This document shows, piece after piece, positions 1-64,000 of a stretch of 64,000 bases of DNA. The notes beneath the pieces are model-generated. The model did not search any database, was not told the origin of the DNA, and was given only the letters and a program-made list of their open reading frames with translations. Each line of letters opens with the position of its first letter. Positions within the stretch are counted from its first letter, which is position 1. The DNA is taken from positions 62,001-126,000 of the forward strand of contig NC_006513.1 in NCBI RefSeq assembly GCF_000025965.1, written 5' to 3'. The position numbers were made by a program, and so were the translations under genes. Source of the DNA: Aromatoleum aromaticum EbN1 (GTDB lineage Bacteria > Pseudomonadota > Gammaproteobacteria > Burkholderiales > Rhodocyclaceae).

Positions 1-51
1 CGTTGATCCAGATCAAGCGGCGCAACGTTGTCGCGGCAGGACACGAAAAAG

Positions 52-222
52 TCAGCCGATATGGAATCCGGCCGTCAGTTGCTCCAGCGCTTCTGCGCTG
101 TGCCTGAGCCGCGCTATCGACGCGTTGCTGCCGCGGATCTCGGCGCTGCTGCGCTCGGCGAACGCGATCAGGACGATGAGACGCAGGCGAGTGCCCACTT
201 TCAGATGGAAAAAATTTGGCAT
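52..222 (-). pseudogene. Collapsed chemoreceptor (MCP) gene, both ends joined in frame
   Basis: A 56-codon frame starts with ATG at 222 and stops at 52. Its first ~20 residues (MPNFFHLKVGTRLRL, then a hydrophobic stretch) look like the N-terminus and first membrane helix of a methyl-accepting chemotaxis protein. The remaining ~35 residues (AERSSAEIRGSN... ending LEQLTAGFHIG) resemble the extreme C-terminal tail that follows the signalling hairpin of such receptors. The periplasmic, HAMP and signalling regions (normally ~450-500 residues) are absent. I infer one in-frame internal deletion that left the two termini. The product cannot be a working receptor. The similarity is judged by eye; the C-terminal half is the stronger match. 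Confidence 0.5.
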
Positions 223-347
223 GAAAACACCCCGGGGGAAATATTGAAGCGGAAACCGACGGGGTTCTTATCGGACCGGCGCAGCGAAACTTCAGGCGCG
301 TCGCCGTCCGCGCCGGGCCGCAGGCGGCTGCTCGGGGGTGAAACCGC

Positions 348-989
348 TCAGCGCGCGGTGTCCGGCTCGGCGCAAATCACATGCCGCACGAGCTTGGCGA
401 GCGAGTGAGCGCCCATCTTTTCCATCACTCTTGCGCGATGCACTTCGACGGTCTTGATGCTGATGCCGAGGACGTCGGCGATCTGCTTGTTGAGCTTGCC
501 GGCGATGATCAGGTCGAGCACTTCGCGTTCGCGCTGGGTCAGGCTGCCGAGGCGGCGCGTAGTCTCCGCTTCGAGCCGGCGCTTGCCGCGGCTTTCCTGT
601 TCGGCGGCGAGACACCCTTCGATCAGCCCGAGCATGTCGCGGTCGCCGAACGGTTTCTCGATGAAATCGACTGCGCCTTTCTTCACCGCCGACACCGCCA
701 TCGGCACGTCCCCGTGCCCGGTGATGAAAATCACCGGCAGCGTCGAACTCTGCCGGCGTAGTTCGTCGAACAGTTCGAAACCGCTCATGCCGGGCATCCG
801 CACGTCGAGCACCAGGCAGCCGGTCATCGCCGGCTGGTACGCGGCGAGAAACTGCTCCGCCGATTCGAAGGCGACAGCGCGGTAGCCGCTCGATTCGAGC
901 AGCCACACGAGCGAATCGCGCAGCGCCTCGTCGTCGTCGACGATGTAGATGTTCTGGTCAGGCACGCCGGACGATTGGCTCACTGGCAA
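348..989 (-). CDS. FixJ-family two-component response regulator
   Basis: 213 residues. An N-terminal receiver domain (about 13-130) has the acidic pocket VDDDE, the phospho-acceptor Asp62 in LVLDVRMPGMSG, Thr in FITGHG and Lys in EKPF. It is followed by a LuxR/FixJ-type helix-turn-helix (about 145-205; LTQREREVLDLI, then NKQIADVLGISIKTVEVHRARVM). Such regulators bind DNA after phosphorylation by a partner kinase. Its start overlaps the 3' end of the PAS sensor kinase gene by 32 bp, so the two are almost certainly co-transcribed and form a cognate pair. The target genes cannot be read from the sequence; the divergently transcribed binding-protein gene is the nearest candidate. Confidence 0.93.
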   Translation of the reverse strand: MPVSQSSGVPDQNIYIVDDDEALRDSLVWLLESSGYRAVAFESAEQFLAAYQPAMTGCLVLDVRMPGMSGFELFDELRRQSSTLPVIFITGHGDVPMAVSAVKKGAVDFIEKPFGDRDMLGLIEGCLAAEQESRGKRRLEAETTRRLGSLTQREREVLDLIIAGKLNKQIADVLGISIKTVEVHRARVMEKMGAHSLAKLVRHVICAEPDTAR

Positions 990-3774
990 CCTCGGTAGGC
1001 AGCGTAAAGGAGAAGATGGTACCGCCTTCGGGGTTCGAGTCGACTACCAGGCGCCCATCGTGGAACTCGATGATCGAACGGCAGATGTTCAGCCCCATCC
1101 CCATCCCTTCGGTCTTGGTCGTGTAGAACGGCGTGAAGAGGCGTGCACGAGCGTCCTCGTCGATGCCGTGACCGCGGTCCATGACCGACACTTCGATGGC
1201 GCTCGGCCCGAGCGCACGCGCACGCACGACCAGCACGCGTTGGTCGCGCGGCAGGTCGGACATCGAATCGAGGCCGTTCTTGACGAGATTCAGCACGACC
1301 TGCTCGATCATGATGCGGTCGGCAAACACTGCCGGCAGTCCTGCCGCGACATCCGCGACGATGCGCGAGCTCATCCGTCTGGCGTCGATCTCGGCGAACC
1401 CGATCGCGTCGTCGAGCACCTCGCCGATCTGCACCGCGCTGCGACGCGGCTCGCTCTTCTTCACGAACTCGCGCACGCGCCGGATGATCTTGCCGGCCCG
1501 CTCGGCCTGGAAGCTCGCTTTCTGCATCGCCACGAGCAGGTCTTCGCTGCGGACGTTCCCCGACTGGATGCGGGTCACGCAGCCCATGCAATAGTTCGCG
1601 ATCGCCGCCAGCGGCTGGTTGAGCTCGTGCGCCAGCGTCGAAGCCATCTCGCCCATCGTGATCAGGCGCGACGTGCGCTGCAGGCGCTCGGCCTGCTGGC
1701 GCGAGACTTCAGCCGTCTGCTTGCGCTCGGTGATGTCGGTAGCGATTCCCATGCGCACGACGCGGCCGTCGACCCAGCGGGTCGCGCGCTCGCGCACGTG
1801 GTACCAGCGTCCCGACAGCGGATGCTGCAGTTCGCCATCGAAGAGTTCGCGCGGCACGTCGGCGGGCTTGAGGGCGCGCGGATCGAGCCGGTAGTCGCCG
1901 CGCTCGGGCTGCGGCACCGCGACCCCCTGCACCGTCCGTCCGACCGCATCGAAACCATGGATGCTCTTGAATGCGCGGTTCGCGAACAGGATTTCGTCGC
2001 TGCCTGCGTCGGCGACGAACACCGCCGCTTCGAGCCCGTCGAGCACCGCCTCGAAGCGCTCGTGGGCGGCTTCGAGCGCCGCGCGGATGCGCTTGGGCTC
2101 GGTGATGTCGGTCACCGACGCCATCCAGCCGGTCTGCGTGCCGCTGTTGTCGATCAGCGGGGACAGGTAGAAGCGCGCGTCGAGCCGCTCGCCGTTCTTG
2201 CGCCGGATGCGCATCTCGAACCCTGCGGGCGGCGCACGCCCGAGCAGGGTCAGGTCGAGGTTGTCGCTGCACAGCTGCAGGTCCTCGAGCGGCCAGTACG
2301 GGAACGGCCGCGACACGCCGATGAGTTCCTCGGGCTCGAAGCCGACCATGCGGCAAAAAGCGGCATTCGCGTAGGTGATGCGTCCGTCGAGATCGATCGC
2401 GCGCATCCCGGTGACGACCGATTCCTCCATCGCCTTGCGGAACGACGACTCGGCGCGCAGCGCATCCTCGCCCGCCTTGCGACCGGTGATGTCGTGCGCG
2501 ACGGCGTAGACGAGCTTCTCCTCGCGCACCGGGTTGATGCTCCACGCGAGCCACTTGAAGCTGCCGTCGACGCAGCGGCAACGGTTCTCCAGGCTCACCG
2601 GCTCGCCGCCCGACAGCCGGCGCATCTGCTCGACAGTGTCCGAGACGTCGTCGGGGTGCACCAGATCGAGCAACGGGTGGCCAGGCAGATCGTCAGGGGC
2701 GTAGCCGAGAATCCGCTCGAATGCGGGGTTCGCGCGGCGGAACACGCCATCGAGGCCGACGATGCACAGCAGGTCGAGCGACAGGTTGAAGAGGCGGTCG
2801 CGTTCCTTCTCGACCTGCACGCGGCGCTGCACGTGGGTGCGCAGCAGCCACAGGCTCCACAGCACGATCACCGACAGGCCGAGGATCATCGCCGTCGGCA
2901 AGGCGTGAGGCAGCTGGCTGCCGGTGCGGAACGCGGTGGCCCGCAACGTCAGCCCGTTGCCCGGCGGATCGAGCGGGATCTGGTACGACACGCTCTCGTC
3001 GAGATCGCGCACGCGCGAATTGACCGCGAGGCTTTCGCCCTTGTCGCTGATCAGCGCGAGCCGGTATTTCTCGGCAAACCAGCTCGGCACGAGGTGGCGG
3101 ACCATGCGGTCGATCGAATACACGCCGACCACCGCGCCGAGGAATTCGCGCCCGCGCCGCGCCGGCACATAGACTTCGAGCACCACCTTGTCGCGCGGAT
3201 TCGCATAGGGCGCGCCATAACTCGGCCGTGAAAGTTCGCGCGCGCGGTAGAACGCCTGCGTCTGCAGCCCGGACAGCCCGTCGCCGACGAGCCAGTCGGT
3301 GGTGTCGAACGGCGCCGACCAGCGCACCGCCTCTTCCGGGCCGACCCACACGATGTTCACCAGCTCGGCGTTGTTCGCGATGTGCTGGTTCGCGCGCACC
3401 TGGAAACCGTCCATGTCGAGCGCGTCGGCGGCCAGGTCGCGCGCGAGCTGCCCGAGAAACTCCTCGGTGCCCTGCATGTGCAGGCGCATCGTCTGCTCCG
3501 CCCACTGGACGTCGCGCGCCACCGCGTTGCGCTCGCTCTCGGCTTCGCGCGTCTGCAGCAGCCACACCAGCGCGAGCATCGTCAGCGCGAACACGCCCAC
3601 CGCCACGTACGGCGCGGTCCAGTACCAGCGGGCTCGCGTGAAACGGGACGAATCGAGGTCGTTCATGAAAGCGAAGGCCAGGGCAGACGGCAGTTCCGGA
3701 ATGAAGCGCACGGCAACGAAAGCGTCGCCCGATGGCTCGAGCGCATTCTTGCCGCGGCGCGTCATCGGCGACAT
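958..3774 (-). CDS. Membrane PAS sensor histidine kinase, partner of the FixJ-type regulator
   Basis: 938 residues from the start at 3774, which has a plausible GGGGAAAG ribosome site; an internal ATG at 3666 (MNDLDSSRF) would give a more usual N-terminus. One membrane helix (about 53-73) is followed by a ~220-residue extracytoplasmic CHASE-like sensor region and a second helix (~295-312). Three PAS domains follow, the first two ending in typical DITGRK/DITEPK linkers. The kinase core has the H-box TLAHELNQPLAAI, N-box LVKNGLDSM and G-boxes DRGHGID and GMGMGLNI, which is the FixL/DctB-like HPK type. The ligand is unknown. The divergent periplasmic binding protein next door suggests sensing of a small organic or amino-acid-like solute, but that is inference from position only. 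Confidence 0.92.
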   Translation of the reverse strand: MSPMTRRGKNALEPSGDAFVAVRFIPELPSALAFAFMNDLDSSRFTRARWYWTAPYVAVGVFALTMLALVWLLQTREAESERNAVARDVQWAEQTMRLHMQGTEEFLGQLARDLAADALDMDGFQVRANQHIANNAELVNIVWVGPEEAVRWSAPFDTTDWLVGDGLSGLQTQAFYRARELSRPSYGAPYANPRDKVVLEVYVPARRGREFLGAVVGVYSIDRMVRHLVPSWFAEKYRLALISDKGESLAVNSRVRDLDESVSYQIPLDPPGNGLTLRATAFRTGSQLPHALPTAMILGLSVIVLWSLWLLRTHVQRRVQVEKERDRLFNLSLDLLCIVGLDGVFRRANPAFERILGYAPDDLPGHPLLDLVHPDDVSDTVEQMRRLSGGEPVSLENRCRCVDGSFKWLAWSINPVREEKLVYAVAHDITGRKAGEDALRAESSFRKAMEESVVTGMRAIDLDGRITYANAAFCRMVGFEPEELIGVSRPFPYWPLEDLQLCSDNLDLTLLGRAPPAGFEMRIRRKNGERLDARFYLSPLIDNSGTQTGWMASVTDITEPKRIRAALEAAHERFEAVLDGLEAAVFVADAGSDEILFANRAFKSIHGFDAVGRTVQGVAVPQPERGDYRLDPRALKPADVPRELFDGELQHPLSGRWYHVRERATRWVDGRVVRMGIATDITERKQTAEVSRQQAERLQRTSRLITMGEMASTLAHELNQPLAAIANYCMGCVTRIQSGNVRSEDLLVAMQKASFQAERAGKIIRRVREFVKKSEPRRSAVQIGEVLDDAIGFAEIDARRMSSRIVADVAAGLPAVFADRIMIEQVVLNLVKNGLDSMSDLPRDQRVLVVRARALGPSAIEVSVMDRGHGIDEDARARLFTPFYTTKTEGMGMGLNICRSIIEFHDGRLVVDSNPEGGTIFSFTLPTEVASEPIVRRA

Positions 3775-3919
3775 CGGGTCTTTCCCCTACCGTCGGAGCC
3801 GATTCAGGAGGCCCGCACGCGAGATGGGAGGCGGTCCCGCGTTGCGGGTTTTCGCCAATTCTTGCCCGGCCGCATGTCGCGTAAATTGCGTCTTCGACGA
3901 CAACCACGGCGGACTTCGC

Positions 3920-5098
3920 GTGCCACGCCTGATCCTTGCCCTATTGTGCCTGCTCGCGCTGTCGGTCCAAGCCGCGCCACCGCTGCGGATCGGCGTGTCC
4001 GGTCCCTTCACGGGCGGCTCGAGCCCGATGGGCATCTCGATGCGCGAGGGGATCCGCATCGCCGCGGCCGAAATCAACGCCGGCGGCGGCGTCCTCGGCC
4101 GGCCCATCGAACTCGTCGAACGCGACGACGAGGCGCGCAACGAGCGCGGCGCCCAGGTCGTCCAGGAACTCATCGAGAAGGAGCACGTCGTCGCCGGCCT
4201 CGGCATCGTCAACACCGGCGTCGCGCTCGCGAGCCAGCGCGCATACCAGCACGCGCGCATTCCGGTGATCACGTCGGTGGCGACCGGCTCGGTCATCACG
4301 AAGCAGTTCGTACCGCCGCAATATCCGGACAATTTCGTCTTCCGCATCTCCGCCAACGACACGCTGCAGGCGGCGATGATCGTCATGGAGGCGATCGACC
4401 GGCGCGGCCTGAAGCGGGTGTCGATCTTCCACGATGCGACCAATTACGGCCAGCTCGGACGCGAGGACCTGGAGCGGGCACTCGCCGCACGCGGCGTCCA
4501 TCCGGTCACGGTCGAGCGCTTCCAGATCCGCGAATCCGACATGACGACGCAGCTGCGCCGCGCACGCGAGGCCGGCGCCGAAGCGATCCTGACCTACGGC
4601 ATCGGCCCCGAACTCGCGCAGATCGCCAACGGCATGGCGCGGATGAACTGGCGCGTGCCGCTGATCGGCAGCTGGACGCTGGCGATGTCGAACTTCATCG
4701 ACAACGCCGGGCCAAACGCCGAGGGCGCGCGGATGCCGCAGACCTTCATCGCCGAGCCGACGACGCCAGGGCGCCGCGCGTTCCTCGACGCCTGGAAAAA
4801 ATCCAGCGGCAGCGCGCGTATCCCGGTGCCGCCGGCCGCGGCGCAAGGGTATGATTCCCTCCTATTGCTCGCCGCCGCAATCCGGCAGGCAGGCAGCACG
4901 GAAGGCGACCGGATACGCGAGGCGCTTGAAGAACTGCGCGAGAAGGTCGAGGGAGTCATCATGACTTATCACCAGCCCTTCTCGAAGGACAACCACGAGA
5001 CCATCACCAGCGTCCATGACATTTTCATGGGCGAGGTACGAGACGGCAAAGTGGTGTTCGCCTACGACGAGGATCGGCGCAGAGCGTCAGGCAAATGA
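3920..5098 (+). CDS. Periplasmic branched-chain amino-acid-type ABC substrate-binding protein
   Basis: 392 residues from GTG at 3920, chosen because it gives a clean signal peptide (VPRLILALLCLLALSVQA, cleaved near QAAPP). The mature protein starts LRIGVSGPFTGGSSPMG and has the two-lobed type I binding fold of the LivJ/Leu-Ile-Val family (GIRIAAAEINAGGGVLGRPIELVERDDE; VISIFHD-like second-lobe strand; QGYDSLLLLAAAIRQAG). No permease or ATPase genes lie beside it, so it is either an orphan binding protein working with a distant transporter or a sensor accessory for the divergent two-component system. Isolated binding proteins of this family next to PAS kinases are common in soil betaproteobacteria. 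Substrate not predictable. Confidence 0.9.
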   Translation: MPRLILALLCLLALSVQAAPPLRIGVSGPFTGGSSPMGISMREGIRIAAAEINAGGGVLGRPIELVERDDEARNERGAQVVQELIEKEHVVAGLGIVNTGVALASQRAYQHARIPVITSVATGSVITKQFVPPQYPDNFVFRISANDTLQAAMIVMEAIDRRGLKRVSIFHDATNYGQLGREDLERALAARGVHPVTVERFQIRESDMTTQLRRAREAGAEAILTYGIGPELAQIANGMARMNWRVPLIGSWTLAMSNFIDNAGPNAEGARMPQTFIAEPTTPGRRAFLDAWKKSSGSARIPVPPAAAQGYDSLLLLAAAIRQAGSTEGDRIREALEELREKVEGVIMTYHQPFSKDNHETITSVHDIFMGEVRDGKVVFAYDEDRRRASGK

Positions 5099-5126
5099 GC
5101 CGGGCGCTTCCTCTCCCGTTTTACCC

Positions 5127-5177
5127 ATCGGCCGGGGGACCTCTCCCTCCCTCCCTCTCCCCCGGCCGATTTTTTTC
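5127..5177 (+). terminator. Rho-independent terminator after the binding-protein gene
   Basis: A 13-bp perfect stem (5127-5139 ATCGGCCGGGGGA with 5158-5170) encloses an 18-base CT-rich loop and is followed at once by seven T residues. It lies 29 bp past the stop codon of the binding-protein gene. Confidence 0.9.
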
Positions 5178-5386
5178 TGCCGGTCCGCATCTTTCGCCGC
5201 CGCGCACTTTTGCGCGACTTGGCGCCGCCGCGACCGCTTCCGCCTCCCCCTCGCTTGGCAACTTCGGCCCGCGCCGCGGCGAAACACGTTCAACCTGGTC
5301 ATTCGCTTCCCGCGAGGGGTTGCCTGCGATCCTGCCTGCAAGACTCCCGCCGTGAACCGCTCGTCGTGAAATTTGCCGCGCTTTTA

Positions 5387-5415
5387 TTGCACATCACGAA
5401 AACACATTTTAGAAT
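5387..5415 (+). promoter_or_regulatory. Sigma70-type promoter of the pyruvate dehydrogenase operon
   Basis: TTGCAC at 5387-5392 and TAGAAT at 5410-5415 are separated by exactly 17 bases, giving a start near 5422 and a ~95-base leader before aceE. It is the best match in the 419-bp gap between the binding-protein gene and aceE; the rest of that gap (5178-5386) is GC-rich with no gene I can support. Confidence 0.65.
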
Positions 5416-5424
5416 GTGAAACTT

Positions 5425-5446
5425 GCCGACCGGATGCAGGGTCGGC
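5425..5446 (+). promoter_or_regulatory. Inverted repeat at the start of the aceE leader
   Basis: GCCGACC (5425-5431) pairs with GGTCGGC (5440-5446) across an 8-base gap, directly at or just after the predicted transcription start. It could be a protein operator (for example for a PdhR-like GntR regulator) or an RNA hairpin; the sequence does not decide. Confidence 0.4.
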
Positions 5447-5517
5447 GATCCACGATTCAGCTCCGACTGCTCCACAAGAGCGGAAACCGCAAACCTCAAT
5501 CGATGAGGAGACAGAGA

Positions 5518-8193
<2,676 letters not shown>

Positions 8194-8214
8194 GCGCCCC
8201 AGGGAGACAACAAC

Positions 8215-9966
8215 ATGAGCGAACTCATTGAAGTGAAAGTCCCGGACATCGGCGATTACGCCGACGTCCCGGTGATCGAGCTGTTCGTCAAGCCCGGTGA
8301 CACGATCAAGGTCGAGGACCCGATCGCGACGCTCGAGTCGGACAAGGCGACGATGGACGTGCCCTCGACCGCCGCCGGCGTCGTGCGCGAAGTGCTGGTG
8401 CAGGTTGGCGACCGCGTGGCCGAAGGCAAGGTGCTGATCAAGGTCGAGGCAGCCGGCGCCGAAAACACCGCTGCACCGGAAGCCGCCGGCAACGCGGCGG
8501 CGCAGGCGACCCCTGCGAGTTCCGGCGCGGCGTTGGAACAGTCGGAAGCGTCCGCCCCCTCGGCCGCCTCCGCCGCAACTGCGTCGGCCCCGACCCCAAC
8601 CCCGACCTCCGCCCCCGCCGCAACCGGAGGCAGCACCGAAGTGAGAGTCCCGGACATCGGCGACTTCTCGGACGTCCCGGTGATCGAGCTGTTCGTCAAG
8701 GTCGGCGACACGATCAAGGTCGAGGACTCGATCGCGACGCTCGAATCGGACAAGGCGACGATGGATGTGCCGTCATCGGCCGCCGGCGTTGTCAGGGAAG
8801 TGAAAATAAAAGTCGGCGACCGGGTTTCCGAAGGCGCAGTGCTGATCGTCGTTGACAGCGCCGCTGGTGCGGCTACCGCCCCCGCTCCCGCTGCAACGCC
8901 CGCTACCGCCCGCATCGCAGCCGCCGACGCGACGCCCGCCGATGCGCCCGAGGCGTTCGAGCAGTCGAAGCTGTCCGCCCCTGCGGCGGGCCAGGCCGGC
9001 GCCCCGTCCGCAGTGGCCCTCGGCGGCAGGGTGCATGCGAGCCCGTCCGTGCGTGCCTACGGTCGCGAACTCGGCGTCGATCTCGCCCAGGTCCGCGCGA
9101 CCGGACCGAAAGGCCGCGTTGTTCGGGAGGATGTCACCGCGTTCGTCAAAGGTGCGATGCAGACCGGCATCGTCCCGGGCAAGGCGGCTGCGGCCGGCGC
9201 GGGCGTGAGTCTTGGCGGCGGGCTCGATCTGCTGCCGTGGCCGAAAGTAGATTTCTCGAAGTTCGGCGAGATTGAAACCAAGCCGCTGTCGCGGATCAAG
9301 AAGATCTCCGGCCAGAACCTCGCGCGCAACTGGGTGATGATCCCGGCGGTCACGTACCACGAGGACGCCGACATCACCGACCTCGAAGCTTTCCGCGTCG
9401 CGATCAACAAGGAAAACGAGAAGTCCGGCAAGAAGCTGACGATGCTCGCGTTCATCATCAAGGCTTCGGTGCGCGCGCTGCAGCAGTTCCCGGAGTTCAA
9501 CACCTCGCTCGACGCGAGCGGTGGTGAAATGAGCCTGGTCTACAAGAAGTACTTCAACATCGCGTTCGCCGCCGACACGCCGAACGGGCTCGTCGTGCCG
9601 GTCATCAAGAACGCCGACCGAAAGAGCGTGTTCGAGATCGCCGCCGAATCGGGCGAACTCGCGAAGAAGGCACGCGACGGCAAACTCGGTCCGGCCGACA
9701 TGTCCGGCGCGTGCTTCACGATCTCTAGCCTCGGCGGCATCGGTGGCACCTACTTCGCGCCGATCGTGAACGCGCCCGAAGTCGCGATCCTCGGTGTCAA
9801 CAAGTCGGCCATGAAGCCGATATGGGACGGCAAGCAGTTCGTGCCGCGTCTAACCTTGCCGATGTCGCTGACTGCCGATCATCGGGTCATCGACGGGGCG
9901 CTCGCGACGCGCTTCAACGTCTATCTCGCCCAACTCTTGTCCGACTTCCGTCGGGTCATGCTGTAA
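8215..9966 (+). CDS. aceF: Dihydrolipoamide acetyltransferase, pyruvate dehydrogenase E2
   Basis: 583 residues. Two lipoyl domains (about 2-78 and 142-216) each carry the lipoylated lysine in ESDKATMDVPS. They are joined and followed by Ala/Pro/Thr-rich flexible linkers. A peripheral-subunit-binding domain follows (about 275-312; ASPSVRAYGRELGVDL, GPKGRVVREDV), and then the catalytic acyltransferase domain with the active-site motif TADHRVIDGA near the C-terminus. E2 forms the core of the complex and transfers acetyl groups to CoA. Two lipoyl domains is a common number in betaproteobacteria (E. coli has three). The start is preceded by AGGGAGAC. 12 bp separate it from lpdA. Confidence 0.98.
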   Translation: MSELIEVKVPDIGDYADVPVIELFVKPGDTIKVEDPIATLESDKATMDVPSTAAGVVREVLVQVGDRVAEGKVLIKVEAAGAENTAAPEAAGNAAAQATPASSGAALEQSEASAPSAASAATASAPTPTPTSAPAATGGSTEVRVPDIGDFSDVPVIELFVKVGDTIKVEDSIATLESDKATMDVPSSAAGVVREVKIKVGDRVSEGAVLIVVDSAAGAATAPAPAATPATARIAAADATPADAPEAFEQSKLSAPAAGQAGAPSAVALGGRVHASPSVRAYGRELGVDLAQVRATGPKGRVVREDVTAFVKGAMQTGIVPGKAAAAGAGVSLGGGLDLLPWPKVDFSKFGEIETKPLSRIKKISGQNLARNWVMIPAVTYHEDADITDLEAFRVAINKENEKSGKKLTMLAFIIKASVRALQQFPEFNTSLDASGGEMSLVYKKYFNIAFAADTPNGLVVPVIKNADRKSVFEIAAESGELAKKARDGKLGPADMSGACFTISSLGGIGGTYFAPIVNAPEVAILGVNKSAMKPIWDGKQFVPRLTLPMSLTADHRVIDGALATRFNVYLAQLLSDFRRVML

Positions 9967-9978
9967 GGAGGCCGTGAC

Positions 9979-11826
9979 ATGAGCCAGATCGTTGAAGTGA
10001 AAGTCCCGGACATCGGGGATTTCTCCGACGTCCCCGTCATCGAGCTGTTCGTGAAGCCGGGCGACTCGATCAAGGTCGATGAGTCGATCTGCACGCTGGA
10101 ATCCGACAAGGCGACGATGGATGTGCCGTCGTCGGCCGAGGGCGTCATCCGTGAAGTCCTCGTCAAGGTCGGCGACCGCGTCGGCGAAGGCGCGGTGCTG
10201 CTGAAAGTCGAGCCGCAGGGCGCAGGGGCCGCACCGGCGGGGGCCGGCGAGGCGAAGCCCGTTCCGGCCGCTGCAGCGCCTGCGGCGTCCCCATCCCCCT
10301 CAGCGGCGGCACCGGCGCAGACTGCCGCGAAATCGGGTGCCTACGCGGGCTCCGTCGACCTCGAGTGCGACATGCTCGTACTCGGCGCCGGCCCCGGCGG
10401 CTACTCAGCAGCGTTCCGCGCGGCCGACCTCGGCCTCAAGACGGTCATCGTCGAGCGCTACGCCACGCTCGGCGGCGTGTGCCTGAACGTCGGTTGCATT
10501 CCGTCGAAAGCGCTGCTGCACGTCGCCCAGGTCATGGACGAAGCCGAGCACATGGCCGTGGCCGGCATCAAGTTCGCGAAGCCCGAAGTCGACCTCGACG
10601 CGCTGCGCGCGCACAAGGACAAGGTCGTCGGCAAGCTCACCGCCGGCCTCGCCGGCATGGCCAAAGGCCGCAAGGTCGAGGTCGTGCGCGGCCTCGGCAC
10701 TTTCCTCGACGCGAACCATCTCGAAGTCGAGCTGAGCTCCGGCAGCGGTCAGGACAAGACCGGCGAGAAGAAAGTCGTGCGCTTCAAGCAATGCATCATC
10801 GCCGCCGGCTCGGCCGCGGTGCATCTGCCGTTCATCCCGAAGGATCCGCGCATCGTCGACTCGACCGGCGCGCTCGAGCTGCGCACTTCCGACGGCAAGG
10901 CGCCCGCGAAGATGCTCGTCATCGGCGGCGGCATCATCGGCCTCGAGATGGCGACTGTCTATTCGACGCTCGGTACCCGCGTCGATGTCGTCGAGATGCT
11001 CGACGCGCTGATGCAGGGCCCGGACCGCGACGCGGTCAAGGTGTGGGAGAAGCAGAATGCGCAGCGCTTCGACAACATCATGCTGAAGACGAAGACCGTC
11101 GCCGTCGAGGCGAAGGACGACGGCCTGTGGGTGACGTTCGAAGGCGAAAAGGCTCCGCAGGGCCCGCAGCGCTACGACATGATCCTGCAGGCGGCCGGCC
11201 GCAGCCCGAACGGCAAGAAGATCGGCGCCGACAGGGCAGGGGTGGTCGTCACCGACCGCGGCTTCATCGAAGTCGATGCGCAGATGCGCACGAACGTGCC
11301 GCACATCTTCGCGATCGGCGACGTCAATGGCAACCCGATGCTCGCACACAAGGCGGTGCACGAGGGGCACGTCGCGGCCGAAGTCGCCGCCGGCGAGACA
11401 CAAGGCAAGTCGGAGCTCGCCCGGTCGGCGTTCGACGCGACCGTGATCCCAAGCGTCGCCTACACGCACCCGGAAGTCGCGTGGGTCGGATTCACCGAAG
11501 AGCAGGCGAAGAAGGAAGGCCGCAAGGTCGAGACCGCCAAGTTCCCGTGGGCAGCTTCGGGACGCGCGATCGCGAACGGCGCCGACTACGGCTTCACGAA
11601 GCTCATCTTCGACGCCGAAACGCATCGCATCATCGGCGGCGCGATCGTCGGCCCGTCTGCAGGCGACATGATCGGCGAAGTGTGCCTCGCGATCGAGATG
11701 GGCGCGGACGCGGTCGACATCGGCAGGACGATCCATCCGCACCCGACCTTGGGCGAGACCATCGGCCTCGCCGGCGAAGTCGCGCACGGTAGCTGCACCG
11801 ACATCCCGCCGATGCGCAAAAAATAG
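9979..11826 (+). CDS. lpdA: Dihydrolipoamide dehydrogenase (E3) with N-terminal lipoyl domain
   Basis: 615 residues, longer than the ~475 of ordinary E3 because an extra lipoyl domain (about 4-78, ESDKATMDVPS) and an Ala/Pro linker precede the flavoprotein. The E3 part has the FAD-binding LGAGPGGYSAAFRAADLG, the redox disulfide GGVCLNVGCIPSK, the NAD-binding VIGGGIIGLEMATVYSTLG, the FAIGDVNGNPMLAHKA segment and the C-terminal catalytic HPHPTLGE. It reoxidises dihydrolipoyl groups with NAD+. Lipoyl-E3 fusions are known in Neisseria, Ralstonia and Azoarcus relatives. Its lipoyl domain is almost identical in DNA and protein to those of aceF, suggesting duplication or gene conversion in the operon. 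Confidence 0.98.
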   Translation: MSQIVEVKVPDIGDFSDVPVIELFVKPGDSIKVDESICTLESDKATMDVPSSAEGVIREVLVKVGDRVGEGAVLLKVEPQGAGAAPAGAGEAKPVPAAAAPAASPSPSAAAPAQTAAKSGAYAGSVDLECDMLVLGAGPGGYSAAFRAADLGLKTVIVERYATLGGVCLNVGCIPSKALLHVAQVMDEAEHMAVAGIKFAKPEVDLDALRAHKDKVVGKLTAGLAGMAKGRKVEVVRGLGTFLDANHLEVELSSGSGQDKTGEKKVVRFKQCIIAAGSAAVHLPFIPKDPRIVDSTGALELRTSDGKAPAKMLVIGGGIIGLEMATVYSTLGTRVDVVEMLDALMQGPDRDAVKVWEKQNAQRFDNIMLKTKTVAVEAKDDGLWVTFEGEKAPQGPQRYDMILQAAGRSPNGKKIGADRAGVVVTDRGFIEVDAQMRTNVPHIFAIGDVNGNPMLAHKAVHEGHVAAEVAAGETQGKSELARSAFDATVIPSVAYTHPEVAWVGFTEEQAKKEGRKVETAKFPWAASGRAIANGADYGFTKLIFDAETHRIIGGAIVGPSAGDMIGEVCLAIEMGADAVDIGRTIHPHPTLGETIGLAGEVAHGSCTDIPPMRKK

Positions 11827-11852
11827 GCTCGACCGCTTCACGGAGCAAGCAC

Positions 11853-11873
11853 GGGGCGCTGCGGCGCCCCTGT
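11853..11873 (+). terminator. Probable terminator after lpdA
   Basis: GGGGCGC (11853-11859), a TGCG loop and GCGCCCC (11864-11870), followed by only a short TGTTT. It sits 26 bp past the lpdA stop, between two convergent transcription units. The T-run is weak. Confidence 0.5.
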
Positions 11874-11941
11874 TTCATCCGGCCTCGGCCATCGAAAAAA
11901 GGCCGGGGCAGCGGCCGACTGCAGGATGCTTTTCCCCGCCT

Positions 11942-13330
11942 TCAGGCGGTCGCTGTTGCTGCTTCCGAAAACGATTGCGCCAGCGTATCGACTGCTTCCT
12001 GTCGCGCATCGTCCGCCTGCCCAGCGCCGAAAAGTTCCGACCATTCCTGATGGGCACGCGCCCGCAGCAAGGGCTCCGGGATCGGCCCTTCGCGCCATTG
12101 CCGCAGTTGCGGGTCGACCAGCCGGATCGGCGCCATCGCGGCGTGGCCGCGGGTTTCGAGCGCGTCGATGAGGCGCAGCTGGCGCAAGGCGAGCAGCCTC
12201 AGGATCGCGTCGTCTACGCTGAGCTCGCGCTGCCCGCGCAGTTTCTCGACCACGCGGTCGCCGAACTGCCGCACCGCCTGCCAGCCTCCGCCGGCGAGCG
12301 CTCCGAGCGCAGCAGCGGTGCCGAGCGTCAGTCCGCCGAGCATCAGGTCGATGCCGACTCCGGCGGCCGCTCCCGCCGCCGCGCCGGTGCCGAGCCGCAC
12401 GCCCATCGCACGGAAGGTCTCCGGGTTGAAGAGATCGTTCTCCCAGCGCCCGTCAAGCAGCGGCAGATCGCCCGCATCGACATCGTCCGAGCGGAACCGG
12501 TAGAGCGCGAGCAACGCGTCGACGCAAGCCTGCTCGCGCCGCCGCACATGCTCGTGCAGCGTCACGACCGCGTGCTCGATCGCCTGCGCTTCAGTCGCGA
12601 CGGCGACCCGCGCCGCGGCGACGTCGACCAGCAGTTCGGCAACGAGACTCAGCGCAGCGTCATGCCGGGTCCGCGCCTCGCGCTCACGGCACGCGACGAG
12701 GCGTTCGAGCGCCGGACGATGGACGTCGACGAGCGTCGCGAGCTTCTCGTACAGGCGCCGCTCGCCGTCGCGCTCCGGCGCGACCGTATCGAAGCGCACG
12801 ATCGCATGCAGTCCGAGCCGCGCGAGCGCCTCGCGCCACGACGATTCGTTGGCGGCCGAATCGCGCACGAAGTTCAGCACCGGCAGCAGCGGGATCGCGC
12901 AGCTGCCGAGGATCGTCAGCTCGTCGCGGTGCTTCGCGAGGACCGGATCGCGCACGTCGACGACATAGAACGCCGCATCGCTCGCGAGCATCTGGCGCAG
13001 CACTTTCGCCTCCTGCTCGAAGCGGTGGCCGGCGACCGGAGTCGCAAGGAAGCGCTCGATTCGTGCCGTGTCGTCAAGCCGCTCGCCGCCGGGCGCCTCG
13101 ATCGCCTCCAGCCGCTCGAGGAGCGCGATCGGGTCTTCGAGCCCGGGCGTGTCGTACAACTCGACGAGCACCTCGCCGTCGGCGAGCAGACGGGCGCCTT
13201 CGACATGACGGGTCGTGCTCGGCCGGCTCGACACCTCGCCGAAGCCGGTGTCGCGCGTCAGCGTGCGCATCAGCGACGTCTTGCCGGTGTTGGTATGCCC
13301 GACGACGGCGATGCGCAGCGGTCTAGTCAT
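11942..13330 (-). CDS. DUF3482-family GTPase
   Basis: 462 residues from ATG at 13330, preceded by GGGAG. The N-terminal half is an Era/EngA-like G domain: P-loop GHTNTGKTSLMRTL, switch region SSRPSTTRHV, DTPG motif in YDTPGLEDP. At the place of the usual NKxD motif it has LNFVRDS, so base recognition may be altered. The C-terminal half contains a Gly/Ala-rich amphipathic or membrane-inserting stretch (GTGAAAGAAAGVGIDLMLGG..., about 320-370), then a helical tail. The ATG overlaps the stop of the DUF2868 gene by 8 bp, so the two are translationally coupled. The DUF2868/DUF3482 pair recurs in proteobacteria and its function is not established; a role at the membrane is inferred. Confidence 0.85.
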   Translation of the reverse strand: MTRPLRIAVVGHTNTGKTSLMRTLTRDTGFGEVSSRPSTTRHVEGARLLADGEVLVELYDTPGLEDPIALLERLEAIEAPGGERLDDTARIERFLATPVAGHRFEQEAKVLRQMLASDAAFYVVDVRDPVLAKHRDELTILGSCAIPLLPVLNFVRDSAANESSWREALARLGLHAIVRFDTVAPERDGERRLYEKLATLVDVHRPALERLVACREREARTRHDAALSLVAELLVDVAAARVAVATEAQAIEHAVVTLHEHVRRREQACVDALLALYRFRSDDVDAGDLPLLDGRWENDLFNPETFRAMGVRLGTGAAAGAAAGVGIDLMLGGLTLGTAAALGALAGGGWQAVRQFGDRVVEKLRGQRELSVDDAILRLLALRQLRLIDALETRGHAAMAPIRLVDPQLRQWREGPIPEPLLRARAHQEWSELFGAGQADDARQEAVDTLAQSFSEAATATA

Positions 13331-14741
13331 TTCCGGCTCCCGTCCCGACGCCACGCAGCCAGTCCATCGCGACCGCCGGGGTGTCGATGACCCGTTCGGT
13401 CGTCATGCCGATACCATCCAGCGACTCCCGCCAGTGTGGCGCATGCCCGCCGGCGTCGCCCCCTGTCAGCCATACCCGGCAGTCGCCCGCGTGGCGCGAC
13501 AGCTCGGCAATCAGTTCGAGGCTGCCGCGATCCGGCGTCTGGCGCGCGTCGCACGCAACCAGTAGCCGCGCCGGCGGGTCGACCTGCAACTCGCCGACGA
13601 GGCGCTTGCGCTGCGCGCGGCTGTCGATGACTCCTGCATCGCGCACCCCCGCCGGCAGCGCGGGCGGCCATCCCGCGCCAGCCGGCAGCTCGAGGCCGAC
13701 CGCGAGCGGTGAGCCGCTGCCGAGCGGGTGCGCGCCATCCGCCCGCGGCCCTGCGAAGCGCCCCGGATCGGCGTCGGTGATGCCGATCCGCTCGCTCGCC
13801 GGCGCGAGCCGCGCGGCGAGCACCGCGTAGCCCGGCAATGCCAGGTCGAGCCGCAGGCGCGCGCGCCCGACGCGCCACAGCGCAAGACACATCGCCCACA
13901 GCAGCGCCCGGGGCACGATACCGTACATCGTCACGCAACCCACGAGCCACGACGACCATGCGATGCGCGCCGCCTCGTCGACGGCGACGGCTGCGCCGCT
14001 TGCGCGTACATGCTCCGCATCGGGCACTGCGAAGCCGACCTGCGCCGGCAGCCAGCCGACGATGCGCACGAGATGCACGAACACGTCCGCCGACAGGATC
14101 GTCGTTTCCCAAGCGAAGCCGTAGCGCCGCGCGGACAGGGTCGCGAGCAGGCCGACCAGCGCCCCGCACAGTGCAGCGAGCCACAATCCGTGCGTCACGG
14201 CGCCGAGCCACCAGCGCAACAGCCGGGCGCGCCCGAGCAGGCCCACGAGCGCCTTCGCTACGTACACCGCGGCGGGGCCGGCCCGCGACAACCGCGCCGA
14301 CAGCCACAGCCAGGCGCGCCCGAGTGCACCGCCCGCATCCCGCCCGCCGAGCGACAGTCCGACTCCCCACAGCAACAGGCTCAGCAGGTGCACGCCGAGC
14401 AGGCCGCCGAGCGCCCACACGACGTTGACCGCGCGCGTGCCGTCACCCAGCACTGCGAGCGCGGCGCCGAATCCGCTCACCAGCGCGACGGCCGACGCCA
14501 GCATCAACACCAGCCGGGACCGCGCGCGCCACGCCGCGATCATTCCGACCATTCCCTCGCGCTCGCCCAGCAGCAGGGCGCGGTGCACGATCCGCTCCTC
14601 GACACCGCCGTCGGTCGCGCGCACCCCGGCTACCGCATCACGGTCGTCGAACGGGCCCGCCGCCTCCTCGCGCAGCCGGATCGCCTCCGCCAGCCAGCGC
14701 GATTCGAAAGTCGTCAGTCGGATGGAATCGAGGGCACGCAT
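13323..14741 (-). CDS. DUF2868-family membrane protein
   Basis: 472 residues from ATG at 14741 (MRALDSIRLTTFESRW), chosen because this is where family-like sequence begins; no strong ribosome site is visible. A cytoplasmic N-terminal segment is followed by about four to five membrane helices (around 95-125, 140-165, 200-260, 315-335) and a soluble C-terminal part with LLVACDARQTPDRGSLELIAEL, which resembles a nucleotide-binding or Rossmann-like strand-turn. It is upstream gene of the pair with the DUF3482 GTPase, sharing an 8-bp overlap. No biochemical function is known for the family; the fixed pairing suggests a membrane anchor or effector for the GTPase. Confidence 0.8.
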   Translation of the reverse strand: MRALDSIRLTTFESRWLAEAIRLREEAAGPFDDRDAVAGVRATDGGVEERIVHRALLLGEREGMVGMIAAWRARSRLVLMLASAVALVSGFGAALAVLGDGTRAVNVVWALGGLLGVHLLSLLLWGVGLSLGGRDAGGALGRAWLWLSARLSRAGPAAVYVAKALVGLLGRARLLRWWLGAVTHGLWLAALCGALVGLLATLSARRYGFAWETTILSADVFVHLVRIVGWLPAQVGFAVPDAEHVRASGAAVAVDEAARIAWSSWLVGCVTMYGIVPRALLWAMCLALWRVGRARLRLDLALPGYAVLAARLAPASERIGITDADPGRFAGPRADGAHPLGSGSPLAVGLELPAGAGWPPALPAGVRDAGVIDSRAQRKRLVGELQVDPPARLLVACDARQTPDRGSLELIAELSRHAGDCRVWLTGGDAGGHAPHWRESLDGIGMTTERVIDTPAVAMDWLRGVGTGAGND

Positions 14742-15130
14742 GCGCGAAATCAGGTCCGGGTCACGATCAGGACGACAGGATAGCGGATCAGCGGCTGCAG
14801 TCCCGCGCGCTCGGGCGCCGTCCGTCGTCTTTCTCTCCCTGATCCCAATTCCGACGTCGATGCAGGATGCGGGAGAAAGGGGGGCGAGAAGCCCGGGAGA
14901 ATATGATTCTCGCATAGATAAAAAAATATACCCGTCAAACGGCAAAAGGCCTCAAGCGTGAATTAATCCGGGGTTCCGACCGCTGCCCACAAGACATTCA
15001 CAACCGACTGTCGCAGAAAGGAAAAACGAATCGCCACAACAGTTTTCAGGAAAAAGGCGAGAAGGGTCATGAATGCCTGCTTCAACCAAAAAAACATTGT
15101 CACGCCAGCGTGTAAAAAACTCCCGTAGAC
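14742..15130. other. Intergenic region with a perfect inverted repeat
   Basis: This gap between the DUF2868 gene and the tmRNA promoter is noticeably richer in A+T than its surroundings and contains no gene I can support. It holds a perfect 6-bp inverted repeat GAGAAT-ATG-ATTCTC at 14897-14911, upstream of the DUF2868 gene. That repeat may be an operator. It resembles a Fur site but has a 3-base centre instead of the 1-base centre of the 7-1-7 motif, so I do not call it Fur. Confidence 0.4.
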
Positions 15131-15159
15131 TTGAATCGAAGGGGCACTGCCCTTATAGT
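15131..15159 (+). promoter_or_regulatory. Sigma70 promoter of the tmRNA gene
   Basis: TTGAAT at 15131-15136 and TATAGT at 15154-15159, separated by exactly 17 bases. The predicted start (about 15165) lies directly before the acceptor half of the permuted tmRNA. Confidence 0.75.
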
Positions 15160-15164
15160 GCAAA

Positions 15165-15441
15165 GCATGGTTGTAATTCCGGCAACCCGGAGACGTTCTG
15201 GACGCGGGTTCGATTCCCGCCACCTCCACAGTGGGCATTCTCAAGAGTGTTCAGTGTGGGGGTGCACCGGTTTCGACAGGGCGGGCAATGGTGAGCAGGC
15301 AACCCGAGAGGCGACGGACGTAATCCGCGCAAATCCACAAACGCCAACGATGAGCGTTTCGCTGTAGCCGCTTAAGGCAACAGCCGGGGCCGCCTGAGCC
15401 CTGTTACCAAAGACGGCTGGCGGGGGCTTCGGCCCCCGCTT
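15165..15441 (+). ncRNA. ssrA: Circularly permuted two-piece tmRNA
   Basis: The 3' tRNA-like half comes first. The T arm is GCGGG-TTCGATT-CCCGC (15204-15220), followed by the acceptor strand CACCTCC (15221-15227) and A; no full CCA is encoded. After a ~30-base intervening segment, the coding half starts at 15258 with GGGGGTG, which pairs with CACCTCC over 7 bp (one G-U), then the tmRNA signature GGTTTCGACAGGG. The tag reading frame at 15343-15375 encodes ANDERFAVAA and TAA. The piece ends in a GC-rich hairpin with a TTCG loop (15420-15440) that probably acts as terminator. This order (acceptor piece, then coding piece) is the known permuted form of some betaproteobacteria. The RNA rescues stalled ribosomes and tags nascent peptides for proteolysis. 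The 5' end of the acceptor piece is inferred from the promoter. Confidence 0.9.
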
Positions 15442-15513
15442 CACGTTCACCGTAGTTGGTCATCAGCTGCAACCTGGCTGTCCTTCTCCCGTGATCCTGT
15501 CCGCCAACGGGGC

Positions 15514-16752
15514 TTACCGCACCAGGAACGGCAGGTTTGCCGTTGCAGCCTTGCCGTTGCTGTCGCGCAAGGTGATGAAGAGCCGGTAGGGGCCGGGCTG
15601 GCGGGGGGCCACGAAGCGGACAGTGGCGGCGTCGGCATGCAGCGTTTGCACCGGAACACGGGCGGGAACCGGCTCGGCGTCGGAATCTGGCTTCCAGCCC
15701 CGGCTCTCGGCCAACACTTTCCATTCCGTGGTTAACGTCGATCCGTCGAAGGACACCGCGTCGACGCCGGCCGAAATTTCCTGCCCTGGCGCGAACTCGT
15801 CGGCGGCAATGCCGATGCCGCGAATCAGCGGAGCGGACTCGGGCACCGGCTTGCCCCACGCACGGCTTAACGCATCGGTCATCGCAGTAAGGCTGCCATC
15901 TGGCAGCAGAAGGCCGTGCCAGGTTTCAGTTTGCTCCTGCTTCGCACCCCACAGGAAGGGGAAAACGCCGACGACCTGGGGCTCGCGCGCGAGATGGTCG
16001 AGCGCGTCGCGAAAATAGGCTGCCTTCTCGGTGCTGGTGGGCTCCACCGGCGCGCCCCAGGGCTTGCGTCCGGCCTGCCATTGACCGAGCGGGCCCAACT
16101 CGGCAATCACGATCGGTTTGGTGACGCCTGCCGCTTGCAGCCGGCGCACGATCTCGAACACCGAACCGCCGAAAGCGTTGACGCCCAGCAGATCCGCGTT
16201 CGGGCAGCAATCAGCGAGCCGTCGGAGATTCTCGTTGCTGTTGTCGGACACCACCATCAACGTCGGGTGCGCCGGGTCGAGCCCCTTGACAATACCGGCG
16301 AGGCGGTTCACCTCGCGCCAGGCTGGTATCGGGTCGGGCTGCGCGAGCTCCACCTCGTTGCCCACGCCCCAAGCCAGCAGCGCAGGATGACTGCGGTGCC
16401 GTAGCACAAACTCGCGTATGCCCTGCTCCTGTGCGTGCACCATCGCAGGGTCGTCGAGCCCGAAGCCCAGGCGCGGATGAGCCACCCACAGTCCCATCAC
16501 CACTTTCAGCCCGAGGCGCTCGGCCTCGTCGAGCACCCAGGCGTCCGCCTCGCTGTACACCCGCACGACGCGGGCGCCCGCATCGGCGAGTTTCTTCAAC
16601 CCGATCCGGTCGCTGCTGAAGGCCGCCCCCTGCCACCGCGACTGCCCGACGGGAACGTCTGCCGACAATGCGGACAAGGCCAGCGCAGACAGAAATGCCG
16701 CTGCGAGCGCAGCAGCGAGACAACGGATGGAAGCAGTCTTTCTTATCGTCAT
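15514..16752 (-). CDS. Secreted glycoside hydrolase-like TIM-barrel protein
   Basis: 412 residues from ATG at 16752, which overlaps the SRAP stop as ATGA. A signal peptide (MTIRKTASIRCLAAALAAAFLSALALSALSA, cut near SADVP; shown in part) directs export. The body is a clan GH-A-like barrel: AGARVVRVYSEADAW, LGLKVVMGLWVAHPRLGFG, the acid/base motif GVGNEVEL, and a second Glu in IVIAELGPLGQW that fits the nucleophile position. A C-terminal beta-rich domain (about 305-412) follows. The layout resembles GH2/GH5-type glucanases, but substrate and exact family cannot be named. It converges on the tmRNA gene with 70 bp between them. Confidence 0.75.
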   Translation of the reverse strand: MTIRKTASIRCLAAALAAAFLSALALSALSADVPVGQSRWQGAAFSSDRIGLKKLADAGARVVRVYSEADAWVLDEAERLGLKVVMGLWVAHPRLGFGLDDPAMVHAQEQGIREFVLRHRSHPALLAWGVGNEVELAQPDPIPAWREVNRLAGIVKGLDPAHPTLMVVSDNSNENLRRLADCCPNADLLGVNAFGGSVFEIVRRLQAAGVTKPIVIAELGPLGQWQAGRKPWGAPVEPTSTEKAAYFRDALDHLAREPQVVGVFPFLWGAKQEQTETWHGLLLPDGSLTAMTDALSRAWGKPVPESAPLIRGIGIAADEFAPGQEISAGVDAVSFDGSTLTTEWKVLAESRGWKPDSDAEPVPARVPVQTLHADAATVRFVAPRQPGPYRLFITLRDSNGKAATANLPFLVR

Positions 16753-17450
16753 ACCCTTGAACGTCCTTCGTTGCCGGCTTCGAGCGGCGCGACGAGTTCC
16801 GGCCCTTCGTTGCGCACGTTGCCGACGCGTTTCGTCACGGGGTGCATCCGGACCAGAGCCGAGTCGTACGGCACGAGCAGCCGGCGGACCAGCTCGGGAT
16901 GGGTGTCCTTGCTCAGCCACAGGTCGTAATCGTCCTCGGGGACGATGACGGGCATGCGCTCGTGCAGTTCGCCCATCGCGTCGTTCGCGTCCGTCGTGAT
17001 GATCGCGAAGGTGTCGAGCGTCTCGCCATCGGGCCTGCTCCACCGCTCCCATAGCCCTGCGAAAGCGAACAGGCGGTCATTCGCCGGACGAATGAAATAC
17101 GGCTGTTTGCCGCCCACGACTTTCTGCCATTCGTAAAATCCCGAGGCCGGCACGAGGCAGCGGCGGCTCTTGAACGCGTTGCGGAAGCTCGCCTTCTCGG
17201 CCAGCGTCTCGCAGCGGGCGTTGATGAGGCGCGCGCCGATCGTCTCGTCCTTCGCCCAGGACGGGATGAGGCCCCAGCGCAACAGATGCGCCACCCGCTC
17301 ACCTGAGGCCCGCTGCCGGATGACGGGCAGCTTCTGCATCGGCGCCGCGTTGTAGCGCGGAGGAAAGTCCTGAACCAGCGGGTCGATATCACAGCCGAAC
17401 TGCTCGCGCAGCCGGGAGATCGAACCATGGAGGGCGTAGCGACCGCACAT
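16749..17450 (-). CDS. SRAP (HMCES/YedK) family abasic-site-shielding protein
   Basis: 233 residues. It begins MCGRYAL, so processing of Met exposes the catalytic Cys2 that crosslinks to abasic sites in single-stranded DNA. Other family motifs are RYNAAPMQKLPVIR, RWGLIPSWAKD, NARCETLAEKASFRNAFKSR, RCLVPASGFYEW and the catalytic-His region LHERMPVIV. Family length is 200-240 residues, so it is complete. It protects abasic lesions during replication. Its stop overlaps the start of the secreted glycosidase by 4 bp, implying co-transcription although no functional link is evident. No LexA-type box was seen upstream (17451-17714). Confidence 0.93.
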   Translation of the reverse strand: MCGRYALHGSISRLREQFGCDIDPLVQDFPPRYNAAPMQKLPVIRQRASGERVAHLLRWGLIPSWAKDETIGARLINARCETLAEKASFRNAFKSRRCLVPASGFYEWQKVVGGKQPYFIRPANDRLFAFAGLWERWSRPDGETLDTFAIITTDANDAMGELHERMPVIVPEDDYDLWLSKDTHPELVRRLLVPYDSALVRMHPVTKRVGNVRNEGPELVAPLEAGNEGRSRV

Positions 17451-17714
17451 GCCGCGACTCCTTTGGCGAAGGGGGTGTCAGCGGCAATAGTAGTTCGTTT
17501 GTCGCCCGGCGGATAATGCGGTCCAGCGTCAGTTGGACAGCGCGCCGTCGCGACGCTGCGGACGGATGTCGGAGGGGCAATTTGCGGCGCATCCCGGAAC
17601 GGGCCGGAATCCTGCACCGCCATCAAGCGGCCGGGCACCTCCAAGCTGCATCGCAAGTTCGACAAGGGCGACTTCGATACTCACTCGCGGGATGGACGGA
17701 CAGGAGAAGAAAAC

Positions 17715-18209
17715 ATGCATTCTGTGAAGCAACCCTGGTGGAGAGGCCGTCGTGGCGAATGGTTAGTCGTCCTGCAGGCATTCCTTATCGCCCTCGTCCT
17801 GTTCGGGCCGAGAACCATTCCCGGCCTGCCACCCTGGCCGGAAACCGCAGCCACCGTCATGTCGGCCGTGGGCGCCTTGCTGATCGCTGCAGGATTGGCG
17901 ATGTCAGTCGCCGCGGCACTGCACCTCGGCTCCAACCTCACTCCCCTGCCCCATCCCAGGGACCACGCCACGCTCGTGGTGACCGGCCCGTATCGCTGGG
18001 TGCGGCATCCGATCTACAGCGGATTGATATTGATGGCGGTCGGCTGGGCGCTGTTCATCCACGGATGGCTGACGCTGATTTACGCCGCCGGGCTGTGGCT
18101 GTTCTTCGACATCAAGTCGAGACGCGAGGAACGCTGGCTGATCGAACGCTTCCCTCACTACACCGAATACCAGCAGCGGGTGCGCAAGCTGATTCCGTTC
18201 ATTTACTGA
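17715..18209 (+). CDS. Isoprenylcysteine carboxyl methyltransferase-like membrane protein
   Basis: 164 residues with four to five membrane helices (about 15-32, 45-66, 95-115, 118-130). The C-terminal signature of the ICMT/PEMT superfamily is present: VVTGPYRWVRHPIYSGLILMA, then RREERWLIERFPHYTEYQQRV. Such proteins bind S-adenosylmethionine at the membrane face and methylate lipids, thiols or amines; bacterial substrates are mostly unknown. The start ATG follows GGAGAAGAAAAC. It is a stand-alone gene, convergent with the macrodomain gene only 2 bp away. Confidence 0.85.
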   Translation: MHSVKQPWWRGRRGEWLVVLQAFLIALVLFGPRTIPGLPPWPETAATVMSAVGALLIAAGLAMSVAAALHLGSNLTPLPHPRDHATLVVTGPYRWVRHPIYSGLILMAVGWALFIHGWLTLIYAAGLWLFFDIKSRREERWLIERFPHYTEYQQRVRKLIPFIY

Positions 18210-18211
18210 GC

Positions 18212-18733
18212 TCAGTCCGGGTCGCCCGACAGCAACTCGTCATAGCGCGTGAGATCCGCCGAACTGAAGCAACAGAAAATCACTTCCCGGATGCAGCCGG
18301 GCTGCTCCAGCGCCGTCCGCACCGTATCCACCGCGATTTTCGCGGCAAGGTCGGCCGGATAGCCATAGACGCCGGTGCTGATGCACGGAAACGCGATCCG
18401 CTCGACGCCGTGCTCTCGGGCAAGCCGGAGCGCCTGCGCATAGCAGGCAGCGAGCAAGCGGTCTTCGCCATCCTGGCCGCCGTGCCAGACCGGTCCGACG
18501 GTGTGGATCACGTAACGCGCTGGCAGGTTGTACCCGCCCGTGATCTTCGCCTCGCCTGTCCTGCAGCCCCCGAGAGTGCGGCATTCGGCGAGCAAGCCCG
18601 GGCCCGCTGCCCGATGAATGGCGCCATCCACGCCTCCGCCGCCCAACAACGACGCGTTGGCCGCGTTGACGATCGCGTCTACGGCCAAGCTGGTGATATC
18701 GGCCTTGACGGCGCGAAGCATCGCTTCCGACAT
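18212..18733 (-). CDS. Macrodomain protein, O-acetyl-ADP-ribose deacetylase type
   Basis: 173 residues from ATG at 18733, chosen for the GGACGGGGAT ribosome site just ahead. The MacroD/YmdB signature is complete: [34 protein letters not shown], with the ADP-ribose-binding Asn-Ala-Ala-Asn and GGGGVD loop, then [24 protein letters not shown] and ISTGVYGYP, the second ligand-binding loop. The family removes ADP-ribose from proteins or deacetylates O-acetyl-ADP-ribose, and YmdB also modulates RNase III. It is transcribed alone, divergent from the pterin dehydratase gene. Confidence 0.93.
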
Positions 18734-18847
18734 ATCCCCGTCCAATATGATCAAACGTCAAGTTTCACATCTGCTCCCCGGTCATTGTAGACCCACCCTC
18801 AGAACCGCTTCCACCGTCGTCCTTCCAGCCTTCGGCGGCTGCAGCAT

Positions 18848-18876
18848 TTGAACGTTGCTCCGGGACGATCTACATT
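18848..18876 (+). promoter_or_regulatory. Sigma70-type promoter of the pterin dehydratase gene
   Basis: TTGAAC at 18848-18853 and TACATT at 18871-18876 with a 17-base spacer, about 63 bp upstream of the start codon at 18946. Confidence 0.55.
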
Positions 18877-18945
18877 GGATCGTTGGTCGGGAGGCGCAGC
18901 GTTTGTGTTCGCCCGCATCGGACTCGTCTTTGGAGGAATCCCGAC

Positions 18946-19284
18946 ATGAGCGACGAGCTACAGTCCAGGACATGCACGCCGTGCCGCGGCGACGTGCCTC
19001 CGATGACGAAAGCGGAGGCCAAGCGCCAGCTGGCGCAGACGCCGGCCTGGACCCTTTCGGACGACGGGCGCTGCATCGAGCGCAGCTTCACTTTCGACGA
19101 CTTCAAGGACGCGATGAGCTTCGTCGCGAAGCTCGGCGAGCTGGCTGAAACCGAGGGCCATCATCCGGACATCTGCTTCGGCTGGGGTTGGGCCCGCGTG
19201 ACGTGGCAGACGAAGAAGATAAACGGCCTCCACGACAACGATTTCATCATGGCAGCCAAGACCGACGGGCTGGCGCCGACGTGA
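18946..19284 (+). CDS. phhB: Pterin-4-alpha-carbinolamine dehydratase
   Basis: 112 residues from ATG at 18946, preceded by GGAGGAATCCCG. The PCD/DCoH fold and its active-site signature are visible in ETEGHHPDICFGWGWARVTW (the paired His and the Pro-Asp that contact the pterin), with FDDFKDAMSFVAKLGELA before it and GLHDNDFIMAAKTD at the end. It dehydrates 4a-hydroxytetrahydrobiopterin formed by phenylalanine hydroxylase. No phenylalanine hydroxylase gene is adjacent, so a role in Phe catabolism is possible but not shown here; stand-alone copies also occur in molybdopterin or folate contexts. Confidence 0.92.
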   Translation: MSDELQSRTCTPCRGDVPPMTKAEAKRQLAQTPAWTLSDDGRCIERSFTFDDFKDAMSFVAKLGELAETEGHHPDICFGWGWARVTWQTKKINGLHDNDFIMAAKTDGLAPT

Positions 19285-19672
19285 CGCGCGGAGGTCCCTT
19301 CCCGTATTCCCCTCGCCGCCGCCGTTCGTGAAAGCCTTGCCGCAAGCGCCGGCACCGCTGCCTCGAACGGGAAATTGTTTCAACGCGCTGTAGTTTTTTC
19401 AGCCGGACGACGAGCTGCAGACGCTGCCGCACGCTCGAAGATCGGAGTCCGGGGGCGTCTTCGACAGCCCGCCCGCGGAGTATCGCCTTGTCGCTCGACA
19501 GGCCTTTCAACGAAGGCCTGCAGTTGCAGTGCTGCAGCGCGCAGGCGGCCCTGGCGGCAGTTCGTTTTCCGTTCACCGTAGCGCACTGGCTCGTACCGAC
19601 AGACCGAATCTTCTTCCCCGGCATCTGCCTTGCAGCGTTCGGCACTCCGAGAGCCCGGGACGGAGAACGATC
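19285..19672 (+). other. Intergenic region with inverted repeat
   Basis: 388 bp between phhB and the ThDP enzyme gene, with no supportable gene. It contains a perfect 8-bp stem CAGGCCTT / AAGGCCTG (19499-19506 with 19513-19520; loop TCAACG) without a T-run. This could be a weak terminator for phhB or an operator for the downstream pair. No convincing sigma70 promoter was recognised. Confidence 0.4.
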
Positions 19673-21469
19673 ATGAGCGACACAGTCGGCGACTTCCTGC
19701 TCCAGCGCCTGTCGGCGTGGGGCGTGCAGCGGGTGTTCGGCTATCCGGGCGACGGCATCAACGGCATCATGGGGGCGTTCGGCCGCTACGGCGAAGGGCT
19801 GCGCTTCGTGCAGGCGCGCCACGAGGAGCTCGCGGCGTTCATGGCGTGCGCGCACGCTAAATTCACCGGCGAAGTCGGCGTGTGCCTGGCCACGTCGGGC
19901 CCCGGCGCGATCCATCTGCTCAACGGGTTGTACGACGCGAAGCTCGACCACCAGCCGGTCGTCGCGATCGTCGGCCAGCAAAGCCGCGGCGCGCTCGGCG
20001 GCGACTACCAGCAGGAAGTCGACCTGCTATCGCTCTTCAAGGACGTCGCGCACGAGTTCGTGCACATGGTGACGGTGCCCGAGCAGGTGCGCCACGTCGT
20101 CGATCGAGCCATGCGCATCGCGCGCGACCGGCGCACCGTCACTTGCATCATCTTCCCCAACGACGTCCAGGATCTGCCCTACCAGGCGCCGCCGCGCGAG
20201 CACGGCACGGTCCATTCGGGCGTCGGCTACACGGGGATCCGCATCGTGCCGCGCGAGGAGGATCTCGTGCGGGCGGCCGCCCCCCTCAACGCCGGGCAGA
20301 AAGTGGCGATGCTCGTCGGTGCGGGCGCACTGGACGCGACCGACGAGATCATCGAAGTCGCCGAGCGGCTCGGCGCGGGCGTCGCCAAGGCGCTGCTCGG
20401 CAAGGCGGCCGTGCCCGACGACTTGCCGTTCGTCACCGGCGCGATCGGGCTGCTCGGCACGAAGCCGAGCTGGGACCTGATGAACGACTGCGACACGCTG
20501 CTGATGGTGGGCTCCGGTTTCCCGTATTCGGAGTTCCTGCCGAAGGAAGGCCAGGCGCGCGGCGTGCAGATCGACATCGAGCCGCGCATGCTCAACCTGC
20601 GCTATCCGATGGAAGTGGCGCTGCTCGGCGACGCGAAGGAGACGCTGCAAGGGCTCTTGCCGCACCTGGTGGCGAAACCGGACCGCGCGTGGCGCGCGAC
20701 GATCGAGCACGGCGTCGAACGGTGGTGGCGCGTGCTCGAAGGCCGGGCGCTCAACACCGCGCACCCGATCAACCCGCAGCGCGTGTTCTGGGAGCTGTCG
20801 CCGCGTCTGCCCGAGCGCTGCATCCTCACCTGCGACTCGGGGTCGGCGGCGAACTGGTACGCGCGCGACCTGAAGATGCGCCGCGGCATGATGGCCTCGC
20901 TCTCGGGGGGGCTCGCGACGATGGGCCCGGCCGTACCGTATGCGATCGCGGCCAAATACGCCCACCCCGACCGCCCGATCATCGCGCTCGTGGGCGACGG
21001 GGCGATGCAGATGAACGGCATCAACGGGCTCGTGACGATCGCCAAAGTGTGGCGCGAGTGGAAGGATCCGCGCCTCGTGGTGATGGTGCTCAACAACGGC
21101 GACCTCAACCAGGTGACGTGGGAGCAGCGCGCCATGGAAGGCGACCCGAAGTTCGTCGACGCGCAGGCGGTGCCCGATTTCCCGTACGCCGAATACGCGC
21201 GGCGGCTGGGCTTGGGCGGCATGCGCGTCGACGACCCGGGAGAAGTCGGCGCGGCGTGGGACGCGGCGCTTCACGCGGAGCGCCCGACGCTCCTCGAAAT
21301 GGTCACCGACCCGGACGTGCCGCCGCTGCCCCCGCACATCAGCGCGAAGCAGGCCAAAGCGTACCTGTCGGCGCTGCTGCACGACGACCCCGACTCGCTC
21401 GGCATCGTCGTCGCCAGCTTCAAGGAAAGCTGGGACAGCCTGTTCCCGCCCGGATCGATTCCTGGCTGA
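19673..21469 (+). CDS. ThDP-dependent enzyme, pyruvate oxidase/PoxB-like
   Basis: 598 residues from ATG at 19673 (CGGAG ahead). The three-domain layout of the acetolactate synthase/pyruvate oxidase family is complete. The N-terminal PYR domain has GYPGDGINGIMGAF and the catalytic Glu in QARHEELAAFMA, then GVCLATSGPGAIHLLNGLYDAKLDHQPVVAI (in part). The central domain binds a nucleotide-like cofactor or is structural. The C-terminal PP domain has the ThDP motif GDGAMQMNGINGL...NNGDLNQVTWEQ. PoxB oxidises pyruvate to acetate and CO2 with quinone at the membrane. Whether this member is an FAD/quinone enzyme or another ThDP lyase cannot be decided by eye. 65 bp downstream lies the epimerase-VKOR fusion, probably in the same transcript. 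Confidence 0.85.
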   Translation: MSDTVGDFLLQRLSAWGVQRVFGYPGDGINGIMGAFGRYGEGLRFVQARHEELAAFMACAHAKFTGEVGVCLATSGPGAIHLLNGLYDAKLDHQPVVAIVGQQSRGALGGDYQQEVDLLSLFKDVAHEFVHMVTVPEQVRHVVDRAMRIARDRRTVTCIIFPNDVQDLPYQAPPREHGTVHSGVGYTGIRIVPREEDLVRAAAPLNAGQKVAMLVGAGALDATDEIIEVAERLGAGVAKALLGKAAVPDDLPFVTGAIGLLGTKPSWDLMNDCDTLLMVGSGFPYSEFLPKEGQARGVQIDIEPRMLNLRYPMEVALLGDAKETLQGLLPHLVAKPDRAWRATIEHGVERWWRVLEGRALNTAHPINPQRVFWELSPRLPERCILTCDSGSAANWYARDLKMRRGMMASLSGGLATMGPAVPYAIAAKYAHPDRPIIALVGDGAMQMNGINGLVTIAKVWREWKDPRLVVMVLNNGDLNQVTWEQRAMEGDPKFVDAQAVPDFPYAEYARRLGLGGMRVDDPGEVGAAWDAALHAERPTLLEMVTDPDVPPLPPHISAKQAKAYLSALLHDDPDSLGIVVASFKESWDSLFPPGSIPG

Positions 21470-21534
21470 GCGCAAAGCCGTTCTTTTTTCCGCGACTTGG
21501 CCGTCTTGTGCGTGCCGATCGCGAGGAGGGTTTC

Positions 21535-24075
21535 ATGGCGTCAACGAAACCGCTGGTACTCATCACCGGTTCGGCAGGCCGGCTCGGCAGCGCGATCGGT
21601 GCGGAGCTCGGCGAGCGCTTCACGGTCGTCGGGTTCGAGCGCGACTGCAAGCAGGCGGCCAACTGCATCGACGTCGACATTACTTCGGCTGACGCGCTCG
21701 CGGCAGCCTGCCGCACCCTTCGCGAGCGTCATGGCACGCGTATCGCGTCGGTCATTCACCTTGCCGCCTATTACGATTTTTCCGGCGAGCCGGATCCGAA
21801 ATACGACGAAGTGAATGTGCAGGGCACGCGCCGGCTGCTCGAGGCGTTGCAGGATTTCGACGTCGATCAGTTCGTTTACGCGAGCACGATGCTGGTCCAC
21901 GCGCCAACCGAGCCGGGCGCCCCGATCGACGAGAACAGCGAACTCGCGCCGAAGTGGCCGTACCCGCAATCGAAGCTCGAAGCCGAAGAGGCCGTGCTCG
22001 CAGCACGCGGGCAGATTCCGGCCGTGATCCTGCGCATTGCCGGCGTCTACACCGACGACTGCGAAGTCCCGTCCCTCGCCTACCAGATCCAGCGCATCTA
22101 CGAGCGCCAGATGCTCGGCCACGTCTTCCCCGGTGATCCGACCCACGGCCAGGCTTTCGTGCATCTGGACGACGTCGCTCAGGCGTTTCGGCTCGTCGTC
22201 GAGAAACGCCATGGGCTGGGGGACGAAACCACGCTGCTCATCGGCGAGCCGGTGACCGAAAGCTACGAGTCGCTGCAGAACCTGATCGGGCAGCTCATCC
22301 ACGGCGAGCCCTGGGGGACGCGCCGGATACCGAAACCCGTCGCAGCGACCGGCGCGTGGGCGCAGGACGTTGTCGAAAAAGTCACTCCGGACGCAATCGA
22401 CCGCGGCATCGAGCCTTTCATCCAGCCGTTCATGGTGTGGCTCGCGGACGACCACTACGAGCTCGACATCTCGCGCGCGACCGAGCTCCTGGGCTGGCGG
22501 CCGCAGCACAGCCTGCGCCGGGTCCTGCCGAAAATGATCGGCCGGCTCAAGCAAAGTCCGGCCGCGTGGTACAAGGCGAACCGCATTCCGCTGCCGCTGT
22601 GGCTCGAGGATCTGGCCGCGCAGCCGCAGCCCGAAGCGCAGCTCCTCGCCGAATACGACGCGCTCGATCGGCGCGAACACCGGCAGACGATCTGGTGCCA
22701 CTTCGCGAACGCGGCGCTCGGGCTGTGGCTCGTTTCGTGCCCGTTCATCTTCGGGCTCGCCGATCGCTGGATGGAGCCCGGCGAACTCATCGCCCCCAAC
22801 GAGCGCGGCCTCGTCCTTTCCGACACCTGGATGACCGCCAGCGACATCGTCAGCGGACTGCTGATCACCGCCTTCGCGCTGGCCTCGCTGTCGCGGCGCA
22901 TCGCGTGGGCGCGCTGGGCGACCGCTGCTCTCGGCACCTGGCTGCTGTTCGCGCCGCTGGTGTTCTGGAGCCCGAGCGCCGTCGCCTATGCCAACGACAC
23001 GCTCGTCGGCGCGCTGGTGATCCTGTTCGCGGTCGGCGTGCCCTCGACACCGGGCGTCGGCCCGATTGCGCGTCTCGCCGGGCCGGACACGCCTCCCGGC
23101 TGGGACTACAGCCCGTCGTCGTGGAACCAGCGCATCCCGATCATCGCGCTGGCCCTGGTGGGCCTGTTCATCTCGCGCTATCTGGCCGCGTTCCAGCTCG
23201 GCCATATCCCCGCAGCGTGGGATCCGTTCTTCGGCGACGGCACCGAACGCATCATCACGTCTTCCGTTTCGGAAGCCTGGCCGGTTTCCGACGCCGGACT
23301 CGGCGGTGCCGTCTATGTGCTCGAGATCGTCACCGGCATCATCGGCGACAAGCGGCGCTGGCGCACGCTGCCGTGGCTGGTGCTGCTGTTCGGCGTGCTG
23401 ATCGTCCCGCTCGGCGCCGTGAGCATTTTCTTCATCATCATCCAGCCGGTCGTGATCGGCACGTGGTGCACGCTGTGCCTCGTCGCCGCCGCGGCGATGC
23501 TGCTGCAAATCCCGTACTCCTTCGACGAGATTCTCGCGACTCTCCAGTTTCTCAAGGAGCGCCGCCGGCAAGGGAAGTGGCTGTGGCACGTGCTGCTGCA
23601 CGGCGACACCATCGAGGGCGGCAGCGCGGACTATTCGGACAATTTCGAGGAACGCGCTCCGGTGGTGCTGCGCGAAATGCTCAAGGGCGGCGTGACCGTA
23701 CCGTGGACGCTGGCGCTCAGCATCGTCCTCGGCGCGGTCCTCATGCTCAGCCGGCTGCTGTTCGACACGACCGGCACCGCGGCCGACAACGATCATGTCG
23801 TCGGCGCGCTGGTGATCACCTTTTCGATCATGGCGCTCGCCGAAGTCGCGCGGCCGTTGCGCTTCATCAATGCCGCTTTCGGCGCCTGGCTGCTGCTCGC
23901 GCCCTGGCTTCTCGACGGCTATACCGGCCTCGGTACCGCGACGGTTTCGATCATCGGTCTGCTGCTGGTCGCGCTGGCCTTGCCGCGCGGCGCAGTCGAA
24001 AGTCACTACGGCGCGTGGGACCGCTATGCGAAAGCGGGAGAGCGCTGGTCGAGACTGGCGACGCCCGGTGGCTGA
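21535..24075 (+). CDS. Fusion of NAD-dependent epimerase, SPW repeats and VKOR-like membrane domain
   Basis: 846 residues from ATG at 21535 (GGAGGG ahead). Residues 1-310 are an extended SDR: the NAD site is ITGSAGRLGSAIG, the catalytic Tyr-Lys is in WPYPQSKLEAEEAV, and ISRATELLGWRP closes the domain. After a linker, 385-500 form an SPW-type membrane module (ALGLWLVSCPFIFG; ALGTWLLFAPLVFW). About 525-690 form a vitamin K epoxide reductase-like bundle with one CxxC (Cys645-Cys648 in GTWCTLCLV). 755-820 are a second SPW module (AFGAWLLLAPWLL). The extra loop cysteine pair of classical VKOR is absent; the corresponding loop reads WDPFFGDGTERI. The fusion suggests a membrane-tethered dehydrogenase linked to thiol redox, but no substrate is known. 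No stop or frameshift interrupts it. Confidence 0.85.
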   Translation: MASTKPLVLITGSAGRLGSAIGAELGERFTVVGFERDCKQAANCIDVDITSADALAAACRTLRERHGTRIASVIHLAAYYDFSGEPDPKYDEVNVQGTRRLLEALQDFDVDQFVYASTMLVHAPTEPGAPIDENSELAPKWPYPQSKLEAEEAVLAARGQIPAVILRIAGVYTDDCEVPSLAYQIQRIYERQMLGHVFPGDPTHGQAFVHLDDVAQAFRLVVEKRHGLGDETTLLIGEPVTESYESLQNLIGQLIHGEPWGTRRIPKPVAATGAWAQDVVEKVTPDAIDRGIEPFIQPFMVWLADDHYELDISRATELLGWRPQHSLRRVLPKMIGRLKQSPAAWYKANRIPLPLWLEDLAAQPQPEAQLLAEYDALDRREHRQTIWCHFANAALGLWLVSCPFIFGLADRWMEPGELIAPNERGLVLSDTWMTASDIVSGLLITAFALASLSRRIAWARWATAALGTWLLFAPLVFWSPSAVAYANDTLVGALVILFAVGVPSTPGVGPIARLAGPDTPPGWDYSPSSWNQRIPIIALALVGLFISRYLAAFQLGHIPAAWDPFFGDGTERIITSSVSEAWPVSDAGLGGAVYVLEIVTGIIGDKRRWRTLPWLVLLFGVLIVPLGAVSIFFIIIQPVVIGTWCTLCLVAAAAMLLQIPYSFDEILATLQFLKERRRQGKWLWHVLLHGDTIEGGSADYSDNFEERAPVVLREMLKGGVTVPWTLALSIVLGAVLMLSRLLFDTTGTAADNDHVVGALVITFSIMALAEVARPLRFINAAFGAWLLLAPWLLDGYTGLGTATVSIIGLLLVALALPRGAVESHYGAWDRYAKAGERWSRLATPGG

Positions 24076-24113
24076 CGCTGCTCGGTCGCGACAGCTGGCG
24101 ACGCCCTCCCCCT

Positions 24114-24923
24114 TCAATCCCGCGCCGGCACCGCGGCAGGCGCGGTTTCTTCGCCGAGCCGGCGCCACACGATCCAGCCAGCAGCGGCCAGATAGGCGAA
24201 ACCGCCCGGCACCCACATGATGAGCCCGGCCAGCTGCTGGTCCTCGAGCGCGCGTGCGTCGCCGTAGAACGATACCCTGCCGAAAGTCAGCAACGCGCCC
24301 AGCAGCCCGGTGTGGATCAGCGTCAGCAGGATCGCGAGCAGCGCCGGAGCGAGCCGGCGGCCACGCAGGACGGCCCACCAGAAGAGCCACGCACTCGCGA
24401 CGAACGACACGTGCTCGACCAGGTGCCACCACGGATCGTCGAGCGCGAGCAGGTACAGGCGCGGGGCGTGCCACAGCCAGATCAGCACGCCGTGCACCAT
24501 CGCCGCCGCGAGCGGATGACGACCGCAGCGCTGGATCGCCCCCCACAGCGGGCGCAACAGCGTTCCGGTCGCGGCGCTCCACTGCGGCAATGGGCCGGCC
24601 AGCGCTCCGAGCGGCGCGACCACGACGATGAGGAGCATGTGCTGCACCATGTGCAGCGCCGTACTGTTTTCCGCCCAGCGGTCCAGTGGTCCGAACACCG
24701 CCAGCGCGCCGATCGCCATCGCGGCGCAAAACCACGTCGCTTGCACCCGGCCCGGCGGCACGCGTCGCGCCCCGAGGCCGTAGAGCCCGCACGCCGCACC
24801 GAGCAACGCCGCGATCAGAAGCAGCGGAAAACTTGCGGGCAGCGACCCGGCAAGCGCGTGCGCCGCGGCCGGCCGCACCGTGACGAGTAGCGTCACCAGA
24901 ACAAACGCCGCGATCAGACGCAT
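24114..24923 (-). CDS. ctaG: CtaG-type cytochrome c oxidase assembly protein
   Basis: 269 residues from ATG at 24923. A signal-like first helix is followed by about six more membrane helices. The caa3_CtaG family features are the His-containing helix ends HMVQHMLLIVVVAPLGAL, MVHGVLIWLWHAPRLYLLAL, WWHLVEHVSFVASAWLFWWAVL and GLIMWVPGGFAYLAAA. The protein helps copper delivery or assembly of the heme-copper oxidase. It is last gene of the coxB-coxAC operon on the minus strand, and its start overlaps the end of the small membrane gene by 10 bp, so it is translationally coupled. Confidence 0.88.
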   Translation of the reverse strand: MRLIAAFVLVTLLVTVRPAAAHALAGSLPASFPLLLIAALLGAACGLYGLGARRVPPGRVQATWFCAAMAIGALAVFGPLDRWAENSTALHMVQHMLLIVVVAPLGALAGPLPQWSAATGTLLRPLWGAIQRCGRHPLAAAMVHGVLIWLWHAPRLYLLALDDPWWHLVEHVSFVASAWLFWWAVLRGRRLAPALLAILLTLIHTGLLGALLTFGRVSFYGDARALEDQQLAGLIMWVPGGFAYLAAAGWIVWRRLGEETAPAAVPARD

Positions 24924-25261
24924 GGCGGCAGGCCCACGATCGGCAGCGCGATGAACAGCGTCGCCAGCGCCGCGACCAGATGCACGCTCGCACCGACTCG
25001 TGCGATGAAGCGCTTCGCCCGCTCGTTCTGGCCGACCCGGCGCGACGCCCGCCAGCACAGCGCCGACAAGCCGAGCAGCAGCGCTACCGTGGCGAGCGAC
25101 ACGCCACCCAGCACGGCGTTGAGCCAGTTCCACGGCCCTGCTGCCACGTCCGGCGGCGCGATCGCGCAACCGACCGACAGGCCGCTGTACAGCGCGATGA
25201 ACCACACGCCCCACACGATCAGGCCGAGCGGAATCTGGAGCGGATGGTAAAGCCACGTCAT
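24914..25261 (-). CDS. Small three-helix membrane protein of the oxidase operon
   Basis: 115 residues from ATG at 25261. Three hydrophobic helices are clear: about 8-28 (LGLIVWGVWFIALYSGLSVG), 45-67 (LNAVLGGVSLATVALLLGLSALC) and 88-110 (ASVHLVAALATLFIALPIVGL). There is one His in the last helix and no catalytic motif. The stop codon of the oxidase I+III gene and this start share one base (TGATG), and its own end overlaps ctaG by 10 bp. Similar small proteins accompany ctaG in betaproteobacterial oxidase operons, so an assembly or subunit IV-like role is likely; the family was not recognised by name. Confidence 0.75.
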   Translation of the reverse strand: MTWLYHPLQIPLGLIVWGVWFIALYSGLSVGCAIAPPDVAAGPWNWLNAVLGGVSLATVALLLGLSALCWRASRRVGQNERAKRFIARVGASVHLVAALATLFIALPIVGLPPCV

Positions 25262-27768
25262 CAGCCGCCTCCCCACGTCGCAGGAAACAGCACCAGGGCG
25301 ACGTAGGCAGTCCACACCACGCCGAGGTTGTAATACCAGAGCTGCCCGAGCACGATCGGCTCGTACGGCGCGGCACGATCGACATAGCCGTAATGGACTC
25401 GCCACGCCTGCAGCGTGGTCGCGATTCCCGCCAGGACGCAGTGGAAAAGGCCGTAGCCGAGGACGACGACAATTACTGCGTCGTGGGCCGTCGCCTTCGG
25501 TGCGAGATCCGACGTGTACATCAGCCACAACAGATGTGCCGACTGCAGCAGGCCGAGCGCCGCGATCGCGGCGAGCTGCCCGCGCAGCCCCTTGTCCGAG
25601 CCGCGTCGCAGCGCCGCGAGAACCCGCCGCAGCCACAGCGTTGCCGCGCTCAGCAGCAGCGCATTCGCGAGCATGCCGCGAGCGTCGAGCGGAGACTGCG
25701 CCGGCACCTGCCACTGCGGGGCGACGGTCCACAGGTAGAACCAGCCGAAGAGAAGCGCCGCATAGAGGGCGCCGTCCGCGAGCAGCGTCACGCCCATGCC
25801 CCAGCGTCCGGGGCCGTTGTGGGTACGCCAGTGCAACGGCGGGTCGCCGGTCGAAACCGGAACTCCCATGCCGGACTCTTCGTGGGCGCCGTTCTCCCAC
25901 GACCAGCGCAGCACGAGGATCGCCGCCACGACGGTCGCGAAGCTGGCCACGGCATACGCTTTCACCAGCAGCCCGATGCACACCACCGACAGCACCAGCG
26001 CGACGGCGAACGGCAGCCAGGTGTTGCCGGGCAAGTGGATGATCTCGCGCACTTCGCCGGTCACGGCATCGGTGCCCCAGGTTTCGCGGCGCCCGTGCGC
26101 GACCGTCGCCAGGCCCTGCTCGCCGCGCGCCATCTCTTTGACCAGGTCCGGGCGATCCCACAGCGGGTAGCGGCTATCGACGCTCGGCAGGCTGATGAAG
26201 TTGTAGGCGGTCGGCGGCAGCCGCGTGGCCCATTCGAGCGTATCGGCGTGCCACGGATTCGGCGCGGCCCGCACGCCGAAGCGAAAGTGCAGCAGCACGT
26301 CGACGAGCACCGTGGCGATGCCGATCGCCATGATGAAGCTGCCGATCGAGGAAACCAGGTTCGGAACGTCCCAGCCGAGCCCCGGCGCATACGTGTAGGC
26401 GCGCCGCGGCATCCCCAGCAGCCCGGTCCAGTGCATCACGAGGAAGGTGAGGTTGAAGCCGCCGAAGACCAGCCAGAACCCCCAGCGCCCGAGGCGCGGC
26501 GACGGCATGCGGCCGGAAAAATGCGGCAGCCAGTAATAGACCGCTGCGACCAGCGGAAAGAACATTCCTCCGACGAGCACGTAGTGGAGATGGGCGACGA
26601 CGAACTGGGTGTCGTGCACCTGCCAGTTGAACGGCACCAGCGCCAGCATCACGCCCGTCAGCCCGCCGGCGACGAATATCACGAGGAAGCCGAAGAGCCA
26701 CAGCATCGGCACGTGATAGACGGGCCGGCCCAGCCACAGCGTGGCGAGCCACGAGAAGACCTGCACACCGGTGGGAATCGCGACCAGCATGCTCGCGGCC
26801 GAAAAGAACGCCTGCGCCAGATGCGGGATGCCGACGGTGAACATGTGGTGCACCCACAACGCGAAGCTGATGAAGCCGGTCGTCAGCACCGCGACGACGA
26901 CCCAGCGGTAGCCGACGATCGGACGCCGGGCGAACACCGGCAGCATCGTCGACACGAGGCCCGCCGCCGGCAGGAAGATGATGTACACCTCCGGGTGGCC
27001 GAAAAGCCAGAACAGGTGCTGCCACAGGATCGGGTCGCCGCCGCGCGCGACGTCGAAAAACGCCATTCCCGCAGCGCGCTCGAGTTCCAGCAGGATGCTG
27101 CCGAGGATCAGCGGCGGGAAACCCAGCACGATCATCATCGCCATCGTCAGGATGTACCACGCATAGAGCGGCATGTGCTGCAGCGTCATCCCAGGCGCGC
27201 GGGCGCGCAGGATCGCCACCACCAATTCGACCGCCGCGGTGACGGCGGAAATCTCGACGAACGTGATCCCCAGCAGCCAGAAATCCGAATTCACGCCCGG
27301 GCTGTACGGCAGGCTCGACAACGGCGTGTACATGAACCAGCCGGCATCGGGAGCGAGCTCCAGGAACAGGCTCGCGGCGAGGATCAGCCCGCCGAAGAGG
27401 TAGCACCAGTAACCCAGCGCCGACAGCCGGGGAAACACCAGATCGCGCGCGCCGAGCATTTTCGGGATCAGGTACACCGCCAGGCCTTCCATCATCGGCA
27501 CGGCGAACAGGAACATCATCACCGTGCCGTGCATCGTGAACACCTGGTTGTAGGTGTCGGCGTCCATGAAAGTCTGGTCCGGCAGCGCGAGCTGGGCGCG
27601 GATGAGCATCGCCAGCAGGCCACCGAAGATGAAGAAACCGAGGCCCGTCAGAAGGAACAGCAGGCCGATGCGGGTGTGGTTCACGATCGTCGCCGCTCGC
27701 CAGCCGCGGGGGTTGCCCCACACCTCTTCGAACTGCTGGTGGAGCTCGTCGGGGCGGCCGTCGATCAT
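25261..27768 (-). CDS. ctaD: Cytochrome c oxidase subunits I and III, fused
   Basis: 835 residues from ATG at 27768, which overlaps the subunit II stop as ATGA. Residues 1-~560 are the heme-copper oxidase subunit I: heme ligand TMHGTVMMF, CuB/crosslink region FWLFGHPEVYIIFLPAAG with the Glu of the A1-type D-channel, HHMFTVG, and the heme a/a3 ligands in QFVVAHLHYVLVGG. The C-terminal ~200 residues (GMGVTLLADGALYAALLFGWFYLWTVAPQW onward; shown in part) match subunit III. I-III fusions are known in caa3-type oxidases. The product is the proton-pumping terminal oxidase core in the inner membrane. The operon runs ctaC, this gene, small membrane protein, ctaG. Confidence 0.95.
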   Translation of the reverse strand: MIDGRPDELHQQFEEVWGNPRGWRAATIVNHTRIGLLFLLTGLGFFIFGGLLAMLIRAQLALPDQTFMDADTYNQVFTMHGTVMMFLFAVPMMEGLAVYLIPKMLGARDLVFPRLSALGYWCYLFGGLILAASLFLELAPDAGWFMYTPLSSLPYSPGVNSDFWLLGITFVEISAVTAAVELVVAILRARAPGMTLQHMPLYAWYILTMAMMIVLGFPPLILGSILLELERAAGMAFFDVARGGDPILWQHLFWLFGHPEVYIIFLPAAGLVSTMLPVFARRPIVGYRWVVVAVLTTGFISFALWVHHMFTVGIPHLAQAFFSAASMLVAIPTGVQVFSWLATLWLGRPVYHVPMLWLFGFLVIFVAGGLTGVMLALVPFNWQVHDTQFVVAHLHYVLVGGMFFPLVAAVYYWLPHFSGRMPSPRLGRWGFWLVFGGFNLTFLVMHWTGLLGMPRRAYTYAPGLGWDVPNLVSSIGSFIMAIGIATVLVDVLLHFRFGVRAAPNPWHADTLEWATRLPPTAYNFISLPSVDSRYPLWDRPDLVKEMARGEQGLATVAHGRRETWGTDAVTGEVREIIHLPGNTWLPFAVALVLSVVCIGLLVKAYAVASFATVVAAILVLRWSWENGAHEESGMGVPVSTGDPPLHWRTHNGPGRWGMGVTLLADGALYAALLFGWFYLWTVAPQWQVPAQSPLDARGMLANALLLSAATLWLRRVLAALRRGSDKGLRGQLAAIAALGLLQSAHLLWLMYTSDLAPKATAHDAVIVVVLGYGLFHCVLAGIATTLQAWRVHYGYVDRAAPYEPIVLGQLWYYNLGVVWTAYVALVLFPATWGGG

Positions 27769-28598
27769 GGCGTGAAAACCGCGCCGGCGACGAGGCGAGG
27801 CGCATCGCGCGCGGCCCCCGGAGGCGCGGGGGCAGGAAGGGCTCCGCCCGGAGCCGCGCCGGCCGGGACATCTCCGCCCGCAGGCGCCGTTGCGGTCCGC
27901 TCCGCGAGCCACGCGGAAAAATCCGCCTCGCTATGCACCTGCACTTTCAGCACCATGTGCGCGTGCCCCGTGCCGCAGAATTCCGAGCACTGGCCGCGCA
28001 ACGATCCCGCCTCGTCGGCCTGCAGGCGCAGCACGTTGGTGCGCCCGGGCACCGCGTCGATCTTCGGCCCGAGCCGCGGCACCCAGAAGGAATGGATGAC
28101 GTCGGCGCTGGTGACGTGGAGATGCACCGGACGACCCGCCGGCAGGTGCAGTTCATCGACGAGCACGGCGCCGCCGCCCGGATACGCGACGTCCCACTGC
28201 CATTGCCGACCGGTCACGTCGATGCGCAGCGGCGCTTCGTCGCGCCGCGGCAGCATACGGTCTGCGGCGGGAACTCCGAACCCGAGCAGCAGCACGATGC
28301 TTGCCGTCGGCAGCAGGATTCCGCCGTTGACGACCCACCGCCTGCTGATCCGTTTCGCCTCATTGGGGCTGAAGTCGCGCGGCCTGCGCAGCATCGCGAC
28401 GATCCACGCGACAGTGACACCGACGAGCACGAGGGTGGCGACGATCAGCATCGGCCACCACAGCAGCGTCACGTCGCGCGCCGCGGGGCCGGCCGGGTCG
28501 AGGATCGATTGCGGCCCTTCGCACGCGGCGAGCCACGGCACGGCAAGCACCGGGAGCACCGATTGCACCGCCAGCGCAGCGGCTGGCGCCGATCGCAT
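27765..28598 (-). CDS. ctaC: Cytochrome c oxidase subunit II (lipoprotein)
   Basis: 277 residues from ATG at 28598. A lipobox LAAC near residue 26 predicts a lipid-anchored N-terminus, then two membrane helices (about 48-70 and 92-112) and a periplasmic cupredoxin domain. The CuA site is complete: His in DVIHSFWVPRLGPKIDAV and the cluster GQCSEFCGTGHAHM. There is no C-terminal cytochrome c domain; instead a Pro/Ala-rich tail (AGGDVPAGAAPGGALPAPAP) follows. It receives electrons from a soluble or membrane cytochrome c. It is first gene of the oxidase operon and only 36 bp from the divergent DUF2231 gene, so the promoters overlap. Confidence 0.95.
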   Translation of the reverse strand: MRSAPAAALAVQSVLPVLAVPWLAACEGPQSILDPAGPAARDVTLLWWPMLIVATLVLVGVTVAWIVAMLRRPRDFSPNEAKRISRRWVVNGGILLPTASIVLLLGFGVPAADRMLPRRDEAPLRIDVTGRQWQWDVAYPGGGAVLVDELHLPAGRPVHLHVTSADVIHSFWVPRLGPKIDAVPGRTNVLRLQADEAGSLRGQCSEFCGTGHAHMVLKVQVHSEADFSAWLAERTATAPAGGDVPAGAAPGGALPAPAPPGAARDAPRLVAGAVFTP

Positions 28599-28634
28599 CG
28601 GCACGGCTGTCCCCCGTTTCCCTGCGAGGTCACG

Positions 28635-29138
28635 ATGCCCGTACCTGCCGACTCCGGCGCCGAATCGATCGTCAGCCGCGCCGCGCTGCGCGGCCACCCG
28701 CTTCACCCGATGCTGATCCACTTTCCGGTCGCAGCACTCATCGGGCTCGTCGCGACCGATGTCGCGTGGCTCGTGAGCGGCGATCCGTTCTGGGCGCGCG
28801 CCGGCCTGTGGCTCGCCGGCGTCGGCGCGGGCGGCGGCTGGATCGCGAGCCTGCTCGGTGTCGCCGACTTGCTGCTGGTCGAGCGCATCCGCGAAAAGAT
28901 CACCGCGTGGTGCCATGCCGTGATCGCCGTGATGATGCTTTCGCTCGCTTCGTTGAACTGGGCGATGCGCTACCGCGAAGGGGCCGAACAGCTCGCCGCG
29001 TGGGAACTCTACCTGTCGCTCCTGACAGCCGGCACGATCGGCCTCGCGGCTTATCTCGGCGGGCGGCTGGTCTATGAGCACGCGGTGGGCGTCGAACTCG
29101 GTCATAAGGCGGCCATCGAGGACTCGACCGGGCTATAG
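28635..29138 (+). CDS. DUF2231-family membrane protein
   Basis: 167 residues from ATG at 28635. The family N-terminus GHPLHPMLIHFPVAALIGL is clear and contains two His, with a third in the second half (WCHAVIAVMMLSL). Four membrane helices lie at about 28-48, 58-80, 92-112 and 125-148. DUF2231 proteins often sit near oxidases and cytochromes and may bind heme, but this is unproven. It diverges from the cytochrome oxidase operon and converges with the CopD/HemJ-like gene, with a 6-bp overlap of the two 3' ends. Confidence 0.82.
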   Translation: MPVPADSGAESIVSRAALRGHPLHPMLIHFPVAALIGLVATDVAWLVSGDPFWARAGLWLAGVGAGGGWIASLLGVADLLLVERIREKITAWCHAVIAVMMLSLASLNWAMRYREGAEQLAAWELYLSLLTAGTIGLAAYLGGRLVYEHAVGVELGHKAAIEDSTGL

Positions 29139-29546
29139 CGGCTTGGCCAGCACCAGCCACAGCGTGACGCCGAGCAGGACCGTCAACACGCTGCCGAGGA
29201 GCGTGCAATAGCGGCGAATCCTTCCCTCCGGGCGACGCTCGATTTTCAGGATCAGGACGCCGCACAACGCATGACCGACCACCAGCAGGCAGACGACCGA
29301 AAGCTTCAGGATCAGCCACGGCTCGAGCGCGGCGGCGCCGGGAAACAGCAAAGTCCCGGAAACGATCGCGAGAAGCGCCGCCGGCGACGAAACCAGCGTG
29401 AACATCAGCCTCATCAGATGAGTGTGGTGACGGTAGAACATCGGCTGGTTGTGATGCGTGCCTGCGGCGATCATTGCCGGCATGTACAGCAGCGTGCCGC
29501 ACCAGGCCAGCAGCGCCGCGAAGTGAAGCAGCTTGAGCAAGTGCAT
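29133..29546 (-). CDS. CopD/HemJ-superfamily small membrane protein
   Basis: 137 residues from ATG at 29546 (MHLLKLLHFAALLAWCG). Four membrane helices lie at about 5-25, 45-65, 72-95 and 115-135. The first helix carries a conserved-looking His, and RHHTHLMRLMFTLVSSPAALLAIVSG follows the cytoplasmic loop, a pattern seen in HemJ/CopD-like proteins. HemJ is protoporphyrinogen IX oxidase, while CopD-like members take part in copper handling. Either fits the neighbouring terminal oxidase operon (heme and copper supply), and I cannot separate the two from sequence alone. Confidence 0.7.
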   Translation of the reverse strand: MHLLKLLHFAALLAWCGTLLYMPAMIAAGTHHNQPMFYRHHTHLMRLMFTLVSSPAALLAIVSGTLLFPGAAALEPWLILKLSVVCLLVVGHALCGVLILKIERRPEGRIRRYCTLLGSVLTVLLGVTLWLVLAKPL

Positions 29547-30040
29547 TCCCGGCCTCCGTTCGACAGTGTCGCCACGGCCCATGTGACTCCGTCGTGGGCG
29601 CAGAAGCAAAACGGGGGCCTATGGCAGCGCTGGTCGCGCCAAGCATCGGGACGCGTCGTCGGACGGCAACCGGACAGCTGCTGTAAGAATTTCAACCGGA
29701 GCAGCAAAGAAAGGCTCGAACGCACAAAAAGCCGGATTCCGTGTCCCGCTGCCAAATCCTGAACGTTACCCGTGCGGAAAATAATGCACACTAGTGCCGG
29801 TTCCATGCGAGGTGTTCTGCGCGGAATCGACCTGATGCATTATATTTCTGTCATATTTTTACTCTACATGATAGTTCGTCACCGCCCTGACATTGACCGT
29901 ATCTCCGGGCACTTGGCCCGACCGCCCGACCTGGCCCTGCCGCGTCTGCCCGACCGGCACTGCCACCCGTCAGACAGGATAAGAGACTCGAGAGCGAGAG
30001 CGCGAGCGAAACCGTCGGCGAACACGCGGCGCGCGCCTTC
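29547..30040. other. Intergenic region with degraded 5' part of a CheR-type gene at its right edge
   Basis: 494 bp without a complete gene. The part around 29820-29880 is AT-rich compared with its surroundings. The last ~36 bp (about 30005-30040) read in frame into the next gene as SETVGEHAARAF. In CheR-type methyltransferase domains an SESxGE motif directly precedes the segment that this next gene begins with. Further upstream the frame no longer resembles CheR, so the breakpoint lies close to 30005. Confidence 0.45.
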
Positions 30041-33000
30041 ATGACGGTCGATCGTTCGAGCAAGCTTTACCGCAAACAGGCGGCCACGCTGCCACGCGCG
30101 TGCAGCGTCGGGCTCCCCCACGCGCTTCCCGCGAACGGCGCAGGCACGCCGGAAGAGCTCGAAGCGGAGCTGCTCGCAACCCGCGAACGGCTGCACGAGA
30201 TGATCGTCGAGCTCAAGAACAGCCATGAGCATATCGATCTCACGAACGAGGAACTGACCGCGTCGAACGAGGAGCTGCAGAGCGCCAACGAGGAATTGAA
30301 GTCGGTCAATGAAGACCTCTACATCCTCAACCGCGAACTCGAAGACCGCAATGCAGCGCTGGCAAACCTGAACCGCGACTACGATCACCTGCTCGCGAGC
30401 ACGAAGATCGGCACCGTGTTTCTCGATGCCGGGCTGCGCGTGCGCCGCTTCAGCGCCGCCGTCGAAGACGTTCTCGCGTTGCGCGCCTCGGACGCAGGCC
30501 GTCCGCTGGCTGAGATCACCTACCGCGCCGGGGACGCATCGCGCTTCCTGGCCGATCTTCAGCACGTCGCCACCACCGGCGAAGGCCGGGAGCGCGAGGT
30601 GGACGTCGGCGGCCGCTGGTACCTGGAACGCATGCTGCCGTTTCACGGCGAAGGCGGCGTGCGCGACGGCGTCGTGCTCACCTACACGGATATCAACCGC
30701 GTCAAGACCGCGCAGACCGAAGTCGCCGTGCTCGCGGCCGAGCGCACGCGCCTGCAGGGCATTCTCGACGCGCTGCCCGACGGCGCGTACATCGTCGGCG
30801 CCGATCACGTCATCGAGTATTTCAACCCGGCGCTCGAACGCCAGTTCGGCGCGCCGGCCGGACGCAAGTGCTTCGAATACCTCCACGGCCGCAGCGAAGC
30901 CTGTACGTGGTGCAACAACGATGCGGTGTTCGCAGGCGCGTCGCTGCAGGCGGAATGGACGGCGCCCAGCGGGCGCAGCTACGACCTGTTCGAAATGCCG
31001 TTCCGCAATCCCGATGGCACGCTCAGCAAGTTCGAGATTTTTCACGACATCACGCCCGTCAAGGAGAGCCGCCGCCAGCTCGCCGAGGCCACCCTGCTGG
31101 CACACGTCGGGTACTGGGAATGGCAACTCCCGGCCGGCGTCCTTCACTGGGGAGAGCAAACCGATCGCCTCCTCGGCCACGCGCCGGGCAAGGTCACCCC
31201 CAGCGGCGCGACCTTCCTCGCGCACGTTCATCCGGACGACCGCGAGCGGGTCGCCGGCGAGTTCGCGGGCGCGGTCAGGAACCAGTGTTCCTATGTCAGC
31301 GAATTCCGCCTCATCCGCGCCGACGGCGCGCTGCGCATTGCGCGCGCGAACGGTCACCTCCAGTACGACCGGGAAGGCCGCGCGGTGCGCGTGTGCGGTG
31401 CGATCCAGGACATTACCGAGTTGCGCGCCACCGAAACCGCGCTGCGAAACAGCGAAGAACGATTTTCGATCGCGATGACGGCAGCACCGTTCGCAGTCGC
31501 GATCACGCGCGTCGAGGACGGACGATTCGTCGAGGTGAACGACAAGTACGAACTCCATTTCGGCTGGAAACGGGAAGAGCTCATCGGCAAGACTTCGGTC
31601 GAGACCAACCTGTGGCCCGATCCCGAGAGCCGCCAGCGCTGGCTCGAAATGCTCCGGCAGCACGGTTCGGTGCTCGATTTCGAGACGCTCGGGTGCGAGC
31701 GCAACGGCGCAGTGCGCCAGGTCAGCCTGTCGTCCAGATACATCGACATCGACGGCGAGAAACACGTGCTCACGTTCGTGCACGACATCACCGATCGCAA
31801 GGAAGCCCAGGCACGCATCGAGTATCTCGCCCATCACGATGCGCTCACCGGACTGCCGAACCGCGTGCTGTTCCGCGACCGCTTCGCGCTGGCCACCGCA
31901 TGGGCGGAGCGCGCGCACGCGAAAGTCGCGCTGCTGTTCGTCGATCTCGATCATTTCAAGACCATCAACGACACGCTCGGCCACCCGGTCGGCGACGGCC
32001 TGCTGCAAGGGGTCGCGCTGCGGCTGCGCGAGTGCCTGCGCGAGACCGACACCGTGAGCCGCCTCGGCGGCGACGAGTTCCTGATCGCGCTTACCGATAT
32101 TCGCGATCCGCAGGCGATCAACAGCGCGACGGCGAAGATCTTCGACACGCTGACCCGCCCTTTCGAACTCGAAGGCCATGAGCTGACGAACACGATGTCG
32201 ATCGGCATCGCGATCTGGCCCGACGACGGCGAGGATTTCGACACCCTGCTGAAGAACGCCGACACTGCGATGTACCAGGCCAAGCGCGCCGGCCGCAATA
32301 CGTGGCGCTTCTACACCGAGCAGATGAATGCCAACGCCGTCGAACAGCTGCAGCTCCGCACGGCGTTGCACAGCGCGCTCGAAAACGACGAGTTCCTGCT
32401 GCATTACCAGCCGCAGATCAACCTCGCGAGCGGACATGTCGTCGGTGTCGAAGCCTTGCTGCGCTGGCACTGGGACAAGCGCGAACTGGTCCCGCCGGAC
32501 CGCTTCATCCCGGCAGCGGAGGAAAGCGGCCTGATCGTCCCGATCGGCGACTGGGTGCTGCGCGAAGCGTGCATGCAGGCCGTCCGCTGGACGCGGCAGG
32601 GCCTGCCGGAGCTGACCATCGCCGTCAACCTGTCGGCCGTGCAGTTCCGGCGCGGCGACCTCGAACGCAGCGTCGTGCGGGCGCTGTCGCTGTCGGGCCT
32701 CGATCCGGCGCGGCTCGAACTCGAACTGACCGAGTCATTGCTGCTCGTCGACACCGAATCCGTCATCGAGACGCTGCGACGGCTGAAATCGCTCGGCGTG
32801 CGCCTGTCGATCGACGACTTCGGCACCGGCTATTCGAGCCTCGCCTACCTGAAGCGCTTCGCCGTCGACAAGCTCAAGATCGACCAGTCGTTCGTCCGCG
32901 ACATCGCCACCGACCCGGACGACGCCGCGATCGTGCGCGCGATCGTCAGCATGGCGCACACTCTCAAGCTGCAGGTCATCGCCGAAGGCGTCGAAAGCGA

Positions 33001-33226
33001 GGACATCGACCGCTTCCTGCACATCTTCAACTGCGACGAGGCGCAGGGCTACCATTACGCGCGGCCGATGCCGGGCGACGCGCTGGCCGAATGGCTGGTG
33101 GCCAGCGGTCGCGGGTCGGGGGGCCGCGATAAAAAACGTCGCGATCGCCGGCTGGAAGATTGTGATTCGATGGGGAGCCGCCCGCGAAAACACGGCGAGC
33201 ACGAGGAAGCGGATGAATCTTTATGA
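30041..33226 (+). CDS. PAS-GGDEF-EAL protein derived from a CheR fusion
   Basis: 1,061 residues from ATG at 30041. The first ~20 residues (MTVDRSSKLYRKQ) match the end of a CheR methyltransferase domain. A coiled coil of NEELTASNEELQSANEELKS type follows (about 45-115), then the CheR-associated PAS (~115-225), a PAS with a Cys pair (EACTWC, ~245-345) and two more PAS (~355-595). The GGDEF domain is intact, with an inhibitory I-site (RETD, five residues before GGDEF), and so is the EAL domain (GVEALLRW, ELTESLL, DDFGTGYSSL, KIDQSFV, IAEGVES). It should make and/or break cyclic di-GMP in response to internal signals. The true start is uncertain because the upstream CheR part is lost. Confidence 0.88.
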   Translation: MTVDRSSKLYRKQAATLPRACSVGLPHALPANGAGTPEELEAELLATRERLHEMIVELKNSHEHIDLTNEELTASNEELQSANEELKSVNEDLYILNRELEDRNAALANLNRDYDHLLASTKIGTVFLDAGLRVRRFSAAVEDVLALRASDAGRPLAEITYRAGDASRFLADLQHVATTGEGREREVDVGGRWYLERMLPFHGEGGVRDGVVLTYTDINRVKTAQTEVAVLAAERTRLQGILDALPDGAYIVGADHVIEYFNPALERQFGAPAGRKCFEYLHGRSEACTWCNNDAVFAGASLQAEWTAPSGRSYDLFEMPFRNPDGTLSKFEIFHDITPVKESRRQLAEATLLAHVGYWEWQLPAGVLHWGEQTDRLLGHAPGKVTPSGATFLAHVHPDDRERVAGEFAGAVRNQCSYVSEFRLIRADGALRIARANGHLQYDREGRAVRVCGAIQDITELRATETALRNSEERFSIAMTAAPFAVAITRVEDGRFVEVNDKYELHFGWKREELIGKTSVETNLWPDPESRQRWLEMLRQHGSVLDFETLGCERNGAVRQVSLSSRYIDIDGEKHVLTFVHDITDRKEAQARIEYLAHHDALTGLPNRVLFRDRFALATAWAERAHAKVALLFVDLDHFKTINDTLGHPVGDGLLQGVALRLRECLRETDTVSRLGGDEFLIALTDIRDPQAINSATAKIFDTLTRPFELEGHELTNTMSIGIAIWPDDGEDFDTLLKNADTAMYQAKRAGRNTWRFYTEQMNANAVEQLQLRTALHSALENDEFLLHYQPQINLASGHVVGVEALLRWHWDKRELVPPDRFIPAAEESGLIVPIGDWVLREACMQAVRWTRQGLPELTIAVNLSAVQFRRGDLERSVVRALSLSGLDPARLELELTESLLLVDTESVIETLRRLKSLGVRLSIDDFGTGYSSLAYLKRFAVDKLKIDQSFVRDIATDPDDAAIVRAIVSMAHTLKLQVIAEGVESEDIDRFLHIFNCDEAQGYHYARPMPGDALAEWLVASGRGSGGRDKKRRDRRLEDCDSMGSRPRKHGEHEEADESL

Positions 33227-33404
33227 CCGCCTGACGCTGGACATCGAACAGCGCATCCGCGACGGCGTGCTGCGGGCCGGCGAACGGCTGCCGTCGGTGC
33301 GCCAGGCGTGCCGGTCCTAGCACCTGAGCGCCTCGACGGTGCTGAAAGCCTATTACCAGTTCGAGAGCCGCGGGCTGATCGAGGCGGGGCCGTCCGAAGG
33401 ATGA
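33213..33404 (+). pseudogene. Fragment of a GntR-type winged-helix regulator
   Basis: A 64-codon frame from ATG at 33213 reads MNLYDRLTLDIEQRIRDGVL, then AGERLPSVRQ, an in-frame TAG at 33318, then LSASTVLKAYYQFESRGLIE and a stop at 33402. This is the GntR/MocR DNA-binding domain, cut by one nonsense codon and lacking any effector or aminotransferase domain. It overlaps the last 14 bp of the GGDEF-EAL gene. It looks like a decayed relic; readthrough would still give only the DNA-binding wing. Confidence 0.7.
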
Positions 33405-33411
33405 TCGCGGC

Positions 33412-35493
33412 TCAGCTCTGACTCCGGCGTCGCACTGCGACCGAGTCCGGCTGCGCCTCGCTGTCCTCCACCGGGAGCCGCGGATAGCGCATGTAATCGA
33501 CGAGATCCTGGATCTCCGGGGACGGCGGGCGGGTCAGCAGGCTCACCAGCACGATCATCGCGAAGCCGAGCGGGACACCGAACACGCCGGCCGAGATCGA
33601 GTTGATGTCGAACCAGGCTTGGGTCATCGAACCGCCGAAGAACGGATGGGTGCGCGCCGCGTAGTACAGCGTGATGACGAGCCCGGCAAGCATGCCCGCG
33701 ACCGCTCCGGGGCGGTTCGCGCGCTTCCAGAAGATTCCGAGCACCAGCGCGGGAAAGAACGCGGCGGCGGCAATCGAGAACGCGAGGCCGACCATGAACA
33801 GGATGTTGTCGGGGCGCATCGACGCGACCCACGCCGCGATCACCGCGACGACGAGCAGCTGGGATTTCGCGATCACGAGCCGGCGCTGCGTCGACGCACG
33901 CGGATTGACGACCTTGTAATAGAAGTCGTGCGAGAGCGCGTTCGAGATCGTCAACAGCAGCCCGTCGGCGGTCGATAGCGCGGCGGCGAGTCCGCCCGCC
34001 GCGACCAGCCCCGACACGACGTACGGCAGGCCCGCAATCTCCGGCGTCGCGAGCAGGATCACGTCGGTGTTGAGCCGCAGTTCGGCCAGCTGCAGGATGC
34101 CATCGCCATTGATGTCCTCGATCGCCACCATCCCGACCTTGCCCCACGACGCGACCCAGTTCGGCAGCAGCGAAAGACTCGATCCGATGAGGTTGTTGTA
34201 CACCTCCCATTTCGCGAACACCGCGTAGGCCGGCGCCGTGACGTACAGCAGGAAGATGAAGAACAGCGACCAGAACACCGAGCGCCGCGCCTCCACGACC
34301 CCCGGCGTGGTGTAGTAGCGCACGAGCACGTGCGGCAAGGCGGCGGTACCGATCATCAGCACGAACACCAGCGCGAGGAAGTTGTTGCGCGCGACGCGCT
34401 TTTGCTCCGGCGTGTCGCCGGGGTGCGCTTCGGCGTGGCGGGGCGGCGGCCGCGACCGCGCGGCAGCTTCGACGCGCGCCTGCTCCCACGTCGCCCGCGC
34501 CTGCTCGGGCGTCTTCGGCAGGTCGCGCAGCGCCCGTTCGGCGTGCGCGATTTCGCGCGCCGCGGCGTTGTCGATGCGCAACCGGTTCAGGCGTTCGATC
34601 AGCGAACGCCGTTCTTCCTCGAGCGAATCCGGCAGCGCGGCGATCTTCGCTTCGTAATCCGCCGCGCGCTGGCCGAAGCGTTCGCGGACCTCGATTTCGC
34701 GCGGCTCGACGAACAGCTCGGTCTCCTTGGCGGAAAGCCGGTCGAGCACGCTGCCATACGCTGCCGGGGGAACCGGCACGCCGGTGACCTTGTACGACAG
34801 GATCACCACCGGCGCGAGATAGGCGACGATGAGGATCACGTACTGGGCGACCTGCGTCCAGGTCACCGCCCGCATGCCGCCGAGGAACGAACAGACGAGG
34901 ATGCCCGCGAGGCCGACGAACAGGCCGATCTCGAACTCGACGCTGACGAAGCGGCTCGTGATCAGGCCTACGCCGTAGATCTGCGCGACGAGATAGACGA
35001 AGCTCGCCAGCACCGTCGCGACGAGACCGACGATACGCGCGACATTGCCTTCGTAGCGCGCACCGAGAAAGTCGGGAATCGTGTATTGGCCGAACTTGCG
35101 CAGGTAGGGCGCGAGCAGCAGCGCGACAAGAACGAAGCCGCCCGTCCAGCCGGTGACGAACGCGAGGCCTTCGAAGCCGGAAAAGTACAGCGTACCGGCC
35201 AGGCCGATGTAGGACGCAGCGCTCATCCAGTCGGCGGCGGTGGCCATGCCGTTGAAGACCGCCGGCACCCGCCGGCCGGCAACGTAATACTCCGACACGT
35301 CGGAAGTGCGGCTCATCACGCCGATGCCGGCATAGATCGCGATCGTCGCGAACAGGAACACGTGCCCGATGACGCCCGGCGACAGGCCGAACTGTTCGCC
35401 GATCGCGAGCAGCCCGACGAACGCGAGGAAGCTGCCGGTGTACCAGCCGTAATAGCGCCGCAGGCGGCGGCCAAAGGCGGACTGCGTGGTCAA
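33412..35493 (-). CDS. SLC5 (sodium:solute symporter) family transporter, acetate-permease-like
   Basis: 693 residues with about 13 membrane helices. SSS family motifs are present: SEYYVAGRRVPAVFNGMATAADWMSAAS (in part), GQYTIPDFLGARYEG, and AAGGLAAALSTADGLLLTISNALSHD. A charged, helical cytoplasmic insertion (about 255-370, rich in Glu/Arg/Ala) is typical of the VC_2705 subfamily. After it, a loop at about 440-465 contains DINGDGILQLAEL, a good EF-hand calcium loop. It is last gene of the minus-strand run that contains the SLC5-type sensor kinase and acs, so transport of acetate or a related monocarboxylate is likely by context. Confidence 0.9.
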   Translation of the reverse strand: MTTQSAFGRRLRRYYGWYTGSFLAFVGLLAIGEQFGLSPGVIGHVFLFATIAIYAGIGVMSRTSDVSEYYVAGRRVPAVFNGMATAADWMSAASYIGLAGTLYFSGFEGLAFVTGWTGGFVLVALLLAPYLRKFGQYTIPDFLGARYEGNVARIVGLVATVLASFVYLVAQIYGVGLITSRFVSVEFEIGLFVGLAGILVCSFLGGMRAVTWTQVAQYVILIVAYLAPVVILSYKVTGVPVPPAAYGSVLDRLSAKETELFVEPREIEVRERFGQRAADYEAKIAALPDSLEEERRSLIERLNRLRIDNAAAREIAHAERALRDLPKTPEQARATWEQARVEAAARSRPPPRHAEAHPGDTPEQKRVARNNFLALVFVLMIGTAALPHVLVRYYTTPGVVEARRSVFWSLFFIFLLYVTAPAYAVFAKWEVYNNLIGSSLSLLPNWVASWGKVGMVAIEDINGDGILQLAELRLNTDVILLATPEIAGLPYVVSGLVAAGGLAAALSTADGLLLTISNALSHDFYYKVVNPRASTQRRLVIAKSQLLVVAVIAAWVASMRPDNILFMVGLAFSIAAAAFFPALVLGIFWKRANRPGAVAGMLAGLVITLYYAARTHPFFGGSMTQAWFDINSISAGVFGVPLGFAMIVLVSLLTRPPSPEIQDLVDYMRYPRLPVEDSEAQPDSVAVRRRSQS

Positions 35494-35563
35494 GGGCGCA
35501 CCGCTTCAGTCCATTGACGGGCCTGCAACCCGCACACCGTAACCCCAGCCACCCGTTCGGGTT

Positions 35564-37732
35564 TCAATATTTGACCCTCGCGTAATACGATTTTTCAGCC
35601 GCCCGGCGCGCCTCGCCGAGCGTGTGGATGCCTTTTTCGGCGAGCAGCGGGATCAGCTTCAGCAGCACTTCGGCGGTCACGATCGCGTCGCCGAGCGCGG
35701 TATGCCGGCCGATGATCGTCAGATTGAGGCGCTCGGCAATCGCCTCGAGGCGGTGCGACTCCTGGTTCGGATGGACCACCGCCGACAGCAACAGCGTGTC
35801 GAGCACCGGCTGGTCGAAGCGCAGGCCCGTCATGGTCTCCTTGAGCTGCAGGAAGCGCATGTCGAACGCCGCGTTGTGCGCGATCAGCACCGTGTCCTGC
35901 GCGAACGCGTGGAATGCCGGCAGCACCCTGGCGATCGTCGGCTGGCCGGCGAGCATGTCGGGGGTGATGCCGTGGATCTTGACCGACTCCGGCGACACCC
36001 CGCGCTCCGGATCGATCAGCTGCTCGAAGGATTCCTGGCGCAGCAGCTTGCTGTTGACGATGCGCGTCGCGCCGATCTGGATGATCTCGTCGCCCTTCGA
36101 CGGATCGAGCCCGGTCGTTTCGGTGTCGAAGACCGTGTAGGTCAGCTCGCTGAGCAGGCGATCCTCCAGCACATGCGATTTTTCCGACCATTTGAAGAGA
36201 TCGAAATCGTAGTACTCGGGCCGCCCCTCGCCTTTGAGAAATGCCGCCGGGTCGAGCTCCTCCTGGGGCAGCGCGGCCGGCAGCACGATGCGAAAAAACG
36301 CGCGGTGGCGCACTTTCTCGCGCTCCAGCCACATCTCGCCGTCATTGCGCTCGATGACGTCGCGTACGGTGAGCGGGCTGTTCTCGTCGGCGAAGCGCAT
36401 CGGTTCGAGCTCCCAGCTCATCACCGTCTCGGTGCTCATCGCCTGCCCCGACCAGATCAGGTCGAGGTGCACCAGGCGTCCCGCCCCGCTCAGCCGGAAA
36501 CGCACCTCGCGTATCTCGAACTCGTCCGACAGCCGGCTCGCGAGGTAGGTCAGCGCCTGCAGCAGCGAGAAGCTGTCGACTTTCACCCACAGCGACTCGT
36601 CGACCTCCTCGAGCTTGGCCGGCACCTTCAGCACCTTGACGATGCGCCGCTGCGCCGCGGCAAGCAGGTCCGCGCCGAGCATCTCCTCGAGCGGCCAGCG
36701 CGCCTTCAGGGCATCGGCGAACTCGTTCGCGGTCTCGTCGAGCCGCCCGCTCATCGCGCGGATCTCGTCACGGATGACCTTGCGAAAGCGCTCCTGGAGC
36801 TCGCTCTGCAGATCGGGGTAGTCGAGCATTTCCGCCGCTGCCCGCACGTTCGCCAGCGCCGCGCGGTTGCCCTCGGTCAGCGTGTGCAGCATCTGGTCGC
36901 GGCGCGATTCGTTCTCGAAATTGCGCGTGATGTCGTCGAGCATCAGGATGAACCCGGTGATGCTGCGCTCGGGGGCATCCTCTTGCCCCACCGACAGCAC
37001 CGGCGCCATCTGCGCCCGCAGCAGGTGACCCGCACGCGTCGTGGTGACGAATTTTGCCACCGGCTGCACGTTGCTGCGCCGCAGCCGATGCTGGATGCTT
37101 TCGAGCGCGTGGTTGATCAGGTTGCGGTCGAACACGCCATAGATCGAACGCCCGAGCCCGATCAGCTCGCCGCCGTTCGCCACTCCCGGAGCCTGCGACA
37201 GCGAGCGGAACTGCGCGCGCGCGCGGTTGTTGTAGAGCAGGATGCGTCCGTCGAGGTTGCAGACGAGAACGCTTTGCGTCAGCTCGGACATCAGCGCGGC
37301 GAGGCGGTTCTTCTCTTCCTCGAGCGACTCCTTCGCTCGCGCGATCTGCGCCTCGACGTCCTGCAGCAGCGCGTCGCGCTGTTCGGCCAGGGCATTGACG
37401 TAGCGTGCCAGCGCCTTCACTTCCGGCGGCCCCTCCTCCTTGACGCGAAACTCACGGTTTGCGCCGAGCATCAGGTTGAGGTTCTCCCCCATTCTCAGAA
37501 GACCCTGCACGTAGCGGCGAAAGAGGTTGCGCAGCACGGCGATGCCCATGACGAAACCCATCAGGGTCATCAGCGTGCCCAGCGGCAGGTGCGGGGCGAT
37601 CACGTCGATCAGCAGTTCCCTGCTGCCTTCTCTCGTCTCCAGCCAGACCAGCAGTGCGGTGACGACGAACGGACCGGTCATCAGCAACGCCAGGACGATC
37701 ACCGCCAGCAGGAAACGTGTGCGTGCCGTCAT
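35564..37732 (-). CDS. Membrane sensor-like protein with C-terminal DEDDh 3'-5' exonuclease
   Basis: 722 residues. There are two membrane helices (about 7-30 and 50-70), a HAMP-like/coiled-coil segment (75-165) and a PAS domain (~165-285; LVCNLDGRILLYNNRARAQF). Next comes a kinase-like region (~285-500) in which the H-box has no recognisable His-Glu-Leu and the ATP lid is degenerate. The C-terminal ~190 residues form a DnaQ-like exonuclease with all catalytic motifs: FDTETTGLDP, HNAAFDMRFL, and RHTALGDA. It presumably degrades nucleic acid from the 3' end, tethered to the membrane and possibly gated by the sensor part. The stop of the receiver gene is 3 bp upstream. Homologous exonuclease genes accompany CrbS-like kinases in gammaproteobacteria. 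Confidence 0.88.
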   Translation of the reverse strand: MTARTRFLLAVIVLALLMTGPFVVTALLVWLETREGSRELLIDVIAPHLPLGTLMTLMGFVMGIAVLRNLFRRYVQGLLRMGENLNLMLGANREFRVKEEGPPEVKALARYVNALAEQRDALLQDVEAQIARAKESLEEEKNRLAALMSELTQSVLVCNLDGRILLYNNRARAQFRSLSQAPGVANGGELIGLGRSIYGVFDRNLINHALESIQHRLRRSNVQPVAKFVTTTRAGHLLRAQMAPVLSVGQEDAPERSITGFILMLDDITRNFENESRRDQMLHTLTEGNRAALANVRAAAEMLDYPDLQSELQERFRKVIRDEIRAMSGRLDETANEFADALKARWPLEEMLGADLLAAAQRRIVKVLKVPAKLEEVDESLWVKVDSFSLLQALTYLASRLSDEFEIREVRFRLSGAGRLVHLDLIWSGQAMSTETVMSWELEPMRFADENSPLTVRDVIERNDGEMWLEREKVRHRAFFRIVLPAALPQEELDPAAFLKGEGRPEYYDFDLFKWSEKSHVLEDRLLSELTYTVFDTETTGLDPSKGDEIIQIGATRIVNSKLLRQESFEQLIDPERGVSPESVKIHGITPDMLAGQPTIARVLPAFHAFAQDTVLIAHNAAFDMRFLQLKETMTGLRFDQPVLDTLLLSAVVHPNQESHRLEAIAERLNLTIIGRHTALGDAIVTAEVLLKLIPLLAEKGIHTLGEARRAAEKSYYARVKY

Positions 37733-37735
37733 CCG

Positions 37736-38107
37736 TCAGCTCGCCGCGAGCATGCTGCGCACGCACTCCACCAGCTCCTTCGTCGAGAACGGTTTGGTCA
37801 TGTAGGCATCGGCCCCCAGCGCCAGCCCCTTGGCAACTTCGGTGTCGCGCCCTTTTGCCGTCAGCATCAGGACGCGCACCGACTGCAGGTCGGGATCAGC
37901 CTTGATTTCCTGGCACACCTCGAACCCGCTTTTCTTCGGCATCATCACGTCGAGCAGCACCAGGTCGGGCAACTCGGCGCGGATTCGCGCGATCGCCTCC
38001 TCGCCATCGTTGGCGATCGAAACCTCATACCCTTCGCGCTTCATCAGGAATTCGAGCGAAATGACGATGTTCTGTTCATCGTCCGCGATCAGTATCTTCT
38101 TGGCCAT
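37736..38107 (-). CDS. Stand-alone CheY-like response regulator
   Basis: 123 residues, receiver domain only: acidic pair Asp9-Asp10, phospho-acceptor Asp53 in LLDVMMPKKSG, LTAKG and Lys in MTKPF. There is no output domain, so it acts by protein contact or phosphotransfer. It lies between the SLC5-STAC kinase gene (29-bp gap) and the exonuclease gene (3-bp gap), so all three are co-transcribed. In the better-known CrbS/CrbR and MxtR/ErdR systems the partner is a LuxR-type DNA-binding regulator; here the adjacent receiver lacks DNA-binding capacity. Confidence 0.95.
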   Translation of the reverse strand: MAKKILIADDEQNIVISLEFLMKREGYEVSIANDGEEAIARIRAELPDLVLLDVMMPKKSGFEVCQEIKADPDLQSVRVLMLTAKGRDTEVAKGLALGADAYMTKPFSTKELVECVRSMLAAS

Positions 38108-38136
38108 GCTTCTCCCTCTCTCCCGGCTATTCTATG

Positions 38137-40893
38137 TCATTGCACGACAGCCACCGTGTCGGGATGGGGAGCGTGCAGCGGCAGCACGAACGTAAATACC
38201 GTGCCGTGCCCCGGCGGCGACTCCACCCACAGCCGTCCGCCGAAATGCTCGACGATCTGGCGGCTGATCGGCAACCCGAGGCCGGTGCCCTGCGGCCGCG
38301 AACGCTCGTCGCCACCCTGCCGGAATTTCTCGAATATCACACCGTGCAACTCCGGCGGGATGCCCGGCCCGTTGTCCGACACCTCGACGCGCACCTGCCC
38401 CGCTTCGGACTTCAGCGCGACTCGGATGCGGCCCGCGCCCTGCGGCACGAACTTCGCCGCGTTCGACAGCAGGTTCAGCATCACCTGCACCAGCCGGTCG
38501 TGGTCCGCTTTCAGGTGCGGCGCTTCGTCCGGCAGCACCAGCTCGACGGTTGCGCCGCGGTCGCGGAACAGCTGGGCCGTGGTGTCGACGGCCTGCTCGA
38601 CGAGCGCGCGCATGTCGATGTCGCTGTTGTGCCACTCCGCATGGCCGGATTCGATCTTGGCAAGGTCGAGCACCTGGTTCACGAGGCGCGTGAGGCGCTC
38701 CGTTTCGGACACGATGATGCCGAGAAATCGCATCCGGTCCGGGAGAGCGATGTCCGGATCGTCGAGCAGCATTTCGGAGAACGCGCGGATCGACGTCAGC
38801 GGCGTGCGCAGTTCATGCGACACCGACGACATGAAGTCGTCCTTGAGCCGGTCGAGTTCCTTCAGCCGCTCGTTGGCCGCGCGCAGTTCGGCGGTGGCCG
38901 ATTCGAGCGCCCGCGACTTCTCCTCGAGCTCGTGCGAATACGCGCGCACCTGCGAGGCCTCGTCGAGGATGTCCATGACTTCGTCGAGTCCCAGCGGCTC
39001 CTCCTGCACGACCGAGGCCACCATGACGCGCGCGGAGGCGCTGCCGATCGCCCCGGCGAGCTGCGTTTCGGCGAACTGGACGAGCCCGGCATCGGGCTGG
39101 ATCTGGTCGATGCCGGCGAGCCCGCGCTGCCGCGCATAGTCGGTGAACGCGCGCTCTGCGCGGGCCGTGCCGAGAAAGCGCGCCACGAGCGGCAGCAGGT
39201 CGCGCACCTGGGCGCTGCCGCGCCAGAACATCGCAGGGGACGTGCGGCCGCGCCGGAAGACATCGACGAAAAGCGTCGCCTGGCTCGCCTCCTGCCCGGT
39301 CGGCGTGCGCAGCAGCGAAACGAAAAGATAGCAGGCGATGTTGACCGTGAGACTCCAGAACAGCGCATGGCTGATGTTGTCGAGCCCCCGTAGCCCGAAC
39401 AGCTGCTCGGGCCGGAGGAGCGCGATGCCGAACAGGCCGTGCTCGAGGAACGCAGGGTCGAGCCAGCCCGATTTCGCCACCGACGGCAGCATCAGCGTGT
39501 AGGCCCAGACGACGAAACCGGCGAGCAGTCCGGCCAGCGCCCCTTCGCGCGTGCCGCCGCGCCAGTACATTCCGCCCAGCATCACAGGCGCGAACTGTGC
39601 GACCGCAGCGAAGCTGATCAGGCCGATGCTGACCAGCGCGTAGGCTTCGCCAGCGAGATGGAAATACAGATAACCGAGCAACAGCACCACCAGGATCGCG
39701 CCGCGCCGGATTCCCAGCAGCAGGCCGGTGAGATCCCCGTGCGGCGCCCGGTGGAAGCTGCGGCTGCGCAGCACCAGCGGCATTACCAAGTCGTTGCACA
39801 CCATCGTCGACACCGCGATCGTCTCGACGATGACCATTCCCGTCGCGGCCGACAGTCCGCCGACGAACGCGAGCAGCGCCAGGGCCCCGTGGCCGTGGGC
39901 GAGCGGCAGCGACAGCACGAAGGTGTCGGGATCGACCGTGCCGCGGCCGAAAAACAGCAGCCCGCCGAGCGCGATCGGCAGCACGAAGATGTTGATCAGG
40001 AACAGATACGTCGGGAACAGCCAGGTCGCGCGGCGCAGGTGCTGTTCGTTCACGTTCTCGACGACCATGACCTGGAACTGCCGCGGCAGGAAGATCACCG
40101 ACAGCATCGCCAGCAGGGTCAGCGTGAACCATCCGCCATAGCCGGCCCCGCTGGCGCTCTCGACGGTGAGGAGCCCTGCGAGTTCGGGGTGGGCGAGCGC
40201 GCGCGTGAAGAGATCGCCGAAACCGTCGTACATGCCGTAGGTGACGAACACGCCGAGGACCAGAAACGCGAACAGCTTGACGACCGATTCGAACGCAATC
40301 GCGGCGACCATGCCTTCGTGCCGCTCGGTCGCGTCAAGGTGGCGCGTACCGAACAGAACCGTGAACACCGCCAGCGTCAGTGCGACGTACAAAGTGCTGT
40401 CGCCCACCCAACTACCCGGCGCGAGCGGAAGAAACTGTTCGTCACGCTCCCCGGTGAGTACCGCATAGCCGCTCGAAACCGCCTTCAGCTGCAGCGCAAT
40501 GTATGGAATCATCCCGACCACTGCGATGATCGTGACGAGCCCGCCGAGCAGATGGCTCTTGCCGTAGCGGCTGGCGATGAAGTCGGCAATCGAAGTGATG
40601 CGGTAGGTTTTGGCGATGCGGATCATCTTCAGCATCACGATCCACGACATGGTCATCGCAAGCGTCGGGCCGAGATAGATCGGCAGGAACCACACTCCGC
40701 CAGAGGCCGCGCGACCGACGCTGCCGAAATAGGTCCACGCCGTGCAATAGACGCCGAGCGACAGCGCGTAGGTCCACGGATTCGAGATCACCGAGCGCCC
40801 CTGCTCCGCGCGACGATCGGCGAGATAGGCGACGGCGAAAAGAAGCAGCAGGTAGGCGAACGAGACAACGACGACCGTGGTACCGGTGAGCAT
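38137..40893 (-). CDS. SLC5-STAC histidine kinase (CbrA/CrbS/MxtR type)
   Basis: 918 residues from ATG at 40893 (MLTGTTVVVVSF). About 13 membrane helices form a sodium:solute symporter-like module (1-~500; NPWTYALSLGVYCTAWTYFG, SIADFIASRYGKS, FLPRQFQVMVVENV). A STAC-like domain follows (about 555-665; GAIGSASARVMVASV), then a coiled coil and a complete kinase core with H-box SVSHELRTPLTSIRAF, N-box NLLSNAAKFV, G-boxes DNGPGIP and GTGLGLPIS. Kinases of this architecture control acetate or carbon utilisation genes, especially acs. The acs gene lies just upstream here, which supports such a role. Downstream are the receiver, exonuclease and symporter genes. Confidence 0.93.
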   Translation of the reverse strand: MLTGTTVVVVSFAYLLLLFAVAYLADRRAEQGRSVISNPWTYALSLGVYCTAWTYFGSVGRAASGGVWFLPIYLGPTLAMTMSWIVMLKMIRIAKTYRITSIADFIASRYGKSHLLGGLVTIIAVVGMIPYIALQLKAVSSGYAVLTGERDEQFLPLAPGSWVGDSTLYVALTLAVFTVLFGTRHLDATERHEGMVAAIAFESVVKLFAFLVLGVFVTYGMYDGFGDLFTRALAHPELAGLLTVESASGAGYGGWFTLTLLAMLSVIFLPRQFQVMVVENVNEQHLRRATWLFPTYLFLINIFVLPIALGGLLFFGRGTVDPDTFVLSLPLAHGHGALALLAFVGGLSAATGMVIVETIAVSTMVCNDLVMPLVLRSRSFHRAPHGDLTGLLLGIRRGAILVVLLLGYLYFHLAGEAYALVSIGLISFAAVAQFAPVMLGGMYWRGGTREGALAGLLAGFVVWAYTLMLPSVAKSGWLDPAFLEHGLFGIALLRPEQLFGLRGLDNISHALFWSLTVNIACYLFVSLLRTPTGQEASQATLFVDVFRRGRTSPAMFWRGSAQVRDLLPLVARFLGTARAERAFTDYARQRGLAGIDQIQPDAGLVQFAETQLAGAIGSASARVMVASVVQEEPLGLDEVMDILDEASQVRAYSHELEEKSRALESATAELRAANERLKELDRLKDDFMSSVSHELRTPLTSIRAFSEMLLDDPDIALPDRMRFLGIIVSETERLTRLVNQVLDLAKIESGHAEWHNSDIDMRALVEQAVDTTAQLFRDRGATVELVLPDEAPHLKADHDRLVQVMLNLLSNAAKFVPQGAGRIRVALKSEAGQVRVEVSDNGPGIPPELHGVIFEKFRQGGDERSRPQGTGLGLPISRQIVEHFGGRLWVESPPGHGTVFTFVLPLHAPHPDTVAVVQ

Positions 40894-40904
40894 GCGGCCA
40901 ATCC

Positions 40905-41102
40905 TCAGCGTGCGCCACGCTCGACGATCCACGCGACTGCGACCAGCAGCAGCGCCCAAATGCCGAACAGGAAAACCCACAGCATCGGCAGGCCGAGAAA
41001 AGACTCGGGCCGATCGAACAGTGAAAGCACCGGATAGTTGAACAGCAGCACGCCGGTCAGGAAAACCGCCACCAACCGCTGTCCCGCAAGACCCTTGCGC
41101 AT
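40905..41102 (-). CDS. Small two-helix membrane protein next to the SLC5-type kinase
   Basis: 65 residues: two hydrophobic helices (about 9-26, VAVFLTGVLLFNYPVLSLF, and 37-60, LPMLWVFLFGIWALLLVAVAW), positive N-terminus (MRKGLAGQR) and basic tail. The gap to the kinase gene is 11 bp. Small proteins of this type commonly precede SLC5 transporters or SLC5-type kinases and may be accessory subunits comparable to DUF485/DUF4212 partners of symporters. Role inferred from position only. Confidence 0.75.
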   Translation of the reverse strand: MRKGLAGQRLVAVFLTGVLLFNYPVLSLFDRPESFLGLPMLWVFLFGIWALLLVAVAWIVERGAR

Positions 41103-41185
41103 CAGGGACTCCTCATGATGACGACGGCCCCCGGATTATAGCGACACGCGGAATTCGCCCTTCGCCGCCAGCCCCGGCATGCTGC

Positions 41186-41210
41186 AAAAAAAAAGCGCGC
41201 TTTCGCGCGC
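41186..41210 (-). terminator. Rho-independent terminator after acs
   Basis: On the minus strand the stem GCGCGC-GAAA-GCGCGC (41210-41195) is followed by nine T residues (41194-41186). It lies 90 bp after the acs stop and separates acs from the kinase operon. Confidence 0.9.
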
Positions 41211-41299
41211 CTTCTCCTCCTCCCACAGGTCAGCCAGAGCGGCTGCCTCATTATTCTGGTCAGGGTCGGGCCTTTGCGGGCCCGTGCCTCGCAAGGGGT

Positions 41300-43282
41300 T
41301 CAGCTCAGCGGCTGGCCAAGCTGATCCAGGATCGCCGGATTCTCGAGGGTCGACGTATCCTGGGTGATCTCCTCCCCCTTCGCCAGCTGACGCAGCAGCC
41401 GACGCATGATCTTGCCCGAACGGGTCTTGGGCAGGTTCTCGCCGAAACGGATGTCCTTCGGCTTCGCGATCGGCCCGATCTCGTGGCCGACCCAGTTCTG
41501 CAGCTCCTTGATGACCGCCTTGGCCTGCTCGCCGGTCGGGCGCTCGCCCTTCAACACGACGAATGCCACGACCGCTTCGCCGGTCACGTCGTCGGGGCGG
41601 CCGACGACTGCCGCTTCGGCGACTTTCTCGTGTGCGACCAGTGCGGACTCGATCTCCATCGTCCCCATACGGTGGCCCGAGACGTTCAGCACGTCGTCGA
41701 TGCGGCCGGTGATCGTGAAGTAGCCGGTGTCCTTGTCGCGGATCGCGCCGTCGCCGGCAAGATACAGCTGGCCCTTGAAGTCGTCCGGGTAGTAGGACTT
41801 CTTGTAGCGCTCCGGGTCGCCCCAGACGGCACGGATCATCGACGGCCAGGGACGCTTGACGACGAGGATTCCGCCCTGCCCATTCGGCAACTCGGTTCCG
41901 GTCTCATCGACGACCGCCGCCTGGATGCCCGGGAACGGCAGCGTGCAGGAGCCCGGCACGAGCGGGGTCGCGCCCGGCATCGGTGTGATCATGTGCGCAC
42001 CGGTCTCGGTCTGCCAGAAAGTATCGACGATCGGGCAGCGGCTCGCGCCGACGTTCTCGTAGTACCACTCCCACGCCGCCGGGTTGATCGGCTCGCCGAC
42101 CGAGCCGAGGATGCGCAGGCTCGACAGGTCGTATTTCTTCGGGTGCACCGCAGGGTTGTTGTCCGCAGCCTTGATCAGCGAGCGGATCGCGGTCGGCGCA
42201 GTGTAGAACACAGTGACCTTGTGGTCCTGGATCATTTTCCAGAAACGCCCCGCGTCCGGGTAGGTCGGCACCCCTTCGAAGACGATCTCGGTCGTGCCGC
42301 AGGCGAGCGGGCCGTAGGTGATGAAAGTGTGGCCGGTGACCCAGCCGATGTCGGCGGTGCACCAGAAGACGTCGTCCGGCTTGATGTCGAAGGTGTACTT
42401 CATCGACATGATCGCGTGCAGCAGGTAGCCGCCGGTCGAGTGCTGGACGCCTTTCGGCTTGCCGGTCGAGCCCGACGTGTAGAGCAGGAACAGCGGATGT
42501 TCGGCGTCGACCCATTCGGGCTCGCAGGTCTCGGACTGGGTTGCGCAGACGTCGTCGAACCACTGGTCACGGCCCTTGTCCATCGCGACTTCCGCGCCGG
42601 TGCGCTTGACGACGATGACGTTCCTGATCGATTCGCAGCCGCCCATCGCCAGCGCCTCGTCCGCGATCGGCTTCAGCGGCAGCGCCTTGCCGCCGCGGTG
42701 CTGACCGTCGGACGTGATCAGGGCGACGGCGCCGGCGTCGTTGATGCGGTCGCGCAGCGCCTGGGCCGAGAAGCCGCCGAACACGATCGAGTGGGTCGCG
42801 CCGATGCGGGCGCAGGCCTGCATCGCGACGACGCCTTCGATCGACATCGGCAGGTAGATGACGACGCGATCGCCTTTTTTGACGCCCATGCCGCGCAGCG
42901 CGTTCGCGAACCTGCTGACACGGACGAGCAGATCCTTGTAGGTGACGCGCGTAACTTCCCCGCTGTCGGCTTCGAAGATGATCGCGACCTTGTCACCGAG
43001 ACCGTTATTGACGTTGCGGTCGAGGCAGTTGTACGAGACGTTCAGCTGGCCGTCGGCGAACCACTTGAAGAACGGCGCGTCGCTCTCGTCGAGGACCTGG
43101 GTGAAGGGCTTCTTCCACTCGACCAGTTCGCGGGCGTGGCGCGCCCAGAATCCTTCGTAGTTGTCTTCCGCCTCCTTGCACAACGCAAGGTAGCCTTCCA
43201 TGCCGGAAACCGCCGCGTTCTTGACCATCTCTTCCGAAGGCTTGTAGATGCGCGCCCGGGTCTGCTGTTGCTCGTTCGACAT
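41300..43282 (-). CDS. acs: Acetyl-CoA synthetase
   Basis: 660 residues from ATG at 43282 ([15 protein letters not shown]), preceded by GAGGAGAGGTGAAT; a GTG six bases upstream is less likely. It is an ANL-superfamily adenylate-forming enzyme. The P-loop-like [31 protein letters not shown], the hinge region [15 protein letters not shown] and the C-terminal catalytic lysine in [12 protein letters not shown] (a known site of regulatory acetylation) are all present, and the length matches the family. It converts acetate, ATP and CoA to acetyl-CoA. It is divergent from fumarase, with the SLC5-type kinase operon downstream on the same strand, which fits regulated acetate assimilation. Confidence 0.98.
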
Positions 43283-43530
43283 ATTCACCTCTCCTCAACT
43301 GTTCTGAATGGTTGAAGCTGCCCTGTTGCGGGGCGGCCGGTTGGTTCCAGCCTGTATTGTCGTTCGCGAAAGGCTCCGCGATCTGCTGCGCATTTAAGAG
43401 CAGCTATCTTACACAGGACTTACATGCCCTGCGGGGGCGTCAAATCCGGTCTCTTCCTGCACCGCAACACGCATCCGGCCCCGGGCTGATAGAATTGCGG
43501 CCCATTGCCCCGCCACCTTGGAGACGCCTC

Positions 43531-45063
43531 ATGACCGTGATTCGCGAAGAAGACCTCATTCAGTCCGTCGCGGATGCCTTTCAGTTCATCAGCTATTACC
43601 ACCCCCTCGACTTCATCGAGGCGCTCGGTGAGGCCTGGAAGCACGAGGAGAACCCGGCGGCGAAGGACGCCATCGCGCAGATCCTGACCAACTCGCGCAT
43701 GTGCGCCGAAGGCCACCGCCCGATCTGCCAGGACACTGGCATCGCGGTCGTCTTCCTCAAGGTCGGCATGAACGTGCAGTGGGACGCGAAGATGAGCGTC
43801 CAGGAGATGGTCAATGAAGGCGTGCGCCGCGCGTACACCAACGTCGACAACAAGCTGCGCGCCTCGGTGCTGCTCGACCCGGCCGGCAAGCGTCAGAATT
43901 CGAAGGACAACACGCCCGCTGTCGTGCATTACGAGATCGTCCCCGGCGACCACGTCGAAGTCACCTGTGCGGCGAAGGGCGGCGGCTCGGAGAACAAGTC
44001 GAAGTTCTACGCGCTGAACCCGTCCGACTCGATCGTCGACTGGGTACTGAAGACGCTGCCGACGATGGGTGCCGGCTGGTGCCCGCCGGGCATCCTCGGC
44101 ATCGGCATCGGCGGCACGCCCGAGAAGGCGATGCTGCTCGCGAAGGAATCGCTGATGGCGCCGGTCGACATCCACGAACTACGCGCAAAAGCTGCTTCGG
44201 GGGCGACGCTCACGCGCGTCGAGGAATTGCGCCTCGAGCTGATGGACAAGGTCAACGCACTGGGTATCGGCGCGCAGGGTCTCGGCGGCCTCACGACCGT
44301 GCTCGACGTCAAGATCCTCGACTACCCGACGCACGCTGCGAGCCTGCCGGTCGCGATGATTCCGAACTGCGCGGCGACGCGCCACGTGCATTTCGAGCTC
44401 GACGGCTCCGGGCCGGCGAAACTCGAGGCGCCGAAGCTCGAGGACTGGCCGGACGTCACGTGGCAGGCCGACACCAAGGTCGCCACGCGCGTCAATCTCG
44501 ACACCCTGACGAAGGAAGAAGTCGCGTCGTGGAAGCCCGGCCAGGTGCTGCTGCTGAACGGCAAGATGCTGACCGGCCGCGACGCCGCACACAAGCGCAT
44601 CGCCGACATGCTCGCAAAAGGCGAGAAGCTGCCCGTCGACTTCACGAACCGCGTCATCTACTACGTCGGCCCGGTCGACCCGGTGCGCGACGAAGTCGTC
44701 GGTCCGGCCGGCCCGACCACCGCGACGCGCATGGACAAGTTCACCCGCATGATGCTCGAACAGACCGGCCTGATCTCGATGGTCGGCAAGGCCGAGCGCG
44801 GCCCGGCGGCGATCGACGCGATCCGCGACAACAAGTCGGCCTATCTGATGGCAGTCGGCGGCGCAGCCTACCTCGTCGCGAAAGCGATCAAGACCGCCAA
44901 GGTCGTCGGCTTCGCCGATCTGGGCATGGAAGCGATCTACGAGTTCGACGTGCAGGACATGCCCGTGACCGTCGCCGTCGATTCGACCGGCACCAGCGTC
45001 CATGAAACCGGCCCGAAGACGTGGCAGGCGAAGATCGGAAAGATCCCGGTCGCGACCGCCTGA
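43531..45063 (+). CDS. fum: Class I fumarate hydratase (iron-sulfur)
   Basis: 510 residues from ATG at 43531, with GGAGA upstream. Class I features include the cluster-ligating Cys in GHRPICQDTGIAVVF, CAAKGGGSENKS, GAGWCPPGILGIGIGGTPEKA and the C-terminal beta domain (GPVDPVRDEVVGPAGPTTATRMDKFTRMML; shown in part). It interconverts fumarate and malate in the TCA cycle and is oxygen-sensitive because of its [4Fe-4S] cluster. It is divergent from acs across a 248-bp gap that should hold both promoters; I see no strong consensus there. A good terminator follows at 45091. Confidence 0.96.
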   Translation: MTVIREEDLIQSVADAFQFISYYHPLDFIEALGEAWKHEENPAAKDAIAQILTNSRMCAEGHRPICQDTGIAVVFLKVGMNVQWDAKMSVQEMVNEGVRRAYTNVDNKLRASVLLDPAGKRQNSKDNTPAVVHYEIVPGDHVEVTCAAKGGGSENKSKFYALNPSDSIVDWVLKTLPTMGAGWCPPGILGIGIGGTPEKAMLLAKESLMAPVDIHELRAKAASGATLTRVEELRLELMDKVNALGIGAQGLGGLTTVLDVKILDYPTHAASLPVAMIPNCAATRHVHFELDGSGPAKLEAPKLEDWPDVTWQADTKVATRVNLDTLTKEEVASWKPGQVLLLNGKMLTGRDAAHKRIADMLAKGEKLPVDFTNRVIYYVGPVDPVRDEVVGPAGPTTATRMDKFTRMMLEQTGLISMVGKAERGPAAIDAIRDNKSAYLMAVGGAAYLVAKAIKTAKVVGFADLGMEAIYEFDVQDMPVTVAVDSTGTSVHETGPKTWQAKIGKIPVATA

Positions 45064-45090
45064 TCGACCAGCTGCGTTCGATCCATACAG

Positions 45091-45122
45091 AACCCGACCA
45101 GGGAAACCGGTCGGGTTTTTTT
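45091..45122 (+). terminator. Rho-independent terminator after fumarase
   Basis: AACCCGACC (45091-45099) pairs with GGTCGGGTT (45109-45117) over a 9-base loop, followed by a further run of T residues. It starts 28 bp after the stop codon. Confidence 0.93.
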
Positions 45123-45247
45123 ATCGTCGCCTCGCACGTGGACGGGGCGGACGGTCTGCGAGTGTATACGGCTGGATGTGGGCTGGATATGGAATTCCGT
45201 ACGGGAGGGCGATAGTATGAAAAACGCTCCGGAAAGGATTTCATCCA

Positions 45248-46096
45248 ATGCATTCTCCCGCCCCGCCGGCGTCCCTGCTGCATGCGCTGCGTCGCGTGAT
45301 GCGCCCGCTGGTGCGCCTGATGCTCAGGAAGGGCGTGACCTACACCTATTTCTCCGACATGCTCAAGGGCATCTTCGTCGAGATCGCTGCGACCGAATTC
45401 CGGCTCGGCGACAAGGCGCCGAGTGACAGCCGGATCAGCCTGATCACCGGCGTGCATCGCAAGGACGTGCGGCGGCTGCGCGAGGCGGCGCCCGAATCGG
45501 ATGTCCACCTGCCCGAGGCGCTGTCCCTCGGCGCGCATCTCGTCAGCATCTGGATGAGCCGGCCGCCGTTCTGCGAACACCCCGGCCGACCGTTGCCGCT
45601 GCCGCGGCTCGCGAGCACCGGCGGCGAGTGCTCGTTCGACGCGCTGGTCGCGCAGGCGAGCAAGGACATCCGCGCACGCGTCGTGCTCGACGAGTGGCTG
45701 CGCCTGGGCATCGCCTGCCTCGACGAACAGGACCGGGTCCATCTTCAGACGACCGCTTTTGTCCCGCAAAAGGGCTTCGACGAGAAAGCCGCCTATTTCA
45801 GCCATAACGTCCATGACCACGCCTGCGCTGCGGTCCATAACCTGACGACCGACGCCCGGCCGTTCTTCGAACGCAGCGTGCATTACGACACGCTGTCGCC
45901 GGCGAGCGTCGAGACGCTGCGCGACGCAGTCGCAGCCGAAGGCATGCAGGCACTGATGAACTTCAACGCGCTCGCCGCAAAGCTCGAAGCGGGCGACCGG
46001 GCAGCAGCGGTCGAATCGCCGCAGCGGATCACGATCGGCCTGTATTTCTATACCGAGCCAGGCGCGGAGCCAGCCCCTGTAGGGGGGGAACCCTGA
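45248..46096 (+). CDS. DUF6502-family protein
   Basis: 282 residues. No catalytic motif is recognised. The N-terminal ~90 residues look like a DNA-binding or helical region (LRKGVTYTYFSDMLKGIFVEIAATEF; SRISLITGVHRKDVRRLREA), reminiscent of a winged helix. The rest is mixed alpha/beta with DEWLRLGIACLDEQDRVHLQ and FDEKAAYFSHNVHDHACAAVHNL. This matches the DUF6502 family, which often precedes DUF5666 proteins. Its stop overlaps the next start by one base, so the two are translationally coupled. A regulatory role for this exported-protein operon is a guess from the putative winged helix. Confidence 0.8.
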   Translation: MHSPAPPASLLHALRRVMRPLVRLMLRKGVTYTYFSDMLKGIFVEIAATEFRLGDKAPSDSRISLITGVHRKDVRRLREAAPESDVHLPEALSLGAHLVSIWMSRPPFCEHPGRPLPLPRLASTGGECSFDALVAQASKDIRARVVLDEWLRLGIACLDEQDRVHLQTTAFVPQKGFDEKAAYFSHNVHDHACAAVHNLTTDARPFFERSVHYDTLSPASVETLRDAVAAEGMQALMNFNALAAKLEAGDRAAAVESPQRITIGLYFYTEPGAEPAPVGGEP

Positions 46097-47625
46097 TGAT
46101 GCTGCGCACACCTCGGTTGGCTGCGCTTGCTGCATTGGCCAGGAAGTGCGTACTCGGGCTCGGCCTTGGCTTATGCGCACCGCTGGCGTTCGCGGCCGCG
46201 CAGGTATGCGTCGACCCCGGTGGCACGGGCGGAACCGGCGACACGCTTCGCGAACATGGCATCGGCGGCACGGGCGCACCGGCACAACGCGATCCGGGCG
46301 GGATCGGCGGCACGGGCGCGGTCGCGAACGAAGGCGGGACCGGCGGGACCGGCATTGTGGGCACGATCACCGGCTTCGCGTCGGTGTGCGTCAACGGCGT
46401 CGAGGTGCATTACGACAATGACATCGAACTTGCCGAGAACGGCGTGCGGGCCGATATCGAACGCCTGGCGATTGGGCAGGTTGTCGCGATCGAGGCCGGC
46501 CTGTCGTCACGCGGCCTCGAGGCACGCAACATCGCCATCCTGCACGCCTACGAAGGACCGCTGACCGCACTTCCCGCAGGTCCGGCGCCGCTGCGCGTCA
46601 TGGACCAGCCCGTGCTGATCGCGCCCGACGCCCATGTCGCCGAAGGACTGCAGCCGGGCGAGCCGGTTCGCGTCAGCGGACTGCGCAACGCCCGCGGCGA
46701 CGTCCTCGCGACCCGCATCGAACGCGCCCCTGCCCTGACGACGGCAAGCGCGATCGGGACGCTCGTGCGCGGCTCGCTGCAAGGCCTGCCGCTCGTTGGC
46801 ACCCACCCGGCGCTGCCGGCTTCGCCGACGAAAGTCCTCCTTGTGCGCGGTCGCTGGAGCGCCGCCGGCTTCGATGTCATCAGCATCCGCATCGATCCGG
46901 ACATCCCATTCGCCGGGCGCGTCCGCAATGCGCTCGTCGAAGGCCTCGTCCGGGCTCGTGACGGCAAGCGTGTCACGCTGGACGGATTCTCGGTAACGCT
47001 GGATTCGGATACGCAGTTCGACGGCGGCGACCCGGGTGAAATCGGAAGCGACCGCCGCGTGCGCGTCAGCGGCACGTTCAGCGGCGCCCGCGAGGTGAAG
47101 GCCGGGCGCGTCGAGTTCGTCCGGGAACGTCCGGACGGCCGACGGGACAGCACCGGCGCGTCGAGGGGCGACGGGGCGGACGATGCGTCTGGACAGGGCG
47201 GCGAAAAACGACCGCAGAACGAATCCGGCACCGGGAAGACCGAAAACGGCCTCGACGCGACCGGCCGGCCGCAACACGGAGCGAATGAAAACCGTCCGCA
47301 AGACCGGATGGAGCGTCCCGACCGCAACGAAAAGGCAGACAAACCCGATCGTGTGGAGCGTTTGGACAAGCTGGACCGCCCGGAGAAGGTGGAGCGTCCG
47401 GAGAAGGTGGAACGACCCGAAAAAGTCGAGCGCCCGGAAAAGGTTGAGCGCCCGGAAAAGGTTGAGCGCCCGGAAAAGGTTGAGCGCCCGGAAAAGGTTG
47501 AGCGCCCCGAAAAAGTCGAGCGTCCCGAAAAAGTCGAACGCCCCGAGAAGGTCGAGCGTCCCAAGCGCGGCGACCTCGACGACCAGAACGATTTCGCATC
47601 CAGACAGGCTCGGAGAATTTCATGA
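46096..47625 (+). CDS. Exported DUF5666 protein with Gly-Thr linker and charged hexapeptide tail
   Basis: 509 residues. A signal peptide ends near AFAAAQ (about residue 34). A Gly-rich stretch (DPGGTGGTGDT, HGIGGTGAP, PGGIGGTGA, EGGTGGTGI; about 38-92) precedes two or three OB-like DUF5666 domains (about 92-355: IVGTITGFASVCVNGVEV, SAIGTLVRGSLQ, VEGLVRARDGKRVTLDGFSV). The last ~155 residues are hydrophilic low complexity, ending in ten RPEKVE hexapeptides and a basic tail. Function unknown; periplasmic or surface location is expected. It is sandwiched between DUF6502 and an outer-membrane barrel protein with 1-bp and 4-bp overlaps. Confidence 0.82.
   Translation: MMLRTPRLAALAALARKCVLGLGLGLCAPLAFAAAQVCVDPGGTGGTGDTLREHGIGGTGAPAQRDPGGIGGTGAVANEGGTGGTGIVGTITGFASVCVNGVEVHYDNDIELAENGVRADIERLAIGQVVAIEAGLSSRGLEARNIAILHAYEGPLTALPAGPAPLRVMDQPVLIAPDAHVAEGLQPGEPVRVSGLRNARGDVLATRIERAPALTTASAIGTLVRGSLQGLPLVGTHPALPASPTKVLLVRGRWSAAGFDVISIRIDPDIPFAGRVRNALVEGLVRARDGKRVTLDGFSVTLDSDTQFDGGDPGEIGSDRRVRVSGTFSGAREVKAGRVEFVRERPDGRRDSTGASRGDGADDASGQGGEKRPQNESGTGKTENGLDATGRPQHGANENRPQDRMERPDRNEKADKPDRVERLDKLDRPEKVERPEKVERPEKVERPEKVERPEKVERPEKVERPEKVERPEKVERPEKVERPEKVERPKRGDLDDQNDFASRQARRIS
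47377..47556 (+). repeat. Ten tandem 18-bp units encoding RPEKVE
   Basis: Ten in-frame 18-bp units within the DUF5666 gene. The protein repeat is perfect, while codons vary (GAG/GAA, AAG/AAA, GTG/GTC/GTT). Units 4-7 (CGCCCGGAAAAGGTTGAG) are identical in DNA, pointing to recent expansion by slippage. Confidence 0.95.
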
Positions 47626-48374
47626 GAATTGCTCGAATGCTGCCGATGACGCTGCTGGCGGCCTTCGCCCTGCCGGTCACCGCCGGCGAACTGACGACCT
47701 CGATAGGAATGGATTATTCAAGCGGCGACTACGGCACCGACAGTACAAGTGAAACCTGGTACGTTCCCGTGGTCGGGAAATACGAGAGCGGACCGCTTGC
47801 GCTGAAACTGACGATCCCGTACCTGCGCATTACCGACCCGGCAGTCGGCCCCGAGGGCGAACCGCTGCCGGGAGGTTGCCGTGAGACCGAGAGCGGGCTC
47901 GGCGACATCGTCGGCAGCGCGGGCTACGCGCTGCTCGACGGCAGCCAGGAGCACGGGGTGCTGCTCGACGTCATCGCCAAGGTGAAGCTGCCGACCGCGG
48001 ATGAAGACAAATGCCTCGGCACCGGCGAGACGGACTACTCGCTGCAGTTCGACGCGGCGAAATCCTTCGGCGCCGTGACCGGCTTCGGCACGCTCGGCTG
48101 GAAGAAATTCGGCGATCCGTCGGACAGGAACTTTCGCAACCCGGTCTTCGCCTCGCTCGGCCTCGCGACGAAGCTCGCGCCCGCCACGACGATCGGCGCC
48201 GTATATGACTGGCGCGAGAAGGTCACGTCGAATGGCGACGAGATCAGCGAAGTCGCGCTGTTCGCGAGCCAGAAGCTCGACGAGGCCTGGAAACTGCAGC
48301 TGTACGCGGTCAAAGGGTTCTCGGACGCGAGCCCCGACTGGGGTGGCGGCCTCGTCGTCAGCCGCGCCTACTGA
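47622..48374 (+). CDS. Outer-membrane beta-barrel, transporter-like protein
   Basis: 250 residues. A signal peptide (MRIARMLPMTLLAAFALPVTAG) is followed by alternating amphipathic strands ending in an aromatic residue (ETWYVPVVGKYESG, LALKLTIPYLRITDP, TDYSLQFDAAKSFG, ... GGLVVSRAY), the pattern of a ~10-12-stranded barrel whose C-terminal strand ends in Tyr. A Cys pair may close an extracellular loop (GGCRETES and DEDKCLG). ATG overlaps the DUF5666 stop (ATGA), so it is the third gene of that unit. Transport function is a family-style guess; it could equally be a structural or binding partner of the exported DUF5666 protein. Confidence 0.75.
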   Translation: MRIARMLPMTLLAAFALPVTAGELTTSIGMDYSSGDYGTDSTSETWYVPVVGKYESGPLALKLTIPYLRITDPAVGPEGEPLPGGCRETESGLGDIVGSAGYALLDGSQEHGVLLDVIAKVKLPTADEDKCLGTGETDYSLQFDAAKSFGAVTGFGTLGWKKFGDPSDRNFRNPVFASLGLATKLAPATTIGAVYDWREKVTSNGDEISEVALFASQKLDEAWKLQLYAVKGFSDASPDWGGGLVVSRAY

Positions 48375-48403
48375 GCGACTTCCGTCTGACATCGACCACC
48401 GTG

Positions 48404-48442
48404 CCCGGAATTGCTGGAAGGGGAACTTTCAGCAATTCCGGG
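48404..48442 (+). terminator. Long hairpin downstream of the DUF6502-DUF5666-barrel unit
   Basis: A 17-bp stem (48404-48420 with 48426-48442; core CCCGGAATTGCTG / CAGCAATTCCGGG perfect, one G-U lower down) closes a GGGAA loop 30 bp after the stop. There is no T-run, so it may act as an RNA 3'-end stabiliser or a Rho-linked end rather than an intrinsic terminator. Confidence 0.6.
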
Positions 48443-48559
48443 AGCATGGGGAGTTGACAGCGACGAAAAACTTCCGGCCATTTCGCGGCTTTTCGCCTAA
48501 AACCATTGAATCGACAGGGAAATACACTAGCCCTTCGGAGGAGGCCAGTTTGTTGTAAC

Positions 48560-48573
48560 TTGATTCAAATCAT
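48560..48573 (+). promoter_or_regulatory. FNR/Dnr-type box upstream of norC
   Basis: TTGAT-TCAA-ATCAT, one mismatch from the TTGAT-N4-ATCAA consensus. Its centre (48566/48567) lies 41-42 bp before a plausible start near 48608, with CAGAAT at 48596-48601 as -10. This is the class II arrangement for activation by an FNR/Dnr protein, and a dnr gene lies at the end of the cluster. A small hairpin (TAACC-TTCG-GGTTA) falls in the leader, around 48607-48620. Confidence 0.8.
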
Positions 48574-48665
48574 GGAGCCCCCTTCCCCCTCTGCTCAGAA
48601 TGCGGCTAACCTTCGGGTTATCCATCAACCAAGCGGACGCATGACAAAACAATGAGGGGAAAACC

Positions 48666-49091
48666 ATGAGCGGCACCTTCACAAAGGCGATGGCTCGCAA
48701 CATCTTCTACGGCGGGACAGTGTTCTTCTTCCTGCTTCTGGTGGCGCTGACCGTCGACACGACGACCAACCTCCATAAGTCGGACAACAGCGCGAACCTG
48801 ACGCCTCAGGTAGTAGCGGGCAAACATATCTGGGAAACGCGCAACTGCATCGGTTGCCACACCCTGCTCGGTGAAGGTGCGTATTTCGCGCCGGAGCTCG
48901 GCAACGTCTATACGCGGCGCGGGCCGGAGTTCATCAAGGCGTGGATCCAGTCGCAGCCGACCGGCGCGCCGGGCCGCCGGCAGATGCCGCAGTTCCATCT
49001 CACCGACCAGGAACTGGACGATCTGGTCGCCTTCCTGAAGTACACCTCCGGAATCGACGCCCAGAAATGGCCGCCCAACATCGAGGGTTGA
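48666..49091 (+). CDS. norC: Nitric oxide reductase subunit C (cytochrome c)
   Basis: 141 residues, the usual NorC length. One N-terminal membrane anchor (about 12-32, IFYGGTVFFFLLLVALTVD) is followed by a periplasmic cytochrome c domain with heme site CIGCH (ETRNCIGCHTLLGEG) and axial Met in RRQMPQFH. It passes electrons from periplasmic donors to NorB. The start follows GAGGGGAAAACC. norB begins 37 bp downstream. Confidence 0.97.
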   Translation: MSGTFTKAMARNIFYGGTVFFFLLLVALTVDTTTNLHKSDNSANLTPQVVAGKHIWETRNCIGCHTLLGEGAYFAPELGNVYTRRGPEFIKAWIQSQPTGAPGRRQMPQFHLTDQELDDLVAFLKYTSGIDAQKWPPNIEG

Positions 49092-49122
49092 GCGCAGCGA
49101 ATCGAAAACCTCAAGGGGATAA

Positions 49123-50511
<1,389 letters not shown>

Positions 50512-50527
50512 GCAGTCTCGAAAGTGG

Positions 50528-50584
50528 TCCTTCAACGGCGTTGAAGGACACGATCACGGGGCGGCGCGAGCCGCCCTTTTTTTT
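50528..50584 (+). terminator. Double hairpin ending the norCB transcript
   Basis: First hairpin: TCCTTCAAC (50528-50536) with GTTGAAGGA (50540-50548), a perfect 9-bp stem with a 3-base loop and no T-run. Second: GGGCGGC (50559-50565), GCGA loop, GCCGCCC (50570-50576), then eight T residues, an intrinsic terminator. norEFQ-D therefore need their own promoter or readthrough. Confidence 0.9.
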
Positions 50585-50627
50585 CCTGCTTACGCAAATC
50601 GTTCTCGTTACATTCCGCCGGAATGAA

Positions 50628-50641
50628 TTAACCAGAATCAA
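50628..50641 (+). promoter_or_regulatory. Possible degenerate FNR/Dnr box upstream of norE
   Basis: TTAAC-CAGA-ATCAA: the right half matches the FNR/Dnr consensus exactly, the left half has two mismatches. It lies 36 bp before the norE start, which is too close for a class II site with a leader of normal length unless translation starts at a later ATG (50701). Weak call. Confidence 0.3.
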
Positions 50642-50676
50642 GGTCCAGAGGAGGTACCCTCCCTAGACTGGTCCCC

Positions 50677-51297
50677 ATGAATACAAGCAGCGAAACTCTG
50701 ATGACACCTCTCTCCGCCTCCAACTCTGCGTCGGAGATCACGGCGCGACGCCTTCCCGGCGATCTCGCGATATGGTTCTTCATCCTCGCCGAGTTGCTGG
50801 CGTTTGGCGTGTTTTTCGTCGTATACGCCTTCACACGCGCCAATCACGTGGAGCTCTTCAACGCCGAACAACTCACGCTCGACCGCAATTCCGGTGCGAT
50901 CAACACCGTGCTGCTGCTGACCTCGAGCTTCTTCGTCGTGCGCGCGGTGCAGGTCGCCGAAGCGGGATTCAGTCGCCGCGCCGCGCCGTGGCTGGCCGCA
51001 GCGTTCGCATGCGGCGCCGGTTTCGTCGTCGTGAAGATCTTCGAGTATGCGGACAAGATCGGTGCCGGCATCAGCCTGTCGTCGAGCACGTTCTACATGT
51101 TCTACCTGTCGTTGACGTTCTTCCACTTCATGCACGTGATCCTCGGCATGGTGATCATCGCGGCGATGTGGAACGGCGCTCGAACCGGCCGCTACGGTCC
51201 CGATAACATGAACGGGATCGAGACCGGCGCGGCGTACTGGCACATGGTCGATCTGGTGTGGCTGATCCTGTTCCCGCTGATCTACGTGATGCGCTGA
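50677..51297 (+). CDS. norE: NorE, heme-copper oxidase subunit III-like protein
   Basis: 206 residues with five membrane helices; the first is ITARRLPGDLAIWFFILAEL-like and the last ends DLVWLILFPLIYVMR. Family hallmarks are GDLAIWFFILAELLAFG and the His-containing FFHFMHVILGMVIIAAMW and GAAYWHMVDLVW. NorE supports assembly or activity of NOR and is not essential in all species. ATG at 50677 is used, though its ribosome site is not clear: a GAGGAGG lies 22 bp upstream, and ATG at 50701 is an alternative start. norF follows after 13 bp. Confidence 0.92.
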   Translation: MNTSSETLMTPLSASNSASEITARRLPGDLAIWFFILAELLAFGVFFVVYAFTRANHVELFNAEQLTLDRNSGAINTVLLLTSSFFVVRAVQVAEAGFSRRAAPWLAAAFACGAGFVVVKIFEYADKIGAGISLSSSTFYMFYLSLTFFHFMHVILGMVIIAAMWNGARTGRYGPDNMNGIETGAAYWHMVDLVWLILFPLIYVMR

Positions 51298-51310
51298 GAG
51301 GTCCAAGACA

Positions 51311-51616
51311 ATGCAATCCTCGCTTTCCTCCCCCCCGCACGCCTCGTCCCACGGCACGCCGAATCGCGCGGCGATCATCTGGGCAGCGCTGATCTTCGCC
51401 ACGATGCTGACGTGGACGGTCGGCGAACGCGCCGATGCCGGTCCTGCGATCACCGCACTCCTGATGACGATCGCGTTCGCCAAGGGCACCCTGATCATTC
51501 TCGACTACATGGCGCTGCGCCGCGCGCCGCTGATGTGGCCGCTGATCGCGCTCGGCTGGATGCTCCTGGTCTGCTCGATGATCGGCCTGGCCTACTGGAA
51601 AGGACTTGCAGCATGA
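51311..51616 (+). CDS. norF: NorF, cytochrome c oxidase subunit IV-like protein
   Basis: 101 residues with three membrane helices (about 20-38, 46-66, 74-96). The family pattern is visible in AIIWAALIFATMLTWTVGE, TIAFAKGTLIILDYMALRR and PLIALGWMLLVCSMIGLAYW. It resembles prokaryotic subunit IV and the NorF proteins that accompany norE. The stop overlaps the norQ start as ATGA. It is an accessory factor for the NO reductase. Confidence 0.88.
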   Translation: MQSSLSSPPHASSHGTPNRAAIIWAALIFATMLTWTVGERADAGPAITALLMTIAFAKGTLIILDYMALRRAPLMWPLIALGWMLLVCSMIGLAYWKGLAA

Positions 51617-52413
51617 AGATGGAAGCGTCCCTCATGGAAATTCCGTTCTACGAGCCGGCCGGCGATGAAATCAGCGTGTTCGAGCACGCGTGGAAAAATC
51701 GCCTGCCGCTGCTGATCAAGGGTCCAACCGGCTGCGGCAAGACGCGTTTCGTCGCGCACATGGCCGCAAAGCTTGGCCTTCCGCTCTACACGGTCGCCTG
51801 CCACGACGACCTGACAGCCGCCGATCTCGTCGGCCGTCACCTGATCGGCGATGGTCAGACCGTATGGTGCGACGGCCCGCTGACGCGCGCAGTGCGCGAA
51901 GGGGGCATCTGCTACCTCGACGAAGTGGTCGAGGCGCGCAAGGACACCACGGTGGTGCTGCACCCGCTTGCCGACGACCGCCGCATCCTGCCGATCGACC
52001 GCACCGGCGAGTTGCTGTCCGCGCCGCCGTCGTTCATGCTCGTCGTCTCATACAACCCGGGTTACCAGAACCTGCTGAAAGGCATGAAGCCATCCACGCG
52101 GCAACGGTTCGTCAGCCTGCGCTTCGATTTCCCTGCCAGCGCCCGCGAGGAATCGATCCTGCTCGGTGAAGCCGGCTGCGCCCCCGACCTAGCACGTCGC
52201 CTGGTGTCGATCGCGCACGCGTTGCGCACGCTGAAAGACCAGGATCTCGAGGAAGCGGCGAGCACGCGGCTGCTCGTCTATGCGGCGCTGCTGGTGCGCG
52301 ACGGCATGGACCCGGTCACCGCGTGCCGTGCGGCGATCGTCGAGAGCCTGACCGACGACCCCGAGGTTGCCGAAGCCTTGATGGAAGTCGTGGCGGCGAC
52401 CTTCGGCCGCTGA
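51613..52413 (+). CDS. norQ: NorQ, MoxR-family AAA+ ATPase
   Basis: 266 residues. Walker A is GPTGCGKTRF, Walker B is GGICYLDEV, sensor 1 lies in LVVSYNPGYQN and the arginine-finger region in KPSTRQRFVSLRFDF. Together with the VWA protein NorD it forms a chaperone that inserts the non-heme FeB iron into NorB. Close NirQ/CbbQ relatives exist, but the genomic position fixes the name. The start at 51613 overlaps norF by 4 bp. Confidence 0.95.
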   Translation: MKMEASLMEIPFYEPAGDEISVFEHAWKNRLPLLIKGPTGCGKTRFVAHMAAKLGLPLYTVACHDDLTAADLVGRHLIGDGQTVWCDGPLTRAVREGGICYLDEVVEARKDTTVVLHPLADDRRILPIDRTGELLSAPPSFMLVVSYNPGYQNLLKGMKPSTRQRFVSLRFDFPASAREESILLGEAGCAPDLARRLVSIAHALRTLKDQDLEEAASTRLLVYAALLVRDGMDPVTACRAAIVESLTDDPEVAEALMEVVAATFGR

Positions 52414-52454
52414 AACCGGGCCGGCAGCCGGTCCGAGCGCAAGGAATCGAGGCG

Positions 52455-52862
52455 ATGCCAGAGCCGGAACACGATCTGCTGAAGGAAGACATGCCCGGCC
52501 CGCCGCTCGCGGTGGCCGCCGAATCGCTGTTCCTCGTGAATCTGATGATCGCCCCCGGCCTTGCATTCATCATCCTCGTCGTGCTGTGGTGGCGGTATCG
52601 GCTCAGCGCGCCGTCGCTCGCGCGCAATCACCTCAGGCAGACCGTTGTCGCTAGCCTGTGGGGCGGCGGCCTGCTGGTGGGGGTCAGCGTGGCGGTGTTC
52701 CTGCTCGGCGGCTTCATGAACCCGTGGTCGTGGGTCGTCGGGGTGCTGTACTTCGTCTGCTTCCACGCGATGCTGATCCTGTTCGGCGTGATCGGTCTGA
52801 ACCGCGCGATGCTCGCCCGCCCCTACCGTTTTCCCATCATCGGCCCAAAGCTCGTCGAGTAG
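52455..52862 (+). CDS. Small DUF4870-like membrane protein in the nor cluster
   Basis: 135 residues from ATG at 52455 (GAGGCG ahead). Three membrane helices (about 28-46, 66-87, 92-115) are preceded by a short acidic N-terminus. The pattern SLARNHLRQTVVASLWGG, then YFVCFHAMLILFGVIGLNRAM, resembles the DUF4870/Tic20-like family. It lies between norQ (41-bp gap) and the CcoG-like gene (3-bp gap), so it is probably co-transcribed with nor genes. Function unknown. Confidence 0.8.
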   Translation: MPEPEHDLLKEDMPGPPLAVAAESLFLVNLMIAPGLAFIILVVLWWRYRLSAPSLARNHLRQTVVASLWGGGLLVGVSVAVFLLGGFMNPWSWVVGVLYFVCFHAMLILFGVIGLNRAMLARPYRFPIIGPKLVE

Positions 52863-52865
52863 ACC

Positions 52866-53936
52866 ATGAACGCCCCGCAGTTTTCGCCCCTTTCACCGCA
52901 GACTTCGCCCGATCCGGTTCAGGCCGGCAAGCCGGGGGCCGCGCGCAAGCCGTCCCGCCGGGTCATCCCGATCGCCGCGGCGAAACCGGCCGGGCACAAC
53001 CGCACGCAGAAAAAGCGCATCGCGTTCCAGGTCGGCTTTTTCACGCTGTTCATTCTCGCGCCCGTACTCGACCTGTTCCGCTACGACCTCGTCGCCGGCC
53101 ATGCCTGGCTGCTAGGCATGGAATGGCGCCTGGGGCTCGACGACTTCGTCGCCGGCCGCATCAGCGCGCTCGAAGCCGGTTCGAACGTGATGTTCCGCCT
53201 GTTCGTGCCGATCCTCGTCGGCGCGGCTGCTTTCCTGTGGGTTTCGTGGAAGTGGGGACGACTTTACTGCGGCTGGCTGTGTCCGCATTTTTCGGTCGTC
53301 GAAACGATCAACAAGCTGATGCAGCGCGCATCGGGCAAACCGAGCGTGTGGGTCCGGGAGCCGCTGCCGCCATGGAAGGCCGACGGCACGCCCTGGCGAC
53401 CGGACGCCCGCTGGTGGGCCGTCGTCGTGCCGGCCGCGGTGTTCTTCGCGTTCCTGTGGTCGGTGGTGTTTCTGAGCTACCTGCTGCCTCCGGCCGAAGT
53501 CTACGGCAATCTCTTCGGCGGTGAGTTCACGCGCAACCAGACGATCTTCCTCTCCGCGGCGACGGTCGTGCTGACGATGGAATTCCTTTTTGCCCGTCAC
53601 CTCTTCTGCCGTTATGCCTGCGCAGTCGGCCTGTTCCAGAGCCTCGCATGGATGAGCAACCGCGACGCGATGGTTGTCGGTTTCCAGAGAAAGCGCGCCG
53701 TCGACTGCGCCAGCTGTCTGCCCGACCGGCAGTCCGCGTGCGACGCGGTCTGTCCGATGCGCCTGACCCCGCGCAACATCAAGCGCCTGATGTTCACCTG
53801 CACGCAGTGCGCCCAGTGCGTCGAAGCCTGCGAGCAAAGCCAGCGCGACAACCCCCAGGGCCCGCTGCTCGCCTGGGTGAGCAGCGAAGCCGCCCGCCAG
53901 AATGAAGCCGGGTTCCGCTCCGGCAAGGAACGCTAG
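52866..53936 (+). CDS. CcoG/FixG/NapH-like membrane ferredoxin in the nor cluster
   Basis: 356 residues with four to five membrane helices (about 55-72, 100-128, 182-205, 222-238). Cys motifs: RLYCGWLCPH between helices, then FCRYACAVGLFQ, and a C-terminal ferredoxin domain with DCASCLPDRQSACDAVCPM and CTQCAQCVEACEQ. These can bind two 4Fe-4S clusters. CcoG reduces copper for cbb3 oxidase assembly and NapH transfers electrons from quinol; this member sits between norQ and norD and may serve iron or electron supply to NO reductase maturation. The stop is followed one base later by norD. Confidence 0.88.
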   Translation: MNAPQFSPLSPQTSPDPVQAGKPGAARKPSRRVIPIAAAKPAGHNRTQKKRIAFQVGFFTLFILAPVLDLFRYDLVAGHAWLLGMEWRLGLDDFVAGRISALEAGSNVMFRLFVPILVGAAAFLWVSWKWGRLYCGWLCPHFSVVETINKLMQRASGKPSVWVREPLPPWKADGTPWRPDARWWAVVVPAAVFFAFLWSVVFLSYLLPPAEVYGNLFGGEFTRNQTIFLSAATVVLTMEFLFARHLFCRYACAVGLFQSLAWMSNRDAMVVGFQRKRAVDCASCLPDRQSACDAVCPMRLTPRNIKRLMFTCTQCAQCVEACEQSQRDNPQGPLLAWVSSEAARQNEAGFRSGKER

Positions 53937-53937
53937 G

Positions 53938-55803
53938 ATGGAAGAAGCCGTTGGCAAAATCTGGCACCGCTGGGTCACCCGCACGGCGCTGGGCAATCAC
54001 CCCGAAGCTGTCGTCAAGCTGAAGGAGATCGAGCGCACCGCTGGCGTGTTCTTCCGCGCCCTCGGCGGCGATCCCGGCCTGCGCGTCGCCGCTGCCACGG
54101 AGGACGAACATGGCGCGCGGCGCAGCCTGTTGAAACGCATCGCGGGCGCTGGCGAGCGGGCCGCCCGAGCACGCATGGACGCCTCGACGCTGCGGCTGCC
54201 GCCGGAGATCGACGCTTTCCCCGAGCGCTCGTTGAACCGCGACCTCTACCTGTGGCTCGCCGCGCTCGCAGCGGCGCACGGCAGCATCGAAGCGGATGGG
54301 CCGGACGCGGCCGACAACGATTTCCGCTGCAACCAGTTCGCGACCTGCGCGGCGCTGCACATGTGGCCAGGGATCGAACCGCGCTACCGGCGCCTCGTCG
54401 CGGCCTATCTGCCGACGCGCCCGCGTCCCGAGAAACTCCCTGCGGCCGAGGCCGAACGCGAACGTGCGATTCGCCAGGCGCTCGAAGCGCCCGGCACCGT
54501 CCGCGCGCTGCCGCCGGTCCCGGCTGGGACGCCCCCCGCGCAACCGGTATTGCTGTGGCTCACCGGTTCCCTGTCCGGCACCGCCGCGAGCCGACGCAAC
54601 ACCGGCGCCGACCCCGAGCAAACCGCCGACGGCGGGCCGCCGTCATTCGATGAAAACGAGCGCCACGCCCACCGTGCCGAGCAGGTCGACATGCCGCAGG
54701 AAAAGAACGGCCTGCTGATCTTCTTCCGCGCCGAAAGCCTGCTTGCGGTCGCCGAGTTCCTGCGTGTCAACCGTCCCACCGACGACGAGCCCGATCCGAA
54801 TGCCGCCAGCGCCGCCCGCGACCTCGATCACTTGTCGCTCGCGCAGGACACGGACCGCGTGGCCTCGAAAGTGCGCTTCGATCTCGACCTCCCTTCGGCA
54901 GCCGAAGACGACATCGTACTCGGCGCCGGCATCCCGCTGCCGGAATGGGACTACCGCAAAGGCGTGCTGCTGCAGGATCACGTACGTCTGGCCGAGCTTG
55001 CCGCGCGCGACGCCCCGCCCTGCCCGCTGCCCGAACCGCTGCGGCGCACCGCGCGGCGCCTGCACCAGCAATTCGCCGCGCTGCAGCCGGGCCGGCGCTG
55101 GTTGAAGGGGCGCTCCGATGGCACCGAACTCGACCTCGACGCGGTGGTCCGCGCACAGACCGATCGCTCGGTCGGGCGCAATCCGTCCGATCAACTGTAT
55201 CTGTCGCTCGAAAAACGCGAACGCGATCTGGCCTGCATGGTGCTCGCCGACCTGTCACTGTCGACCGACAGCTGGGTGTCGAGCGAAGCGCGCGTCATCG
55301 ACGTCATCCGCGACGCGCTGCTGCTGTTCGGCGAGGCGCTCGGCGCGACGGGGGATCGTTTCGCGATGGCCGGGTTCTCGTCGGTCAAGCGCAGCCAGGT
55401 CCGCTTTCATCGGCTGAAAGACTTCAACGACCGCTTCGACGATCGCATCCGCGGGCGCATCAGCGCGATCAAGCCGGGCTACTACACCCGACTGGGCGCG
55501 GCGCTCCGGCACGCAAGCCAGCTGCTTGCAACAGAACAGGCCGCCCGGCGCATCCTGCTGATCCTGTCGGACGGCAAGCCGAACGATCTCGATCTGTACG
55601 AAGGACGCTACGGCATCGAGGACACTCGCGTCGCCGTCGGCGAAGCGCGCAAACAGGGCCTCGTTCCGTTCTGTGTCACAATCGACCGCGAGGGCGCGGG
55701 CTACCTGCCGCACCTCTTCGGCCCGGCCGGTTACGCGGTGATTCGCAAGCCAGAGGAACTGCCGGCGCGACTTCCGCTGTTCTACGCTCAACTGACACGG
55801 TAA
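53938..55803 (+). CDS. norD: NorD, von Willebrand factor A-domain protein
   Basis: 621 residues from ATG at 53938. The C-terminal ~200 residues are a VWA domain with MIDAS sequence VLADLSLSTDSW, FAMAGFSSVKR and ILLILSDGKPND. The N-terminal part is helical and variable, with an acidic/proline-rich middle (about 200-290). NorD works with the AAA+ protein NorQ to activate NorB by FeB insertion. Length is typical (600-640). dnr follows after 2 bp. Confidence 0.95.
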   Translation: MEEAVGKIWHRWVTRTALGNHPEAVVKLKEIERTAGVFFRALGGDPGLRVAAATEDEHGARRSLLKRIAGAGERAARARMDASTLRLPPEIDAFPERSLNRDLYLWLAALAAAHGSIEADGPDAADNDFRCNQFATCAALHMWPGIEPRYRRLVAAYLPTRPRPEKLPAAEAERERAIRQALEAPGTVRALPPVPAGTPPAQPVLLWLTGSLSGTAASRRNTGADPEQTADGGPPSFDENERHAHRAEQVDMPQEKNGLLIFFRAESLLAVAEFLRVNRPTDDEPDPNAASAARDLDHLSLAQDTDRVASKVRFDLDLPSAAEDDIVLGAGIPLPEWDYRKGVLLQDHVRLAELAARDAPPCPLPEPLRRTARRLHQQFAALQPGRRWLKGRSDGTELDLDAVVRAQTDRSVGRNPSDQLYLSLEKRERDLACMVLADLSLSTDSWVSSEARVIDVIRDALLLFGEALGATGDRFAMAGFSSVKRSQVRFHRLKDFNDRFDDRIRGRISAIKPGYYTRLGAALRHASQLLATEQAARRILLILSDGKPNDLDLYEGRYGIEDTRVAVGEARKQGLVPFCVTIDREGAGYLPHLFGPAGYAVIRKPEELPARLPLFYAQLTR

Positions 55804-55805
55804 TC

Positions 55806-56585
55806 ATGCCGCGTATCGCTTGTTCGCCCGGAACCCGGGGCGAAACCCTCTCTTCCACCGCGTGCCCCGCGATCGGGCAAGAGCACGCCGAGACTGAGCG
55901 CTTGTGCAGACTGCTCGTTCACGTGCCGCTCCTCAGCGGCTTCAGTCCCGCCGAGATCGCCCGCTTCGCTCACGGCGTGCGCGAGCAGAACGTGGATAGG
56001 GGCTGCGTGGTGTTCCACAAGGGCGACCCCTGCCACGGCTTCCACCTGGTGCTGGCCGGCCAGGTCAAGCTCGCATTCACGTCCGCCGAGGGGCACGAGA
56101 AAGTCATCGAGATCATCCTTCCGGGCCAGACGTTCGGCGAGGCGGTGATGTTCATGGACAAGCCCTACGTCGTGATGGCCCAGGCGCTGACCGACTGCAA
56201 GCTGCTGCATATCTCGAAGAGCGTCGTGTTCGACGAGATGGACCGCGATCCGGTGTTCTGCCGCAAGATCATCGCCGGCCTGTCCCACCGCCTGCACCAC
56301 CTGATCGCCGACGTCGAGACCTACTCGCTGCGCTCCGGGCGCGAGCGCATCGTCGGCTACCTCCTGCGCCAGGAGGAAATCGACGGCGAACCGAGGACGA
56401 ACGGCTACGTGTCGGTGCGCCTCCCGACCAGCAAAGGCACGATCGCGTCGCGCCTGAACCTCACCCAGGAACATTTCTCCCGCATCCTGCACGAACTGAT
56501 TGAAGCCGGGTTAATCTGTGTCGAGGGACGCACGATTCACATCCCGGATATCGAGAAGCTGCGCACGACGCAGGGCCAATTCTAG
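55806..56585 (+). CDS. dnr: Crp/Fnr-family regulator of the Dnr/NnrR type
   Basis: 259 residues. A cyclic-nucleotide-binding-like domain (about 40-160; FHKGDPCHGFHLVLAGQVKLAF, LPGQTFGEAVMF) is followed by a long dimer helix and a winged helix with TSKGTIASRLNLTQEHFSRIL. The Cys spacing of oxygen-sensing FNR is absent (N-terminal Cys at 6 and 20 only), so this is not an FeS FNR. Dnr-type regulators sense NO through heme and activate nor genes at TTGAT-N4-ATCAA boxes, and such a box lies before norC. It is last in the nor gene run; autoregulation is possible. Confidence 0.93.
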   Translation: MPRIACSPGTRGETLSSTACPAIGQEHAETERLCRLLVHVPLLSGFSPAEIARFAHGVREQNVDRGCVVFHKGDPCHGFHLVLAGQVKLAFTSAEGHEKVIEIILPGQTFGEAVMFMDKPYVVMAQALTDCKLLHISKSVVFDEMDRDPVFCRKIIAGLSHRLHHLIADVETYSLRSGRERIVGYLLRQEEIDGEPRTNGYVSVRLPTSKGTIASRLNLTQEHFSRILHELIEAGLICVEGRTIHIPDIEKLRTTQGQF

Positions 56586-56658
56586 CTCCTGTCGATCTTG
56601 ACACTGCGTTCCCGGCAGCGAAGCAGCAATTCCCGAAATGGGTCGCGAGGTCAAGGTT

Positions 56659-57816
56659 ATGGACGCCCCGGTAAGCTGGCAGGAATTCGCCGCCTCGGCA
56701 GCTCGCCAGGCGAGCAACCTGCATTTCTCTTCGGTAGCCGCAAAGATGCGCGGGGTGCATGAGCGTATCCACGAGCGGCATCCGCTCATCGAACGCCTCG
56801 CGGTCGCGCTCTACGACCCAGACCTGAAACGGCTGCGCACGTTCGTCGACAGCACCGACAGCGGCACCTCGCTGCGAGCTTACGAGTGCCCGCTCGCCGA
56901 CGTGCCTTCGCTTCTCGCCATTGCCCAGAGTGGCAAGGCCCGAGTCCTCAACGACCTGAGCGCTGCGATCAGCCCCGATTCGCCGCATTCCCGCTGGTTG
57001 CTCCACGAAGGCTACCGGTCGAGCCTGACCGTCCCGATCATGCGGAACGAGCAGCTGCTCGGTTTTCTGTTCTTCGATTCGCGCACGCGCGACGCTTTCC
57101 CGGACGATGTTGTCGCCGATCTGCTTCTCTCCGGCCATCTCATCGGCATGATCGTCACGCAGGAACTCGCGACAGTGCAGATGCTCGTCGGCGGCCTGCG
57201 GCTTGCAAGCCAGTTCGCGCATGTGCGCGATCTCGAAACCGGCGCCCACCTCGACCGCATGGCGCGCTACGCTCGCGTGATCGCCCGGGAACTCGCTCCG
57301 GCCCACGGCCTGTCCGACGACTACATCGAAAATGTTTTCCTGTTCGCTGCGCTCCATGACATCGGCAAGATCGGAGTCCCGGACAGCATTCTGCTCAAAC
57401 CCGGACGGCTCGATGACGCCGAGCGGGACGTGATGCGCGAGCACGTCGCGATGGGCGTCCAGATGGCCGAACGGCTGATCAATGATTTCAGCCTCGCCGG
57501 CCTCGAGAACATCGGCATGCTGCGAAACATCGTCAGCGCCCATCACGAACGCATGGACGGCAGTGGCTACCCGAACGGACTGGCGGGCGAGGCCATCCCG
57601 CTCGAAGCCCGCATCGTTGCAACAGCCGACGTCTTCGACGCCCTCGCCTGCGCCCGCAGCTACAAGACGGCCTGGACGCTCGACAACGCTTTCGACGAAA
57701 TCTCCCGGATGGGCGGCGCCAAGCTCTACGCCCCCACCGTCGCGGCCCTGCTCGACTGCCGCGAAGAAGTGGAAGAGATCTACCGCCGCTTCCAGGACGA
57801 CACCCGGACTCACTAG
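56659..57816 (+). CDS. GAF-HD-GYP cyclic di-GMP phosphodiesterase-like protein
   Basis: 385 residues from ATG at 56659, preceded by GAGGTCAAGGTT; ATG at 56638 is less likely. A GAF-like N-terminal domain (about 25-170) precedes an HD-GYP domain with HLDRMARYARVIARELA, HDIGKIGVPDSIL, and the HHERMDGSGYP signature, then DVFDALACARSYK. All metal-binding residues are present, so it should hydrolyse cyclic di-GMP. It stands after dnr with a 73-bp gap and may be co-transcribed, which would link NO response to c-di-GMP; that link is inference. Confidence 0.92.
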   Translation: MDAPVSWQEFAASAARQASNLHFSSVAAKMRGVHERIHERHPLIERLAVALYDPDLKRLRTFVDSTDSGTSLRAYECPLADVPSLLAIAQSGKARVLNDLSAAISPDSPHSRWLLHEGYRSSLTVPIMRNEQLLGFLFFDSRTRDAFPDDVVADLLLSGHLIGMIVTQELATVQMLVGGLRLASQFAHVRDLETGAHLDRMARYARVIARELAPAHGLSDDYIENVFLFAALHDIGKIGVPDSILLKPGRLDDAERDVMREHVAMGVQMAERLINDFSLAGLENIGMLRNIVSAHHERMDGSGYPNGLAGEAIPLEARIVATADVFDALACARSYKTAWTLDNAFDEISRMGGAKLYAPTVAALLDCREEVEEIYRRFQDDTRTH

Positions 57817-57898
57817 ATCCCCGCTGCCGCGTCCCGGAGCAATGAATCGCCCCGCACCCGGAAGATCGGGGTACCCGTCTCCACCCCCGCACTTGCGC

Positions 57899-57904
57899 TA
57901 TAAT
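57899..57904 (+). promoter_or_regulatory. -10 element of the tRNA-Thr gene
   Basis: A perfect TATAAT 9 bp before the tRNA. No good -35 element is seen 17 bp upstream, so the promoter is only half supported. Confidence 0.55.
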
Positions 57905-57913
57905 CCGGCCCGC

Positions 57914-57989
57914 GCCGGCATAGCTCAGTTGGTAGAGCAACCGCCTTGTAAGCGGTAGGTCATCTGTTCGAGTCAGATTGTCGGCACCA
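57914..57989 (+). tRNA. trnT: tRNA-Thr (anticodon TGT)
   Basis: 76 bases with CCA encoded. Acceptor GCCGGCA pairs with TGTCGGC (one G-U), D arm GCTC...GAGC, anticodon stem ACCGC/GCGGT with loop CTTGTAA (anticodon TGT), T stem ATCTG/CAGAT with loop TTCGAGT, and discriminator A. It reads ACA and probably other Thr codons. Its 3' end borders accessory DNA, so it may be an integration target. Confidence 0.96.
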
Positions 57990-58005
57990 GCAGAATCAAA
58001 TACTT

Positions 58006-58032
58006 ACGCCAGCTCTTCGGGGGTGGCGTTTT
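58006..58032 (+). terminator. Terminator downstream of tRNA-Thr
   Basis: ACGCCA (58006-58011) pairs with TGGCGT (58024-58029), with a TTCG-containing loop and a T-run (58029-58032). Confidence 0.75.
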
Positions 58033-58046
58033 GCTTTCTGGTCGTC

Positions 58047-58084
58047 GTGTAGCCACGGTGTAGCCAAATCCGGCAGGTGTAGCC
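58047..58084 (+). repeat. Three direct GTGTAGCC repeats beside tRNA-Thr
   Basis: GTGTAGCC occurs at 58047-58054, 58058-58065 and 58077-58084, all in the same direction, within 100 bp of the tRNA 3' end. Short direct repeats at this position are typical of arm-type integrase or excisionase sites of tRNA-integrated elements. No integrase gene is visible in the window. Confidence 0.55.
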
Positions 58085-58158
58085 GGGCGAGCCCCCACAA
58101 ACGGAAAACCCGGCGCGCGGCCGGGTCGGGGATGGGGGCGGGTCAGAAGTCCAAGCGT

Positions 58159-58395
58159 TCAGGGGCCGTTACCGGCTGGCTCCATCGCTGCGCACAGCCG
58201 CGAAATGGGGCGGTTTTTCTGATGATGCACGCGGCCGGATTTCGCGGCGGCGATGTCCTTGGTGCGGCCCTGCTCAGACATCTGGGAAATATTTCCCGAA
58301 TGTTCAAGGTCCGTCCGCTGCCCCTGCCGCTTTCCCAGCCGCTCCGCAATCGCCTCCGCCAACCGCAGGCTTTGCGTAGTCGTTTTTTCGCGGAA
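58159..58395 (-). pseudogene. Fragment resembling a ParB-like/phage methylase-type protein
   Basis: On the minus strand an open frame reads FHFREKTTTQSLRLAEAIA, then ERLGKRQGQRTDLEHSGNI, then GRTKDIAAAKSGR, and becomes unrelated afterwards. The GQRTDL...GRTKDIAAAKSG pattern is typical of a linker in ParB-type nucleases or DNA methylases of integrative elements and phages. It has no start codon of its own with a ribosome site and lacks both the N- and C-terminal domains. I read it as a relic; recognition is by eye and tentative. Confidence 0.4.
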
Positions 58396-58436
58396 ATGAA
58401 AATCTGTCGAACCGGCCGGTCCCGTGGTCGGAAGGG

Positions 58437-58628
58437 TCAGAGATTTGACGGCCCCCCTCCCTCTTGCACTTGCAGGTGCGCAAGCAACTCCGCATGGGTC
58501 GCGCCATTGGCCCTCAAACGCTCCAAATCGGCCAGCAGGCGGCTTTTGACGGCTTCGGCATATGCGAGCCCTTCCGCATGGCTGCGGCGGTTCAGGAGGC
58601 TTGTAACGGTTCGGGGAAGATTCTGCAT
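58437..58628 (-). CDS. Small hypothetical protein of the accessory region
   Basis: 63 residues from ATG at 58628, preceded by AGGAGAACAGCATC. The sequence (MQNLPRTVTSLLNRRSHAEG, then LAYAEAVKSRLLADLERLRA and ATHAELLAHLQVQ) is helical and charged, with good codon-position GC bias. No family was recognised. It sits between repeat copies, next to the ParB-like fragment on the same strand, and probably belongs to the integrated element. Confidence 0.5.
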   Translation of the reverse strand: MQNLPRTVTSLLNRRSHAEGLAYAEAVKSRLLADLERLRANGATHAELLAHLQVQEGGGPSNL

Positions 58629-59172
58629 GATGCTGTTCTCCTGCGCGTGCGAGCGGATGTGCGCTCGGGAATTTTCCGGGTTAGGACTTGCATGGCACTT
58701 ACCGGGCGGTTGCCGTGCTCGAAGGGCCGGACTTTCGACCCGCCCCCTGTCCTTTTTTTGGTTAGGCATTGCGCGGGAGCGGGAACCGGGCGGTTACCGC
58801 GCTCCAAGCGCCGGACTTCTGAACCGCCCCCCGTTTGCTGATTTGAATTCCGCTCAGGAGGGGGATTTTTTCCGCGAATGAGAAACCTGGCGGTTTCCGG
58901 GCCGGCAGGGGTCCAGACTTCTACCCCGCCCCTCCCCTGCCCCCAAATTCCCGGCAGGCCGGCCGGTGCGCATTCCGACGAACGTGACCGCCTGCACCGA
59001 CGAACGTGACCGGGGGGTCTGCGCGCGAAGCGTGGTGTTCAGATTCTAACCGCGTCGGTCACGATCACGGTCAATTCGAGGCACGGCGCAGGCTTATCCA
59101 CAGGCGGCCGCCAGCGCGCCTCATACGCTGGCGGGCGGGCGCCTGTGGGTAAGGCGTCTCGCGCGCACGGCC

Positions 59173-59907
59173 TCATGCCTTTTCCTTTCTTCTCATCGAC
59201 TCGCCCTTGAGGGCGAGCTTGTGCGCGGCGTGCACGACGCGATCGAGGATCGCATCGGCGAAGGTCGGGTCGCCCAGGTAGGTGTGCCAGTGCTCGATCG
59301 GCAGCTGGCTGGTGATCACGGTCGAACGCGTGCCGACGCGGTCGTCGAGCAGCTCCAGCAGGTCGCTTCGCTCCTGCGCCGACGGCGCGGCCAGGCCCCA
59401 ATCGTCGATGACGATGAGATCCATGCGCGCGAGCTGCATGAGGCGTCGGCTGAAGCTGCCGTCGGCATGCGCGATGCGCAGCTCTTCGAAGAGCCGCGGC
59501 AGACGCACGTAATAGGCCGCGAGGCCCTGCCGGCACGCGGCATTGGCGAGCGCGCAGGCGAGCCAGGTCTTGCCGCTGCCGGTGGGCCCGGTGATGAGGC
59601 AGTTCTGGTGATGGCGGATCCATTGCCCGGTGCCGAGCGCGGCGATCTGGCTGCGCTCGAGCCCGCGCCCGGCGCGGTAGTCGACGTCCTCCAGGCAGGC
59701 TGCAGCGGCCTTGATGCGGGCTGCCTTGAGCAGCCGGTCGATGCGTTTGCCGTCGCGCAGCAGGATCTCGCGATCGATGAGCTGGGCGAAGCGCTCCTCG
59801 AAGCTGAGCGCGGTGATGGCGGGCTGGGTGAGCTGCTCCTCGAAGGCGCGCGCCATGCCTTCCAGGCGCAGGGCATGCAGTTGTTGCAGGCTGTGTTGCA
59901 TCAGCAT
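59173..59907 (-). CDS. istB: IstB-type transposition helper ATPase
   Basis: 244 residues from ATG at 59907 (GGAGAACATCG ahead). The DnaC/DnaA-like AAA+ domain has Walker [15 protein letters not shown], Walker [11 protein letters not shown] and sensor region [14 protein letters not shown]. IstB helps IstA choose and capture target DNA. It lies 22 bp downstream of istA. Length is typical (240-265), so it is complete. Confidence 0.95.
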
Positions 59908-59929
59908 CGATGTTCTCCGGTGGGTGGAA

Positions 59930-61477
59930 TCAGTGGTAGTAGCGCGCACCGCGCAGGTTCTCGTGCACGGTGGGAAGCGCCAGTTCGGTTTGGCTAGCGG
60001 CAGTGGGAGTGGGAGTGGGGAGCGGTGCGCGGTCGAGCCCGCTCTTGAGGATCGAGGCGACGTTGCGGTAACGCATCGCCCCGAGGGTGACGGCGCGGGT
60101 CGCCGCGGCTTCGAGCCGTTCGTTGCCGTATTGGCGACCGAGGCGCATCAGCCCGAGGCACGCCCGGTAGCCCTGCTCGGGGTGCGGCATGCGTTCGAGT
60201 TGGTGGCTGACCACCTGCTCGGTGTGCGGGCCGACGGTGGCGCCCCAGGCGATGAGTTTGCCGGGCGACCACTGGCGATGCGCCTGATGGGATGCGGGCA
60301 TGTGTTCGGTGAGCGTGGAGTAGACGCCGGGCCGGTGGCTTCTCGCATGCACCGCGACGCGACGGCCCGCGGCAAAGCATTCGATGCTGCTCGCGGTGAT
60401 GCGCAACTCCACCGCTTGGCCGGCGAGCGCATACGGCACGCTGTAGTAATGCCCGTCGAACTCGACGTGGTAATCGATATTGGGCTTGGCCCGTTTCCAC
60501 TGGGCGAACTGGAACGCGGTGGCGGGCAACGGGCGCAGCGCCGGCCGATCGAGCGTCTCGAACGCTTCGTGGCGCGAGCCTGGCAGGCGCCGGAAGGCAC
60601 GCGTGTTCAGCGGCTCGAGTAACGCGGCGATCGCCTCGTTCAACTCTCCCAGCGAGAAGAAACGTCGATGCCGCAGCCGCGCCAGAATCCAGCGCTGCAC
60701 GATCTGTACGCCGACTTCGACCTTGGCCTTGTCCTGCGGCTTGTAGGGGCGCGCGGGCAGGATCGCCACGCCGTAGTGCGCGGCGAACTCGGCGGTGGTG
60801 CGCTGCAGTTGCGGCTCGTAGCGGTCGGCTTGACCGATGAGCGAGCGCGTATTGTCGGGCACCACGAGCTCGGGCACGCCGCCGATGAAGCTGAGCGCCT
60901 TCGCGAGCGAGCCCAGCCAGTCGGCCTGCGACTGCGTCGCCGTGGCGCAGGCGAACGTATAGCTCGAGGCGCCGAGCACCGCGACGAAGATCTGCGCGCG
61001 CGAAATCTCGCCCGTGTCGGCGTCGACGATCGGCACCGTGTCGCCCGCGTAATCGATGAAGAGTTTCTCGCCGGCGCGGTGCACCTGGCGCATCGAGCGC
61101 TTGAGCGTGCGGGCGAACGCGCGGTACAGGTCGCAAAAGCGCGAGTACTGATAGCTCGGCCCGTCGGCCGTCTGCACGTACTCTTCCCACAGCAGCGCCA
61201 GCGTGACGTTCTTTCGCTTGAGCCCCTGATGCACCGCCGCCAGATCCGGCGGCACATTCGCGACGCTCGCGCCACGTCCACGCCGGGCGACCCCCAGCAC
61301 CCGGCGCAACTCGGCCTCGTCGGCCGCCGACAACTCGGCCCACGGCCGGCCGCACTCCTCGGCCGCCTTCACATACTTGGCGACCACTCCTTTGGAAATC
61401 GACAGCGCGCGGGCAATGCGCTCATGCGACAGCGCGCAGTCGTATTTGAGCCGTAACAGCTCCCTGATCTTGTGCAT
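59930..61477 (-). CDS. istA: IstA transposase (IS21 family)
   Basis: 515 residues from ATG at 61477 ([19 protein letters not shown]); ATG at 61498 is an alternative. An N-terminal helix-turn-helix ([20 protein letters not shown]) precedes an rve/DDE domain with Asp in [13 protein letters not shown], Asp in [11 protein letters not shown] and Glu in [16 protein letters not shown] beta-rich C-terminal domain follows ([16 protein letters not shown]). The order istA then istB and the reading frame are intact. Confidence 0.96.
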
Positions 61478-61710
61478 GGCAATCCGCTCCGCCGGCATCC
61501 TCGGTCTCCGCGCAAAGCGCGCGAGGGTAGCCGGCCTGACAAACGACGTTGCCACGCTTGGCCTCACAAACCCGTTCCGATTTGATCGTGACCATTGATT
61601 CCGACATCGTGACCGCCCATTCCGACAACTCGCCGAAATCGGTCACGATCAAATCGGAATCCGCGGTCACGACCGCGGATTCACCGGTCACACTATTTCG
61701 GAATCAGCGG

Positions 61711-62073
61711 TCACGTTGGGTCGGAATCCGCAGCCGGGGCGGTTTGCTGAAGAAGTTCATCGCCAGGGGTGAAGCATTTTCCGACTTCCCCCGGCACCTC
61801 GAAGGGGAGAGAAAAGCCGAACTGTGCGGCTTTCTCTTCCCCCTTTAGGGGGGCACAGTTGCACAGTTCATTTTTCCCTTTTAAATCAATGACTTGCAAA
61901 CTGTGCAGGGCTTCGGCACAGTTCGATTCTGGCACAGTTCCATTGTCATAAAAACGGGCCTGAAACCCGCGCCAATACTGGGAGTGTGCTTCGCTTCCAA
62001 ACTGTGCAGGGCTTGGTACTGTTCCGAACAGTTCGGATTCCTGCACAGTTCGGCACAGTTCGCCGGGCCTCAT
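61711..62073 (-). pseudogene. Hypothetical frame behind the RepA-like gene, cut by the IS21 element
   Basis: Starts with ATG at 62073, overlapping the stop of the RepA-like frame as ATGA, which suggests real coupling. Its frame runs 120 codons and ends inside the IS at 61711, so the native 3' end is lost. Many of its residues simply encode the AACTGTGC octamers of this stretch (ELCRTV, NCAEAL, ELCNCA), so it may be a repeat-rich regulatory region rather than a gene. No family recognised. Confidence 0.35.
61820..62060. repeat. Cluster of nine AACTGTGC / GCACAGTT octamers
   Basis: Exact copies start at 61820, 61853, 61861, 61899, 61916, 61932, 62000, 62043 and 62053, in both orientations; further near-copies lie around 62018-62034. 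Several form inverted pairs, e.g. 61899 with 61916 and 62000 with the near-copies. The density (nine in 241 bp) is far above chance. They may be iterons or binding sites of the adjacent RepA-like or another regulator. Confidence 0.75.
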
Positions 62074-62756
62074 TCCGCCACCTCTGGCGCGACGTTTTCG
62101 GCCTCTGGCGTTGCCCCTTCCGGCGGGGTCGGTACGGCGGTTTCCGCATCAGCCGGCACGAGTCGCGCGCCTCCCCGGTAGCTCAGGCGCTTGATGTTCC
62201 CTTCGGCCAACAGCTTGCCGGCCTGCTCCTCGAACCATTGGCGCGGCTTCTCGTGGAAGCTCTCGGGCAGCTCGAAGCGGCGGCTGTGCAGGCCGTTGCT
62301 GCCTTGGCTCGCGGCGAAGGCTTCCCCGCGCTGCCATGCCTCGCGGATGGCGCGCAACAGGTCGGTGCGCATGGCGTCGGTGTCGCCACCTGACAGGGCG
62401 TTGTATGCCTGCGTGCGGTCGGTCAGGATGCCGCGCTCGTTGCGGACGAACACGGAACGGTCGCGCCTTGCATCCCCGTAGGCTTTCGCCACGAGCCCGA
62501 AGGCAACGCGGCCTTCCTTGAACTCGCTGCCCAGCACCTCGCACACGTTGCGGCCCCCATCGGCCGGCGGCCACAGCACGTAAGCGGCTCGCGCGCTGCC
62601 GGCAATGGCTCCGCTTCCCCGGATGGCTTCCATCGCATCCAGCGCGCTCCTGATTTCCTTCGTGCTGCCCTTGGCGACGTGATGAATCAGCATGACGCAT
62701 GCACCGGTCGCGCGGGCCAGTGCGGTTGCCTCGTTCATCAGGGGTTGCGTGGCCTG
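62070..62756 (-). pseudogene. RepA-like AAA ATPase, 5'-truncated by an IS21-family element
   Basis: The stop is at 62070; readable protein extends back ~228 residues to the IS boundary near 62756. It contains LMNEATALARATGACVMLIHH, VAKGSTKEIRSA and RGSGAIAGSARAAYVLW, the HH...RGS(G/S)A...R pattern of hexameric RepA-type helicases (DnaB-like RecA fold) found on plasmids and integrative elements. The Walker A half is missing, removed by the IS insertion, so it cannot function as an ATPase. The residues encoded beyond 62756 come from the IS terminal repeats. Confidence 0.8.
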
Positions 62757-62763
62757 TGTCACC

Positions 62764-62932
62764 GATCGCCGTAATGGCGCCAAAGCGGGATCGGCGTAAA
62801 GGCGCCACGTGGTGATCGGCGTTATGGCGCCAGTGCCGGATCGGCGTAAAGGCGCCAGCCGGTGATCGCCGTATAGGCGCCAGCCGGTGATCGCCGTATA
62901 GGCGCCACCGCAAGATCGCCGTAAAGGCGCCA
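62764..62932 (+). repeat. Seven-copy 25-bp tandem array at the IS21 end
   Basis: The 19-bp core GATCGSCGTWAWGGCGCCA starts at 62764, 62789, 62814, 62839, 62864, 62889 and 62914, a constant 25-bp period with 6-bp variable spacers. Each core contains the palindrome GGCGCC. These are in the position of the multiple transposase-binding repeats of IS21-type ends. Confidence 0.92.
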
Positions 62933-63042
62933 GGAGGCGGCGCCGAGAGGAAGAAGTCAGCGTTTCGAACGTCCACCCACCGGGCTTAACCTGCCGAGTT
63001 TTTTCGGCCGGAAGAGTCCATGAGCAAACGGAGGTTCGAGAT

Positions 63043-64000
63043 GTATCAATACCGACAGGTCCTGGTGCGCATGCGCCAGGGAGACGCCGACCGCGACATC
63101 GAGCGCTCGGGGCTGATGGGGCGCAAGAAGCTCTCACGACTACGCAAGACCGCGCAGGATCACGACTGGCTGGCGGCGGAGCGTCCGCTCCCCGAGGACG
63201 CCGAGCTGGCGGCGGTGTTCCAGGAACGGCCGCTACCGGCGAGCTGCGTATCGAGTCTGGTCGATCACCGCGAGCGGATCACCGCATGGGTCGAGGCTGG
63301 CGTTGCCGGCACTGCGATTCATGCCGCATTGGTCAGGAACCACGGTTACGCGGGGAGCTACTCCTCGGTCCGCCGCCTGCTTCAGTCGATCGACGCGAGC
63401 ACGCCGCCGGCCTCGACTTGTCGCCTCGATTTCGAAGCGGGTGAGGCCGGCCAGGTCGATTTCGGCGCCGGCCCGGTGATGACCGACGTGATGACTGGGG
63501 CCAGCTTCAAGACCTGGTTCTTCGTCATGACACTTGCCTGGAGTCGCCACCAGTACGTCGAGTTCGTCCGCGACCAGACGGTCGAGACCTGGCTGGCCTG
63601 CCACCGCAATGCGTTCCAGTGGTTCAACGGCGTCGTCGCCCGGGTCATCATCGACAACCCCAAGTGCGCGATCACCCGCGCCTGCACCCGCGACCCGCAG
63701 GTGCAGCGCGCCTACGCCGAGTGTGCCGAAGGATTCGGTTTCAGGATCTCCCCGTGTCCGCCGGCCGATCCCCGTAAAAAAGGGATCGTCGAGTCGGGAG
63801 TAAAATATGTCAAACGCAACTTTTTGCCGCTGCGCGAGTTCAGGAGCCTCGCCGACGCCAACCGGCAGGTGGCCGACTGGGTCATGGGCGAGGCCGGCAA
63901 CCGCTGCCACGGGACGACGCGCGAGAAGCCGCTGACGCGCTTTGCCTCGGTCGAGAAGGCGCTCCTGCTGCCGCTGCCGACGGTGCCGCCGGTCCTGGCC
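63043..64000 (+). CDS. istA: IstA transposase of the second IS21-family element (3' end outside window)
   Basis: Open frame from ATG at 63043 (GGAGG seven bases ahead) to the window edge, 319 codons without a stop; an in-frame ATG at 63022 exists. The N-terminus (MYQYRQVLVRMRQGDADRDI, then GLMGRKKLSRLRK) is a helix-turn-helix. The DDE domain has Asp in GQVDFGAGPVM, Asp in VIIDNPKCAI and Glu in KKGIVESGVKYVKRNFLP. It matches the larger IS21 subgroup. An istB should follow outside the window. Confidence 0.93.

Follow-up and report, generated by a model that had tools for sequence, protein, structure and literature searches.

The window, the whole 64,000-nucleotide stretch of the Aromatoleum aromaticum EbN1 genome analysed here (contig NC_006513.1, positions 62,001 to 126,000), contains a permuted gene for tmRNA, the RNA that rescues stuck ribosomes. 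The genome's best match to the Rfam model RF01850 (beta_tmRNA) lies at 15117-15443 on the plus strand, at 306.1 bits (gathering score 84 bits), an E-value of 9.1e-99 and with model positions 1-331 of 331 aligned. RF04321 (tmRNA_permuted) matches the locus over its full model at 161.5 bits, and ARAGORN calls a permuted tmRNA (tmRNA*) at 15139-15466 with the tag ANDERFAVAA. The acceptor half precedes the coding half, and the tag frame with its stop sits behind the GGTTTCGAC strand. The parts of the locus are as follows.

15131-15159, plus strand: promoter; -35 TTGAAT at 15131-15136, 17-nt spacer, -10 TATAGT at 15154-15159
15165-15228, plus strand: acceptor piece, the 3' half of the tRNA-like domain (RF01850 and RF04321 alignments)
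Within 15169-15200, plus strand: P2 strand (RF01850 and RF04321 alignments)
15204-15220, plus strand: T arm with a 5-bp stem (Rfam pairing); T-arm sequence GGGTTCGATTCCC at 15206-15218
15221-15227, plus strand: acceptor 3' strand CACCTCC, with discriminator A15228 next (from the sequence)
15229-15257, plus strand: intervening segment of 29 nt, a predicted hairpin extending the acceptor helix and probably removed
15258-15443, plus strand: coding piece with acceptor 5' strand GGGGGTG (15258-15264), GGTTTCGAC (15269-15277), tag and 3' hairpin
15343-15375, plus strand: tag frame GCC...TAA, ANDERFAVAA plus stop (ARAGORN and sequence)
15419-15439, plus strand: 3' hairpin, paired across relatives, with no T run behind it
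11945-14945 and 15517-17450, minus strand: flanking genes for a GTPase with DUF3482, a DUF2868 protein, a glycosyl hydrolase family 2 domain protein and an SRAP protein

A preliminary description of this DNA, made from its letters, had proposed the permuted order, which the full-length RF01850 match and the ARAGORN call confirm; a 7-bp pairing of GGGGGTG with CACCTCC across the halves, which holds, its third pair (15260/15225) being a G.U; the frame for ANDERFAVAA, which is present; and a TTGAAT-17-TATAGT promoter directly upstream, which lies where it was placed and is the only promoter-like site in 14950-15520 (shuffles average 0.1). The excised segment that it predicted around 15229-15257 agrees, at 29 nt, with the acceptor borders. 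The bases after the discriminator are CAG, and so CCA is not encoded in this gene.

A single ssrA gene over cut-off

Across the genome (4,727,255 bases, 3 contigs) no second place scored over the RF01850 cut-off, and no one-piece tmRNA over that of RF00023 (47 bits), the best match reaching 32.2 bits. The preliminary description had held that a one-piece tmRNA elsewhere, combined with no match here to Rfam's permuted betaproteobacterial model and no transcript from this place, would refute it; no one-piece gene scored over cut-off, and that model matches here at 306 bits. It had also warned that such genes can be missed by standard tRNA or one-piece tmRNA searches, or marked at the T arm only. 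This proved right for the one-piece model, as RF00023 reaches only 26.3 bits at the locus, on 15189-15231 (G000:C1:77189-77231), but not for ARAGORN, RF01850 and RF04321, all of which detect the gene. A gene for SmpB is present in the genome (178.3 bits vs a cut-off of 119.1). We conclude that the locus is indeed a permuted tmRNA gene, correctly read, and the single ssrA over cut-off.

Weak RF01850 matches elsewhere in the genome (L002, L003) were rejected as tandem copies of a tRNA-Ala/Glu/Asp cluster; at L002 (1454-2191) the repeat unit is 425 bases. Elsewhere in the window, ARAGORN calls a tRNA-Arg (tcg) at 54438-54517 on the minus strand that is absent from the Rfam gathering list and is perhaps degenerate.

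Relation to known models

The likeness to RF01850 extends to the full-length match, the order, the promoter region, the tag region and the hairpins, with no difference of substance. The RF01850 lineage is reportedly that of Sharkady and Williams 2004. RF04321 is a merged model that, in the available part of PMC11915505, covers the tRNA-like domain only. The one-piece tmRNA of RF00023 probably works alike through its T arm, acceptor and tag, with the halves in swapped order at the present locus. The permuted family and its two-piece form are known from the accessible portions of PMC11915505, PMC9004378, PMC3985003, PMC4131195, PMC4383926, PMC10085705, PMC3968760 and PMC3978253, and within that family the present gene is an ordinary case.

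Conservation of the promoter and of the fold

For comparison we used 113 readable permuted genes, obtained from 115 loci: those of the family's 113 permuted genomes minus G212 (a contig-end fragment) and G173 (unreadable), plus G443 and G053 (another family). Promoter scoring covered the 38 of the 113 that carry the exact start anchor. At least 9 of 12 promoter positions were matched in 30 of these 38, vs 8 of 2300 random 60-mers from the same loci, and the spacer is 17 nt in 37 of them. A terminator scan at the locus found none.

Covariation was measured on 37 of the 113 genes, about one per genus, each with an ARAGORN tag starting AND and not running off its locus. The Rfam structure pairs in 93.7% of cells vs 86.7% after shuffling (reached in 0 of 500 shuffles), and in 40-50% when the partner is slid by 1-3 columns; pairs changed on both sides number 23 vs 12.0 shuffled (0 of 500). 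Every cell is paired in helices 3, 4, 5 and 8 and in the T-arm helix, where 3 of 5 pairs show double changes; helices 6 (74%) and 7 (81%) are weaker. In the window, five Rfam pairs are non-standard (15188/15289, 15307/15318, 15308/15317, 15395/15414 and 15397/15413). The fold of 15165-15330 has z = -2.56, with 1 of 200 shuffles equally stable.

The acceptor helix, read over all 113 genes with a search pattern that fixed some positions and so could not see every mismatch, is CACCTCC/GGGGGTG in 103, CATCTCC/GGGGATG in 5, CATCTCC/GGGGGTG in 2, CAGCTCC/GGGGCTG in 2 and CGTCTCC/GGGGACG in 1. This amounts to three kinds of full compensation in 8 genes and a half change to G.U in 2. Compensation of this kind lends support to the structure and, with it, to the acceptor helix linking the halves. 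The third acceptor pair (G3.U70), the alanine identity pair, is U.G in all 37 aligned genes.

Two designs of the intervening segment

Counted from the base after the discriminator, the intervening segment falls into two classes. The long class (82 of 113 genes) has segments of 23-51 nt, mostly a hairpin that lengthens the acceptor helix; the short class (31 genes) has 7 nt, CCA plus 4 nt (30 genes), or 9 nt, CCA plus 6 nt (1 gene), with L310, L317, L307 and L325 as examples. CCA directly follows the discriminator in 8 of 82 long-class and 31 of 31 short-class genes. For tmRNA in general, the part of PMC11915505 available notes that CCA is not encoded at its position in every gene. Short-class genes occur in the single-contig genomes G167, G171, G200 and G304, so this class does not stem from misassembled fragments.

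Among 74 distinct long segments the acceptor helix is extended by a mean of 7.4 contiguous pairs vs 0.70 in shuffled segments; the extension is at least 5 pairs in 48 (1.2% of shuffles) and at most 3 in 26. Pair types in these hairpins vary on both sides at several positions. RF01850 leaves the intervening segment unpaired; in contrast, predicted folds pair the discriminator in 73 of the 74, and the two bases after it in 60 and 72. All 7 distinct short segments have an extension of 0 and an unpaired discriminator, but the two following bases are paired in 2 and 3 of the 7 predicted folds, which leaves the short end open in most cases though not in all.

In the window gene the predicted helix continues through ACA/TGT, and all six permuted Aromatoleum genes read ACAG (not ACC) from the discriminator onward, paired with the leader in the predicted fold. 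According to the accessible text of PMC9433436, RNase P works more slowly when at least two leader bases pair with RCCA, which makes plain RNase P cutting doubtful here. We infer from these modelled folds that RNase P alone may not suffice to cut the long design, and that maturation of the short one may differ. The two segment classes thus suggest two maturation routes.

Proposed maturation and alternatives

We take it as very nearly certain that the locus is the genome's sole ssrA, in the circularly permuted betaproteobacterial form; its RNA would be processed into two pieces and serve in trans-translation. One precursor would run from the gene's own promoter through the acceptor half and the hairpin segment into the coding half. 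Removal of the intervening segment would involve a cut in or near the hairpin, with RNase P generating the 5' terminus at G15258 and 3' trimming back to A15228. CCA, being absent from the gene, would be put on by the CCA-adding enzyme. The two pieces would be held together by the acceptor helix and P2, and the alanine-charged, SmpB-bound RNA would enter stalled ribosomes, its frame adding ANDERFAVAA for proteolysis.

The five non-standard pairs in the window might instead mark a decayed or silent permuted copy in a cell whose ribosomes are rescued by other factors. We consider this extremely improbable, as the tag frame is intact, the promoter is conserved, the 306-bit match is full-length, helices 3, 4, 5 and 8 pair in every cell of the 37 genes, and no other ssrA scores over cut-off. 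Charging of a tRNA needs a free 3' end behind the discriminator, so at least one cut must be made. This requirement weighs against an RNA cut once only, or left joined, and acting as one molecule, as does the two-piece RNA reported for permuted genes, with function shown in Caulobacter, in the part of PMC3985003 available. The predicted leader-RCCA pairing does favour such an RNA, in that pairing of this kind slows RNase P in the portion of PMC9433436 at hand; we nonetheless judge it very unlikely and retain the processed two-piece RNA.

Distribution of the two forms in the family

By these cut-offs, the 297 genomes of the family divide into 111 with the permuted form only, 158 with the one-piece form only, 2 with both and 26 with neither, the last class including incomplete genomes. 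The number of genomes over the RF00023 cut-off is 160-162, the difference probably being G429 (typed neither) and G251 (permuted), as judged from E-values only. Partial permuted matches in G356 and G376 were ruled out as odd variants, both ending at contig ends. In a sample of the order, the RF01850 cut-off is exceeded by 4 of 150 genomes, one of them the window genome.

Of 68 genera, 13 contain both forms: in 11 these come from different genomes, and in the other 2 (g104, g110) solely from a genome that passes both cut-offs. Mis-binning of draft bins may add to this count. Of the two genomes scoring for both, G161 is likely mis-binned, as its permuted gene sits on an 11.9-kb contig and the sequences flanking it cluster with those of genus g4; the other is G271. 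Single-contig genomes represent both forms in Aromatoleum and in genus g4. Close relatives switch between the permuted and the ordinary form, which was less expected than the gene itself.

The genomic surroundings were compared by flank clusters, redone at 50% identity because the low-identity version chained loci, and then replaced by a direct test for ubiG. This gene lies at most 3 kb upstream in 20 of the 24 one-piece loci tested, one of the remaining four having only 240 bases there, and in 21 of 113 permuted loci, of which 94 offered 1.4 kb or more of upstream sequence. Two genomes of genus g111, G168 (permuted; L353) and G227 (one-piece; L354), share a left flank of 9.7 kb at 84% identity that ends about 100 bases short of ssrA; their right flanks show no match. 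One site can thus carry either form. Islands were dropped as the cause of this difference, no integrase being seen by eye among the ORFs near ssrA.

The two forms within Aromatoleum

Of 17 Aromatoleum genomes, 6 pass only the RF01850 cut-off and 11 only that of RF00023. The two forms occupy different loci: the one-piece gene is downstream of ubiG in 11 of 11, and the permuted gene lies away from ubiG, with a right flank common to five species and a left flank also common to three of them (G000, G422 and G408, A. buckelii). In A. diolicum (G313) the permuted gene is at another locus, where only 289 bp are shared, at 94% identity. The ompA-ubiG stretch is present in all six permuted genomes, and an rRNA operon follows ubiG in G000, G408 and G422. 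Beside ubiG in these six genomes we found no one-piece remnant by Rfam tmRNA search at E up to 1, and only chance-size matches by short-word BLAST, the search in G443 (A. anaerobium; L241) reaching only 138 bases past ubiG.

One history would have the permuted gene gained once in Aromatoleum and then moved, with the one-piece gene lost or kept by line, rather than two transfers. The six permuted genes form one clade with support 1.0 in a tmRNA tree (built without the three short genes of G376, G329 and G356), and the AU test does not reject grouping the six hosts as one clade (p 0.151), both of which favour this history. Left free, however, the six-gene host tree (8844 columns, with partial data for G359 and G443 and odd base make-up in G445) groups A. 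diolicum with one-piece species (88/91), and the separate A. diolicum locus with its short shared stretch also speaks against the single gain. The tree results therefore fit one old gain with relocation and losses as they fit two gains, and we place the single gain at a little under even.

Permuted genes on mobile elements

Permuted genes called by ARAGORN also occur on a Cupriavidus plasmid (L270, NZ_CP017753.1; 94% of the query, 75% identity), on a Pandoraea plasmid typed as conjugative (L271, NZ_CP011518.2; 56% of the query) and on Stenotrophomonas phage DLP6 (47% of the query). No listed feature lies under the match on either large plasmid, and the predicted tag of the Pandoraea gene is unusual. 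None of 31 phage records with a match covers 80% of the query. Eleven IMG/VR contigs match a sequence pattern, of which 11 pass RF04321 and 4 pass RF01850; one of them, L268 (298 bits), may be host DNA beside a provirus. The four tested flanking genes in the window include no integrase.

In the single-contig genome G258 (L357), about 8.8 kb separate an intact permuted ssrA from an ssrA fragment that comprises the promoter and the acceptor piece up to the T arm. A phage integrase domain protein adjoins the fragment and a resolvase lies further in, and by its sequence the 8.8 kb is apparently an element integrated in the T arm of the permuted ssrA.

Implications

We tentatively suggest, as a possibility that we do not favour, that ssrA has repeatedly switched in this family between the one-piece and the permuted form, that permuted genes come in two processing designs needing different enzymes to split and finish the RNA, and that elements integrating in the T arm help to move or replace the gene. 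One design would be a hairpin that buries the discriminator and the CC positions, with CCA mostly unencoded, in contrast to a CCA-plus-4-nt loop with CCA encoded. In the partial texts covered by our literature search, the 2004 lineage paper lying outside its scope, within-genus form switching, the hairpin segment and the CCA-plus-4-nt class were not found.

What merits a specialist's time is how the two forms are distributed, together with the pair of segment designs. For permuted tRNAs, the available portion of PMC3978253 asks by what means an intervening segment of very few bases is taken out when it lies next to an encoded CCA; with the two designs seen here, that question would become testable in bacteria. 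With single-contig genomes of both forms, Aromatoleum supplies matched species in which to weigh the benefits of a split tmRNA against its costs.
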